64,000 nucleotides of DNA from Utricularia gibba (taxonomy: Eukaryota; Streptophyta; Magnoliopsida; Lamiales; Lentibulariaceae), in assembly GCA_002189035.1 (NCBI GenBank), contig NEEC01000002.1, positions 1,550,001-1,614,000 of the forward strand, in the 5' to 3' direction. The notes under the pieces are model-generated. The model was not told the origin of the DNA. It saw only the letters and a list, made by a program, of their open reading frames with translations, and searched no databases. Below are positions 1-64,000 of the stretch, one piece after another. The number at the start of each line of letters is the position of its first letter. Position 1 is the first letter of the stretch. Both the position numbers and the translations under genes were made by a program.

Positions 1-1910
1 GTATTATTTATAGTATTATTGTGGTCGAAAATCGGTATTAGGGGCAGGAGTCAATCTTCGAATTATGTGTACAATCAAACACATCGTACCCGATTCAGTT
101 TCACATATTGTGTGGAGTGCGATGCGGTTAAAAGAAGTTGGGAAGAACAGTATTTTTACGTGAAAACCGTCGGAAAATAAAAAAAAACCACAAAATTGTT
201 GAAGCTCATCGAAAAATGATATTTACTAGGCAAAGGTGGAGAAAAAATACAACTTGGAGGCTTGGAATTCAAACTTTTTCTTTTTAGTATTTCTTATATT
301 TATAGAAAAAATCAATCTTACTAAATCCTGAATTCTAGATATATCAGCTCCTTTTTACACCTATTGTCTAAACTGTGACTTTATTATTGGATAATCGTCA
401 CCTGTTCTGTCATTGTCATAATTCAACTACTTTTCAATCTATTCAAAACGAATGTTGCTGTCAAATCTCTGATAGATATCGGTTTGTTGGCTTGCGTGTC
501 AATCTGTCAAGGTATCTTTTGGCTAGTTTTCAGATGTCGGTTACCCTAATCCAATTTCTCCCCCATCAAGTATTCAATACATTATTAATTATTTGTCATA
601 CAGTGAAGTTAATTTTCCGTAGCACCCAAATAAAGTTGAGAAAACAGTGACAAATTTATTAATTCATGATCAAAGTTTCCATTATCAAAATGTGGAACTT
701 ATGAAATTTTATGTAGCAAGTGTAAATTTGGATGGAATCATGAATTAATGACTAAAATTTTCTTTCTTTGGAGATAAATGAATTTAAATTTTTCTAACGA
801 CGATTGTGTTGTATTTATGGATGAGTGTGTAATCATTTCGGTGCATGGTTGCTGTTTCATTTCAAGCTATGTTTTCATACAAGCGGGTAACCGGCCGGTT
901 CAACTGGGTGGACCGCATCCCGGGAAAAAAAACAGGTTGGTTAACTAATAAAAGTATAAAAAATCCCTAAAATACAGATCGGTTAATATTTTTTAAAATT
1001 ATTTAGAAAAATATGTTTTTTTATGATATTAGGTTTAAAAATTTTCAAAATTAATATAAGAGATGATATAATTTGAATCTATTATCATTCCAATTATAAG
1101 TGAACAACATGAGTTCAAATGAGGATCAAATATATGATTAATAATTATGTTTTGATTATGTTATTTTGCTTGATGCTTATATACAATTTAGATAATTTGA
1201 ATTTGATATGGTTTTTATTATTTTACATTATTATAGTTAGTATATATATTGCATTCCATATTCATGAATTTTATTCTTATATTACTATTACACTCGTAAA
1301 TCCGTTCATTGGGCATGGCTGATTTGCATGCAATAAAACTGAACTAGACGAGTCTGATTTAGGATTTGCAAACTCAGTGATCACTTTGCAAGTGCTGAAA
1401 ACGAATAAGACAAGGGTTTTTAATATGGAAACTGCCAGGAAGCAGAAACACCACAAAACTGATGTAATTCGTTGGGAGAGTGGTTTCACCAATGAAGGGG
1501 AGGGGAAAGATACACGTTGGAGAGTAGAGAGTACCCCCTTTCTTCCTCAAGCTTCCCATCATTTATAGAAGAGGCCAACTTATACGAGTTCTGCATTCTA
1601 TCGATGTCGGCTACTTTATGCACCTGTTAGCTGTACCGTGATTCCACTAATAGATAACCATTGACTATTTTAGCATTTTTGTAATTTGACTACTTTTTAA
1701 GACTACGAAACAATTGCCGTTATCAAGTTCTGACACTTATCAATATATTGACCTAAATCAACTTTTCAATATGAATAAAAACCTTTGTGTCAGCCGCTTT
1801 AGTCTAAAATGAGCTGGTTTGGTTATTTCTAAAACTACCGATTTTTAAGCCTCTCACCTTCGTGCTCCACATGATTCTTGCCCGATTTCGGGGTCCACCA
1901 ATTACATTCA
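1..1910. other. AT-rich intergenic DNA, no gene seen
   Basis: No reading frame here resembles a known protein. A short GC-rich patch near 885-925 (alternating ccgg and ggttcaac words) stands out from the AT-rich surroundings and looks like a fragment of a dispersed repeat, but I cannot assign a family. The right limit is the TCA that flanks the mobile element starting at 1911. Confidence 0.5.
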
Positions 1911-2301
1911 AGGTGCGTTTAGTCTAAACCCAAGTTTAGTATATTTGGATTTAGATAGCCCGATTTGATAGGTTTAAAGAGTGTAATCTATGTTTGATTG
2001 ATGAGTTTAGATTATTTGAATTTAAGATGAATACATGTTTGGTACGTGGATTTAAAATTGGATTTGTGATAATTTTCATATGAATTTACCAATATAGCCT
2101 TCCCCAATAATAATTACTTCTCTTTATTACCGTTTGTTTTTCCCTTCATCCACCGACTTTCACATGCGGTTGTCGTGGTGCTGCCGCCCAACGAGATCTC
2201 CACCGATTTCACTAGATATTGAGGGTGAAGAGCCATGGGTTAACTCCAGATTATGTACTCTGTTCGTCACACAGAGTTTCTTGCATGAACTTCATTGAAT
2301 T

Positions 2302-3408
2302 TTGAGTCAATTTTACTGTTTACTTGTTGTAAGTGCTCGATGTAGGTGCTTTGTTCTTACTGTTTACTTTGCACTAGAACATATTGCATCTATGCATAGT
2401 CCAATCCTGGTAGAAGACACTCACAAAAAAACGAACCGTGCTTGGAAGCTAGAAAAGGAGAAAGACTTGTTGCACGCTTTGAAGCAGATAATGAAATAAG
2501 GCTGGAAAATTAAAAATGGTTCTAGGGGTGGGTATCATCGAGCGTTGGAGATAGAGTTCTTGAAACTCTGTCCTAGAATCAACATCCGCGCTCACCCACA
2601 TATTACTAGCAAGGTGCATACCTGGAAAAAGGACTACTACCTCATTGTAGATTTTTTATCAAGGTCGGGCACCGGTTTCAGTGAGCTAACCTACACAGTA
2701 GATGCAGACGAGGAGGTCTGGAAGGAGATTGATCAAGTGTGTATGCCTTGTACTCACGATGTTATATCCGGTGCTTACTGTGTTATTATGTCAGCAAACA
2801 CATAGGCTGGATGTTCTAAGACACAAAGCGTGGCCATATTACATGGAGTGGTAGGAAATCTTTGGAAAGAATCAGGCTACATGAGATAACATGATGAGCT
2901 ATGTAGCTGCGACCAAGAACAAGAAATTCATGGAAGATGTTGGGGAGAATCTAGAAGCATCTTCGGATTGCCCACAAGACTCGGATAGCATGGGACAGAA
3001 TATGAACTTCTCGTATGCAGTCACACTTTGTAACCCATTTGGTTGTGGTGCGAAGGGAGCAAAGGGTGTGAATGAAGCGGGTGGGTACTGAGCAGAATCA
3101 ATTATGATGTGTAGTCCTTAAAAGAAATAAAGGAGTTGAATGCACACACATGCAAAGAACTACGTCACTTGGAATTAACAGTGGTGCAGCAAGCACGGGA
3201 GTTGGTGGACAATCAGCGTCAGGCAAGGGAGATCATTAGACGTATATTGCTGCAATTAATTGCCATCCAAAGTTTTACCATAGTAGAGACGATTAGTTTC
3301 AATCTTGTGAGGTTGTGCTACTTCCTTGCCTCCAGTGACTGTGAAAGAGAGTTGATTGTGTGGTTTAGCATCCAAACGCATATCTTAAATCTGTTGTGTG
3401 GTGTTTGA
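2302..3408 (+). pseudogene. Myb/SANT-like domain gene remnant
   Basis: Translating about 2409-2740 gives a recognisable plant Myb/SANT-like domain (the type next to the transposase in PIF/Harbinger elements and in domesticated L10-interacting MYB proteins). Visible pieces are a W-containing first helix, GWKIKNGSRGGYHRALE, then PHITSKVHTWKKDYYLI, then a segment ending EEVWKEID. A single in-frame TAA at 2497-2499 interrupts the domain just before the GWK motif; the frame is otherwise open from 2302 to 2805. Later pieces at 2891-3091 and 3136-3408 look like the low-complexity middle and helical C-terminal part of the same family, but in shifted frames. It is probably not translatable as one protein. 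The family match is from memory of the pattern, not an alignment. Confidence 0.6.
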
Positions 3409-3872
3409 CCTTATGTTGGACTCATGAGCTAGATGTATTTCATCTTCTAATCATCGTATTTCATCTTCTAATCATCCTTTAAGTAAATATACGGTATTTC
3501 ACATTAAAATGTAAGCGAAGGATGACTTAATGTAACTGGTATGAGCATTGTTAAGGGTAAACAGTGTTCCAACGTCATATGCGGAAGCACCGCATACGGA
3601 CAAGCATGGTGTTATGTTGTGAAGCACCATTCCGTAAACACAGTGCTGCAAACACCGTCACATTTAGTGCAGTGCTATCGAGAAGTGATGGGTTAGCACC
3701 GTGTTGGTATTGCTTATTACGAAGCACCATGTTTGGACACAAGGTTTAGTGGTCAGTGATGGCACCGGATTTTACAACATGTGCTACCGCGAACGGTGCT
3801 TGACCACATACTAAGAAAGTTAAAATACCATAGTTCATGCAATATTTATACAAATTAAAGGTACATCATCGA

Positions 3873-4830
3873 TTACACAATAACCTTGTAATACTTCCAC
3901 AATGGGTGTTCCTCGTCTATTGGACATTGACCTACTCTTTGGTGATCAACGTGCGTGGGTACATCCATTACGTCAATGAGCGCTTTTAGGAATGACCTAA
4001 TATCCCCCTCGAACTAAAGAACAATCGTTGACCGCGGTGTACTTAAAGATGGTTGGGAATATGGCATTTTAGGGCTGTCCAATGAAAGTAAACAATCATT
4101 AGGTGTAAGATGGTGGAGAATGAGGGCAATCAGAAACTCACTGGGTTGTGTAGTAACTTGTACGACGCATCATCGATGAGTAGTGTATTAAGACGATGAT
4201 ATTTGCCCTTGAACTCTGTGTTGGCGTCCCAAACATGAGTCAGAAGCTTTAGCTTAATGGTGTTGTTCCTGTTATCATGCACCGGATAACCAGTGTCCAC
4301 TATCCTGGATCCATTACATTGAAAGACGAGCTTGCTGGCGACTACAAGCCCTAGTAACCATTGGACCACATCATGCAATTGTTCACTGTAACATGTCATA
4401 AAAAAGAAAAGTCAGCATCGTGCGAATATGATTGCCTACTAACTGGTCAATCTTACCATCCTCTGGATGACCAAATGACAACATCAAAGTGTTTTATGCA
4501 AAACTTTATCAATTCACAAGCACCTGATCGAAGATACACTATAACCACAACAAATATTACCGACATATGCTACAAATATTAAATACATATCAAATACCAC
4601 CATTTCACTCATAAATAACGACATTCGACTTCGACGCTCCCCACCTGACATCGCGAGGATACACAATATCCGCAAGTACACCATTCACATCAAATATTAA
4701 CAACTTTCGTGTGTCGAGATTCTCTGTGCATAGTCTTTCCAGCTCGATGTACTTTGCAGTGATAGCACCGCACCCATCATTGTGTGTCGAGATCGGTGTT
4801 GGTCCATCACTTTTGCCCCCGCCTTATGGC
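3873..4830 (-). pseudogene. FCP1/NIF-type HAD phosphatase gene remnant with introns
   Basis: Read on the minus strand, separate blocks match the plant FCP1-like (NLI-interacting-factor-like) phosphatase fold in order. TRKLLIFDVNGVLADI (about 4713-4668) carries the HAD nucleophile motif DxNG. A block around FCIKHFDVVIWSS lies near 4460-4530. NTLLIDDASYKLLHNP (about 4150-4200) is the LIDDS-type motif. IRSFLKALIDVMDVP then leads to a stop at 3873-3875. Candidate GT-AG introns of about 70 bases separate the second, third and fourth blocks, so this was copied as genomic DNA, not cDNA. After the last candidate intron an in-frame TAA and a one-base frame slip break the gene. It lies inside the mobile element, convergent with the Myb/SANT remnant. 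Confidence 0.6.
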
Positions 4831-5329
4831 TGCACATCTTCATCCTCTTCATGGGTCACCTCCACAGGATCTTCATTTGTACTCTGACGTTGTTTATGGT
4901 GTCAAGAGGTTCCACACCATAGATATTGTGTCCTAGGGACATTGACAAATGGTGGCAAGACGAACTCTAATAACTTTGTTCTGCAAGAGAAAAAATTCAC
5001 AAATCTCTTTATTGTAGATTTTGGCAATACCTCGATGCCTATAATGGCAATAAGAAAAAGCATGACTATTGTTGCAAACGAATTTAGAATATTTAAAGTA
5101 TTTGCACATGATTATCTGATGGATGTTCAATATTCTTTGACATCCTTAACATTGTTGGCCATTTTGGAGCGTTGGATGGATATATTCATACAAAACTAAT
5201 TCACTAATCATCATATGTACTTCTTATATCTGTAACTAGAACCACGCTACAACCCACCTAAAACCAGCAACCAAACGCGCCCTCATATATTAATTTTTAT
5301 TAAAAATAATTTATACTTTGTATAATAAT

Positions 5330-5352
5330 ATTTAAATATATATATATTTTTT
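5330..5352 (+). promoter_or_regulatory. TATA-rich stretch upstream of the ankyrin gene
   Basis: A run of alternating TA (TTTAAATATATATATATTTT type) lies about 200 bases before the ATG at 5557 and right after the mobile element end at 5282. It could serve as the TATA element of the downstream gene. This is inference from sequence and spacing only. Confidence 0.25.
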
Positions 5353-5556
5353 AAGATACTGGTGAAAGGATTTCCCCGAACCATTCCAAAAACGGTCCGG
5401 GTTATGTATCCTAGTTGAAAACGTTGATTTGAAGAGGAGAGGCGAGGAGTGGATCCTTTCTTTTCAGTCATCAGTCTTATCTGTTTGTATCTTCTTTATG
5501 ATTTGGATCTGCAGACATCGAAACCCTGGAATTCGTCCTGAGCCCGCCGAGTTCAC

Positions 5557-6662
5557 ATGATCATGGAGGATAATGCAAGTCCCCAACTTTACGACACGGC
5601 GCTGCACACGGCCGTCAAGAGCGATGATATCAATCTTGTAAGGGAATTGATTCGAAATCATGAGGGGTTGACCAAGAAGCTCAACCAGGAATTCCTGAGT
5701 CCCCTCCATGTTGCCGTGACTGAAGGCAAGTCACACATCGCAAGGCAGATGGTGGATCACGACGAAAACCTCATCAGACTCGAAGGAAAAGAGGGATGTA
5801 CTCCTCTTCACTACTCTGCTCTTAGGGGCAAAGAGGGATTCCTGGAGCTTTTTCTGGAAGCATGCCCGGACTCCATTTACGACCTCAACGACAAGCATGA
5901 AACCGTCATTCACACGGCTATAGGGGATCCAAATCCGCATGCTTTTCAGACTCTTCTGCGTTGGGTCAGAACACGGAGAAAAGATGGAATCCTTGAAACC
6001 GAAAATATTCAAGGAAGGACCGCTTGGGATTTAATTGCCGAGAATGAGATTTTCAAAAGTATATGGCAAGAAGAGCTAGGATTTGTTGGTAATGACAATG
6101 CAATGCATTTAACTGCCGCGGTGGGAGTCATTTTTCGAATGTGTTGGCAGCGGCTGGGAGAGGTCAGCTGACAGACAAAATTCGCGATAGTTGCTTGGCG
6201 GTCGCCAGTGCCCTGAGCATGGCCACGTTCCAGGCATTATTCCAATCATCCGGTGGCGTCCCCGGCTCTAAGATCGATTCTCGATCTCATCATCCACAGA
6301 GAAATTCTTGGAAAATAATCTTCCTGTCCACAAATGCGCTTGTTTTCTTCATATCACTAACTGCATGCCTGGTGTTTACTTCCAGTCCGGATACGAAAAC
6401 AAACCTCATCGACGTAGTTTGCTTTTACTCGTTTGGCATAGCCTACCTGCTTGCCCAGCATTGCATCGCAAACGTCGGGATCAGGATAACTGTTCTCCTG
6501 ATGCTCATCTTTGTGTTGATCACTTTACCATTATGGGTCCCCTTCCGTTGCCGCTGCCGCCGCCGCTTCTGCCGAATTGAAATACCCACTGTCTGCAGAG
6601 AATTCTTCGAGAGACTCGATCGGCGGTACCGTGTGATGAATGCTGTATCTACTGTTCCTTAA
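5557..6662 (+). CDS. ankyrin-repeat membrane protein (PGG type), frameshifted
   Basis: The ATG at 5557 opens about 190 residues of ankyrin repeats, with motifs such as ALHTAVKSDDINLVRELI, SPLHVAVTEGKSHIARQM and TPLHYSALRGKEGFLELF. A second frame continues from about 6126 to 6662. It starts NVLAAAGRGQLTDKIRDSCL, runs through a PGG-like segment (ATFQALFQSSGGV) and at least two hydrophobic membrane spans, and ends with an Arg/Cys-rich tail. This is the usual layout of plant ANK-PGG proteins, which sit in membranes and in several cases act in defence or salt responses. The two frames join if one G is added to the GGG at 6123-6125, giving about 368 residues. Read as it stands, translation stops at about residue 204, before the membrane part. 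See the finding on GGG-run deletions. The exact role is unknown. Confidence 0.8.
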
Positions 6663-9600
6663 TTTGAATATTCCCAGGTGAATCTATTTCCTGACGTGAT
6701 GTAAAACAAGTAACTGCTTGTCGGTACCAGGAAAATTTCACCAAGACGCATAAATTCGCGTTCATTTCAATTGAAATATTCAGCCACTAGCATTTCAGTC
6801 CTTTTTTTTTTTTTTTTCTTTTGATAACATGATGAGTTAACATACACGAAAAGAAGGAGCGACATTTGTTTTCTTCGTCGACCCAGGAGTTGTGTAATTT
6901 TTTCGCCCGCTGATGGTTCCCAGAAATGTGAACCCGAAACAACGAAATGGATCCATTACCATCGAGCTATGGCTCCACCATGTTCAATAAATAAATAAAC
7001 AAATGCAAATGGAACGAGAAGAAGGGTTCGAGTTCAAGGGCCAAGGCCCCATCAGTTAAGTTTTGAGGGGAGAAGGTAGCTCCGGGTTGCCCTCAGCCAG
7101 GCCCCACATGCGACATCTGAATGTTGTGTGTTCTGGATCTCCGCAAGTCCATGACTCAAGTCAACCCACCTCCACTATTCAGAAATACAGATATTACTTG
7201 AAATGATAAATTGTTCCCCTTCATGACATCTAAGAATCATATATCATAAATTTTATCACTATTACGCACATCATCATCATACGTTGTATGAGTGAAATTC
7301 TTTCCAATTTAGATATAAACGTTTGAAATAGATCAATACGATAGTTTTTTCATGGTTTTTCTTTTATCTGATGGCATAAGCACTTCATCATTTAATACAT
7401 GAAAAACGCAAGTGAGATGAATCGAAGAGCTGAAGATTGGAAGAGATAGTTTGGTTTTAGGAGAATTTACTGAACTGAATTTTGATGGATATAAGAATAA
7501 TTCCAAATCAATTCTAATATGTTAAAGCAATGATAAATGAAAAGTATACGTCATTGTATAGTGAGAAAATTTTCGAATTAGATAAAATTTTTAAACCTAA
7601 TTATTAAATAAATATAAATAAAAAAACAATAGTATAACGAAATTAGAATCAAACACAATAATTATTAAATAAATTATAATATATTCCATTTTGCCACAAT
7701 AAAATATTAAATATAAGTTAGAATTAATATAACATTAACAACAAGATACAATATACTTAAGAATAAAAAAAATCAAATTATGATCCATAAGAAATAAGTA
7801 TAACGCCTTAAGGTTTTTAGGATGGTATATTCATCACTACTATAATACTTACCTAATTTAAAACCCAATTATCCAATAAAAGTCTCAAGTTATTTAAGTG
7901 TTTTCTTTATTTTAATTTTTAATTTACCTCTAATTAATTTTATCAATATAAATATACCGTTTTTTCCCATTTGAACGTATCCATATTTGATAAGAAAAAG
8001 GTAAAATAATCAATTATTGTGGACTCGAAATCGATGAGTAAACCCCAACTTTTTTTCTATCATAAGATGTCATGTTTTGTTTAGGTATTTATGTGGAACG
8101 TAAACAAAATAAACACATAAAATAATATCAAAGACATATACATATTAGCAATTTACCAAAAAGAAAATGAACCGTAACATAGAATGAAACAAGTTCCAAA
8201 TAAAAAATCAAACAATGTGTTTTAAATGAAATAGAACATGGAATTCCTCAATCAAAACTCCTAGAAAAGTACTAATATCACCCCATGACATGATGAGCAA
8301 TTGATAAACAAAAATTTGTAAGTATTGTTAAAAAAAATGCAAATTCTTCTATTAAATAAAGTTTATAAATCTAATACATATTCAATCATAAAACAAGTAA
8401 AAATATAGTAAATTAGAATCTAACACAATGAGTTTAATGTTTAATATATGAGAGTCAATATATCAAGTTTTTGTCACAATTAATATTGTAAGCTAAAATT
8501 AATTTAGTTTGACGATAAAAATATAGTAAAGTAAAGCAATAACATAATGTTAAAATTGACAATTACATAACAATCCTAAATCACATCACCATTGTATATC
8601 TTAATACATCATAAAGTCTAGTTACTTATATTTAAAAGAAATTATCATTAAGATAAATTAAAGAAATTATCAAAGACATTGTGAAATAAACAATCAAAAA
8701 AACTAAATATTCAGCAAGCTAAATGAGTAAAATGTTTTGTTTTCTATTTGCTGTTGTTCACAGTCGAGAATAGTAATACTAAACTTGATTTTTGAAATTG
8801 TTCTTTAAGTTGGGGAGTTTTATTCTTGAGAAATAATCTTGCTCTTCTTTGTTGTTCCTCTCTTGGAATGAGTACCATTCTTTTCTTTCTCTATTTCTTC
8901 AAAAATATTTTTACTTTTTTTTTCATTTTTCAAAATCAGTATATTATTTCCTAGATTCTTACTATTTCCAACACTATAAGTAATTGAATATCAATCATAT
9001 CTCCTTTTTAAATCTTGTGTACATCGAATTGTATTTATAAAATAACTAAATTTGATCTATAATGATACTACTAACACTTGAATAATATTAGAAATTATAA
9101 TACAAACTAAATTATTAATTCAGCATATATTATGTATAAAAATATAAATAATACTACAATTAATAAAATATTAAAATTCATAATTAAAATAATTAATTTT
9201 GTCATTAAATATACTAATTTTATGACTTAAAAATACTTGTAAAATATATGTTATCATAGTCATCAATTGATGACTATGATTTCCTTGTAAGTGGTAGCCA
9301 ATATGAAGATCTCATCTTGTCCAATGAAAATAGAACATCACATATGTCGCAAACGCATGTCATAAGATTAAGATAAAATACTGATTGAGTTATTGAATGA
9401 CGTGTATACTATATTCTTGATGAGTATTTAATTGACAATTTTATCCTTGAAGTTTGAGTTGACTCCTCACATGACTTGTCATTTTAAAACAATATTAATA
9501 ATACTGTTTTATACGGGTAGATGAATGTCATATGTATTGAATCAATCTTATTGAAAGACAAGTGTGCTAGGAGTTGATGGTCTTGATAACCATTGCGTAA

Positions 9601-12580
9601 TGTTGTGCAATTCTTCCCTAGATCGTAATATCTAAAAAAAAAAAGAAGGCTTGTATAGTTTTATCGATCTCCTGAAGATTAGATTGCGATGTTTAGTGCT
9701 ATATGCATCACCCCGTCAATTTTCTTGCCCTACAGTACATTAAGAAAACGTTTTGACAAACCCAATGCCAACTTTTCTATTATATATAAATATAAAACAT
9801 TTCAAATCATTCATTTAAAGCCAACAATGGCAGCCCAACGTACACCGGCCTCATTAAATTGCCTGCTTGGGAAGTAGATGGGGTCTTTTAGAAAATAGCC
9901 GCAGTCTCAAGTTTTTTTTAAAATAAAAATATAATTATATACTGTATTATTTTATGAAATAAATAAACATTTTTTTACTATTTAAAGACAGATAAATGAT
10001 TTGAATTAAAAACACGATAAAATTAAAATAATTTCATATTAATCACTATCTTCTAAAAAAATTTCAAATGAAAAAATTTGAAAATTAGTCAATTTTTAAA
10101 AATAACACTATATTTTATTTTCTAATAAAAATTTGTGATCCAAGATTCCAACCCAGCAACTTTGTCTGAATTCAAATGAATTGAAAAGTATATGTTTTAA
10201 ACATTTTAAAAATTGATGACTACATCTACATATACATCATCATCGATCTCGGACTTGGTCACAGATACGTGTGGACAAGGTTGTGTGGACACGGATTACT
10301 ACATCTACATATTTCAATTAGTGATAACATATACATCTAGTACACGCAAATGCTTAAAATCTATATATAAAGAAAACTTCTATTTTATTATATTGTGATC
10401 ATTTATTTCAATATATATAAATTAAATATTTTATCAATCATGGCGTGTATGATGTGATAAACTCAACCCTACGCATTTATGAAATACTGACGTGTACGAT
10501 AATGAAGAACTGCATGAAAATAACGTGTACGCGACAAAATTGGCCCAGTCAAGGTCGCATTATTTAATAGTAGTTGGCGGGAACTCCAGACTGTATTCGC
10601 ATTTAACTCCACATTAGCCACCGAAGATATGTCGAGTACCTGTTTGTCGTTTATTGTACTTTTTTATTTTAAAAAGAAAATTATATTTATAGATCCTATC
10701 ATTTTTATTTTATCTTTTACATATTAAAAAAATCAATACTGAATATTGTGGTGGCTAAAAATTAGCAACTGATAATAATCAATGATGAGGATCATCGATT
10801 TATAAGATTAGTATTTTATTAACACGAAAAGTGATAAAACTGAGATGAGATTTTTAGGTGGAAATCATTTTGACAAAAAACCACTAGATAAATAGATTTC
10901 ACAATGAGAAAATAAAAGGTTTACAAAAGATATAATGGATGCAAAATGTTCTTCTTCATATTTGCTATAGAAATTCTTAACCCATTGATTTTGAATGGAC
11001 CAACTATTTTTTATGTCTAAAATAATATGTTTAATCTTATTTATGATTTTATTCATAAATAAATATTGCCTATTTTGAATTTTCATAATTTAGCTGCTTT
11101 TTAGACTTTCTTACAATGATAAAGGTCTGACATTATTCTTTTTCTATTTCTTCTCGAATGTAACACATTAAGGGGTAAGTTTTGGATTGATTCATCGTCC
11201 ATATATTGATCTATTGTCTCTACTCAATTTACTCATGTGCCTCATCATCGATTTATTACTATTGGTAGCTTCTTTCAATCTGCTTAGATTGTCGATTTAT
11301 ACTCGATACAAATTCTTTCAATTTTCCACCATAATTCTATGAATTGGATATCTATGTTGTTTTTTTCTTTTTCATAACAATTATGATAAGTAATTTAGAA
11401 TTGTAAAAAAATAACATATCAATGATTTTTGAATAAAAATATAAAAGACATGCGAATACGAAAACAATGTTTTTAAAAATTATGATTAAAAATTATTTTT
11501 GGAAAAAAAGTAATTCATTATTTTTCCATATTATTTCTACTTTTTAATTAAGCTTTCCAAAATTGTTTTTAGTAGGATTTTTGTGTTCCTCACCGTTGTG
11601 CTTTTTTTCTCCTCTCTTTTCTTTTTCCGCTACTGGTGATTAACAAAGAATACATTGGCCAAAGTAGGTTTGAGTTTCTGATTTCAATATCAGCTTCGTT
11701 ATTTTTTCGATAATATTGACTCCATGATTTGGAGGTTAAATACATTTACACAATGCCTTTTATAGTTTTCCCCTCAATCTTGCTCACATTCAACCTCATA
11801 GCTACAACACTACGAGATTGTCGTGATGTATTTTTTACAGTGTTGTTTTTCTGGAATTTGAAAAATTTTGAACTTTGTTACCCTTTCTTTTATACGATGG
11901 TTTTACTTTTCTTCTAATTTAATATGCTATGTACTCCAGAAGTTTGGTGGAAAAGATTGAAATATATTCTTGAAATTTTCCAAAATGGTGGTTAATTATT
12001 TATAAATGAAATATTAAAAAAGTGGCATAGGTAGCTTTATTAGTAAATTATAGCAGTGGGTATTTTTGAAATTGAAACCTTTTTTTTCCAAGGACATTTT
12101 TGTTAATTAAAAGTATTTGGCCGCAGCCGACATCAGTGCCGGTGACGACGGGGAGTTGGTCCGTGGCGGTTATCTGAGTCTTACCAAATGCCAACTAATT
12201 ATTTGGTGAGGTCCAGAAGGTCGTGGGTGGGGCCCATTCTGGGTCCAATACATTTAAATAAAGAAAACTTTGAAAACTGTAGCATATTTTATTAAACTTG
12301 TAGTATAAAATAACAATGGAATTCGCCCACAAATCATGGCCTAAAATGAGAACTAAATTTTTTTGTTAACATGTTGTCTTCTGTTTCGTTTGTGGGTACA
12401 AATTAGTTATATATTTAATTAAATTAGCATTGAACACAAATAGTTACTTTAATAACAAAATAACGTTCATTTACCAAGAATTACAAAATAGAGTTATTTT
12501 ACAAACATTTATTTTATAGAGTTGCAAGGCATCCTCATTTTCACAGGAGTATGAGCAGAGTTATCTGGTTCAGAGATTCC
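6663..12580. other. 5.9-kb AT-rich gene-free region
   Basis: No convincing coding sequence was found on either strand. Most of 7200-12500 is over 70 percent A+T, with many short stop-rich frames. A tRNA-like repeat sits at about 6913-6980. A somewhat GC-richer patch at 12118-12250 looks like a repeat fragment. Other repeats are probably present but too decayed to classify by eye. Confidence 0.5.
6913..6980 (-). repeat. tRNA-derived SINE-like or tRNA pseudogene fragment
   Basis: On the minus strand the segment begins GGAGCCATAGCTCGATGG, which resembles a tRNA 5' half with an A-box (TAGCTCGATGG). About 35 bases later comes GGGTTCACATTTCT, a weak B-box-like segment, then TGGGAACC. The arms do not fold into a clean cloverleaf and the expected GGTTCGANNCC is not intact, so I do not call it a working tRNA. 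A tRNA-derived SINE head or a decayed tRNA copy fits better. Confidence 0.3.
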
Positions 12581-13802
12581 TTAATCTCTCCTCTTGGGAA
12601 GATGCATGGCTGTCTTTAACGAGGGAAGCATGTCGAGGATCCAATTCATGGCTCTGCGCCGCCACCACAAGTAGCCAAAATGTTCTTCATACAAATGCAC
12701 CCCTGCCTCAAACACCCCCAGGACACAAAGTGTCATTAAGGAAACAATACTGAATGGCTTAACCCACGGCAGCACAATAGCATTTACTATGATTTCTGAA
12801 TAACAGAGCATAAATATAGGTGGAGCTAGATTAATTAATATCGCGCCTGGGAGGTTCTGGCAGACGACGACTGCCGCCGCGATTAGCAGGACCGGGAAAC
12901 TAACACGGCCAGACAAGAGGAAAGACAGTATTTTGTCTGCACAAGTTTTTGAGGAATTGCAGGACACACGTTCCGCTTGTTGTCCTCCCTGAGCCCCAGC
13001 TCGCTTTAGCAAGGATATCATATTTGGATCCACTGCCCGATCCAAAGCAGTTTTCTGTTGGTTGTTATTCACGTCAAGGTTCTTCATTATAGTGAGCAGC
13101 TTCTTCATTGTTGCCTGAGATCACATGAGATTAAAAAAAAAAAAGAAAACCTCGTGAGGAAGTGCTTATTATTTATTAGATAGAGTAGGAGATTGTTACT
13201 TCGGGAGTAGCTTTGACGGCAGCAATATGAAGAACAGTGTTCCCCTCTGAATCCTTCTTTTCAAGAAGATGTTGCAGATGGGCACGGTCTTTCATCCCGG
13301 ATAATAGAGATGAAAATGTATCGTATTTTTCGTTCTCCAGGGCTATGTGAAGCGCAGTTTGCTTCTTGTAGTTTACTTCGGCTACCAAGCCTGGATCCAT
13401 TTCCAATAAGGTCTTCAGCAACAACTTGGGCATCTTGTCTGCGTGTGCGACGGCAAGGTGAAGAGCATTACGACCCTCTTTGTCCCTGCATCTCATAAGG
13501 GCCGGGTTCTCCTTGAGAATCTCCATTGCTGTCCTTTCATGTCCCTTCAGAATAGCTACGTGGAGAGCCGTTCGGCCGTCCTCGTCAGGCTTTTCATTTA
13601 GCCATGGCAAGAGATTCATCGACTCCAAGACGAATTCTGTATTGCCTGAAGCTGCAGCTATGTGCAAAGGCGTTTTGCGATTATTGGATCCTCGGAACTG
13701 TTGGAATTGGTCTTTGTGCTTCTCGATCACCCGGTGCAACCCATCGACGTCTCCTTCTTGAGCGCACTTCATGATAGGAGGATCGTCGTCATTCGAAGAC
13801 AT
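12581..13802 (-). CDS. ankyrin-repeat membrane protein
   Basis: Two coding exons are supported: 13802-13200 and 13114-12581, joined by an 85-base intron with donor GTAACA and a pyrimidine-rich acceptor ending CAG. They encode 378 residues. The first exon starts MSSNDDDPPIMKCAQEGDVD and has about five ankyrin repeats (TPLHIAAASGNTEFV, TALHVAILKGHERTA, ALHLAVAHADKMP, TALHIALENEKYD, TVLHIAAVKATPE). The second has one more repeat (TALDRAVDPNMISLLKRAG) followed by three or four hydrophobic segments from FPVLLIAAAVVVC to VSLMTLCVLGVFEAG. The PGG motif itself is not evident. An upstream 20-codon segment (13930-13871) splices in frame to the ATG at 13802, but it begins almost at the predicted transcription start, so I treat it as leader. 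It is the same family as the gene at 5557. Membrane location is inferred. Confidence 0.85.
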
Positions 13803-13955
13803 CTGCTCAAGGTGAAGAAAAGAGGAAGGTTGTGCCAAACTTCAACTATTGATCTAAGTCGTATGATTACCTGGGAGGAGAGAAGCGTGGTGGTTCCCAC
13901 GGATCTCACGACGGAGTCCAAACTTGACATACAATACATTCGATCTATGTAGGGT

Positions 13956-13963
13956 TTTATATA
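13956..13963 (-). promoter_or_regulatory. TATA box of the minus-strand ankyrin gene
   Basis: TATATAAA on the minus strand lies 26 bases before the first ATG (13930) and about 150 bases before the ATG at 13802. At usual plant TATA-to-start spacing (about 30 bases), transcription would start near 13931. That leaves essentially no leader for the first ATG and favours the second. Confidence 0.45.
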
Positions 13964-14280
13964 AATGTGGGCATGAGAGTCGAAGAGATATCACTGCCAC
14001 TCATATGGAAATGATTATGAGTTTCATCAATTCAATTCAATTTTTTTAGAATGAAAAATATTTTGAACCAATCTAATAATTGATTATCTTTTTTTTTTCG
14101 AACTCAATTATTAAATTCAAGTTTAATCAATAAAAGAGAGTATTTCAAATCTAGAAATTGAAAAAATTAACTTGTATCATTTTCTACACATTTTTAGTAC
14201 AATTTTCAAGCTAATTTTTTTCACTGTTTTGTTTGTGCATAATTTTTCGATATGGTTGAAATCCCTTATGTCTAACAGTC

Positions 14281-16078
14281 GCACGATAAAAGCATTGACA
14301 TGAATGTTTTGAAATTGGAGGATGAATGTGTTAGAGTAACTTCTTCGACCTTAAAGAAGCGCAAATCATCTTTGTTAGATTGACATGATCATTTTGTGCA
14401 TGATGCAAAGAAACATAAGATAATCTGTAAGTATTATTCAATTTCGTATAAACATAGTAAATGTAGTGCTAATTCCAATTTTTTACGTCATATTAAGAAC
14501 AAATATCTTGATCGAGACATTTCAAATCTTAAACAATCAAAATTAAATATTGTTGGTGGTAGTATTAATTCCAAATTTACATTTAATTCAAATATAGCTC
14601 AAGTTTATTATGTGCTTGCTTTAGTTGTTAGTGCAAAACCTTTTTCAAAAGTTTTTCAGAAGTTGAGAATAAATTTATTACAATTTTTTTTATAAATAGA
14701 ATGCAGCCTCAATTTGTTCTTTTTTTTAGAGGAAAGTCTGTAAGAATTTGTTTAGAATAATTCCAAGAGCAAAAAATACTTTTGATCTCTTTATTTCAAT
14801 CAATTAAATGTAAGTTTTGTTTGACAAATGATAGTTGACGTGATGTAAATGGTGAAAACTATATTGTTATTAGTGATTGTTGGATAAATTCTAATTGGAT
14901 CATTCAGAAGAGAATCATTGGATTTCAACCTTGGGATCATCCTCACACTTGTGCACGTATTGCTATTTTAATTACTAATATATACCGTGAATATGTTATA
15001 CATGATCGCATTTTTTATTACTCTTGATAATGCGTCTAATAATTGGAATGCTATCAAATCTTTGAAAACTTCCATGAATCTAATGTTGGTTGGTGCTTTA
15101 TTTCATTCTATATGTGCATGTCACATTCTAAATTTGTGTGTTCAAAATGCTTTGCAAATTCAGAAAATTAATACTTAGTTATGTGCGTTAATGTGTTAAA
15201 GATTTATGGTATTAAAAAAGCAGCTTTTAAATGTTTATGTGAAATTAATAATATTCCATTTAAAACTTTAAAGCATGATTTACCCACTAGATGGATTTCT
15301 ACTTTTGACATGCTTCGATCTTTTATTCTGTATAGACAAATTGTTAAAACATTTATAGTTATGCATGATGACTTAGACTGTAAAGTTGAAAATTATTATT
15401 TTGATAAATTTGAGGTTTTTTTTATTTCCTTTCTATTTTTCATCATTATACATTGTTATTTAATAATGTGTATTATTCTAATACTCACTTGGTACTATCA
15501 TCTTTGATTAGTATTGCTTTATTACTTAAAAAATATTATAATGATGATTTTCTTTATTGTGTTATTCAAAAAATGATTACAAAGTTTCTAAAATACTAAG
15601 ATCCTATTTCTTCTTTATTGTTAGTAGCCAACATGATCTATCCTTGAGTTAAAGAATTAGGTTTACTTGCTGGTTTGAATGTGTATTGTGCGGTTTATAA
15701 TTCTCTTAACATGATTGGTGTGAATTTGAGTGTTAAAAATATTCATGAGACTACTCTTTCAATTTTAAATCACTTACATGAGTTATATAATCTTAATGCA
15801 GATGTTGTAAAATTTAGCCAATCAGAAGTTGAAAATGACAATGTCGTGGTTTCAACCACAAACAATTATTGATCTATGGGAACAAGAACTAGTGAGGTTG
15901 CATTGTATAATGCAATGCATTACCTACATGGCAATAAGGGGAATAGCTTTAATATATTTGATTGGTGGAACTGTGCGTACCGGTTGGCATCCTTTCCACG
16001 TCCAGGAGGTGGCGAGAGTTCTTTCCATTTAGTAGGAAGTTGTTTCCATCACCAGGAGAATACTTAGGATGGGGAATG
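14281..16078 (+). pseudogene. hAT transposase remnant (BED/RICESLEEPER type)
   Basis: Pieces of a plant hAT transposase appear in order in different frames, with many stops. A BED zinc-finger-like segment (IICKYYSISYKHSKCSAN, about 14405-14475) comes first. A region near 14850-15170 includes TLDNASNNWNAIKSL and HSICACHILNLCVQNALQ, which match the conserved DNAsxN and H-CACHILNL motifs. DLPTRWISTFDMLRSF lies near 15270-15320. GNKGNSFNIFDWWN, near 15930-15970, resembles the start of the C-terminal dimerisation domain. The copy is dead. I did not find trustworthy terminal repeats or an 8-bp duplication, so the outer limits are unknown. Confidence 0.7.
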
Positions 16079-17878
16079 AAAGGGCAATAGAAAGATTAGA
16101 ACGCTAATCAGTTGATTATGTGATTACCAAATGAAGCATGGTCTCTGCTTGCATGTGTTGATTCTGTATATCCTGCGGCTGTATTGCTAGGTGAATGTTG
16201 GCCCACCGGTGTTGATTATGTGTAGTTGCTTTGTGGAAAGTAAGACGAGTATAAGTTTAGCAGTGAATGTTGAATGTGGTATTTTGGAATGTGTGATTTG
16301 TAAGGTATGAGAATATTGAGAAAGAGATGAAAAATGACGAATGGTTGCATATATTTTCATTAAGCAGATTTACAAGTATTTATAGCTAAACAAAAAAAAC
16401 GTTAGTTGGTGCAATGGCTAATTTAGCTGTTGTCTTCAGGTGCTGGGTAGTAGATTAAGTACCTCTATGGGGCCTGGACTTTTGATAATAAGTCAGGCCT
16501 CATTCCGTCATGTGCTGGACATTGTATTCTTGAAACCCATATTGCCGCATGAGGGTCCAAAATAATAATGTCCATATCAGCAGCTCTCGTTTCTTCGATC
16601 TTCGACACTTGGTAGAATCCAACCGATTTGATTCAACGCATACGACAGAATGTGGTATTTCCACCTCGGGTTTATCTTCCTTTTCTTTCAAGCAATACCT
16701 TGCAAATTTTTGCTTGTGAATGGATAGTGAGTAGTCCTTTGAGGTAGTTGTATTAATGTAACATGTGTTTCTGGGGTTGATTAACAACATGATGCTGCCA
16801 TTTTGAATTGACTGAAGAGCAAGAAGACTTGTGGTCTTGGCAAACGTGTTTCCTTCCTTTTACTCTACTCTGTATTAGGTACTTGATGTAGGCTAGGACA
16901 GTCAATAGAAACTACAGACTGATTCAATAAGGATTCAAAGGGTTCAACAACCTCCTCAAGCCAGAATTCCGCAAATGTCATTCAACAACAACGCTGAAAC
17001 ACAACGAAATCCGCAGAAACTTGAAACCAAACAATAACTGAAATGAAAACAGAAACTTTCCACAAGGAGTTTGGTTCTCCAAATCATCCTTGGACCAGAA
17101 GAAGGTTGAGTAATACTACTACCCAAGCCTTCCTCTCCTGACCAACACAAAATGCCAAAAAACACCCGCCAACTCCCCTCCTCCAGCGCTTCCCTTCTCA
17201 ACCATTTGCCCTATTGGGCCGGTAAGGAGTCCTTCGTGGGCCAATCCAAGAGGGACACTTTTAGACCCAGGTCCGCATTAGTACTTTAGCAGAACTGGGC
17301 TTCCCGATTTGATGGGGTTTCGTATTACGAGATGTATCTGTTCTTGGCGGTGAAGGACATGTTCTGTCTTCTAGTTGTTTCATTTCCTAAGTATAATTTG
17401 CTTCCGTTTCAGGAAAATTAAGAAGGTTTGTTGATCCTCAAAGTTATGCTTTAGGGGATTCCCCCGTAGGCCTTTGGGAAACATGTATTTGATGTCGTGA
17501 TTTCGAATCTTGGCAAACACTGATTGTTACATACCAGGCATCCAAACCTGAGCATATTCTCCATGCGATTGGTTCTGTTGGCTTATGAACCCAATAAAAT
17601 CCCTGTCAAAAATTGGAAGTAGTTTACGAGTGTTCTTTTACAAATCATTTAAAGGGCGGCTGATTTTGCTTGCTTGAATGTCAGCAACCAAACGATCCCG
17701 GGCTTGCCGCGTCAACGTAGATGGACGGCGGAGGGTAGCTCGGTGCAGTGCACCGTGCCTCACAAAAACCCTAGGAAAGAAAAAAAAAACTGCTAAAGGC
17801 GATCTATCTGGTGAAAGAAGGCAGTACAGTAGATATATACCTCAACTGTCGCGACGCGGAGGTCGGCCGTGCTCCGCC
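16079..17878. other. intergenic region and probable HYC leader
   Basis: No recognisable gene. The first part may include more of the hAT element or another repeat. A segment near 16380-16400 on the minus strand has a TATA-like word and could be part of an LTR, but nothing else supports that. The last 200 bases before 17879 are open in the HYC frame from an upstream ATG at 17678. Their composition is basic and unlike the family, so I read them as 5' leader. Confidence 0.4.
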
Positions 17879-19129
17879 ATGGACTCCCACCACCAGCACC
17901 ACGGTGGCTCTCCGTCTTCCTCCACCGCATCCTCCGACCGCCATCGGCGCCCCAATAACAATTCCTCTCTCCAACCCTCGAACGGAAATTGTAACTCCAC
18001 CGACCCTATGCATTCGTGGTGGGAATCCATCTCCAAGGCCCGCTCTCGCATCCAACTTCTTTCTTCTCTCCTCCCCTCCACCGCCGTCGCGGGCGACGAA
18101 GATCCCCTCGCTTTACTCGCCGACACCGACCGCCCAGCCCGTACCCTTCTCCTCTCCTCCGTCGCTTACTCTTCCATATCCGCCGCGCTCTCGTGGCCCA
18201 CCTCCGGCTCCGGCACCGACCCTCTCTGCCAGTGGCTTTACGACACGTATCTCTCCGATGACCCCGATCTACGCCTCGTCGTCCTTTCGTACATCCCCCT
18301 CGTCTCAGCCGTATACCTCCGCCGCATACACTACCCTCCCTCCGATAGCCCCGTTTTCCTCGCCGGATTCGAAGCTGTCTTGCTTGCTCTCTACTCATCG
18401 GAGGCCAAATCCCGTAACGGCAAAGCCGTCACCGTTTCGATCCCCGACCTGTCTCAACCGTCACTCTACCATTACCCCCGGAATCCGGGGAAGTCTTCAG
18501 ATCCGCGCCAGAAATCAACCAAACCCCTAGTCGGAATACTTTCTCCTCCTCTAGAACCTCAAGCGGCGGTGAAATCGACAAAGAGGGCTACCATAGTCGG
18601 AATCGCTCTCGATTGCTTCTACAAACAGGTCTCCCAGATGCCCAATTGGTCGAAGCTCGATTTCTGCAAATTCGTCGCTGCTTGGGGAGGACAGGATTGT
18701 CCATGTACCTCGGAACTCGATCAGCAACCTGCAGATTTCACCGCTGATCCTGTAGATGAAATCAAACCAGTAGCTGAAAGGTTAAAGCACTCGTCAATAT
18801 CCGATGAGGACAGTGGTAGAATTCCACTTCCATGGGAGCTTCTTCAGCCAGTTTTGAGAATTTTAGGCCATTGTTTGCTGGGACCTTCCATCGAGGAAGA
18901 GGTGAAAAAAGCAGCATCAGTGGCTGTGCGGCGCCTCTACGCCAGAGCTTCACATGATCTCTGTGCTCAGGTGATAATCGCCACCCGGAGCTTGATCCGG
19001 CTAGACAAGGCGGCGCGTGATGCTGCAGCTGCTACAGCTTCTTCAAACGGGTCCGGTTCCGGCGCAGGCTCAAACGCCACCACACCAAGTAAGGCTAAGA
19101 AACCTGAGGTTCTGCTGGTTTCCAAGTGA
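17879..19129 (+). CDS. HYC: hyccin (HYC/FAM126-like), PI4K-alpha complex subunit
   Basis: A single-exon gene of 416 residues. After a His/Ser/Asn-rich start (MDSHHQHHGG) the sequence follows plant hyccin proteins: MHSWWESISKARSRIQ, LCQWLYDTYLSDDPDLRL, then KRATIVGIALDCFYKQVSQM, ending in a low-complexity Ser/Gly/Ala tail. In eukaryotes hyccin-family proteins join EFR3 and TTC7 (EFOP and NPG proteins in plants) to hold phosphatidylinositol 4-kinase alpha at the plasma membrane, supporting PI4P supply. The ATG at 17879 was chosen over 17678 because the extra 67 residues are basic and unlike the family. The 5' half is unusually GC-rich compared with its surroundings, which creates long spurious frames on both strands. 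The gene is convergent with LNK1, 425 bases apart. Confidence 0.85.
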   Translation: MDSHHQHHGGSPSSSTASSDRHRRPNNNSSLQPSNGNCNSTDPMHSWWESISKARSRIQLLSSLLPSTAVAGDEDPLALLADTDRPARTLLLSSVAYSSISAALSWPTSGSGTDPLCQWLYDTYLSDDPDLRLVVLSYIPLVSAVYLRRIHYPPSDSPVFLAGFEAVLLALYSSEAKSRNGKAVTVSIPDLSQPSLYHYPRNPGKSSDPRQKSTKPLVGILSPPLEPQAAVKSTKRATIVGIALDCFYKQVSQMPNWSKLDFCKFVAAWGGQDCPCTSELDQQPADFTADPVDEIKPVAERLKHSSISDEDSGRIPLPWELLQPVLRILGHCLLGPSIEEEVKKAASVAVRRLYARASHDLCAQVIIATRSLIRLDKAARDAAAATASSNGSGSGAGSNATTPSKAKKPEVLLVSK

Positions 19130-19553
19130 TCGGAGTTCATGGTTTCTGTAACATTCTGGGAAATGAATCAATTCAGTTTTTTCTTTGCTTTTGGGCTGTG
19201 TTGGAATGAAGCTACAATCTGCGGATTGATCCAAAGCCAGCAGTAAGTGGTGAATTAAGCTACTCCCCAATAGCCATTCCTACGATTAAGTTGTCGCAAA
19301 ACATTCTATTCCCCTCGTTGTGCTCTCTATCCCTAGCTACCTGTTCTTGTTGTTGATTTAACGCCTACCACCACATTTAACAAAAATTGGTCAGCAGTCA
19401 GTGACAAAAAGGGGAGGATTGAAGAATGCTGGAGAAAAGCCAACACCAGATTGGCATAGGGAGTGTATATAAACAAGCACATGTTAAGAGTAGCTGCTGC
19501 TAACATACAAAAGGAACGTGAAGTCAGGTTTGCTGAATCAGGTACCAGAGGTC

Positions 19554-21653
19554 TTACCAGATTCTAAGCAAGCACCCTGACGTGAAGAATCCGTGATATA
19601 AGTTATAAGGACGGTTTGCGGCGAGGGAGGGGGACGATGGTTCAGAAGGCCGGTGGAAGAGCAGCTGGGCTACTGAACGGTCGATGGGGTTTGTATTGGC
19701 TTCAAAGTTGATGAAACTGCTGCATTGTAAGGGAAATGGAAACACATTAGAGAAATTATGGTGGAAATCTGATGTCAAGTGTAAATCAAATGAACGAAGG
19801 ATAGGCGCCTGCTTGCTCCTTCAGGCAGCAGAGATGCATTTGCTTCATTGTCATCGCCAAGATGACAGTTAAAATTTTCATGGTGATGTCTCTGTTCGGC
19901 ACTCAGTGCAAGACGATACAAGCTGTCTCTTATGCATAGCTTCATCCTTATATCTAACTGATAAAAAATGGAGCCACAATCAGCTAGCTGTAAGAAATCG
20001 CAGATGACTCTGGCAAAAAATCAATCTTTCATATGGTGAGAGACATGAAACAAGAACTGGCAGCCAAAGCCAAATAGAAATAAATGTATGTACCTTTTCC
20101 AAAACAAGCTGAAGCTGCACAAGGCTAACCGCTTCCAAAGAAGTATCATCCCCCACACAGGTCGTTATCAAGCTTTCTCTTGTATTTGAAGATCCGATTT
20201 CAGCATGGCTGGTTGCTAGCTTATCATGAGGACTTTCCTTGGTTTGCAGATGATTGAAAGCGGATGAAAAATCAATTGGTGAAAGAGGGCTCAATTCAGT
20301 AATCCCAGTTCCTGTGTCAGATATTATTGGATCTACGTTGGATAAATGAACCTTATCTGATCCGGCAGATGAGAGAGAGCTTTGTAGATGTCTACATGAT
20401 GATGGCTCAGAATCTTCTTCTTGATGCTGATTTAGGAAAGGGGGAAGTGTCTGACTACAATTCGGCTCGCAAGGTTGTCGAATGACATCATTATGGTGGT
20501 TCTTCGCGTAGTCAAAACCATCATTTTTCACCTCCTGGACATTTCTTTCTCCAGTGGAATGCTGCTGTCGGTTGAATTCCTTATTTTGCTCAGTAATCTG
20601 CTGCTAATCACAAATGTTATTAGATAGCATACATTATCACCAGCGAAAAAAAGAAACATGTCTATAATTTGATACAAATTTTAAAATGAAAGATAGCTAT
20701 ATCCTGGTTCACTAAAAATATAATGTGAAGTTTGAATGTGCGCCTAAATCTCAACATACAAAGCTAGTGAATGCCAGAAGAAATATTAGCAAATATACCT
20801 CCTCCTTAGCAACTATCTCTTCTTTAATATTTTCCATTGGGAACCCTGCTGGCTCATCTTCTTTGCTGGCCCCATCACCGAATGTCGAATCACAACTTCT
20901 TCAAAACAGAAAAATAGTGTGTAAGGGCAGAAACCAGCCAAAAAGTAATAAGATTTGGAATTTAAACACAACCTAAACATCCTATCAACATCCTCGAAAT
21001 TCCCTAGTTCAGGAAATCCCAAAAGATCAGTTGAATCTCTGCTATCAGTATTCCCAAGGAATTCTAGATTACCCACAGGTTGAGCTATGTCATCAAGAGT
21101 ATAACTGAAAGAGTTGTTATCAGCTGCATTGGTGGTGTCATCAAGAATGCTCTCATCACCACAAAATTCAGTACCACTCTTCTCTGCATTATCACTTTCA
21201 AAAGCATGAGTTGGAAAGTTATCTGAAGCTGATGTTGCAACTGCGTTGTCATCGGCTGAAGAAAATATTTCATGTCGCTCATGACACCATGAGCCCTTTT
21301 CAGAATTCATGTTCCTTCTTTTACTCAGGGACTGATAAGCATCTCCATCTGCTTTGCATTTTGAACGCTGACGCCTCTTTACACCACCATCCTGTTGAGT
21401 AACAGAGAGCAACACCACTCGGATTATCAATCTGATTGAAATAACACAAACTCTGTCCACCGAATGTAACAACAGTTTCAGAAGTTTAGCTGTAAGGACA
21501 AGATATCATACTGAAACTCAAAATAAGAGATAAATCAGTGGAAAGGTGAGTACTGTCTGATTAGACCCTTGAGATCGGCATAGCAATTGAACAGTATTTA
21601 CACAAAATCCGTCATAGTAGACGACTCACCCCATAACCACACAGGTCTGACAT
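19554..21653 (-). CDS. LNK1: LNK1, night-light-inducible and clock-regulated protein
   Basis: Six exons are inferred: 21653-21630, 21391-20973, 20895-20799, 20600-20094, from 19957 to about 19800, and from about 19719 to 19554. Joined, they show the LNK1 blocks in order: N-terminal MSDLCGYG, FEDVDRMFRSCDSTFGDG, DDTSLEAVSLVQLQLVLEK, then MKLCIRDSLYRLALSAEQR, and near the C-terminus NPIDRSVAQLLFHRPSEPSS. LNK proteins bind REVEILLE MYB factors and act as transcriptional coactivators in the plant circadian clock and in light-induced gene expression, in the nucleus. The first exon encodes only eight residues and is followed by a 238-base intron. Exons 1-5 keep frame. The junction of exons 5 and 6 needs a non-GT donor or another boundary and is unresolved. 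The stop at 19554 overlaps a possible donor (TGGTAAGA), so a further 3' exon cannot be excluded. Confidence 0.85.
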
Positions 21654-23269
21654 TCCTTTATGTGTTCAACAAGCACTCAAAGCTTCCTTCATGTTACTAT
21701 GTAAATCCGTTGTTCATCTCCGTCCAATTAATGCACAAAAAATTCATTAAAGACCAAACATGAGTACTATGAAGATCATGTAGTTTCCAATCAAAATAAA
21801 GCATCCATAAAATGACAGGAAATCAAAACAGATAGCGACTCGATTATCAATAATTGCATCATTAACGGAGTATATCATGCAATCAATCCAAAGAATCATC
21901 CCGTACGATAAATGAATTAATACGAAAACGATACACGGTCCAGAAATAACGAAGAATCGCTGAATCTCACCGGAAAACTTACCGGAAAATCACCGAAAAT
22001 GAGCAGAATCCAAAAAATTTAAACACCAGCCAAAGCAGCAACCACGCGATCAAAGGACTACTCCAAATCTGGGAAGGTAAAGAAGTGTTCTCGAGAGACA
22101 ACAATCCTATTCGAGAAATAAATTTCTCAGTCGTTGGAATACCGCCATGTGGAGCGGAGTTTCCAGTCTGGGTGGGGACTGCGAAACCAAACTCGTGGAG
22201 GAGAATTCCCCGAGAACAACAAAAAAATATATATATTCGAGGAGGAGAGCCGTAGAATATTGCAATCCGTTTAAGCCATCCCATTGGTCCAACTATTTCC
22301 GGGTATTCGGATCCGACACATGTCGCCTCCAGAAACATTGTCCGCCTGCCACGAAAATTATGTAGTGTGTAGTTCGCATTTTGAGTTGATTCGTATATTG
22401 TACTTGGAAAATTTGCGACGTGAAAAAATTAGCAACTAATTCAATGACGTCATTGTACACGTCATACCGACACAGCACTGCACTGAGAATAATCCTGAGA
22501 CCAAACATTACTCGCCGGAAAGTAGCTTCGTCACACGGCAGCGAAATCGGCCCGCCGCCGTTGAATTCGTAACCACGGCCGCCTCCGCCAGTACCTCTTG
22601 AAATTACGGGCGTAGTCTCTCGGCATCTTCAATGCCCACCACCACGTGCCCCCTGGGAGCTCTTTTCTTCTTCATCTTCTTCTTCTTCTCCGCATCCGCC
22701 ATTTTCTCGCGCTCCTAAGAAAACTCCGAACGAAGAAGTGCTTCCTTTTCGGTTTTCAAAGAGTTACTTACAAATATGAAGAAGCATGAGTTCTTGTTCA
22801 TGGAAGGCATTTTATCAGCGTTGAATTGAAACACAGGAGGGGGCATTGAAGTGACCGAACGAGGAAGAAGATCCAGAGAGGGAATCAAAACGGGGCAGAG
22901 TTGGCAGTTGGAGAAGATCAAACATATCGTCTACACTCTGGGAAACCGATGCATTCCCTTGACAAGTCCATCAATGGCGGCAAGGGGATTTTAGCATGCA
23001 TACAGTGCAGAGTAGTGACAAGGATCCAGAAGGGACAGGAGCTTTCAAGCCATTCTCTATCAAGAACATAACAATGCTACAAAAGTTGCAACATTTCAGG
23101 AGACTAAAGCCAGTCCTCATTCTTTACACTCTTCATCAGGAGAAAGCATGTCTTTATCAAAGCTATGGTGAAGAAGAGGGAATATGCAAGCCAAAAAGAT
23201 GATGCTAAGAGAGATGGGACTCAGGTGAGCAGTAACAAAAAACTGTGACCGGCGAGCAGGGACGGGACA
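21654..23269. other. LNK1 leader and promoter, spacer to the Pumilio gene
   Basis: 21654-22300 probably contains the 5' leader of LNK1 with one or more introns; a CCGGTAAGTTTTCCGG-like donor area lies near 21975-21995 on the minus strand. A CACGTG G-box core is at 22643-22648, a plausible light/clock element for LNK1. A CTT-repeat tract lies near 22663-22690. Short frames here (28 residues on + from 22632, about 33 on - from 22703) are not recognisable. 22950-23269 is downstream of the Pumilio gene and has no recognised gene. Confidence 0.4.
22643..22648. promoter_or_regulatory. G-box core CACGTG upstream of LNK1
   Basis: A palindromic CACGTG lies about 1 kb upstream of the LNK1 ATG and a few hundred bases beyond its likely leader. 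G-boxes bind bHLH (PIF) and bZIP (HY5) factors, which fits the light-inducible, clock-controlled expression known for LNK1. Function here is inferred. Confidence 0.35.
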
Positions 23270-26112
23270 TCACCTCTTCAGAAGCTTGTTTGAGAAAATT
23301 CTCTTGGAGTAGGGACTGTTGCGCAAGGCTGCTCTGAAGGAGTCGATTTCATCAACCAATAAAGTGAGTAAAGTACCCTGAGAGGAAGAAGCAGCAATGA
23401 ACAGAATGTCAGATGGGATCCGATCATAGCATGATCAAGCATTGCAAGCTCAAGATATTCCAGAAAAAGAAAAAGCCATGGGATCATAATTTGCATATAC
23501 CTCGGCTACACAAAGGGCTGTTTGAATGACATAATTTGCATGAGGATCCTGGAGCAAAAGCTCGAAGCAAGGAGCAGACAGCAGCTCGCGAATGATCCTG
23601 GCACGTGTTTCTCCATTGAACACTCTGAGACACTTTTCAACAACATGGCTGCTGAACTTTTGTAGTGACAGATTCACATATTTGCCCTCAAACTGCGATC
23701 TTAACTTGGAGAGTGCAGATGGGAGCTTGAGCTCCAAAATAAACTGGACAACATAGTTTCTGCATCAGACAGGTAGCAATGGGAAAGAGGATTTAGTGAG
23801 TTGTTTTGGTCATCAAACAACACTTATGCATAGATATTGGAAATTGATGATGAATCTGTTCGATACCCAAAAGCATCCTGAGCAAGCAGAAGCCCGTTTG
23901 AGCAAATCTCAGCAATCAGGTTTTCATGGAGGTCTCCGCTAGAGTGGCTGATGCAGCGCTGCAGGACACAGCAGCCATGCTGGTGTGTGGCAATATCTAC
24001 ACAATACTTCGCAGCGGCTAAGAAGATGAACTGCAAGGTTGGAATATAATAAAATCATCACAATAGAGATGGATGGTCTGGTGCTTACAAAATGGAAAAT
24101 GAACTTCAAGGAAGAGAGTGTGAGTGGCATCATATCTCTATGGTTATAAGTATCAACAAAAATAATGATGCCTCTGCACAAAAGGGGCCACATTTCTAGT
24201 CAGAGTGGATCACAATGCCTCTGCACAAAAATCATAACCACCACGCTGAGCGAAATGAGGCGAATCCACACCAGATTCCCGGTTATAACTTCACTAATTT
24301 TTTCAATAATGATGAAACTGATGATGAGAGCTGAAGTGAGCATCATAGGATGATCAATTCAAACATGACTTGGTAAAAAACTTCAGAAAGAAAGTTCAAT
24401 AGAGTAGTTACCCCACTATCTTCTATGGTAAAGCATTGCAAGCACCTCTGAACAACATGGTTACCATTCAGATCTTTGATCAATGTGAGAAAACCAGGTT
24501 CAAGAGCTGAAATGATGAGAGATATCTGTTGTCTCAATTTAAGCGTCTCAATCAGCTTCTGGACCACCCTTGTGCTGATGCCAAGAGGAAAATTGTTAAC
24601 CGTAAACAAATGCTAGCAAAGAAGCTAACGTACATGTGAAACATACCCATGTGTATTCAGGGAAATTCGAACAAGCTCCCCTGGCACTGCTGTCACCCTT
24701 ATCAGTATGATCATTCTCTGCTCCTCATCACAGACCTCCAAGAGTTTTTGCATGAGGTAATTTCCAAAAGGATTCATCATAAGCTCGATAGCATGATTGA
24801 TTATCTCACCAAATATAATCTGCACATCATGAGAAGTCCCTTCATCTAACATCTTTTGTAGGAATCTACAACCGTGTTGATCTTTAGCCATATGATAAAT
24901 GTATCCCTGCGCTTCAGCAAGAGAGCTGGACTTCGCAGATAACAAAGGTACAGTCGTTCTTGAGTTCCTGCAGCATCCTTGAAGCTGAGAAAAATTGGTT
25001 TTGCCATGCCTTTCATGAGCTTTTTGAGCTCCGCTCTCATGACGAGGACTTCTTGTCTTGTGTCTCTGCAAAAAAGCATCCCTTTCATTCATACCATAAC
25101 CGACACCTTCACCTAGAAGGATCACGCTAGCGTCCCTGGAAGAAGCATCAGGACTGCCCTGAGGCTCTGTAAAAGGAAGAGCTACTCTGTTCCTTCCATT
25201 AGCAAAAGTTGTACTATAAGCAAGTAAACTTTCTTCATGATCATGTATGATCGGCTTCCGAAATGATACACCATTAGTTTCATACAATGCATCTCTGGCC
25301 TCGGTTAAGTTTATCAGTTTTCTTTGAGCACAAAAGGTATCACCTGCCAATGGCTGATTCATATAGGAAGATCCATTAGCGGCTGTGAAGTCTATAGGAC
25401 GACTGGCGTTGGCAAGCATATCAGTTCTACTAAAATGAGGACTCCCGACAAAATCTGGCCAAGAATATAAGCTGTGTCTTTGTCTGGAAAGGTCAGGAAT
25501 TCCCCCATCATGGTGAACCATTCCCGAGCCAAATTCCAGCCCGAAGTTCATGGTTCCTCTTGGAACAGGGTTATAGTCTGAGGCAAGTGTTGCTCCAAGT
25601 TTCTGAATATTCATCTGAATTGCCTCATTTCTGGAACCGGGGTAATACGTAGCACCCTCCTGCTCATTGCTAATATACATCTTACTAAAACTTCCAGGCA
25701 AATGAAAATCATCGATCAGGTTACACTGATTATCCTTTAAATCTGACAAAAGCCCATTCCTGGACATCAGATGGGATTTGTTCCCTTCATACAGCGGCGA
25801 TGATGCTGATTCAATGTCAGACAGTGTAAGCATACCACCAGAGAACAAACTATTAAAAGAACCATCTGACAGAACAGGAAAGCCACTTATCGGAAACGAT
25901 GCACGCCCATAGTTACGATTCGGTAGCACATCATTCAGGGGTTGACGGTAACGATCACCATGGTTTGTTAGATGATGATGATGGCTATCGGTGAGCGCGG
26001 GGTGAAGATTTAAGGATGATGTTGCATGAGGAATCTCACCCAATAACATTTCCAGTTCATCATCCTTCGTGATCTCAACACCCCTTTTCTCGAACTTCAT
26101 CTTCTCAAACAT
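23270..26112 (-). CDS. Pumilio-family RNA-binding protein
   Basis: Five exons keep frame: 26112-24647, 24574-24412, 24030-23867, 23759-23501 and 23377-23270. They give about 719 residues (715 if the next ATG at 26100 is used). Residues 1 to about 370 are low-complexity and Asn/Ser/Gly-rich. The C-terminal half carries PUF repeats: IYHMAKDQHGCRFLQKML, IELMMNPFGNYLMQKLLE, TRVVQKLIETL, DLNGNHVVQRCLQCF, DIATHQHGCCVLQRCI, FGNYVVQFILEL, KFSSHVVEKCLRVF and DPHANYVIQTAL, ending YSKRIFSNKLLKR. The repeat triplets that read RNA bases (for example NH..Q, NY..Q, SH..E) are visible. The layout fits plant group II Pumilio proteins such as APUM7-12, cytoplasmic regulators of mRNA stability and translation. 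The N-terminal half lies entirely in the first exon. The target RNA is unknown. Confidence 0.9.
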
Positions 26113-28234
26113 CAAATAACAACAGCGAAGATACACACAAACAACGAGACAGAAAACAACAACAGAGTCACAAACTGGAAACACACACCCAAGAAAGTTA
26201 CAAACACAAAGCACACTATTTCAAAAAAAGAGAAAACGTATACATTGCAAGATTCAGAACACCCATATACAACAAACAATCAAATGACCGAGGGATTGCG
26301 GGATTTTAGAATCTGGGCCGGAGTCACTCATAGTGATAAAAATAGCAAAAGTACGCTCTTTGAATGGAGAGATTTCAAAAGCATTACCCCTTGGCTCCCA
26401 TTATCAAATAAAAAAGAAAAGCTTTTGAGCCGGTTTTATCTCATTCTGGTTCTGGTTTTGCGAAAATAATTCCAGGAATTCGCTGGAGCATGCAAAATTA
26501 TCTACATACATCCAGATACGGCCATTTTACACGCAGTTTGGTACTTCCTCGCGACATTAAAGCTGATTTTAAAGTAACAGCTCCCTGCAGACTCTCTCCT
26601 GTCTCCCTCTTCTCCGGTTTATCCTTCCTTTCCCTTTGCTGCTTCTTCTCCAAGTAGTATTTTACTATAGAATAAACGTTTTATTTTCAATATCTGTGGG
26701 TGACCCAATAGTAGTAATTTTTTCCAATTTAGTAAAGCCTTTTTTTTTCTTTTTTATTAAAAAATACTTGCATCTACTATAATTATAACTTCCGATCATA
26801 ATATATTTATATTTATAACTATCATATAATTAAAATTAAAAGTATGTTTGATACATCGTTAATATATATTTGAAATAAATATTTTATTTGATATATATAT
26901 ATATTTATTTATTTACAAAATATGAAAATAAAAACAAACCTATTACTTGATTAAGAAAATTTATATATCATTAAAATAACATGATAAATAGTAAAACTAA
27001 AAACTTAAAAACAAATTGTAAAAAAAAAAAAATCATTGAGCACATGAAATATTTAATATATATTATATTAAATAAACATAATAGGAATGTTGTGAATTCA
27101 TTGAATTTTATTTATATTATTAATTTTTTTAAAATTACCTATATGTATTATATTATGTCATAAGGACTTGTTTGGTAAATGTTAAAAACGAGACTTAAGA
27201 AAATTCAATATTTTTCATATATTTGATTGGATTAATGTAATTTTAGACGATACATAGAGTTTTATTTATTAAATTCAAAATTATGCTTTTGTAAATAATA
27301 TTTTTAGTAATTTTTATAGAAATAATGGTTATAATAAGAGTATTTTAGATATTTTAACTTTTATCACATATCATAAAATTATATTAATAATGAAATATTT
27401 TATAACTATAACTTACAAAATTTCTACTGCATTATATCATATTATATTTTAGTATCAGACATTACTATTTAGATTTAAGATGTGTTTCTTAGATAGATTT
27501 GGATGTGTTATATTTTATAATAAAAATATATTTGGATTATATTTTTAAATGATTGATTTTATATTTATTTAGAATTGAATGAGAGATAATGAAAAATTAG
27601 AAATAAATATATGATTTAATATAAAATATAAAATATATTTATTTTTCAATAAGCTGTAAATGTAGTTTTAATGTCTAATATTAGTTTAATTTAAAACCTA
27701 TTAGAAAAGTATATGTTAAATAAAACATATTTTAAAATCAACATTAACCCAAATACTAAACAATAATTAAATCAAGTAGCTATAGGATTAATTTAATATA
27801 TGAATAAAAAAAAGACTGCTGGACGGGACTGGTGGCACTGCCGCCTGGCGGACGCCGGACACTGCGCCGCTGTACTCAGGCAACGGTGTACGGATAAAGT
27901 GAAGAAGTTAAATACGTACTTTACAGATTCAAGCGGTGGCAGTTCTGGTTTTGTATTTAAAATATTAAACATATTAATATTATGTATCGTTGATAAATTT
28001 TTGAATATCCATTTTGGTTTCTGGAGATATATATTTTTTAATTCCAATAGGTGAGAATCTCGTGTTACACACGCATTCGGTGTTACCTCAAAAACATGGA
28101 TCCTCAATATTTTAATAATTTTTTTAATATTGTAATATTTTTAATATTTTGAATTATGGCACTTTTCTAATATTGATTGATGAATTGTGTGAGGGGGGTT
28201 TGTGCTGTTTCTGCAGGGGTGGGCGGGGGGCGCC
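26113..28234. other. AT-rich intergenic region
   Basis: No gene seen. 26113-26260 is the likely leader of the Pumilio gene; a pyrimidine-rich tract (CTCTCTCC words) lies at about 26585-26645 in its promoter. 26750-27790 is extremely AT-rich. Weak inverted similarity between about 27170 and 27770 could mark a decayed MITE but is not convincing. A GC-richer patch at 27810-27900 has no recognised coding content. Confidence 0.4.
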
Positions 28235-29444
28235 ATGGAAGATAGAGGGAAAGAGAAGGTGAAAGTCGCAGGGGACGAAAGATGGACGGCTGCCATCGCG
28301 AATCTCGCCGGGATGTCGTCGAATCTCGACTCTTTGCACAAATTACTTGTCAAGAAAGCCGTTTATGTGGACGATGACACTTTCTCCAAAGTCGCTCTTG
28401 CCGCCGAACAAGCTCGAACAATCAAGGTCGTCGCTGGACTTGGTTTCCCAATCTTTAATGGAGGGTTTCGATTTTCATCACTGATTATGCGATTTTCACC
28501 TCAGAAGCCCTTATTTTGCATTCGCATTTCTTGGGGGATTTCCTTGGTTTCGGGATCCTGGGAGTCCTAGTTACTGTAGAGCTCGAATTAATGAGGGCTC
28601 CTGTTTTTTTTTTTTTTTTATTCAGTTGACTGATTGTGCATTGACTGCGGTTCATGGCTTAGAGATGACCAACAAAATGCTTCTTAGTTCTCTATGATGT
28701 TGGATTGGGTATATTGTTTTTACACTGAATGGGCTTACAAATCGAAGCATGTTTTATCATCTGAAAAGCCTAGAAGATGCTTCTTTTGACAGTCCAATGC
28801 ATTGATTGAGTTATGGAGTTCCGATGTGAGCCATTTGTTAGGTTATTGAAAGAGTTCAATGGAGTTGCCTGTTGGTGTAATGTGTATGCTCTTCCGGATG
28901 CAAATTATTCTTTAGATAGATCATGGATGCTTGAACTGTTTTTTGTTGTGCAGGTTCTTGAGCTGAGAGTAGAAACTTTAGAAAAGGAACTTGATGCTGC
29001 AATATCAGCGGCTGCTCATGCACGAATGGAGAAACGACAGGCTGAGGCAGCTCAAAAAGCTGCTGAATTGCGTGCACTAGAAATCACAAGGGAACTTGAA
29101 AACACTACAAGTAAGCTGATTTTCTCTTGATCCCTTCTCGTCTAACTGCACTTGGTAGCACAATGAGGACTCGAATGCTTCATACCTGAGGTGAAGAAAC
29201 CATCCATCCTGCTTCAACATATTTCTGCATGATGAATACAACTGAATGCAAGAAGCCAAAACTGATCACCTATCCTGACATAGTACAATCACACTGTCTC
29301 TTTGCTGCAGAAGTTTTTCAACTGCACATGGATGAACTTCGTGCCAAGCAAGAGGAGATATCAAAACGGGATGAAGAGATCAGACTCCTTGAGGCGATAA
29401 TACAGACCCTTGGCGGTAGAGAATCACTTCCTGCAAAAGCTTGA
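28235..29444 (+). CDS. small plant coiled-coil protein, function unknown
   Basis: Three exons, 28235-28426, 28954-29110 and 29311-29444, keep frame with standard GT-AG sites and encode 160 residues. The N-terminal part (about 1-64) is MEDRGKEKVKVAGDERWTAA followed by a segment containing NLAGMSSNLDSLHKLL. The rest is an almost continuous charged coiled coil, from LELRVETLEKELDAAI through EKRQAEAAQKAAELRALEI to HMDELRAKQEEISKRDEEIR, ending IIQTLGGRESLPAKA. I recognise it as a conserved plant protein without a known function. No signal peptide or membrane span is present. The first intron is 527 bases and the second about 200. Dimerisation through the coiled coil is inferred. Confidence 0.8.
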
Positions 29445-30753
29445 AACTCCCCCTCTTTCGAATCAATCACTTCCTACAAAGCAGTGGGGATGTGATTCCC
29501 CATAGTCAATCGGTCTGCAAAAAAGAACCTTCATGTCATAACCGTTGCCCTCTGCAACAGGATTCATGAGAAGGAAGTGAGAGTCAACCATGTAGCCCAA
29601 ATCTTTTGACTTGCGCAGACTCATCTGATACATGATGACTAACAAACACACACACACACACACACATGAGGTGAAAGGCGCTGGTGAATAAAAGCTAAAG
29701 CACAGGTAAGTGTCTGCAAAGTAGGAGAAAGTTGATTTCTGCAGCTGACTTTTTTATCAGTAAGTATTTTATAACGAATATATTACACAGTAGAGGTGTT
29801 TTGCATGTCAATTTGTCTAGATTAAATTATTTAAAATGGAGAATAAATGAAAATATTATATTTAATTATTTAAAAATATAAATTGAAGTGATAAATGTAT
29901 TTTTAAATATATTGGTTAATTCATGTAACATCACTTTATAAAAAAAATGATAATTTAAATTAAAAGATTACTTTACAAAGCAACATGTTGTGAAAAGACT
30001 TGAGGGAGGGGAGGGTAGATCAGATCCCAAGGTGGAATGCTGATGAAGGGTAAAAAAGTAAAAAAAAAGAATAAAGTAGATAGTTGACCAAGTGGAAGGG
30101 GGCCCACAAGAAGACCAGGAATAAAGAGTCCCCAAAAGGGGGTTTGACTAGTAAGGGTGGGGAGGGGAGGAAGAAACCAAAAGGACGTTTGCTTTTACAG
30201 CTCGTGAGGGAGGGGGGAACCTCGGCCTGGGGTGAGGCCCAGGATGCAGCTGTAAGTAACAGAGCAAGCAAATTCAGACAAAAGAAAAGAAAGAAAAAGA
30301 AATGGCAGCAGCATTGACTGCAGTGGAACATTTTACTTGGGGATGGGACAATTCTCGCACTGCCAAAGAATATTAATCAACACACCACGACCACCACCAC
30401 CAGCAGCCCCAAAAGTCAATTAGGTGAGCTGCCCAGTTCCCCAAATTTTATGCCGCTTTTCCTCTGCAACCCCTTTGTTTTCGTTTTTCCCGATTTGAAG
30501 TCTCGGGGCTCCCTGTAACTCTTCTGGCTTCTCGTTTTGTGGGACAAGTCAAGTTTTACGCTTTCTGCAACAGCTTGATTTGATTTGGGTCTTCTTCTCT
30601 GGATCGGACGCTTTTCAATTGGTAGAGTTATACACGGTTTTCGTTTTGTTGATCAAGACCCTTTACCCTTTTTGTTTTTCTGGTTTCTTTAAGGTGGGTG
30701 TCAATTTTCATTTCGCTGTAATTTGATGTTGAGGCGGAGGAGCTTTTAGAAAC
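29445..30753. other. intergenic: microsatellite and PP2C promoter/leader
   Basis: A CA dinucleotide tract lies near 29645-29666 in the tail of the coiled-coil gene. 29750-30000 is AT-rich. 30000-30310 is unusually purine-rich (GGGAGGGG and AAGAAAAGAAAG runs) and may be part of the PP2C promoter. 30440-30753 reads like a 5' leader. No additional gene is recognised. Confidence 0.4.
29645..29666. repeat. CA dinucleotide microsatellite
   Basis: About eleven uninterrupted CA units lie just downstream of the coiled-coil gene. It is a simple sequence repeat likely to vary in length between individuals. Confidence 0.8.
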
Positions 30754-32196
30754 ATGGATACCCTGTGCTGTTTTACCTCCACCAAGGTGAGATTTACTGT
30801 GCTTTATTCATGTCTTTTTTCTGGGATTATGCCTTCTCAACTCGATCTTCGTGTGTATATCCTTCCGTTTTCGGGTGCGAATGGTATTGATTATCTGCTC
30901 TAACCATGCCTTTGTGCCTAGATGGCTGCGGGCTTTCAGTTCTTTTGTTACCTCTTGTATCAAATGTGTTGTTGAACACTATACAGGAACAGGGTGTACC
31001 CTCTGACTATTATTCTTGTAAACTATAGAGATTTTGAATGCAGAATTCCATGTGAAGCTACTTCTAAAGACTTTATACTGTAATAATGATATGCTCTGTG
31101 TTGATTCGCGCCACTGCTATCTTCCTGCAGCATCCAGGGGGCAGTTCATCAAGTGGTTCAGGCAAGGGAAAGAACCATGACGGTAGCATCAAGTTTGGAT
31201 TCTGTTTAATAAAAGGGAAGGCAAATCATCCGATGGAGGATTACCATGTCGCCAAGTTCTCCTGGGTTCGTGGCAACGAGCTGGGGCTTTTCGCCATATT
31301 CGATGGGCATCTCGGAGATACTGTACCTGCATACTTACAGAGAAACTTGTTTTCCAACATCTTGAAGGATGTGAGCAACCTTTCCAGTGTCTAACATGAT
31401 ATGAACAAGATGTTGATGACTGAATTAACCTGTTTACCTGATTCCAGGAGCATTTTTGGAGGGATCCAGGTGCTTCGCTTACAAGCGCGTATGAGAGTAC
31501 TGATCGGGCCATCTTATCCCACGACTCAGAATTGGGGACCGGCGGCTCCACCGCAGTCACAGCTATCATCGTAAACGGCCGGACTCTTTGGGTGGCCAAC
31601 ATCGGAGACTCAAGAGGGGTGCTGTCCCTGAGAGGGCAGGCAATACAGATGACTATTGATCATGAGCCAAACACCAACACTGAGCGTGATAGCATTATAG
31701 TCAAAGGCGGATTCGTCTCAAACATGCCAGGTAATGTGTTACATTGCAAAAGTATGAGCTTTTTCCTTCTCATCAGGAGTGAGACGTACCTGTGTTGCTG
31801 ATCAGGTGATGTTGCTAGAGTGAACGGGCAACTAGCAGTTTCTCGCGCCTTCGGCGATAAGAACTTGAAATCGCACTTGCGGTCCGATCCTGACATCAAA
31901 AGTGTAGAGATTAACAGGGACACTGATCTCCTCATCCTTGCTAGTGATGGTCTTTGGAAGGTTCCTTCTATCTATATATACCTTTGATGCTGTCCTCTTT
32001 GCTCTTGGCTCCATCATTACATGTGTTTTGACATTGTTAAACTTTACTCTGTCTACTTCAGGTCATGTCGAATCAGGAGGCGGTAGATATTGCCAAGAGA
32101 ATCAAGGATCCACAGAAAGCGGCCCGGCAGCTGGTTCAAGAAGCTCTGGACAGGGAAAGCAAGGACGACATCTCATGCATTGTCGTTCGATTCTAG
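30754..32196 (+). CDS. protein phosphatase 2C (clade F-like)
   Basis: Five exons, 30754-30786, 31131-31370, 31448-31730, 31806-31960 and 32062-32196, encode 281 residues. The start MDTLCCFTSTK is followed by a Ser/Gly/Lys linker. PP2C motifs appear in order: HPMEDYHVAKF (metal-binding Asp), LFAIFDGHLGDTVPAYLQ (DGHxG), GTGGSTAVTAIIV, LWVANIGDSRGVL, VARVNGQLAVSRAFGDK, LLILASDGLWKVMS and SKDDISCIVVRF. These Asp residues bind the two Mn/Mg ions that hydrolyse phosphoserine and phosphothreonine. The short length and lack of N-terminal domain fit plant clade F PP2Cs, usually cytosolic or nuclear and several linked to immunity. The typical HLGHDV is HLGDTV here. The enzyme looks intact. The ABA co-receptor clade (A) does not fit because of its short N-terminus. 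Confidence 0.92.
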
Positions 32197-35100
32197 GCAT
32201 AAATATTGGTACAAGCAAGATGCGTTTGGTGGTGGTGTGCAGAATGGCTAGTTGCTCCTGCTTCATATCTTGAAGGAATCTGTCCGTGTAAAGAGGCATA
32301 TGCAGGCTGCTGCTGCGCAGCTCCCTCATTAATAGTGTGGTTTACTGTCGGTATTGCTCTTCTTTCCCTTCTCTGTCTCGGGCAGATTCTTTTTACTCCA
32401 TTGTTTGTGTAATATTTGCTGGGGGTGTTCTCTTCAACTTGTCGTCTCTGGAGCTTTTCTGAGTATGTATTGGATTGGATAAATCATCTCTACAAGAAAA
32501 GGAAGCTTTTGTCTAACCTTCAAGAACCCAAAATCTTTGAACACATAAAATTGATTACATCTGGGAGATGGTTCTGCAGAGATGTTCTTGAGCCAATACC
32601 TCGATTTCGGCACGGAGAAATCTGGAGCAAATGCACCTCTAAGACAAGATAAGCGCATCTCAAATGGATCATGGATCTGAAATCATGAAGATCCATTGAG
32701 AGGTTACCAATGAAGTGGCCAGAAATTTGAGCTGTGAACTAACTCTGATCTGTATTCATGGAGTTCCATCCCTGAGTCATCAGCTTAGACTCATGGAACC
32801 CCCATTTGCCAAAGATGGCATAGCCTGCATCAAGCTTTTGATTAACAACAGAAAACTTGATTTCAAACCTGGAACACGGTTACCAATCACAGGAGAGTTC
32901 GACAGGGTAAATCAGCAAGAAATGCTCATTCCAGTGAAAGGGGTAAAAGAAAAAGGCAGTAAAGTAGTGAATAAGTGCGTGGCAGTGTGGGGGCGCCAGG
33001 GCTCTTGCAGCAAAGAAAAAAAGGGGTCGGAGTCCTTATGGAAAGCCCTATTTCTCCAAACTCAAGGCAACAAATTCACAAACAATACAGGTAAGAATGC
33101 AGGGATATTAAAGCTGAAACACCATGTCCAATGAACTAAACAGAGGGAAGGACTGAAATGACAAATTAAACAAGGGCTATCCATAAGGGCCTTCTTATCA
33201 TCCATATTACCAACGGTTGGCTTCATGAATCTACCTTCATAGCCAATGCATCTGAGCTTCTCGATTTCAACTTGAACCAGTGTGTTCAGCGTCCTTTTAT
33301 ACAAATTAGTATCCATTTCCACAGTTACATTCCAATCAGAATCACTTGCACGGTTACTCGGGCAGGGAGGCATCCCGGCTTGTAATGATCTTTTTTGGTG
33401 TAAATGATCCTTACACCCATTTATTACTACTCATCCTTCGACCCCGACCATTTCCATGGCCATCGTCGGACGGAGCCCGAACAGACTTTCTGGTATCTTG
33501 TTCTCCCTTCCAGTGGAAGACAACGTATCGAGTAGGAGAGAAGACATAGGTGTGTGTAAGGCAGGGGTGGTTGGAGGTCAATGGAGAGGCTTTAGTGGTT
33601 CACAGAGGTTCCATAGCTTCGTTTGTTCTTCGTATCATCTGCTTACTTTTCCGATCGCAAAAACCAACTTTTCCCAATCGTCGCCGCTGGCCGGATCACT
33701 GGGTAGGGCTTGTGGGGATATTTGGGGGGTAAGGGCAAAATTGTATTTTAACTGTAAATAATATAAATTTATATTTAATCTTATATTTAACTATCCAATG
33801 AATTTGATTATATACAATAGCAAAAGACCATTGTAGCCCAGATCAATTGTTTTAGCAATTTTGCATTCTGGTCTAGGGGGGTATATTGAAAATAAAAGAC
33901 GGATGAGGGGCTCCATTAAAAATTATGAAACTTTTCAGAGATCCTTGTTCTTCTTTTTGCCGACAAGCCGTTGGATCCACGGCCCTGCCGTGGTTTTCTG
34001 TCATTGGAAAGCTCCGGTTAACCTCTATATTGCTCCGGGTGGGTAGATCTGTGAAACGATGTCTCCGGATTTTGTCTAGATCGCTGTTTCTTGACCTTGG
34101 AATTTCTGAAATTGCTGCATTTTTTCTATGGGTTTGGCGGCGATTCGGTGAGGTACAACTAGTTCTTTTCTTGGGTCTTTTCGTCAGGACAAGGTTGTGG
34201 ATACTGGGATATTAGATGAATAATTTCCCCCTTCATTTGCTACGAATTTGTAGAAAACTGTCGTCTTTCTACATTTCATGCTACTTTGACCGATCCGGTG
34301 AATCGGTTGTAGGGTAATTCTGAGGGAGAGTGCATGCGTGCTTTATAGCTGTTTGTCCTTTTGTTGTTGAAAACCTTTTGGCCTTGAGGGGACATGGCTG
34401 TGCCTTGGAGTATTACGCTTTTTATAGCACGAATGATATGGCTGGCATTGGGTGGCTGGATTGTTTCTTGTTTGACTGTGGCAGATGAGATCGCTGGGTC
34501 AATGAGAGCTGGAGAGATTGGTCCTTTCCATGTGGATTAACGTATAATTGATATGTTGTGGGGTATTACTTTTGCTCTTTGTTTTGTTTCTTTTTTCAGC
34601 CGGTCGCTTGCATGTCCCCAGTTCCCTGTCTTCTAAACAATTTTCCTCAAGTGGTAGAAAAGTTGCTATCAGTACAAGTCACCTCAAATCATTTGTCTGG
34701 TTTTCAATCTTTTGCTGCATCAGCCATCATCTTGAACATAAAGAGTTGGTTTGCTTATGACCTGTGGTGTTTCTGATGTGACTTCTTTTGGGAGTGTGTG
34801 TCGTATGGTTAAAAAGTATGCTCAAAGCTGCCATTGATCGACTTGATGTCGAACTTTTTTGTCATTGTGCATCACAAGAGCTTACACTTGGTTTCTTGAA
34901 CTGACCGCAAACGGTTTATGTCAAAGATTCTTCTGTGAGAAAGCTACATGATCACTGTTTGATCTGTCAGTGTTGATAAGGATGTTAGTTATTCGGGAGA
35001 ACAAAGAACATATACGTGAGGATGATTCATGTGAAATGCCGCAGAACAGTATGATCGATGTGCATGCGTTAAAACTTAGTACGATTCGGTTTGTTAATCA

Positions 35101-36014
35101 ATCCCGGGAAAGAATGTGGTCTCTTGGATAAAGTTGATGCTAGTGTTGACAGAAATGAAAGAAGTCGTTTCGAGCCAGAGCAGAGAGTGCTCAGGCTGAG
35201 CACGATGGCAATTGATTTCCTCCAGAAGAGTGCATTAGAGAATAATGAAGGACCGCAAACCAAAGAATTGTAAGAGTTCTTTTGAATTAATACGCTGGCT
35301 CTCTTGTGACCCAAGTTGGGTATGAATCTTGACTATGCAGTCCCTCAAACTTGGTTCCAAACGGAAGAGTATTCTCTGTTGATCACCCTGTTTGAGTTGG
35401 AGTTCAAGTGGAATACTTGAATAAGCAACGTGAGTGAAAGCTGCATTTTTCCCCCACAAGCATCAGCATCATCATGTCATGTGAAGGACATTGATTTATT
35501 CTCGTGACTGATAAAGGAGCACGCACGCGCTGCGTTGTCCCTTTACCTTCACAAGATGATGAATGCTTGTGGAATCTCCAGTTATACATGCATGCTATGG
35601 CTCCACTGCCATGATACGGTGACAAAAATGCCTTTTTTTTACCTGTAGTTCTTTTCTTGTAAGTACAGAGAGTGTATTTGAAAATCTCGGATTATTGACA
35701 TATTGAAATAAGATGGAAAATTGTCTAGCAAATGGGGGAGTTTGAAACTGGGGCTCAGGAGGCCCCTGTGGATCGCATTTATTAGTCTGCTTCTGCCACA
35801 AAGCATTTTCACTTTGGTCTCCAGCTCTACCCGCAGCTTTTTACATTTGCATTCAATGGCCGTTCAATGGCCATTACCCCACCCAAACCACCATTTTGCT
35901 TCTGTGCTTCGTTCCGCTCCCCCGCCATTGATGGTCGGTGCCGCAGCATGAGCGAATGATCCAGGAAGTCAGAACTGGGGAGAAGGAAGATCGGATTTTT
36001 CTGCTTGTTTCGCA
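32197..36014. other. 3.8-kb stretch with no recognised gene
   Basis: The first 200-300 bases are PP2C 3' UTR. Frames at 32715-33134 (+) and 33062-33373 (-) are open but match nothing I know. 33860-35450 has the look of a transcribed unit: T-rich intron-like stretches, and open frames of 49 residues from 34983 and about 60 residues at 35091-35273 in adjacent frames. I cannot join these into a known protein. It may be a non-coding RNA, a leader of the downstream glutaredoxin-fold gene, or a small unannotated protein gene. 35700-36014 is the likely leader of that downstream gene. Confidence 0.35.
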
Positions 36015-37178
36015 ATGGGGTGCTCTGCTTCTCGTTCTGCTGATTTTGTTGCTCACCAGCAAAACCCAAATTCCAACTCTTCTTCTTCCCGCTGCAATTC
36101 CCTGCTTCAGTCGCCTTATCACTCGCTATCGGAGCCTACTTCGACTCCCGCCTCGAGGGCTCAATCTCTGCCGACACCTTTAGTTCATCACCCGCCTTTA
36201 CGGAAAGGAGACTCTAACCACTTCGTTGCTCTCACTTCCACCACGTATGGGTCGCTTGTGCTCGTTGATCCGCCGAACCCATCTCTTGACTTCCAGGATT
36301 TTTCCACCCAGTCGGCCCAGGTAAGAGTTGAGGAGTCCGGGGATCCTTTATCCTTGAATTCAGTTATCAACACTTGGGAGCTCATGGATGGCCTTGATGA
36401 GGAAGAATTTACTTTCCAAATCATCGATTGCCCCACAGGAGGGGCTACCAAGATTCAGGCTGATGCTGATGTAGTGAACTCGTTTGAATTTGTTGATCAC
36501 CCAGTTTCCAAGCCTTTGTGGAAACATTTATCTGAAGAATCCTTTCTTGCTAAAATGGATAACAATGTAGTTTCTAGTTATCGAAAGGCGTTAATGAGAA
36601 AGAAAAATGGCTGTGAAAGCCCATTGCAAGTTTCTCCAACACAACAAAAGCTTGAGAATCTAGCTTCGGCAAATGATGTGTGCTCTATTAAGTCTGATGA
36701 TGGTGATGAATCCTGTTGCTTGTTGAGTTCTGATGATAGGATTGTGCTGTACTATACTAGTTTGAGGGGCATAAGGAAAACGTATGAAGATTGCTGTGCT
36801 GTTAGAGTGATTCTTCGAGGATTTAGAGTGTGTGTAGATGAGAAGGATATTTCCATGGATAGATCATACAGAATTGAGCTGCAGGAAGCTCTGAAAGGAA
36901 AAACTATGACCCTACCGCAGTTGTTTATTAGAGGGAAGTACATTGGTGGAGCAGAGGATATTAAGCAGCTAAACGAGACAGGGGAATTGGCCAAACTGCT
37001 TGAAGGCTATCCTCTTATTGATATAGGATTTGTATGTGCCATTTGTGGTGATGCACGGTTTGTTCCATGTCCGAACTGTAATGGGAGTCGAAAGGTTTAC
37101 GAACGAAAAGGAAAAATGAGGAGGTGCTCAGACTGCAATGAGAATGGATTGGTTCGATGCTCTAGTTGCTGCCCTTAA
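36015..37178 (+). CDS. glutaredoxin-fold protein with C-terminal zinc-finger-like CxxC repeats
   Basis: A single exon of 387 residues. The N-terminus MGCSAS has the Gly-2/Cys-3 context for N-myristoylation and palmitoylation, suggesting plasma-membrane attachment. Residues 20-240 are largely disordered and Ser/Asp-rich, with a TWELMDGLDEEEF motif. A glutaredoxin domain follows at about 243-340: IVLYYTSLRGIRKTYEDC, VDEKDISMDRSYRIELQ, TLPQLFIRGKYIGGAEDI. The C-terminus has four CxxC pairs (CAIC, CPNC, CSDC, CSSC) that could bind zinc, as in the At3g28850-type plant family. The usual CPYC/CGFS active site is replaced by SLRGIRKTYEDC, as in that family, so classical disulfide oxidoreductase activity is doubtful. 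Glutathione binding could remain. The function is not established. Confidence 0.88.
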   Translation: MGCSASRSADFVAHQQNPNSNSSSSRCNSLLQSPYHSLSEPTSTPASRAQSLPTPLVHHPPLRKGDSNHFVALTSTTYGSLVLVDPPNPSLDFQDFSTQSAQVRVEESGDPLSLNSVINTWELMDGLDEEEFTFQIIDCPTGGATKIQADADVVNSFEFVDHPVSKPLWKHLSEESFLAKMDNNVVSSYRKALMRKKNGCESPLQVSPTQQKLENLASANDVCSIKSDDGDESCCLLSSDDRIVLYYTSLRGIRKTYEDCCAVRVILRGFRVCVDEKDISMDRSYRIELQEALKGKTMTLPQLFIRGKYIGGAEDIKQLNETGELAKLLEGYPLIDIGFVCAICGDARFVPCPNCNGSRKVYERKGKMRRCSDCNENGLVRCSSCCP

Positions 37179-37716
37179 GCTCTGTCACTTGATCATCAAC
37201 AGGGAGAAGCATTGTCCGCATTTTCTTCCCCTTTAGATATGTGAATTCTCTCTATTCATATGATTTTTCTGAGATATCGGTTTCGGAACATCATCAACCT
37301 CAGATGAAAGAAACAGGAAATGTATGTGGGTGTTGTACATGATGCCTGTGCTCCTTTGTAAGTATTATTTGCTCTGTATGCTCATCGTTACATGTTTGAA
37401 ACAAATGGAAGCTTTCCTTGCTGAATTTTCGCTAGTTTTCCTCGCTCTTTTTTCGCTCCGTAGTGTAACAACAAGGAACACATAACAGGTACCCCCATGA
37501 ACTTCAACTCTCAGTAATTCTCTCCTCTAGACATTCTAGAGTAACTATAGAGTTACATGCATTTTGTAGCTGATTTCTATGTGTGCAGAAGGACAACTCC
37601 AAAGGGGAATGAGATAAATCATTATTCATATGAGAAAGTTTGGTTTTGGAATTACAATATCATGATTCCTTAACAGAGATCTCCATAAATCATCAGTGAA
37701 CACAAAGAAGGCAGTT
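37179..37716. other. convergent 3' regions of the glutaredoxin-fold gene and LCYB
   Basis: The spacer between two convergent genes is about 540 bases, presumably holding both 3' UTRs. No reading frame or repeat of note was seen. Confidence 0.5.
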
Positions 37717-39224
37717 TCATTCTCTATCTAGCAGCAGGTTGTTGATCATGAATGCTAAAGGAAGAGTTCCCTTTGACATGATTTCTAACCTGGATGTATT
37801 GGAGGCGTGTCTGAACAGTGAAAGTCCAAAGAGTATGAGCTCTGGGAGAAACAGCCTTGAGGACAAGAATCCATGCCAGTAACGGGGTTCCAAGTCAAAG
37901 AAAGCATCGAAGAACCTTCGTGTGCCTTGTAAGTCGAGTTTAAGAAGAACATCCATTCCGAAGCAGAAGAATTCGCGTTGTCGTCTCCGTTCGATCGGCC
38001 ACAAGTCCTTCCAAACTTGGGCAGATAACTCATCGCCCAGAACATCTCTATCAGAACCAAGGAACTTTACAATTGCATTAGCAACAACAGGGGCAGCTGC
38101 CAAAGTTCTTGAGACCATGTATCCAGTAGAAGGATGCACCATTCCTGCAGTTCCTCCTATTCCGATGACTCTCTGCGGTAGCAGGGGAAGAGGCCCTCCC
38201 ATAGGAATCACACAGTGTTCATCTTCTTCGATGCTTTTCACTTTTATCCCAAGTGATTCAGTCTAGCAACCATTCGTTCTTGGATATCCTTCATGGGTAC
38301 CCCAGGACGAGCTACAAGGGAAGTTTCTTCCAGAAATATTCTCTGAGAAGAAAAAGGCATAGCATACAGAAAAGTTGGGATCTTTCTATTGCTTTCCTTG
38401 AGCTCTCTGTTGTTGTTGAGATGTGAATCTCTCCAGTCCATGAAAACCATCTTGTTGGTATCAAAAGGGTGTTCCTCAACCTCAGCTAGGATCCCATAAG
38501 CAACTTGGTAGCCTGGATTGTATGGCTTGTTATACTGTACAAGACATCTGGAAAAGCCAGTGGCGTCAAGAACAACTGCGGCCTGAATTGTGACACCATC
38601 ATTGCATATCAGCAATGACTTGGATTCTTCATGAATTACTTTGACAACCTTCGCTTGATGAAACTTCACTCCATTTGTGATACATTTCTGCATCATTTTC
38701 GATTTCAGCTGCCTTCTGTTCACCCTCCCATACGGCCTATCTAGATGTTTAGTTGATTTATCATCAATGAAGACAACAGCACCAGACCAAGTTGTGTCCA
38801 AGCAATCTAACAAATCCATGGCCTCAAATTCATCCACCCAAACACCATAATTGTTCGGCCAAATTACCGAAGGCGAGGGATCAATGGAGCAAACCGAAAG
38901 CCCAGCTTCAGAAACCTGCTGTGCAACAGCAAGCCCCGCCGGACCACCGCCCACAACAGCTAAATCAACAACAACCCCCTTTGAAGGATCGAACATTGGG
39001 AGCCCAAAATCAAGATTTTCCTTCTTAGTTTCAGGGACAAGCTCCAAAAGGGCTCTCGAACTCGCTTTCTGAGACAAGGCTCTGTTGATTCCATTTCTCA
39101 GGAACCTCTTGGAATGAAGCCTAGACGACTTAAAATGGCTAAAGGCACTAACTTTGTCAGCAAGAACACTAACAGTGTGCAGAATCTCAAGCTTAGTATG
39201 TGCGTTGAGAAGAAAAGTATCCAT
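37717..39224 (-). CDS. LCYB: lycopene beta-cyclase, with a one-base frame break
   Basis: An intronless gene of about 502 residues, the usual length. The ATG at 39224 opens a plastid transit peptide (about residues 1-75), then ALLELVPETKKENLDF, the FAD/NAD-binding motif VVGGGPAGLAVAQQVSEAG, WPNNYGVWVDEFEAMDLLDC, VLDATGFSRCLVQY, MDWRDSHL, ARPGVPMKDIQERMVARL, then GGTAGMVHPSTGYMVSRT, the REFFCFGMDVLLKLDL region and FFDLEPRYWHGFLSSRL. The enzyme closes both ends of lycopene to form beta-carotene in plastids. It is the leaf-type LCYB rather than the capsanthin/chromoplast type. The frame breaks at 38241-38250, between NHLG and KVKSIEEDE, where one extra G in the GGG run restores it. Read literally, the protein ends at residue 326. 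A leader intron donor lies near 39361. An assembly error is more likely than a true null. Confidence 0.93.
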
Positions 39225-40149
39225 AACTCTTTGGGAGAATTATCCGATAACCTCCCTTAAAGAGAGCACAGATCAAACACAGAAAAAAAGCACAAATTCG
39301 ATTCGACGACCACCACGCCCAAAACTTTCGCCTACCCAGAACCAGCAGCAGATTCCGTTACCTGACAGAAGAAGACTGTTGCCTACAAGAACCTGAAGCA
39401 GCCATTAAAAATGCTTCCCGACCGCGAATACACTTCAGACAAGGCATGTGGTAGTGGTGGTGGATATAGATTGTAACTACGGGCTCTTTTTGTAATCCTT
39501 TCGTTTTTTGCCTTTTTTTTTTATATAAAAAAAGCATTTATTAATATAAAAAAGTAAATATGAATATTTTATCGCAGTATGATTTTGAAAATTAACTATC
39601 CTACTATCAAAAAAACATATTGACTCTATGTAGCCCCTTTACCAATTTTTCAATGACTTTTAATGGAACATAAATTGTGCATAGTCAAAAAAATTTTACG
39701 AGTTTGACGGATTTGGTAAACGTAAAATTTGAATTCACAAACATTTTAGCAATGTTTAGAAGTACATAGAATCAATTCTATTATGATAGATGAATTAATT
39801 TATCTAAAAATTTGATTACAAATTTTCACAGAATCGCATAAATAGGGCGATATTCCCGATTGCACTTATAATCCAAAAATCGGCCCCCATATCAGATATA
39901 GATTTTCACACTAAACAAAATTTAAATTTTTGTATAGTATATAATATTTTTATGTTGGCTGACAATATATATTCCTACAACTCATAAGAGAATATATGGT
40001 TCGAAACCCAGATTTCCAACGAGGGAGGGGACTAAAAGCAATCCACACAGACACATGCACCTTTATTCTTCAACACGGGAGTAGAGATACAAGCAGCAGC
40101 ATCGTCTCTGATGCAGAGATCCAGCACACCAGAAACCAGACTCGGGGAG
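39225..40149. other. LCYB leader/promoter, AT-rich spacer
   Basis: 39225-39420 is the probable LCYB 5' leader with an intron (donor CAGGTAAC on the minus strand near 39361). 39500-39980 is AT-rich with no coding signal. 39990-40149 is downstream of the CYSTM gene stop and is CAGCAG-rich, probably its 3' UTR. Confidence 0.45.
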
Positions 40150-40502
40150 CTAGAAGCAGCAGCACTCTTCACACAGCCAGCAGCAGCACAGAGCAAACAG
40201 GCTGCAACAACACAGAAAATACCAGTCATGCTAAAACCTTGACACCAGGGAGATCAGATAAATCCATCTTTACCATCCCTCAATGAATCCCCTTTCTCCT
40301 CTGGGCTTGGATTTAGCCCAGACCCTCTTCTGCTTCTTCTTCGCTGCTGCTGTTGATGCCTTTTCCGGTTCCGGTTCCCCAGTTGGGTACCCTGAAAGGT
40401 GAAAATCAATCCAGAATCGAGGATAAGGTTCAAGATTCGATTGCAGTGAGGCAGGTGATCGATGGTACCTGGCGGAGGCTGATTTGCTTCGAGACTTTGC
40501 AT
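40150..40502 (-). CDS. CYSTM-family cysteine-rich membrane peptide
   Basis: A three-exon gene: 40502-40469, 40391-40274 and 40201-40150, all with GT-AG borders and consistent phase, encoding 67 residues. The first exon gives MQSLEANQPPP. The second gives a proline/lysine-rich linker (GYPTGEPEPEKAS, then KKKQKRVWAKSKPRGERGFI). The third gives the hallmark C-terminus EGCLFALCCCWLCEECCCF across the second junction. This fits the CYSTM (cysteine-rich transmembrane) module, small tail-anchored plant proteins often induced by stress and found at the plasma membrane. A typical CYSTM protein has a short Pro-rich N-terminus, an EGC motif and a Cys cluster, all present here. The gene is easy to miss because no single exon exceeds 40 codons. 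Its exact role is unknown. Confidence 0.85.
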
Positions 40503-41661
40503 TTCTTCTTGGAGAAGGAGGTGACTGCTGCAGGCGATCACCAGGGGAGTTGCTCGCTCAAGGTATATGCCTGGTGTGCAGTCAGCAGTGTGATATATAG
40601 GCAAACCGACACGGTGGTAATAATATTACGCGGCATGGACTTTGTAGAAGATTCGGAAGATTTATGTGTTCATACACAAAATAAAGAATCTATAAAGAAA
40701 TTTCAGATTCTTCTTTTTAGTTTTTTTTTTTTTACTTTTTAGTGGGAAATCCCTCTCAATAATGCACAGGACATCATTTTTTTTCAATTTTAAAAATTAT
40801 TTTGCATATCTTAACATGACCATCAAGGGTAGTAATAGATTATAATATAGTATTAGATAACAAGAATTTCAATGAATAATTAGGTTTTGATGAGTAATTA
40901 TATGACATATATTTTAAATTGAAGATTCCATGGGTATACTTTTGAGCATCCTTTGGCAATGTTAGAATTTCATAAAAATTTTAGATTTCAGATTTGAGTC
41001 AAATTTTGAAATTTCAAAAAAATGAATACTTAATTTTGGGAATATTTCATTTGAAAAAAAAAATTGAAACATTATAATATGTAGTCTTGTTGTCAATTCT
41101 CCACACCCCCACCCTCCCCCAAAAAGCTAAACAAGGATAAAAAAGGATGATGCTCCATGTTTGCTATTTATTCCCTCTCTTGATTTCTTTTAAAATACAT
41201 TTATTCATAGTTTAGAAATTTAGGGCTATATTTTAGATTATTTAGTTATATGTTGTTTGAAAATTAAGCTATTTTTTGCATATACCATGAAAATGAATTT
41301 TTGAAAAATAAAATGAGTTGATGCTACGTAACATTAAAAACAGGTTATAAAATAATAAATAGGTTATATTAGAGAATAAAAGATTTATCTATAAGATTAT
41401 ATGAATCATATTTTACTTATTTTTTATATTTAAATTAAATTATTTTATAGCATAACTTAATTATTAATTTCTTTTACTTAGGCCATTATATACAAATCTT
41501 GTTTCCATTAATTTAATAGGACAAAAATAGAATCATTAATTGTTATTAAAATCATTAATTTTACACTTTACGCGTTACAGGAAAGGATTAAGCATCATAA
41601 TTCGTAAATTTTCTTATTTTTTTTTACGTGAAACTCCCCAGCATTTGAAGTACATACATAC
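40503..41661. other. AT-rich spacer between the CYSTM and CML genes
   Basis: The first 100 bases are the likely CYSTM leader. The rest is strongly AT-rich (notably 40760-41620) and has no recognisable gene. A short C-rich run (CCCCCACCCTCCCCC type) lies near 41105-41120. Confidence 0.5.
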
Positions 41662-42248
41662 TCAGATTTGAAGTTCCATCATACGACAGAAGTCGTCGAA
41701 GCAGACAAACCCCTCGCATTTTCTGGCGACGGTTCCAATCATGCGCCGGCAATCCTCTAAGGTGCACCGCGAATCGCCGCCTAGGGTTTTGAAGACTCCG
41801 TACAACTCCTCCGCGGTAATGCGGCCATCCCCATCGGAATCAAAGAAATCAAAAGCGCATCTTACCTCACCATCGCACGTCGGCGGCGCGAACGCCTCCC
41901 GATCAACTGGAACTCCTCCAGAGTTATACACCCGTCGCCGTCGGCATCCACCTCGCTCAGCATCAGATCCATCTCCTCCGCGCTCACCTTCTCACCTCCG
42001 ATGCGGCGGAGCATATCCCCGAGCTCCTCCTTACGGATCTTACCGTCGCAATCGACGTCCAGCATCTGGAAAACGCGTTTCACATCGAAGCTCAGGCCGC
42101 CGCTCCAGTGACCCGTAGGGATGACGCTCGTCGGCGTGGAGACGCTTTCCTCGGAGGAGGCGGAGCAGGAGGAGTACTGCGAGGTTAGCGACGCCGATTT
42201 CTTCTTAGATCTGAAGATCTTGGCGGTGAAAATTTCGGTGAGCTTCAT
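41662..42248 (-). CDS. calmodulin-like EF-hand protein, with a one-base frame break
   Basis: The ATG at 42248 starts MKLTEIFTAKIFRSKKK, a basic N-terminus, then a Ser-rich linker. The EF-hand loops are DVDCDGKIRKEE (hand 1), DADGDGCITLEE (hand 2) and DSDGDGRITAEE (hand 3). The fourth (about ARKCEGFVCFDD) has lost most calcium ligands. The length would be 195 residues, typical of CML36-like plant calcium sensors. The frame breaks between hand 2 (LEEFQLIG) and AFAPPTCDGEVRCAFDF. One extra G in the GGG run at 41898-41900 (minus strand) restores GEAFAPP, which fits the family. As written the protein would stop soon after hand 2. It probably decodes calcium signals by binding target proteins. The partner is unknown. 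Confidence 0.85.
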
Positions 42249-43176
42249 ATTTGGGAGCGGAGCTGGCCGATGGGTGGAAGGAGCAAGCAAGAAACGGAGC
42301 ATTTATATATAAATGGCAGAAGCTTCGCAAAGAGCATTTTGAGTAAATAAAAGGGGATTTTTTCCAACACTATTCCAATATATTTCAACAACAGTTAATT
42401 CGGTAACAAGTTGACACACACACATTTTAACCCTAGCCTTAGAATAGGGTAATAAACCACCATTTTAAAAATCATAGGTATCAAGCTTAGTCTAATTTTA
42501 CAATAATGATTAAATTCAAATTTATGATAAAAAATTTACATCCCAAACAAAAAAACTAATGAGATTCTATATTTTAAAATATAAGAAATTATAAATCATT
42601 AAAGTTAACGATTTTATGATTTGAATAATTCAATCATGATTCAAACCAATGATTGAAACTTCATTTTTTAAAATAAAAATAAAATTCAAACCATTAAATT
42701 ATAATTTATTTGTTATATTTTAAAACATTGAAGCATAGGGTGCCCTCCTTGTGTAATTTTGGAAGTTGAGAGCAAGTTGCTACAGTTACTATGCAGTAAA
42801 AACTTGAACATGGTTGTCAAAGTATCTTTTTTACCCTGAAATGGTTTTAAGTGCGTAGGCGGGCTACATGCAAGTGACCCCAAGAAGATCGGGTGAAAAT
42901 GATGGTTGATTTGGTTTGCGCGGGCCCACCTTCTTCCAAATCTTTTTTAATTTTTTGGTTTGTTTAAAAAGTCATAATATATATTATTTGATAATTATTA
43001 TATTTTAGATCATATTTATTTCTGAAAAAACTAGAAGCTTGATTAAAAAACTTGCAATTAAATTTACTGCCATTTTGTTTTACGTGTGTTTTAACCTTGG
43101 CGCCACTTCCCGCCGCGAATTTTGTTTGATAAGGGAGGTCGGCAATCTTGGGTTCTACTCATTGCTCCGTTACTCT
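42249..43176. other. CML promoter and AT-rich spacer
   Basis: A TATA element for the CML gene is at about 42302-42312. 42350-43030 is AT-rich, with no gene seen. The 80 bases before 43177 are open in the frame of the next gene but contain no ATG. Confidence 0.45.
42302..42312 (-). promoter_or_regulatory. TATA box of the CML gene
   Basis: TTATATATAAA lies about 55 bases before the CML ATG at 42248. That leaves a plausible leader of about 25-30 bases after the expected transcription start. The assignment rests on motif and spacing. Confidence 0.5.
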
Positions 43177-46100
43177 ATGGCGGTTTCACGGGTTCGATCA
43201 TCGACTCCGATACCGATCGGTGCGTTGAAGTTACGTCCGCTACCAAGTTTTCTGCGCTTCTCACTAGTTCGTTTGATTTCTCTGCAGGGAATTGCCAGGT
43301 TCTCGTGGATGCCGAGAGTTTCACTTCTCATGTGGATAAGGCTAGTTTGGATATCTCCGTCGCTAATAATGCTAAAATAAGGATTTCGGGTGCGCTTCTG
43401 GCAACGATTGTTATGGGGTTTCTTTATTTTTTATTTTTGTTTTGTAAAGAGACATTTCTGTGTTCCTGTGGCAGTAATGGATAAAGGACATGGAAATGGT
43501 GGTTTGGGGAATGAAGAGGGTGCCAAGAATGGTATAAAAGATCATTCTTTTTGTTTTATTTTTCTTGAAGAATATTATGATACGTTAATGTTTGCTGTGG
43601 TTTGTAGGCGAGCACTGCTTTTTGGTAGCGAATCCCAAAAAATGTGATGAACAAACCAAGTCTTTTCTTAAGGTTTTCACTTGCTCGATGCTGTTCTGTA
43701 ATCAGCATTTACAGAATGTTGAAATAGTTTATCCTACTTATGACCGCAGGATGCATTGTCTCTTTATACTAGAGAGCTTCCAACAATGAATTACGATGCT
43801 AATACTGGAAAGGCATCGGCTTTCCTTGAAAGATGTGTTACGCATGGGTAGAATTATGTTATCATCTTCCTTTTCTGCATCTTCTTCCAAAACGCATGAT
43901 AGCATACGGCAGTTTTTTCTTCAGCTGCATTGATGTTCAGAGTATTTTCCACACTAAAGCTAATATAATACTTTTTTGCCTCTTCCAAGGAAATATTGCA
44001 CGTTACTTTTGATATCTATCAAGGAACAGCAGCGTAAAGAGGTAATAAGCATGTCTTATATATTGTGCATGTTTGGTGCTAATCTGATCGCTTTTTTGAA
44101 ATCTTTGTTCATTCAATAGGTGATTGCAGCAGTTACTTATCAGATCATTCCTGCAGATACACAGTATGCTGAGATTCCTCTTGCGGCTGTTACATCAATT
44201 CTTCAACGAAAGGTTTTCTTTTTTTTTTTTCGTGCTTATTTAAAAAAAACTATTTTCAATCATAGAAAGTTCTCTAACAAGCATTGGGCTTGGACGAAAG
44301 AATGCTCTTGCACCTTATATTATTTTTAATAATGGCATTCCACTTGTGCTGTTTTTGGATGAATTCGTGCATATACCTTGTTGGACACTTTGTTTGTAGG
44401 GCTTTTCTTTTTTCTCAAAATATAATGTCTGCCTTTTCAGACAGCCGCACGCTTGCTGTTTGTGTAATTTTCTTTTACATGATATTGACAGGGAATAGGC
44501 AGTTTGCTATACCTGGAGTTGAAGAAAAGATTGTGGAAGGTTGGTGTCCGCAGCATTTTTTGTTGGGGAGACGAAGAGTCCAAAGGATTCTGGCATAAAC
44601 TGGTATTTTTTTTTTTTTTTGTAGATTATGTAAAATCATACCAAACACTCTGTTTTTATCATGCTCCACTCCTGATGGATTTAAACTTTTCAAAGATGCA
44701 AATCACGTACCTATTTTATATAAAAGTGATGAAGATTGTAAATTTTGCTTTTGGAAGAATATAATACGCACTTCATCTAGGGGTTTTCTGTTATTGGGGA
44801 GGTGGATGCAAAGGGAAGAGCTCGCAGACTCCCAGTCAATGCTGGTGTTAGAAAAGCATTATGCTTTCCTGGCGGCTCAACATTGATGGTGGCTCATCTT
44901 AATGATTGCTCATTTGATTATGTGGAGCTTCCTGTTTCTTCAACCACATATCCTTTGAAGGAGTATGCAAACAATGAGCTAAGATTTTCAGAGCAGAGTC
45001 ATAAACCTTTCCTAGAAGATAACTGGACTTCTGATGGTATGTCCATTGTGTTTGCTTCCGCACCTATCTTGCGTTGAGCATGCATCATACGCTATCACAG
45101 TCCTCTTTTCATGGCATTTTAATGCATTCTTGTAACAAAGGCACTACTCATTTAATGGTGTGCTTCGATTTATCATTTTGTGATTCAAGTTTTCAGCATC
45201 GTGGAACCACCGTCTCATCATCTGACCTTTCAAATTATTCAATGACAGGATGCCAGGGATTGGAACAGTTGCACACGATCAGGTCCACCGATGTGAATAT
45301 TTCATCTGGGGCAGGGGAAGCTATAGGTCAGGATAAAAAAGATTCAGATTCATGCTCTTGTTCAGTGCTGGGGACTAAGAGAAGAAATTGGGAAACCTCA
45401 TGCACATCTTTGATGTCAAAGAAAGTGAAGAGTACTGATTCAAATGATTGCGGTAATGGTGCTCGGTGTGCTGTTTGGGCTAGCAACAGGAGGATTATTG
45501 CTCATCCAGGCCAGCATGAAGAAAAAATGAATGCAGAGAACCTACTCTATCAAATAAGGTCTCCTTTCAAGAAATCCCACCCATAACAGATTTTTATAGA
45601 ATCATGCTGATGGACATCGCTGATGGAGATAAAAAGTCATTTCTTACCAAGGTACACCCACTCCATGTAATGGTAAACTTTACTTTCTCTTAAATGTCAA
45701 CTTGGAAGCATCTAACGTGCTGCGTGTATGATGGTAATGCTTCAATCCATGTTTTCACCCAATTTGGCTGATACAGGTAATTGGGGATCTTGGTGGGGCA
45801 GTTGTTCCTGATGGAAATACATGCACCCATGTTGTATCGGGTAAAGTTCGGCGGACATTGAACTTTTGCACTGCCCTTTGTTCAGGGTATGTTTTTTCAG
45901 TTATGGTTCTTTTAATATTTCAAGTTTCCAAGTGCTTACAAGTGTGATTGTGTCGAATGCTATTTAGTAAGAATCTATGAGATTCGTGCAGAAGAACGAA
46001 ATATATGACTAGCAATCATTCTTAGTATTTTGTATCTGCATCATGTTCGTTTTAGGTACATTGCAAATTTCACATTCACTCATAATTTTTTTTATGTGCT

Positions 46101-46772
46101 GAAAATGTCACCGACACGCAAAAAACAGGGCTTGGGTTGTATCTTCAGCATGGTTGAAAGAAAGCTTCAGAAACGGCAGATTTGTTGGTGCCATATGCAA
46201 CCCTTCCCTTCCACTTTTCTTTTCTGTCTTCCATCTTCCAAGTAATTTTATGCTCTTTGTAGACGAAAAACCTTTCATTTTGAAAGATGAGGAATACGTC
46301 TCCACATACAGAACAGAGCTGCGGGATGCAGTTTTTAGAGCAAGGACAAGCCCCAACTCACTGCTCAAAGGGCTTGAATTGTGTTTGGCACCTCATGTCC
46401 AGCCTTCTGCTAGGACATTGGCAGCCATGGTCTCGTCAGCCGGTGGAAATGTAAGAACTGAAAAACATTCCATGTTCATTACCTAAACCATTTTCAAAAG
46501 CTCAGTCAAGTTGATTGTTTGATGGTTTTCTGTTAAACAATCTGTTGTTAAGGTTGTTCATTACATTTACCATCTTACTGCAGGTCATCAGTACCATAAA
46601 AGAAGCAAGGGATGCATCAAAAACAATCTTCATAGCGTGTGAAGAAGACATGGATGAAGCCACATCAGCTGTGAAAATTGGGATCCTAACATTCAGCAGC
46701 GACTGGCTGATGAACTGTGTCATGAGGCAGGAACTTGATCTTGCTGCCCCTCAGTTCGCTGAATCTCTTTAG
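43177..46772 (+). CDS. GNAT acetyltransferase-BRCT fusion protein
   Basis: Fourteen exons keep frame: 43177-43389, 43475-43531, 43608-43672, 43750-43847, 43990-44041, 44120-44212, 44492-44602, 44781-45036, 45249-45558, 45601-45652, 45777-45886, 46129-46187, 46263-46450 and 46584-46772. After an N-terminal region comes a GNAT-type acyltransferase fold: EIPLAAVTSILQRKGIGSLL (acetyl-CoA loop and following helix), ELKKRLWKVGVRSIFCWGDE, then a GFSVIGEV strand. A Ser/Lys-rich linker leads to two BRCT repeats (GGAVVPDGNTCTHVVS...AWVVSSAWLKESFRNGRF; ISTIKEARDASKTIFIACEE...ILTFSSDWLMNCV). BRCT pairs bind phosphopeptides in DNA-damage signalling, so a nuclear repair or chromatin role is inferred. The ATG at 43177 joins the downstream frame only if one G is added to the GGG near 43188-43192. 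Otherwise no ATG exists in that frame and the start is unresolved. Confidence 0.8.
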
Positions 46773-47309
46773 CCGATTCTAAGGCCAGTTTCTGCTCATC
46801 CAAAGGCAATCTCAGCCATCCTGCTCTGCAAGTAAATATATCATCATCAGATGTAGAAACAGCCATGCATGACTTCTTGCATATATGAAGCATGACATGG
46901 CCTTCGTTACTGTGTTTTCTGGTTCTAAATTGCATAACTACAATTAATTTAAAACACTTGAACACAGTCCCAACAGCTCCATCACTTTCTTCTCAAATGT
47001 AAGATGTACAACAGACGCATATGTACAGGAAATTTCAATAGCTGGATCACCTGCTTCTACACTACTAGTAACCACTCCATGCAGAAAATGGAGCTCAGCA
47101 TCTATTATTCGTTTCCACAGACTTCAACCAACATAAAAACCGGGTAGGTAACCTTGTGTCAACAAAGCCAACAGAGGCTCCAAAATTTTTCTAGAGAACA
47201 GGTAGGAAGGAGGAAGCTATTGCAGGAACTCCATTCTGGCTCGAGCCCTCATGAAATGAATAGAATGAATGAAATGATAAAATGCTTCACTGTGTGGAAC
47301 TTGTCTGTA
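46773..47309. other. convergent 3' regions
   Basis: The spacer between the GNAT-BRCT gene (+) and the 237-residue gene (-) has no coding signal and is probably 3' UTR of both. Confidence 0.5.
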
Positions 47310-48431
47310 TCAGACTCTTTGATGGGTTCGTTTGTCTGCTGAATGGAGTTGTCCCCAGTATGGTCCTCTGTGGTGATGTCGTCGGGGAAAGCGATTACCA
47401 CTGCGCTGGTTTCTTCGCATCACTCCTTCGGCAGCTATCCTGTTATCAGTACTTGCTGGTTCTTGCTCGTAGTTCCAAACAACATCCTCGTTCAAGTCTC
47501 CTACTGGAGTTTGCCCCAATGGATCTCCACGAGTATTGTTACCGCCAGAGGGGCCTTTAAGGTTCTCATCATCTTCTTGGTCACTCCAGCTGGAGTAGGC
47601 TACGGTTGGAAGTAGGCTGTCACCGAAGATGATAACTGGCTCATGGTGTTCATCAGCACTGGAAGGCGTGTCTTTGAACTCAGACTCATCAAGATTGAGC
47701 TCAGAATCCCAAGTGATCTCGTCAATGTACAAATTGGGATCTGGCAACGATGTTTCACAAGAGAGACCATTTAGTTCAGCCCAGAAACGCTCCTTGGCAT
47801 TAAAAAAGGCCTCTTTTCCTGCAGAGTCATCCCAATTTAGCACATTTGGGTAAAGATGGACGAACTTTTTCATCTGCAGAAGTGTTTCCCACTCGATCGA
47901 GCCAACTACTCTGCAGAATTGTTTCTCCCATGATGGAACCGCTGGCTGCCATCTAGCTGCAGAAAGCAGCAGGAAGGGAGAATGAGATCCTAAATACAAT
48001 AACTCCTCAATAAGTTCAAACCCTGCAATACACCCTTGCTTTTCTACTTCAAGATCTCAAAAATCAAATGCAATGAACCATCAGAAAAGCCCTCAGACAA
48101 AAGGATCATCATCACGCTTCATTTGTGCCCAAAACAACAAATTTCAGATATATCAATCATCAATAGTTCCGAATCATGTCTAACATGCATAATTGGCCAT
48201 GAATTCAGAAGATTTTTCCAATTCATACAAGAATTACAGACATGATCATCCTTCTCTCCACTTTGCAACCACGCTAATGAGAAAGAAAAAAACAGCACCC
48301 CCCTGGAGTCATTCAGCGAGGAAAACAAAAGAAATTGATTTCACATAAAGAACCGCCCACGTACCACGAGGGGGCCTTCCTCTTGACGGCCTTGTGAATT
48401 TTTCCCATTTGGACCTCCGCCGTTCCTCCAT
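47310..48431 (-). CDS. plant protein of unknown function with SWEKQFC motif
   Basis: Two exons, 48431-48365 and 47956-47310, keep frame and encode 237 residues. The first gives MEERRRSKWEKFTRPSRG. The second begins ARWQPAVPSWEKQFCRVVGS, followed by IEWETLLQMKKFVHLYPNV, LNWDDSAGKEAFFNAKERF and LPDPNLYIDEITWDSEL. The final 90 residues are acidic then Arg/His-rich and look disordered. The SWEKxFC-GS-W motif and the WDDSA-EAF-NAK block are conserved in a plant-specific family, possibly the one that includes MEE59, but I hold that name weakly. There is no signal peptide or membrane span. The function is not known to me. Confidence 0.75.
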
Positions 48432-49331
48432 GATGCAAACGATGAAACCCCCAGAAGAGGAAAAGGAACAATACCTAAATCACTGATTGCGCAGCGAAAA
48501 GCAGAAAATTTTCAGTCGAACACAAAGAACGCGCAAGATGGCCACCCCCAGATTTCAACAACAAAAAAATAACAAATCTAAATTCCGCAACTGGGCGCCC
48601 CCGGGCTTCTTACCAGTCCCACCCTTCGAAAAGAAAGCGACAATAGGGCTAGCGTCCTTTCCCTTTCCCCTTGAAGGGAAAGAAATTCTTGGACGGCGCA
48701 GACATTTTTGTTGCCCCTCTCGTGGAGAAACAAAATATAACTACGCAGCAGGGGACATTACACTTCAACGGATCTTGGTGGGGAAAGTGTAGTCTAAACG
48801 AGATTGTCCTAATGACCCACTTGTTAGGCACACGTGTCATCTGTACTGCATCTCTTGCTTCGATTGCCTTCGTCTTCCCGGTTCCAACCACCTGGTGGGT
48901 TTACGTAATATTCGATATATCCATATTTTCGCAAACAGCATCATACAGACGGAAAGCCAACAGGGAATTGTATCGATAAACTTTGTAACCAACTCCAGAA
49001 ATGCATGAAGAAGATACACTACCCGCCGGCGGGCATGAACCTCTGCAACCCACAACTGCAACTTAAAGGGAACGCGTGGCGGCATCGTCGTCGTTCTTTA
49101 CCTGAAGTCGAAATGAGGAAATTTCAGTGTCGCCCATATACGCAATTTGGTCCAAATTCAGTACAGTTCCCGGGGATTCACCCGCAGAACGACTTTAGGC
49201 GGTTACCGACAAATATTGTGCAAGACAGCCCGGATCGAAAAAAAAAAAAAAAGCCTGAAAGAGACATACGATGGGAAAGAAGGTCGACTTTTGATACTGC
49301 TCCCACGTTTTTCTTCTATGCTGCATGATCA
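48432..49331. other. promoter/leader of the 237-residue gene and 3' flank of the p32-like gene
   Basis: 48432-48560 is the likely leader of the minus-strand gene upstream. 48560-49100 contains mixed, moderately GC-rich DNA with short open frames on both strands that match nothing known. A poly-A run lies at about 49239-49252. No gene is called. Confidence 0.4.
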
Positions 49332-50950
49332 TCACTTGTGCTCGTCTAGCATCATATCCTTGAGCTTTTGCAGCCAGGCCATGTATTGATCTTGTTCCTT
49401 CTTATGGAGATGGAGAAGGAGGGAGTTTGCAAAGTTCTCTTCGATTCCGCGCATAGCCAGATAGCGCCTTAACTCATCTTGCAAAGATGGGTCCAAGTCA
49501 CTGCATAAGATATGGAAGGAGAAATAAGGAAGTTGAAAAATGCCAGTAGGACGATCTTAACATTCATCTGATAAAATTTGATGACTTGGAACCCTGGCAG
49601 CGAAGCGAGTGATAACGTGTGTTTTTTCGGAAGTGAAGTGTCAAAAATACTTCATCTTGCCGATATTCTCTACAAAGCTTTTGATGCTCACCTAATATGA
49701 GTATAAAAAGCATGAAATAAGAAAATGATCTTTCAATTTGCACAGTGGGTCATGCAAGATTGCCTATATTGAGAAGCTCAAGCTGTAAAAACCATGAAGA
49801 ATAATTGTCTATGCATCTCTTAGAAAAAGGGCGTGCAGATAAGGGAAACGTGAAATAAAAGTTGAAAGCAGTCACAAAAGGGACAAATCTTTTTTTCTTG
49901 ATAAATTTAGATACATTAGGCCATACTTGAAAATGAAGAATTAGTTACCTGAAGACAGGGCCAGTGTAGGTCGAAGACCGTAAGAATGATGATGAAGGCA
50001 TGCAATTCACCTTCTGAATATCGAATGCAACCTTATCGCATCCTCTGCTGGACGCTACGCAGTCAAAAAGCAAGACAGAGCTCAAAGAAGGCTTTTTTAC
50101 GCATATTTTGAGTAATGCTTCTCTGGGGAGGCTTCCACATCCTTGGAAATCATGACCTAATAAACCTGAAACGACAACGTCCTCCCCGGATGTACATTTT
50201 TTCCTCCAAACTACATCTTCGGTCTTTGCAGAGTCCCACTCTAACATAAAATCACCAACTGTACCAGTTTTCACATCCTGCAAAAAAAAATCCATGTTAT
50301 CCAATTAATGTCGATTTGAATCGATTTCCCATTTGGAATTGGAGAATTCCATTGCAAAAACTGTTAAATTGTACTTTGAAAGTGTTCTAGGAAAAGTCTT
50401 GCGTTAAAAAATATTTAAATTTTATTAATCCACATCAACCTTTCCATCAAGTCCAACTGACTTTACCACACACGTAGGAACCACTAAAAACACGTGAGGT
50501 AATTCAGGAAGTTATCTTCTTTGCAAGACAGGACCATTCTCTTTTGACTAAGATGCGATCTTTGAAACAAAGAGGCTACTGAATTTTCATGCCTAACCTT
50601 TTCAAGCCTGTTCCTTTTCTATCTTCCAGAGTTTTCAAATCAAGAATCATATTGAAAAGCACAAAGAGCACATGGACATACAGAATTCTGCACGAAAACG
50701 CAACCCGAAAGGAAGATCTCATTAAAATAAAACACGCGCACAGCAATATCCAACAAGTTATGGGTCAAAAAAGTGTTCAAAGCATTCAATTCAACAGAAA
50801 TAGTGAACAAGATCATCTATCTATGAAGAAACGGACCTGATATCGCATAGAGGACAGTTCGTGATTGAGCTCCGATTCCAGTATCTTCAGTAAATCCAAA
50901 TCTTTGATAGCCCTTCGAGCTCTCTCCCACGCTCGCGCTACACTCGGCAT
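49332..50950 (-). CDS. mitochondrial glycoprotein family protein (p32/MAM33-like)
   Basis: Three exons, 50950-50837, 50277-49949 and 49500-49332, keep frame and encode 203 residues. The start MPSVARAWERARRAIKDLDL leads to LLKILESELNHELSSMRYQ. The middle has GDFMLEWDSAKTEDVVWRKK and GEDVVVSGLLG. The C-terminus is SSTYTGPVFSDLDPSLQDEL then RRYLAMRGIEENFANSLLLH, ending KKEQDQYMAWLQKLKDMML. This is the MAM33/p32 layout: an acidic doughnut-shaped trimer usually found in the mitochondrial matrix and linked to respiratory function or mitoribosomes. The ATG at 50950 was chosen because an in-frame stop lies just upstream near 50998. The N-terminus is basic but short for a targeting peptide, so compartment is inferred from the family. 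Confidence 0.88.
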
Positions 50951-51324
50951 AGCTCTTGCTAGGCATTCGAAGAATGCCAAAAGAAATGATACACCATCTC
51001 ACATTTGGATAAACCCTAATCGCCCTAAATCTCGCCCGTTTGTTTCCCGCTAAATTTCATCTTTCAAGGTAAATATATGATTCTTATCTAACCAAGATTT
51101 TTTATGCAAAACCATTTGCCAATGTTTGTTTTTCTTTACAGTTATTTTTTATCGTGGTAAAAGTGAAAAAAGACGAGTACAAAATAATCTATTTAAAAGG
51201 ACAGCTAATTATTATAAATGCATATTTTTTTAATTTCCACATAAAATGGAAATTAATTTAAATTTCCATTTTGGGAATGCTTTGAAACGACAAATAGCCA
51301 AATATAGATGACCATTCTGTTGAT

Positions 51325-52818
51325 CTATCTTGAAATATGTGAAATGAAAGAATCTAATTCCGTACGCGATGTTCCACCCTCCGCCGCCGCCTCGAGGACA
51401 GTGCGGCGGAGCATCGCCGCCCTCCGCCGCATCTGCTTACCTTCCTCCTCCGCCATCAACCGCCTCACCGCTGTCGCAATCTCCGAGGACGTCACAATCT
51501 TCTTCTCCCCCGGTTTCCAATCCCTGACAACTACACCGATTTTCAGCACTCCGGTCATCAACGCGGCGTTTCTCGGCTGATCGGAGTGCATTGGCCAGGC
51601 GGCGATAGGAACTCCGTTGGAGAGACTCTCCATGCAAGAGTTCCAACCACAATGGCTCATAAATCCTCCGATTGAAGGGTGGCCTAATATCTCCAGTTGA
51701 GGCGCCCAATCTCTTACGATTACCCCCCTCTCCTTGTTCCTTTCTTCGTATCCCACTTCTAGTTTCCCTGTTCCTGTTCATGGGTAGATGTCTGATCTAG
51801 TTTGAAAAAAAGGTAAAGAAAGATTCAATGTTTTTTCACCTTCATCGGAAGAATAGCCGCCGCCGTCGGGGTCTCTGAGTACCCAGACGAACTTCATTCC
51901 ACTTGCTTCTAACCCGTTTGCGAGCTCCATTATTTGATGGATTGAAAGCGACGTTGTCGTCCCGAACGAGACCAGAATTACGGAGTTTTCAGCCTGTTTA
52001 TCTAACCACTTCAAGCATTTGTGGCGCGATGATTCGTCGGAATTTGCGATGATGGTCACCGGATTAAACGGCCCAAGAGCCCATTGCTTCTGGTCTCCGA
52101 CGATCTCCGGCTTTTCCAACAGCTGAATGAATTTGTTTTCGATCACTCTCCCTGTATTGTAAATCCGCCCTGAACTGAACGCGATGAAATCGTATTGACT
52201 CCTGATCAGTTGGATGAACTCCGGCGAGAAGCAGCCGTCGAGGGAAGATAGATTTTCCATAATTTCCTGATCGACGGTGAAAGGCCTACCGGCTTTTTCC
52301 CACAGAAAGAAGAACATGGTGTAAGCAGAAACACTGTGAAAGGTGTAAGCTTCAGCATTTACAAACCCAACAAAGTCCTGAACCACGGACCCCATCAGAG
52401 AATCGTTGATAACGATAACTCGTCGTTTATCGGCACAGAGATCGCGCAGAAGCTGCGCGAACGCCGGCCGGAGAGAGGAGCAAGCTTTCAGAAGATGATG
52501 AAGTTGCGGGGGGGAGGCGTTCCGATCCACCCCCCTGTTTTCAGGAAGGGTCAGTTGGGGTAAATCATGAAACACGATGTTGGAAGTGGACAGGGGATCC
52601 CAGCCGTGGATACGCCGCCTGGCGCGGCGGTTGTGGGATGCAGTGCAGGCGAAGTGAACGGTGACCCCCCTAACGGCCAGCAGACGGGAGAGGTGGAGGA
52701 GCTGGTTCAGGTGGCCGTGGAGGGGAAACGGCGCCATCAGCACCGCGACTTCCCGCCGGTAGTCGAAGCCTAATGAACCCATTTGCTGCTGTCTGGAAGA
52801 CGAACTCCCCAACGCCAT
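51325..52818 (-). CDS. UDP-glycosyltransferase, zeatin O-glucosyltransferase-like
   Basis: Two exons, 52818-51840 and 51773-51325, flank a 66-base intron and encode 475 residues. The N-terminal acceptor half starts MALGSSSSRQQQ and has VAVLMAPFPLHGHLNQLLHL, with the catalytic-type His in the HGHLNQ motif. The C-terminal half has the plant PSPG box beginning WAPQLEILGHPSIGGFMSHC, followed by GWNSCMESLSNGVP and ending with HSDQ. The HGHLNQLLHLSRLL and RDWAPQLEILGH wording fits the UGT93 (zeatin O-glucosyltransferase) group, which adds glucose or xylose to the side-chain hydroxyl of cytokinins. Substrates cannot be set from sequence. The group is normally intronless, so the short intron, or alternatively an indel, is a small oddity. 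The enzyme is cytosolic, with no signal peptide. Confidence 0.88.
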
Positions 52819-54003
52819 GAGAGTGGTTATAAACACCACGCTGCCGGAAGAATGAGTAGGACAACAAGCAAATTAATCAGATTAATTTATTTTATTTTTA
52901 AAAAAATATATTCTTAAAGACACCCAAATCTCATTCATACACACCAACACACATCTCATAAATAGATTCTTAAATCAAAACTGAATATTAAAAAAATATT
53001 TTAATAGGGAATCATGAATAGGAATAGATATATTTAATTGATTAATTGTAAATAAGATGTAAAATATTTTATTTATATCAAATAAAAAAGTGGCTGGAAA
53101 GTACGAATGTTGAATGAGTTGAAGGATGTATAAATCCCACATATTATTATAAAATTGAAAAGATTTCAATTTCAATACTTTATTATGATTTTAATATACT
53201 TAGTTCACATTTAGTATCAAGTGGGAACACTCCTTACTCAGTCGCGATTCATTTTGGAACATAACCTTCCATTTGTTCCCATTCAAAGGGCTTGGATTTT
53301 AGTCATTGAGTGACGTTCTACTAACCCCACAAACTGAGAGTTAAAAAAATGTACCGCGGGGGCAAACTATAGATGTTGAAATTAAGGATTCGAAGGAGTA
53401 AGTATTTGAAGTGGAAGTACATAATAAACATCAATTATATATAAAATACGAATTATTTTAAAACACAACCATTCTAACATTATATCTTACATACTATGAT
53501 TAATTTGTTACATATACGATAACCGTTTTAACTCACACACTTAATAGTCGATTAGATCTGAATGATTAATAGTAATTCATAATATCTTGATCATTTTACT
53601 TTAATTTCACCCCGATGTTAGATTGTTTGATGATAAAGGAGAGTAGGAGGCGAAGAGGGAGTTTTCCTCTTGCATCTCCAAAAATAGGCTGACATGTGCA
53701 AGCAATATGGACGCCAAGAGGCGAGACATCAGCACTTCCGTGCTGGATTTCTGCGCTTCTGCTGTCTGGGCAAACAGGCTCAGCGATGGCTTTAACAGGC
53801 AGCGCGAGTAGGTCTCAGAAAATGGGGTTTATGAACTAACCAAAACAATGTTTCCCAGATCAGGAAATGGTAAAGCAATGAAGATTCTTTCTGGGAATCA
53901 ATCAGTCTCATTGTTCGTGACCTAACCTAACCTGGGGAGGGAATATGTTAATGAAGTCGGCATGGCATGCAGTTGCACATAAAAAAAAATCCAATTTTTA
54001 AAC

Positions 54004-54093
54004 CACGTGCAATGAGAAGCTGGCAAAAGGGTGTTTGTTCATGGCTGCGCTTTGAATCATGACACGTGACGTTCATCGTCAAAGAAGCACGTG
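54004..54093. promoter_or_regulatory. cluster of three CACGTG G-box cores
   Basis: CACGTG occurs at 54004-54009, 54063-54068 and 54088-54093, the middle one followed by ACGT again (CACGTGACGTTC). G-boxes bind bZIP (ABF, GBF, HY5) and bHLH factors. The cluster lies about 1.2 kb upstream of the UGT start and 0.8 kb downstream of TFIIB, so the UGT gene is the likeliest target. Function is inferred. Confidence 0.4.
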
Positions 54094-54315
54094 CGCCAAT
54101 GGGGGGATCTGGTGGGCCATCATGTTTGTCAACAATTATTGACTACCATTTTTAAATTAGAAGTAGGTTTGGGCCGACAAACACTCTCTTCACCACCATT
54201 TAAGTAACGGGAATTGGATGAGTAAATATTTTTTTCAGAGTGAAAAAATTAAAAATATCTAATTTTGATTACAAAGCTTAAATGATAATTAATTATCTAA
54301 AATCACAGAATATAT

Positions 54316-54441
54316 AAATATGACGTCATCAATCAGAAAATTTTTATTACGTAAATTTTTTCTTTGCTTCGTATTTAAAAGATGTGGGGTGGGGGTTACC
54401 TCAGCCCTCGACTTCAAATATGACGTCATCACTCAGAAAAT
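54316..54441. repeat. 26-bp direct repeat around a TGACGTCA palindrome
   Basis: The word AAATATGACGTCATCA continues to TCAGAAAAT in both copies, at 54316-54341 and 54416-54441. The copies differ at one base (A versus C) and their starts are exactly 100 bases apart. The core TGACGTCA is the palindromic C-box/CRE bound by plant bZIP (TGA and related) factors. Confidence 0.7.
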
Positions 54442-54911
54442 GGTCTCCGTTGAAAACGTGGGCGGATGGGATTATTTTATTTATTTTTTAAAAAAAATAA
54501 AGTTTTACCGACATCAGACAAGCCGACGACAAGACACGTCAGTACCAGTCAGTTATTCGAAGAATCTGGTGGAGTGGAGCAACACCCACATTTTGAAAAG
54601 AAACCCTAATTATGACTTGTCGTAATCCCCAATTGGATTTTTTTAATTTACCATTTTTGATATAATAATGAAGGTTTTTTTATATAAAAAATAATCCCAT
54701 CATCATGCACAAGTAATTTTTATTTCAAAGAAATATAAATTTTCAAAAAGTATTTTTGCAGGAGTAGAACCAATCTGGATGGCATGAAATATGAATGAAG
54801 ATAAAGAAAGTTAAGTGCTTTATTCTTCACCTTAGAGAAAAATTGCAGTGTTAATGGCTGAGATGCAGTAACTCTGTGAAAAGGGGCAGATGGGAGGAGA
54901 TGCAATGCATT

Positions 54912-56315
54912 CTAAGGGCTGCTGAGGTTCATGATGTCTTGTTCCTGTGCATACCAGTTTGGCACGATCTTCCCCAGGTGGGGGTACAAGTCCTTGTAAG
55001 AATTGCGTATCGTTCCCTCGGCGACGCCCGTCGCCATTGCGATGTCTGTGGCATGAAGAAGCAGAAAATCTCAGCACAGGGAGGTTATCGTAAGCGGATG
55101 AGATGAAGAATGGCGTACCCTTGAGGGCCTTTTTATCATCTGAAAGCTGTGTGACAATGTAGATGATCGCAGCTGCGATGGAAATGGGGCTTCTCCTGAT
55201 GTCGAATTCCTCAGCTTTTTGGACTGCTTCCTGAGCTGCTTTCACTGTTTGGTTAGCCATCCCGAGGTTTGAGCAAAAGCGTCTCTGTAGAGGGGGGTTT
55301 GTCAGTTCCATAGGCGTTCATGGGGAGAAGTAACTCACTCACCATGAAGTCACCGGCGTGTATGGTCCCGATCTCTACGGACTGGCCGTTTTCAAGCTCT
55401 AGTTGTTTCTTGATGTACTCCTTGGCTCTCCCGATCTCCTTTTTTGTTGCTCCGTTGGCTACGGCGCATATCTCTGGTTCAATTCCATGATTCAGCAAGA
55501 GAGGAACGGTTGAGCTCCTCTAAAAGGTATACAGACTGTTATACAGACATACCCTTCACAGTTCTCGGCTTGTCTTCTTGACGGCAAGCTATGTACAAGC
55601 AAGCAGCCATTATGGCGTCCTGGTTTCTTCCTCGGCTCGACTTCTGCTCCTCTACTTTCTTGTAGATCTCATTAGCTCGATCCTGTTGGGTGCATCATGC
55701 CAGGACAGGGCACTTCAGAATGACAGAAGGATTGATGCCAATGGGAAACAATTGAATTTACCTTTATAGTTGCAACAAGACCCAACCTGAAAGAGAATTC
55801 TGTACATCAGATTCGATTTGGTTTCAATCCAGAAAATACTCACATTTAGCTGTAAGTGAAAAGAACAACTACCAGATACCCATTTCCCTGAATCCAAATT
55901 CTAAGCCTGAATCGGAAAAACGCACAATCATGTAAATTCCGAGGATTGGTTCGGACAGTCACCTATCAGACATGGACGCGATGCTTCTGAAAGCCACAAT
56001 TAGGGATCGATCGAGGTTGGAGGTGCGGTCCTGCCATCTTCCGAGGGACACGGTCAAGAAATCGCTAGTGGTTCCATTAGGTTTGGAAATGACGGTGGAG
56101 AGGCCGCCGTCGGTGAGAAGAGGATTCGACGGCCTGCCAACTCTTGCCGGATCGTTATCCCCTGTCTCATCGGCGAATGTTCTCCACTCGGAGGTCTCGT
56201 CGATTGAATGGGACTCCAAAACGAGTCCGCATTCGGAGCAGACGGTGTCGCCGGCGGAGTGGTCGAACACCACATCCGTGGTCCGATTGCAGTCGTTGCA
56301 GAAACTGTCACCCAT
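54912..56315 (-). CDS. TFIIB: transcription initiation factor IIB (TFIIB)
   Basis: Six exons keep frame: 56315-55963, 55786-55762, 55682-55553, 55473-55343, 55284-55119 and 55045-54912. They give 312 residues, the usual plant TFIIB length. The N-terminal zinc ribbon is [18 protein letters not shown] then [18 protein letters not shown]. The B-reader/linker follows with [11 protein letters not shown], then the two cyclin folds: [80 protein letters not shown], then [23 protein letters not shown] bridges TBP on the TATA box and RNA polymerase II. Exon 2 is only 25 bases. An in-frame upstream ATG at 56366 could add 17 residues, but the family starts at the MxDxFC methionine. The protein looks intact. 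Confidence 0.95.
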
Positions 56316-57365
56316 TGATTGAAACGGCGCTCGCCGGATCTCCTTCGAGGAGGGGCAGGAGCTCATGGAACGCGAATCGGCGACGGAGTGGGAGAAACTA
56401 GGGGAGGATCTGGTAGAGTTGTCATGGGGAAACCATGAGTAACGGCTCCCGCGTTCTTTATATACCGTACGTGAGCGAACATGCAAAAATAATGGGTTTC
56501 CCAAATCGCCCTTTCCATTTATATTTCATTATTTTACAAATTTTATGTTATATTTACACGAATAAAAAGTGTTATTAATACCATCAAATTATTGTAAGAA
56601 CCACTTATGGTAAGAAATCAGACACCAATCCACAATTCTTACAAACAACAGTTTGAGACTTAGGACAATAGTATTATGGTGATATTTAACCCAAATTCAA
56701 AGATGCCATAACTTAATTAAATCATTAATTTGTGAATGACCATTCTACCTGACACCATTGAACATGAAAAAATGATGAGGATAAAAGCAATAAATAACCA
56801 ATTTTCATACATAGAACAGGAGTTGAGAGCATGGAGGGCATTGATCCAATCTCAACAGGAATGGATTGAGTTATCCAGAATCCGCATCTCTTGCACATGG
56901 GCGGCATTCATTCTTCCTCTACTCTGCTCTGTTGGAAGAATGGGATGTTGAACCAAAGCAGGGGGACTTGAAGGGACTGATGAGCAGTTTCTGCAAGTGA
57001 AAATCCGTTGGCTGCAAGGAGCTTGAAGAGCATGATGGAACTCAGGTGGTGGAGATGGCTCTAAGAAGAAGAGAGCGTTTGGTACATGGAGAGAATGAAT
57101 TCCGATCGGATGGGAGCACTCGCAAGCTCCTTGAAGCAATATGATGCCTCTATCTGCATTATGGATGCAGATAAGCCTTGAGAAATAGTTGATGACCAAA
57201 TCTCTTAGGCCTGGATCATCAGAAATAATTAATTCTGGGACCATTCTACTGTTCATCCAACATCCGAAGGCATACGCTTGGGAGATTTCCACATGTCCCT
57301 CTGTTGCTCTTTCGTTTGAGGTGGAAATACCATGGGACACATTCCAAGAGCTCTTCCGTGTTTTA
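56316..57365. other. TFIIB leader/promoter and 3' flank of the PPR gene
   Basis: 56316-56435 is the TFIIB 5' leader with short upstream frames. 56520-56740 is AT-rich spacer. 56850-57365 lies downstream of the PPR stop. The open frame on the minus strand there (56852-57379) matches nothing and is probably 3' UTR. Confidence 0.4.
56456..56464 (-). promoter_or_regulatory. TATA box of the TFIIB gene
   Basis: TATATAAAG on the minus strand lies about 145 bases before the TFIIB start codon at 56315. Transcription would begin near 56430. The leader then contains a four-codon frame (ATG near 56436) and an 18-20-codon frame (ATG near 56425) before the main start. Confidence 0.5.
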
Positions 57366-59486
57366 TTATGAGAAACCATGTTCCTCGAGTGTGATGACTT
57401 CTTCTGACGAAGCTATGAGCTCCAAAAGGTGTTGTATACCTGCATACTGTGGATGAGATTTATCACCTGAAACAAATGAACAAATTTGATTCTTCATTTT
57501 TATCCAAGACCATCCGGGTTCCTTCATAACGCCCCTTGATTTCAGCATCTTCCTCACATATGCTGCTTCACTCCATTTCCCACGAGAAGCATAAATGTTA
57601 GCTAGTGTAATAAGGGTTCCTGCACAGTCAGGAACCAGCCGAAGGATATGCTTGGCTGCCTTTCCTCCATACTCAACGTTACCCTTCTCTCTACTGGCTG
57701 TCAATAAACTCGTCCAAACAACATCATCTGGTTCAAATGGCATGCTTTTTATCATATCCTCAGCTTCACGTAATCGTCCAGCACGGCAAAGGAGATCAAT
57801 CATGCAACCAAAGTGTTCTTTTGAAGGGGTAATCCTGAACTGGTTAGTCATTGAGTTGAAATAGTGAAAACCAAGATCAACAAGTCCCGCATGGCTGCAT
57901 GCGCTAAGAACACCAATAAAAGTGACCGAGTCCGGTTTCAAACCTGCATGAGAAATTTTCTCAAACAAGTTGATAGCTTCATGGCTGTGCCCATGTTCAG
58001 CATATCCACTAATCATCGCTGTCCATGACACAATATCATCATTTTCTGATGCAGAAAAAATCTTGGCTGCCTCTGCTATGCTCCCACATTTGGAGTACAT
58101 ATTGATTAAGGCACTCTGGGTCATCGCCGTTTGATCCAAACCAATGGTTAAAGCATATGCATGAAGTTGTCGCCCTTGATCAAGATTGGCCATACTTCCA
58201 CAGACGCTGATCACACTTGAAAGCGCATATTCAGATGGTCTTGGACCCTCGCTCCTCATCCTTGCTAGAAGCTCAAAGGCTTCCTCTCCATAACTACATT
58301 GGCAATAACCTGAAATCAACGTACTCCAGGAAATGATGTCTCTGGTTGACATCACATTAAAAATATCTCGGGCAGAATCACATTGCTCACATTTAAAATA
58401 CATTGTCATAAGTGAATTCGCCACAGATAATGATTTCAGGAAACCTACCTTCAGAGCATGTCCATGCATCTGATGACCCCAATCAAGTCTTGCTAAATTC
58501 GAAATGCCAGAAATAACTATCGCATAAGTGTACTCATTAGGGCTAATCCCATCCTCCCTCATCTTTACAAATGAGCTAATTCCTTGTTGATCCTGGCCTG
58601 CCTGAACGTAAGTAGTTATCAAGGATGTCCATGAAACAACATCTGGTTTAGCCATATTTCCAAACAGGCTCAAACCATGATTTAGTTTTCCACACTTGTT
58701 GTACATGGCTGAAAGGCTGTTAACCACATATGAGGTAGCATCCACACCTTTTTTTATTGTCCGAGCATGGATTTCTTTCCCATGATTCAGGAACTCTAAA
58801 TCTGCGCATGCCTTTAAAGCAATGGCAAATGTGTATGCATCGTGTTCAACCCCATTCAACCACATTTTAGAGAAGTAGGAGAGTGCTTGATAACTAAGAC
58901 CACTGCGAACAAGCCCTGTGATGATAGCTGTCCAAGACACTACATTCCTCAATGGCATATCATCAAAGCATCTAGATCCCTCGAAAACTCTGCCATTTTT
59001 CATATACATGTCTAGCATTGCACTCCCAACAAACACAGAGTTGAAAAACCCGGATTTCACACAGAAGCAGTGAAGCATTTCCCCACTATTGATATCAACA
59101 CTCAAAGCACATGCCTTCAGAGCAAGGCTTAGTACGAAGGGGTCCATAGGCGTATCAGAAGCAAAACGCATTCTTGAAAACAAAGATAAAGCTTCAACTG
59201 AATCAGAAGAATTCACATAGGCGGAAATCATTGTCGTCCAAGATATTTCATCTTTGTTAGGCAATGCATCGAACATGTGGCGAGCATCTGCCAATTCGCC
59301 ATTCTTTACAAGGCTTTTGAGTTTCATGTTAAGTTCCACCATGTTCATTTGGGCAGATGCATGCTGATTACGGAAACACCCCATCTGTCTTTCTTCCACC
59401 GGAAAAAAATTAATGAAGTCCCCATAACCAGGCCTTGATTTCGCAAACAGCCCCGTGGGACGAAAACGCCTGAGTAATAACACCAT
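57366..59486 (-). CDS. pentatricopeptide repeat protein, PLS class with E/E+ domain
   Basis: An uninterrupted gene of 706 residues. The basic N-terminus MVLLLRRFRPTGLFAKSRPG may be an organelle-targeting peptide. From about residue 50 there are some fifteen PPR-type repeats of alternating P, L and S lengths, with recurring DVVSWTSLITTYVQAGQ and SLMTMYFKCEQCDSARDIF patterns. The C-terminus has E and E+ motifs (PDDVVWTSLLTASREKGNVE, LITLANIYASRGKWSEA, KEPGWSWIKMKNQICSFVSG) and stops before a DYW deaminase domain. It resembles the At3g47840 type. PLS proteins bind single-stranded organelle RNA base by base and usually guide C-to-U editing, with the deaminase supplied by a partner when DYW is missing. 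The organelle and the target site are unknown. Confidence 0.9.
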   Translation of the reverse strand: MVLLLRRFRPTGLFAKSRPGYGDFINFFPVEERQMGCFRNQHASAQMNMVELNMKLKSLVKNGELADARHMFDALPNKDEISWTTMISAYVNSSDSVEALSLFSRMRFASDTPMDPFVLSLALKACALSVDINSGEMLHCFCVKSGFFNSVFVGSAMLDMYMKNGRVFEGSRCFDDMPLRNVVSWTAIITGLVRSGLSYQALSYFSKMWLNGVEHDAYTFAIALKACADLEFLNHGKEIHARTIKKGVDATSYVVNSLSAMYNKCGKLNHGLSLFGNMAKPDVVSWTSLITTYVQAGQDQQGISSFVKMREDGISPNEYTYAIVISGISNLARLDWGHQMHGHALKVGFLKSLSVANSLMTMYFKCEQCDSARDIFNVMSTRDIISWSTLISGYCQCSYGEEAFELLARMRSEGPRPSEYALSSVISVCGSMANLDQGRQLHAYALTIGLDQTAMTQSALINMYSKCGSIAEAAKIFSASENDDIVSWTAMISGYAEHGHSHEAINLFEKISHAGLKPDSVTFIGVLSACSHAGLVDLGFHYFNSMTNQFRITPSKEHFGCMIDLLCRAGRLREAEDMIKSMPFEPDDVVWTSLLTASREKGNVEYGGKAAKHILRLVPDCAGTLITLANIYASRGKWSEAAYVRKMLKSRGVMKEPGWSWIKMKNQICSFVSGDKSHPQYAGIQHLLELIASSEEVITLEEHGFS

Positions 59487-60555
59487 ACCAAAAGCACCAG
59501 ATTAACAGAACCTCCTGAGCTGCAAATGGCAAGTGCACTCATCCTTCCAGAGAAATCATCCAAAAGTTTCGAATACTGTGAAAACAGCGTCTAATACAAA
59601 ACCTTTTCTCCTCCAAATCACTCGTCAAGAGCCAGAAACTGTGTCTAATCCTCACTTACACCGGCACCGGCACTCACAGAAATCATGCATCCAGACAGCT
59701 TCAGCGTAACCCTGCCATGTTTTCAACAGGGGAAACCAGGGTTTTGACAGAGAGCAGCATAACAATGCATTCACTGAAGAGAATGGCCGGTCCAACCCGG
59801 CCCGCTGAGTATAACCCAAAAACATCAAACATTGTTTTAATATAAAAAGATAGATGCGTGGCCTGGGCCTTGCGACGAAGCCCTAAGCCCATATTTGATG
59901 GGCTGAATTCAAATTATTGGGCACACCTGCGGCTGTCCTTCGACGTCCCCAGAGACTAGCAAGGTAATCGGAACGCTGTTGGGGCAATGGGATCGGAGAT
60001 CTCATCCGGTTATGTTCATCGAGGTGGCCTTGGTGAGGAGGACTCACCTGTGCGGGCATCGGGTAAAAAACAGGCGAGGCCGTGATTGGAGTTTAATAGT
60101 TGTGCATGGGTGATTCCGGTGATCCAGAAGCGTGGCTGGGAGCCGTCGCTCGGAGGCTTCGTACAGCTCAAACCCAGAAGGGAAGAATCGGACCCGCAGT
60201 TAAGAACAATTTAAGTTGCAGAGGATTCTGTACTTTCTACACTTGGGGGCATGATTGCAGCAACAATGTTCATTGAAGTTAAAAAAGACCAAGAGGACAT
60301 CTCTGCAGCAACTCATCATGTACATTTTGATAGATAAGGCTAAATATAATGAGCCAAAGGAATCATTCCTGTCCTCATGGGATAACTTTGGGATGAACTC
60401 AGAACACAGGGACAATGAACTTTGCAGCTTTGATGCAACCAATATGGAATTAAACTATGGAGGTTCACATTTCTTGGGCCTTGCACTACTACAACAGGTG
60501 TTGTACCATCATCACATTAATAGTGAGTTATGATGATGTTTAGGTGTATTGTACC
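59487..60555. other. PPR promoter/leader and 3' flank of ABCA1
   Basis: 59487-59720 is the likely leader of the PPR gene. 59930-60200 is moderately GC-rich with a 32-codon frame on + from 59988 that matches nothing known. 60200-60555 is the 3' flank of ABCA1. No gene is called. Confidence 0.4.
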
Positions 60556-63500
60556 TCATGGATTCGAGGCAAAATGGTTGAATATCGTTTCAAGTGTTGA
60601 TTGGCTTACACTGTACTCAGCTATCCCCAGCGCGTCCCTGTAAAACCATTTTGAAGAAAGCAGGTGGGTGGTAGGTAGGTAGGTTCTCCAAAGAACTGAA
60701 AACGGTGGTTTCATGACACAACAATGTAGAAGGTTTACCTGTTCCTTTCTATGTGCCCAAAAACATCCGCAAGGCTGAGGCCCTTGTCGAATCGGAGCTG
60801 CATGACCAAAAAAGGAGTGATTCATGTGTTATCCGGCGCTCGTAATCTTGGTGAAAGCAATCTACCTGATATTTCAGGCTCAAGCCATCGCAACCTTGAT
60901 ATGTAGCGCCAAAGAAGGATGACTGAATGAAAGAGTCAATTGCTGAAAACTTTTCTTTGGTTAGCCACCACTCTGAAAACACTGAAAGATGAATGCCACC
61001 TGATGATCATATTCACGATGTCAGGATGCAGTTTGACCCTGCTGGAATGAAGATTTAAAATTCGCACGAAAGAAATAAATCCAGATTCTGGCTCCATCCA
61101 GAATGTGTGTTTCAGAAATTCTACTATGATGGGTATTAGAGAGGAAAAGGGAGAAAAAATTTTCACTTACCGTCACGAAGCAACTGCTCAGTAAGTTGTT
61201 GGGAAAAATCACTGGAAGTATTGCTGACAGAAGACTCAGCCTTTTCTCCATCCAGCCACTGACAAATTGATGCAACCATCTCATCGGTTAAACTAATCTC
61301 TGGAGTACTTTCGGTGGCACTGCTTCCTACCCCACCTCCCAAACAAACTTCAAGGTCATCTAACATGCTTCGTTGGTGATACGCAACACCAAAAAGCTTG
61401 TCTTTAATTGTTTGGTACAAGTTCTTCAAGTCCAATGGATTAACTTCAGTAGGTTTAACCTGAGAAATGGGAAGCAAAGAATGTAAGAATTTGCAGTTAT
61501 CATCAAACTTGGGGAAACGCTATCATAGAAATAATGTCTCCAATTTTCACCTGCAATTCAAGATGATTCCCGAATCTGTTTTTCAAATGCTGAGGGCTGC
61601 CAATGCATCTTAGCCTGCCACCAACCTACACTTCAACCAAACGTAAGATCAATTTTCTTTTTGGATGCAATTCCAAAGATATGTGATCCACGAAACCAAA
61701 CCATTATGCCAATTCTGGTGCAGAGTGCTTGAGCTTCGTTCATACTGTGGGTAGTTAGAATAACTGCTGTCTTTCCCCCTCTAGTTGAAAGGCGAGATAT
61801 AACTTCCCACATGAATCTTTTTGCCATCGGATCCATTCCTATCGTGTCAGAGGAGTACCAGAGACTGTAAAGGTTTCTTCCATGTAATTAAGTAGCCAAT
61901 CAAAAATAGGAAAGATAAAGTACCGGTAGATGGCTCATCAAGGATGACAAGTGGAGGATCCCCTATCATTGCAATCGCCACGGACAGCTTGCGCTTGTTG
62001 CCCCCACTTAGCATATATGCGGGCTTATCCGCATGCTTCAACAAGTCAAACTCATCTAACTTCTCCAATACAACCTACAATTGGACAAGCTCCTATTGTA
62101 GTCTTACACATTTGGCCAGAGAGGTTCTGCCAAGCTCCTATTTTAGGGAGAAAAAATGGCATGAATTAAAATGGTTCTACGAATGCTTACACGTTGCAGA
62201 TCATACTCCTCGACTCCTTTTATTCTTGCAAAAAGCTCAAGGTGTTCTCGAGGTGTAACAAACTCGAGAAGAGCATCAAATTGGGGACAATACCCAATCT
62301 ATATGGCAGAAATATGACTAATAAACAGTAGAATAAACAGGGTAACCAAAAATAAATGCCATCAAGAAAAACTATTCCAATTTTTACCATATGCAAAGGG
62401 TTAAAGGTAACATATTAAATGCATAAGTGCCTCACATGTTTGCGGGATGCCTTAGGGTTCAGTCTTATATCTTTACCAAATATATATGCCGTCCCATCAG
62501 TTGGGAGCTCTTCTCCTACAGTAGATGGATGTGCAATCAATCATGCCACATATACGCAAAGATAATGCTTTTTCAGATTTCAACATCATTTTAATGAAGA
62601 ACCACTAGATAATAACACAGAGCAGCTGTATTATATAATAAAGGTGCATATGAAACATTTTTTTCTCCAATAATTTTCTTCTACGCAACATATATTTCTG
62701 AAGAATTCTCCAAAAATTTTCTTTCTTACCAGTGAGCATTGACAAGGTAGTTGTTTTTCCTGCTCCATTAGTTCCCAGAAAACCAAAACATTCACCTTGT
62801 TGAACAGAGAAAGCCAAAGACTCTACGGCTACTTTTGGGGCACGGTGCTTCCAACTAGAATAAACCTGAAATCATTGAAATAACCAAATAATTTCAAGGA
62901 CTTGTGGTCTGAAAATGACACAAATTTCACAAGACGAAGAGTTGGCTGGCACCTTCCGAAGATTGCATAAGCAGGCAACTGCACCGCTACCACTGCCTGA
63001 AAGCACCTTTTCCCTTTCAATTTGGACATCAACGTCCTCAACATAATCTTCAACTGGTATCTTCTTAAAAAGAGGTTCTGAAGAGCTAGTGGAAGATATG
63101 CAAATTCTTTTTACCAAGCTGGTCCATATTCCAGATGCTACTGATAGAAATATCTTGTCAGGGAGTACTTCGAGAACTAACGTCAAGAGAAAGTAAATGA
63201 TGGCCTGCACCAAACAGAGAAAATATTGTTTAACTAAAGTAATTTTTAGTTATACCCAAAAAGGCAGAAATGGATAATCGCGAGAAAGAAATGCCAAACG
63301 TAGGGCATGACAAGAGAAGTACATGAAATTATATCTTTATACAATAACCTCGAATGCCAGATAAACTACAGAGCCACCAGTGATATTCCATGCATAAATC
63401 GTATCACTGAGCCTTCCTTTCACCCCTCCTTGCAAAAGAGCTAATGACGCCAATCCATCAGCAAAGCAAAATCCTGGTGACAATCTGAAGAAATTCTGAG

Positions 63501-64000
63501 AATAAAACAAAGAGCAATTATCACCCCGTGACTATTTTACTAGATAAGGCAATAATTTAAGAGGACATTCCTGTAACCTTGAGAATTGAATTGGTTCTTG
63601 CAGTAGAGTCTAATAGCCCCATGATGAACGATATGGCCATGAGAACAATCCCAGTAAAAATTTGAATCAAGAGCACGACATTCTGGATTCAATACAAATA
63701 TATTCACATTTCTAGCAGACCAAACTTTGGAAGTTCATAATTATGAAATGCATACCTGTGCCATGCTGTGTTCATTAAAGAAAAAAGTGAGACAGTAAGT
63801 TGAGGATGCCAATGATGCTCCATATCCAAGGAAAATGAGTGTAGTTGGGAGAAGGGAGTCTCTCCCAATGAATTGATCCAGGCCTGCATGCAGATGTGCT
63901 GAAGAATCTCAAGCATACATACAGCTTCACACAAACAGTATATTATAACGGCAATGCTTTCAAAAAAAAAAAAAAAAAGAGGATGCAATAGCTACTAGAA
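60556..64000 (-). CDS. ABCA1: ABC transporter A family member 1 (3' part, partial)
   Basis: The C-terminal part of a full-size plant ABCA transporter; the 5' part lies beyond 64000. Many small exons run from transmembrane segments ([20 protein letters not shown] and [18 protein letters not shown] near 63730-63870; [20 protein letters not shown] near 63440-63500) through the cytosolic ATPase. The ATPase has Walker [15 protein letters not shown] (about 62720-62785), [20 protein letters not shown], signature [17 protein letters not shown], Walker [11 protein letters not shown] and the H-loop [20 protein letters not shown]. The C-terminal region continues with [37 protein letters not shown] and ISEYS-like [18 protein letters not shown] before the stop at 60556-60558. 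It closely follows Arabidopsis ABCA1 (AOH1). ABCA proteins move lipids across membranes; the plant substrate is not known. The portion seen looks intact. Confidence 0.93.
63961..63979. repeat. poly-A/poly-T tract in an ABCA1 intron
   Basis: An A run of roughly 18 bases (T run on the coding strand) lies near the right edge, inside an ABCA1 intron. Its length may be unreliable given the signs of homopolymer error elsewhere. Confidence 0.6.

Follow-up and report, generated by a model that had tools for sequence, protein, structure and literature searches.

The element at positions 1911-5282 of the window (the whole 64,000-nucleotide stretch of Utricularia gibba DNA analysed here) is very likely an old, defective PIF/Harbinger copy. 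Its ancestor would have carried three genes, the window copy would have lost part of it by internal deletion, and the third gene, FCP1-like and derived from the host, would have been captured before at least three lineages parted and would then have been selected. The usual description of PIF/Harbinger elements has two genes. If a third, host-derived one is under selection, the elements would require or benefit from some additional function, and the gene would offer a testable handle on how plant transposons handle transcription or silencing.

The window copy and its family

The first-pass annotation had proposed a Harbinger-like element with imperfect inverted ends, bounded by TCA on both sides and enclosing two convergent gene remnants. 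Table 1 lists the parts of this copy. Both ends, AGGTGCGTTTAG (from 1911) and, on the minus strand, GGGCGCGTTTGG (to 5282), are present between TCA flanks and recur in the genome, which was searched in the same assembly (100 Mb, 516 contigs). The left 200 bases of the window element have at least 40 matches there (40 of 75 candidates scored), and the last 40-50 bases of the right end are found again in other copies, in long ones about 3 kb past the internal sequence. The sequence TWAGGGCGCGTTTGGTTG occurs 26 times, its reversed control not once. The family end reads GGGCGCGTTTGGTTG..., and the bases missing from the left end of the window copy lie between two GTTTGG-like words.

Table 1. Parts of the element copy and its target-site duplication, in window positions.
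Feature	Position	Strand	Basis or remark
Left target-site copy TCA	1908..1910	.	comparison of copies; TCA elsewhere in L011
Left terminal inverted repeat, damaged; about 13 bases lost just inside	1911..1922	+	comparison with other copies
Left subterminal stretch	1911..2101	+	common to short 0.4-1.0 kb derivatives L004, L017, L018, L019
Myb/SANT gene (ORF1) exon 1, in-frame stop 2497-2499, GT at 2737	2392..2736	+	PF12776
Myb/SANT exon 2, limits approximate, broken frame; matched 2804-3058 and 3097-3360	2801..3388	+	
FCP1-like exon D (NAIFP ... C-terminus), frame break near 4005	3876..4068	-	
FCP1-like exon C (KLVFQ...NTLLIDDASYKLLHNP)	4142..4333	-	
FCP1-like exon B (RSGACELIKFCIKHFDVVIWSSRG)	4459..4530	-	
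FCP1-like exon A, motif I FDVNGVLADI	4611..4850	-	
Right terminal stretch with inverted repeat GGGCGCGTTTGG	5236..5282	-	
Internal-deletion scar, about 3.1 kb gone (= L008 positions 3411-6515)	5242..5245	.	
Right target-site copy TCA	5283..5285	.	

Both ends are present in 14 of the 29 copies fetched, and 13 of these 14 are flanked by identical 3-base sequences, which are TAA or TTA in nine cases and TCA, TTG, TAT and ATA in one case each. L011 is counted here with the outer of its two right ends; the inner one gives TTA vs TCA. The flanks of L014 are unequal (TAA/TAG). Long copies with both ends measure 5657-8090 bases including inserts (4409 for L014), and four short derivatives of 0.4-1.0 kb have the family ends and 3-base duplications and are MITE-like. 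The family thus shows the short terminal inverted repeats common to its copies, degraded at the left end of the window copy, and the 3-base duplication, mostly TWA, of PIF/Harbinger elements. One could read 1911-5282 as host gene remnants between ends that are inverted by chance, with no element at all, given that the window ends are imperfect and the target site is TCA, not TAA/TTA. This reading has virtually no probability left, and we rule it out: the same ends, order and 3-base duplications recur in dozens of copies.

The Myb/SANT (plus strand) and FCP1-like (minus strand) remnants are convergent as first described, and both are broken by stops, frame changes or small deletions. The window's own Myb frame reaches 20.9 bits (E 7e-4) against Myb_DNA-bind_3 (PF12776), below the cut-off of 23.6, while the majority peptide of exon 1 scores 34 bits (E 5.9e-8) and identifies the ORF1 expected of PIF/Harbinger elements. 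The FCP pieces of the window alone give no match in a Pfam search; the joined exons of copy L005 match the FCP1/NIF profile PF03031 with 24.1 bits. The Myb part has 52 matching pieces in the genome and the FCP part 75, which condense to 39 FCP loci. At 29 of these 39 a Myb part lies upstream on the same strand, so that the pairing, whose recurrence had been left as a question, is a family trait: searched with the ends and the internal part, the genome yields other copies with the same ends, the 3-base duplication and both genes.

The joined flanks of the window element, taken as an empty site, have no full match elsewhere in its own genome. The right flank (window 5286-5485) is itself a repeat. 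Four of its seven other matches (L049, L051, L053, L054) cross the empty-site junction, reaching only 5-10 bases to the left before similarity stops, and the case for a paralogous empty site is suggestive at best. About 260 bases to the right of the element starts an ankyrin-repeat open frame (window 5542-6171, plus strand; Ank_2, E 2.5e-23), and the element may lie in its upstream region.

Internal deletion and the transposase

No transposase match is found inside the window copy, because an internal deletion removed the stretch that holds the gene. Other copies contain about 3.1 kb of extra sequence at window 5242-5245 before the right terminus, and this stretch carries DDE_Tnp_4 matches on the minus strand. 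Genome-wide, DDE_Tnp_4 (PF13359) matches at least 147 times, with 150 of 266 candidates scored. Taken over ten copies, the majority frame is that of a transposase and contains GAIDGT, YLCDNGY and NVIERAWGLMKMRWG; its peptide scores 28.7 bits and a piece of L058 46.8 bits, above the cut-off of 24.8. The gene order in the longer elements is Myb>, <FCP1-like, <DDE, and the window copy is a deletion derivative of such a transposase-bearing element. With ends, 3-base duplications, Myb/SANT gene and the DDE_Tnp_4 gene of the longer relatives, the original assignment to PIF/Harbinger holds. CCAC is found on either side of the deletion junction in L008, and we infer that the 3.1 kb may have been lost by microhomology-mediated deletion.

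Between its FCP and DDE genes, L008 has two direct repeats of about 135 bases each at element positions 4155-4289 and 4328-4463, which are about 73% alike. Such a pair is seen between the two genes in further copies as well, and regulatory repeats are a possible interpretation.

The first-pass annotation had combined a captured phosphatase gene with the absence of a transposase. The capture stands, but it is not the work of this copy: it is old and lineage-wide, and the gene belongs to longer, transposase-bearing elements. Pack-type capture by the window copy is ruled out. In the Pack-TYPE pattern, captured sequence is confined to non-autonomous copies; here, the FCP gene adjoins DDE in many copies.

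The FCP1-like gene: origin, motif and selection

The FCP1-like gene can be read as four exons, A (with motif I), B, C and D. Joined from L005, they score above the curated cut-off of PF03031 (E 3.1e-5; cut-off 21.8 bits) and cover profile positions 1-159 of 160. Joined exons of L058, a copy of a third lineage, reach 40.5 bits against the same cut-off with a query one residue off L058. Element copies are not among the matches listed in a genome scan with the PF03031 profile because exons are scored separately there. A phmmer search of the joined protein against PDB sequences returned just four weak, unrelated matches (E 0.23-0.56). Exon A of the window copy lacks about 75 bases at 4711-4714, the WYExRW module, compared with all 12 copies that match on both sides.

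The catalytic motif of FCP1/NIF proteins is DxDx(T/V) with both Asp present, the second of which usually acts as acid/base. In the element gene, the third residue of motif I is Asn in all 17 copies in which this place is covered (of 21 rows, 4 do not reach it), and the first is Asp in 15 of the 17. The Asn is also found in the further element stretches L055-L058 and in two host loci, L032 and L035. Because D-x-N-G stands in place of D-x-D, the product may be a weak or pseudo-phosphatase, and the conserved Asn at the usual acid/base place would fit weak catalysis or binding of phosphorylated proteins. That the protein is instead an active CTD-type phosphatase which directly boosts transcription of the element's genes seems quite unlikely. 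The nearly full NIF/FCP1 domain and the prevalent nucleophile Asp are what such an enzyme would show; the Asn at the acid/base position throughout the element copies and both host loci argues against it.

Of the NIF loci, 15 were fetched, and two of them (L032 and L035) give a match to the element gene, with E 1e-3. They read D-L-N-G and D-V-N-G in motif I, resemble the element gene in exons A, B and C, and share with it an intron directly after NP. Exon D resembles the host at its start only (19 residues, L032), and the element version extends further. The element-host split is old, since exon C proteins are just 34-42% identical between the element and these two loci. From the common intron and motif, the gene probably arrived as DNA, introns included, from an intron-bearing host gene of a D-x-N-G type family, and the Asn probably predates the capture, being already in the host gene.

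Selection was estimated from a pool of 33 copies including the window, of which 14-24 cover each exon by at least 60%. Subfamily B (L040-L043, L046, L047) was separated from subfamily A by low identity to L008. Between A and B, the pooled omega of the FCP gene is 0.31 (codon bootstrap 0.24-0.40), against 0.69 (0.54-0.89) and 1.16 (0.90-1.56) in the wrong frames. The corresponding values are 0.27 (0.21-0.35) for Myb, with 1.09 and 0.88 in the wrong frames, and 0.45 (0.36-0.56) for DDE, with 0.74 and 1.00. Selection has therefore acted on FCP with roughly the strength seen for Myb and DDE. Within subfamily A, omega is 0.44 for FCP, 0.36 for Myb and 0.44 for DDE, with wrong frames at 0.65-1.12. 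In two comparisons a single FCP exon does not fall below one of its wrong frames: within A this is exon D, at 0.52 vs 0.47, and between A and B it is exon B, at 0.49 vs 0.46. All these omega values come from copy pairs that are non-independent and from exons cut with protein queries, which biases somewhat towards low dN. Stop-free copies range from 3 of 17 for Myb exon 2 and 5 of 19 for DDE exon 3 to 17 of 19 for FCP exon C. Judged by these substitution ratios, purifying selection has kept the FCP1-like gene in the family of the window, and this selection suggests that the transposon uses the gene.

A neutral gene fragment that rides along as a Pack-type passenger, with no role for the element, is accordingly a poor description of the FCP gene, and we consider it very unlikely. 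PIF elements do carry transduplicated sequences, according to excerpts of two papers (PMC2528002; PMC8903248), no copy is shown intact, and in the three copies of lineage 3 the FCP omega of 0.46 is set against 0.71 and 0.54 in the wrong frames (DDE: 0.74, wrong frames 0.72 and 0.82). Yet nearly the whole domain is retained, the gene is found in transposase-bearing copies and in three diverged lineages, and its A vs B omega lies within the range of the element's own genes, so that selection largely refutes the passenger reading.

One capture or several

The gene is not limited to the family of the window. With exon C as protein query, the genome yields at least 146 FCP-like matches, 150 of 168 candidates having been scored. 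Among the matches listed, 97 rows show 34-55% identity when L032 and L035 are left out; these are perhaps decayed copies of other Harbinger lineages, or partly host genes. For linkage, the 146 FCP and 147 DDE rows listed were merged to 138 FCP and 137 DDE loci. Among them, 34 of the 138 FCP loci follow a DDE locus of the same strand at a distance of 0-5 kb on its downstream side; the opposite strand gives one such case. When the range is widened to 8 kb in both directions, four more are added on the same strand and the opposite strand reaches a total of three, again among the matches listed. Eleven of the 34 DDE-linked loci are rows at 40-55% identity in the exon C search. Near most diverged FCP loci, no DDE was found among the matches listed.

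Four stretches with FCP-DDE pairs (L055-L058) agree in order and exons. L057 contains Myb (69% in exon 1), FCP and DDE; the other three contain FCP and DDE, with Myb exon 2 (about 30%) in L055 and L058. All four have a WYExRW-type segment ahead of motif I, with one change in L058. In two further, deeply diverged Harbinger lineages the FCP gene occupies the equivalent position, is similar in its exons and is extended by the N-terminal module. A tblastn search for the module in L032 and L035 gave a single 6-residue match, in L035 (E 0.05), which we take as chance.

The DDE tree comprises 52 fragments (54 loci taken, 2 too short) over 96 columns, with FCP labels from the linkage count. One branch with support 100 splits off 12 rows, none of them FCP-linked, and the outgroup has no linked row among four. 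All 21 FCP-linked rows fall within the other 36, which are poorly resolved and include 15 unlinked rows. The FCP label needs at least four changes on this tree, while 500 shuffles need 16.5 on average and none as few. Losses, undetected copies or several gains are therefore possible. For three of the 15 unlinked rows, 4.3-4.4 kb downstream of DDE was fetched. Myb/SANT faces DDE in all three stretches at a distance of 0.5-1.3 kb (exon 1 only in L095), and FCP has no match in them except a weak one (E 0.03) that overlaps a Myb exon. The FCP gene of the other lineages is thus an addition between two standard genes.

Different Harbinger lineages could have captured the gene repeatedly from one host family, as has been suggested for ULP genes in grapevine MULEs. 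The label changes on the DDE tree would agree with this, as would the DDEs of the three FCP-less stretches, which fall among FCP-linked ones. Still, we regard repeated capture as unlikely. In the FCP tree (17 selected rows, 123 columns), the 15 element rows are separated from the two host rows, L032 and L035, with support 100/99. The WYExRW module is common to the elements and has just the one chance-like match in the host loci, and position and strand are identical in the lineages read. The FCP tree favours a single capture, after which the gene was lost in places or copies of it escaped detection.

We therefore prefer a single capture, which the FCP tree, the like exons and the common N-terminal module would indicate. 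The FCP1-like gene would have settled between Myb/SANT and DDE before at least three Harbinger lineages separated, purifying selection would then have retained it as an element gene in the family of the window, and internal deletion of such a three-gene element would have left the window copy without transposase. Phosphorylated nuclear proteins are the substrates or binding partners of FCP1-type proteins, so that one would naturally suspect a role in transcription or in evading silencing. Most likely, the product acts in trans, in the nucleus and together with the other proteins that the element encodes, and it may aid transcription of the element or its escape from silencing, as is suspected of the captured ULP1 domains in some MULEs. 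More tentatively, a large old group of PIF/Harbinger elements in plants may possess three working genes, the third coding for an FCP1-like pseudo-phosphatase of the D-x-N type that brings its own N-terminal module and would serve the elements in trans as an anti-silencing or transcription factor. Many loci with FCP1 homology here, and perhaps in other plants, would then be transposon genes, and FCP1-like families in plant annotations may be inflated by transposon copies.

Comparison with known systems

Among the titles and abstracts listed in our literature search, which lay outside most subscription journals and Repbase, none describes a Harbinger element that carries a gene for an FCP1, NIF or CTD phosphatase. 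A term search of a Medicago PIF/Harbinger survey for capture, host gene, third or additional ORF and phosphatase gave no hits (PMC2213677). Gene capture by PIF/Harbinger elements had been described as far less documented than capture by Pack-MULEs or Helitrons; cases are, in any event, already in print. Pack-PIF elements are known in rice and maize (PMC8903248, excerpt). The grapevine PIF family Pifvine-3 has elements of 5.8-6.7 kb, often with up to 3.5 kb of non-element sequence, and some grapevine PIF elements hold transduplicated sequences (PMC2528002, excerpt).

With the PIF/Harbinger superfamily, the family described here shares terminal repeats, mostly TAA/TTA duplications, Myb_DNA-bind_3 and DDE_Tnp_4 genes and short derivatives. 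It differs in that a selected gene of the FCP1-homology family sits, as a third one, between Myb and DDE. The extra sequences of Pifvine-3 are highly identical to grapevine genome sequences (PMC2528002, excerpt), whereas the family described here has a single extra gene that several lineages have in common and whose exon C is 34-42% identical to that of the two host loci found. Pack-TYPE elements including Pack-PIF likewise have host-derived coding sequence between terminal repeats, but as described in the excerpted text they are non-autonomous and carry captured fragments (PMC8903248), in contrast to a gene in transposase-bearing copies. The KIU (Kaonashi) genes offer a further parallel. In Vandal MULEs, a ULP1 domain has been captured, conserved and joined to VANC, an anti-silencing protein (PMC13317346, excerpt). 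Both cases present a captured host enzyme domain that has long been kept, in KIU with a thought advantage; KIU differs in its MULE superfamily, in being a SUMO protease and in its junction to VANC (PMC13317346, same excerpt).
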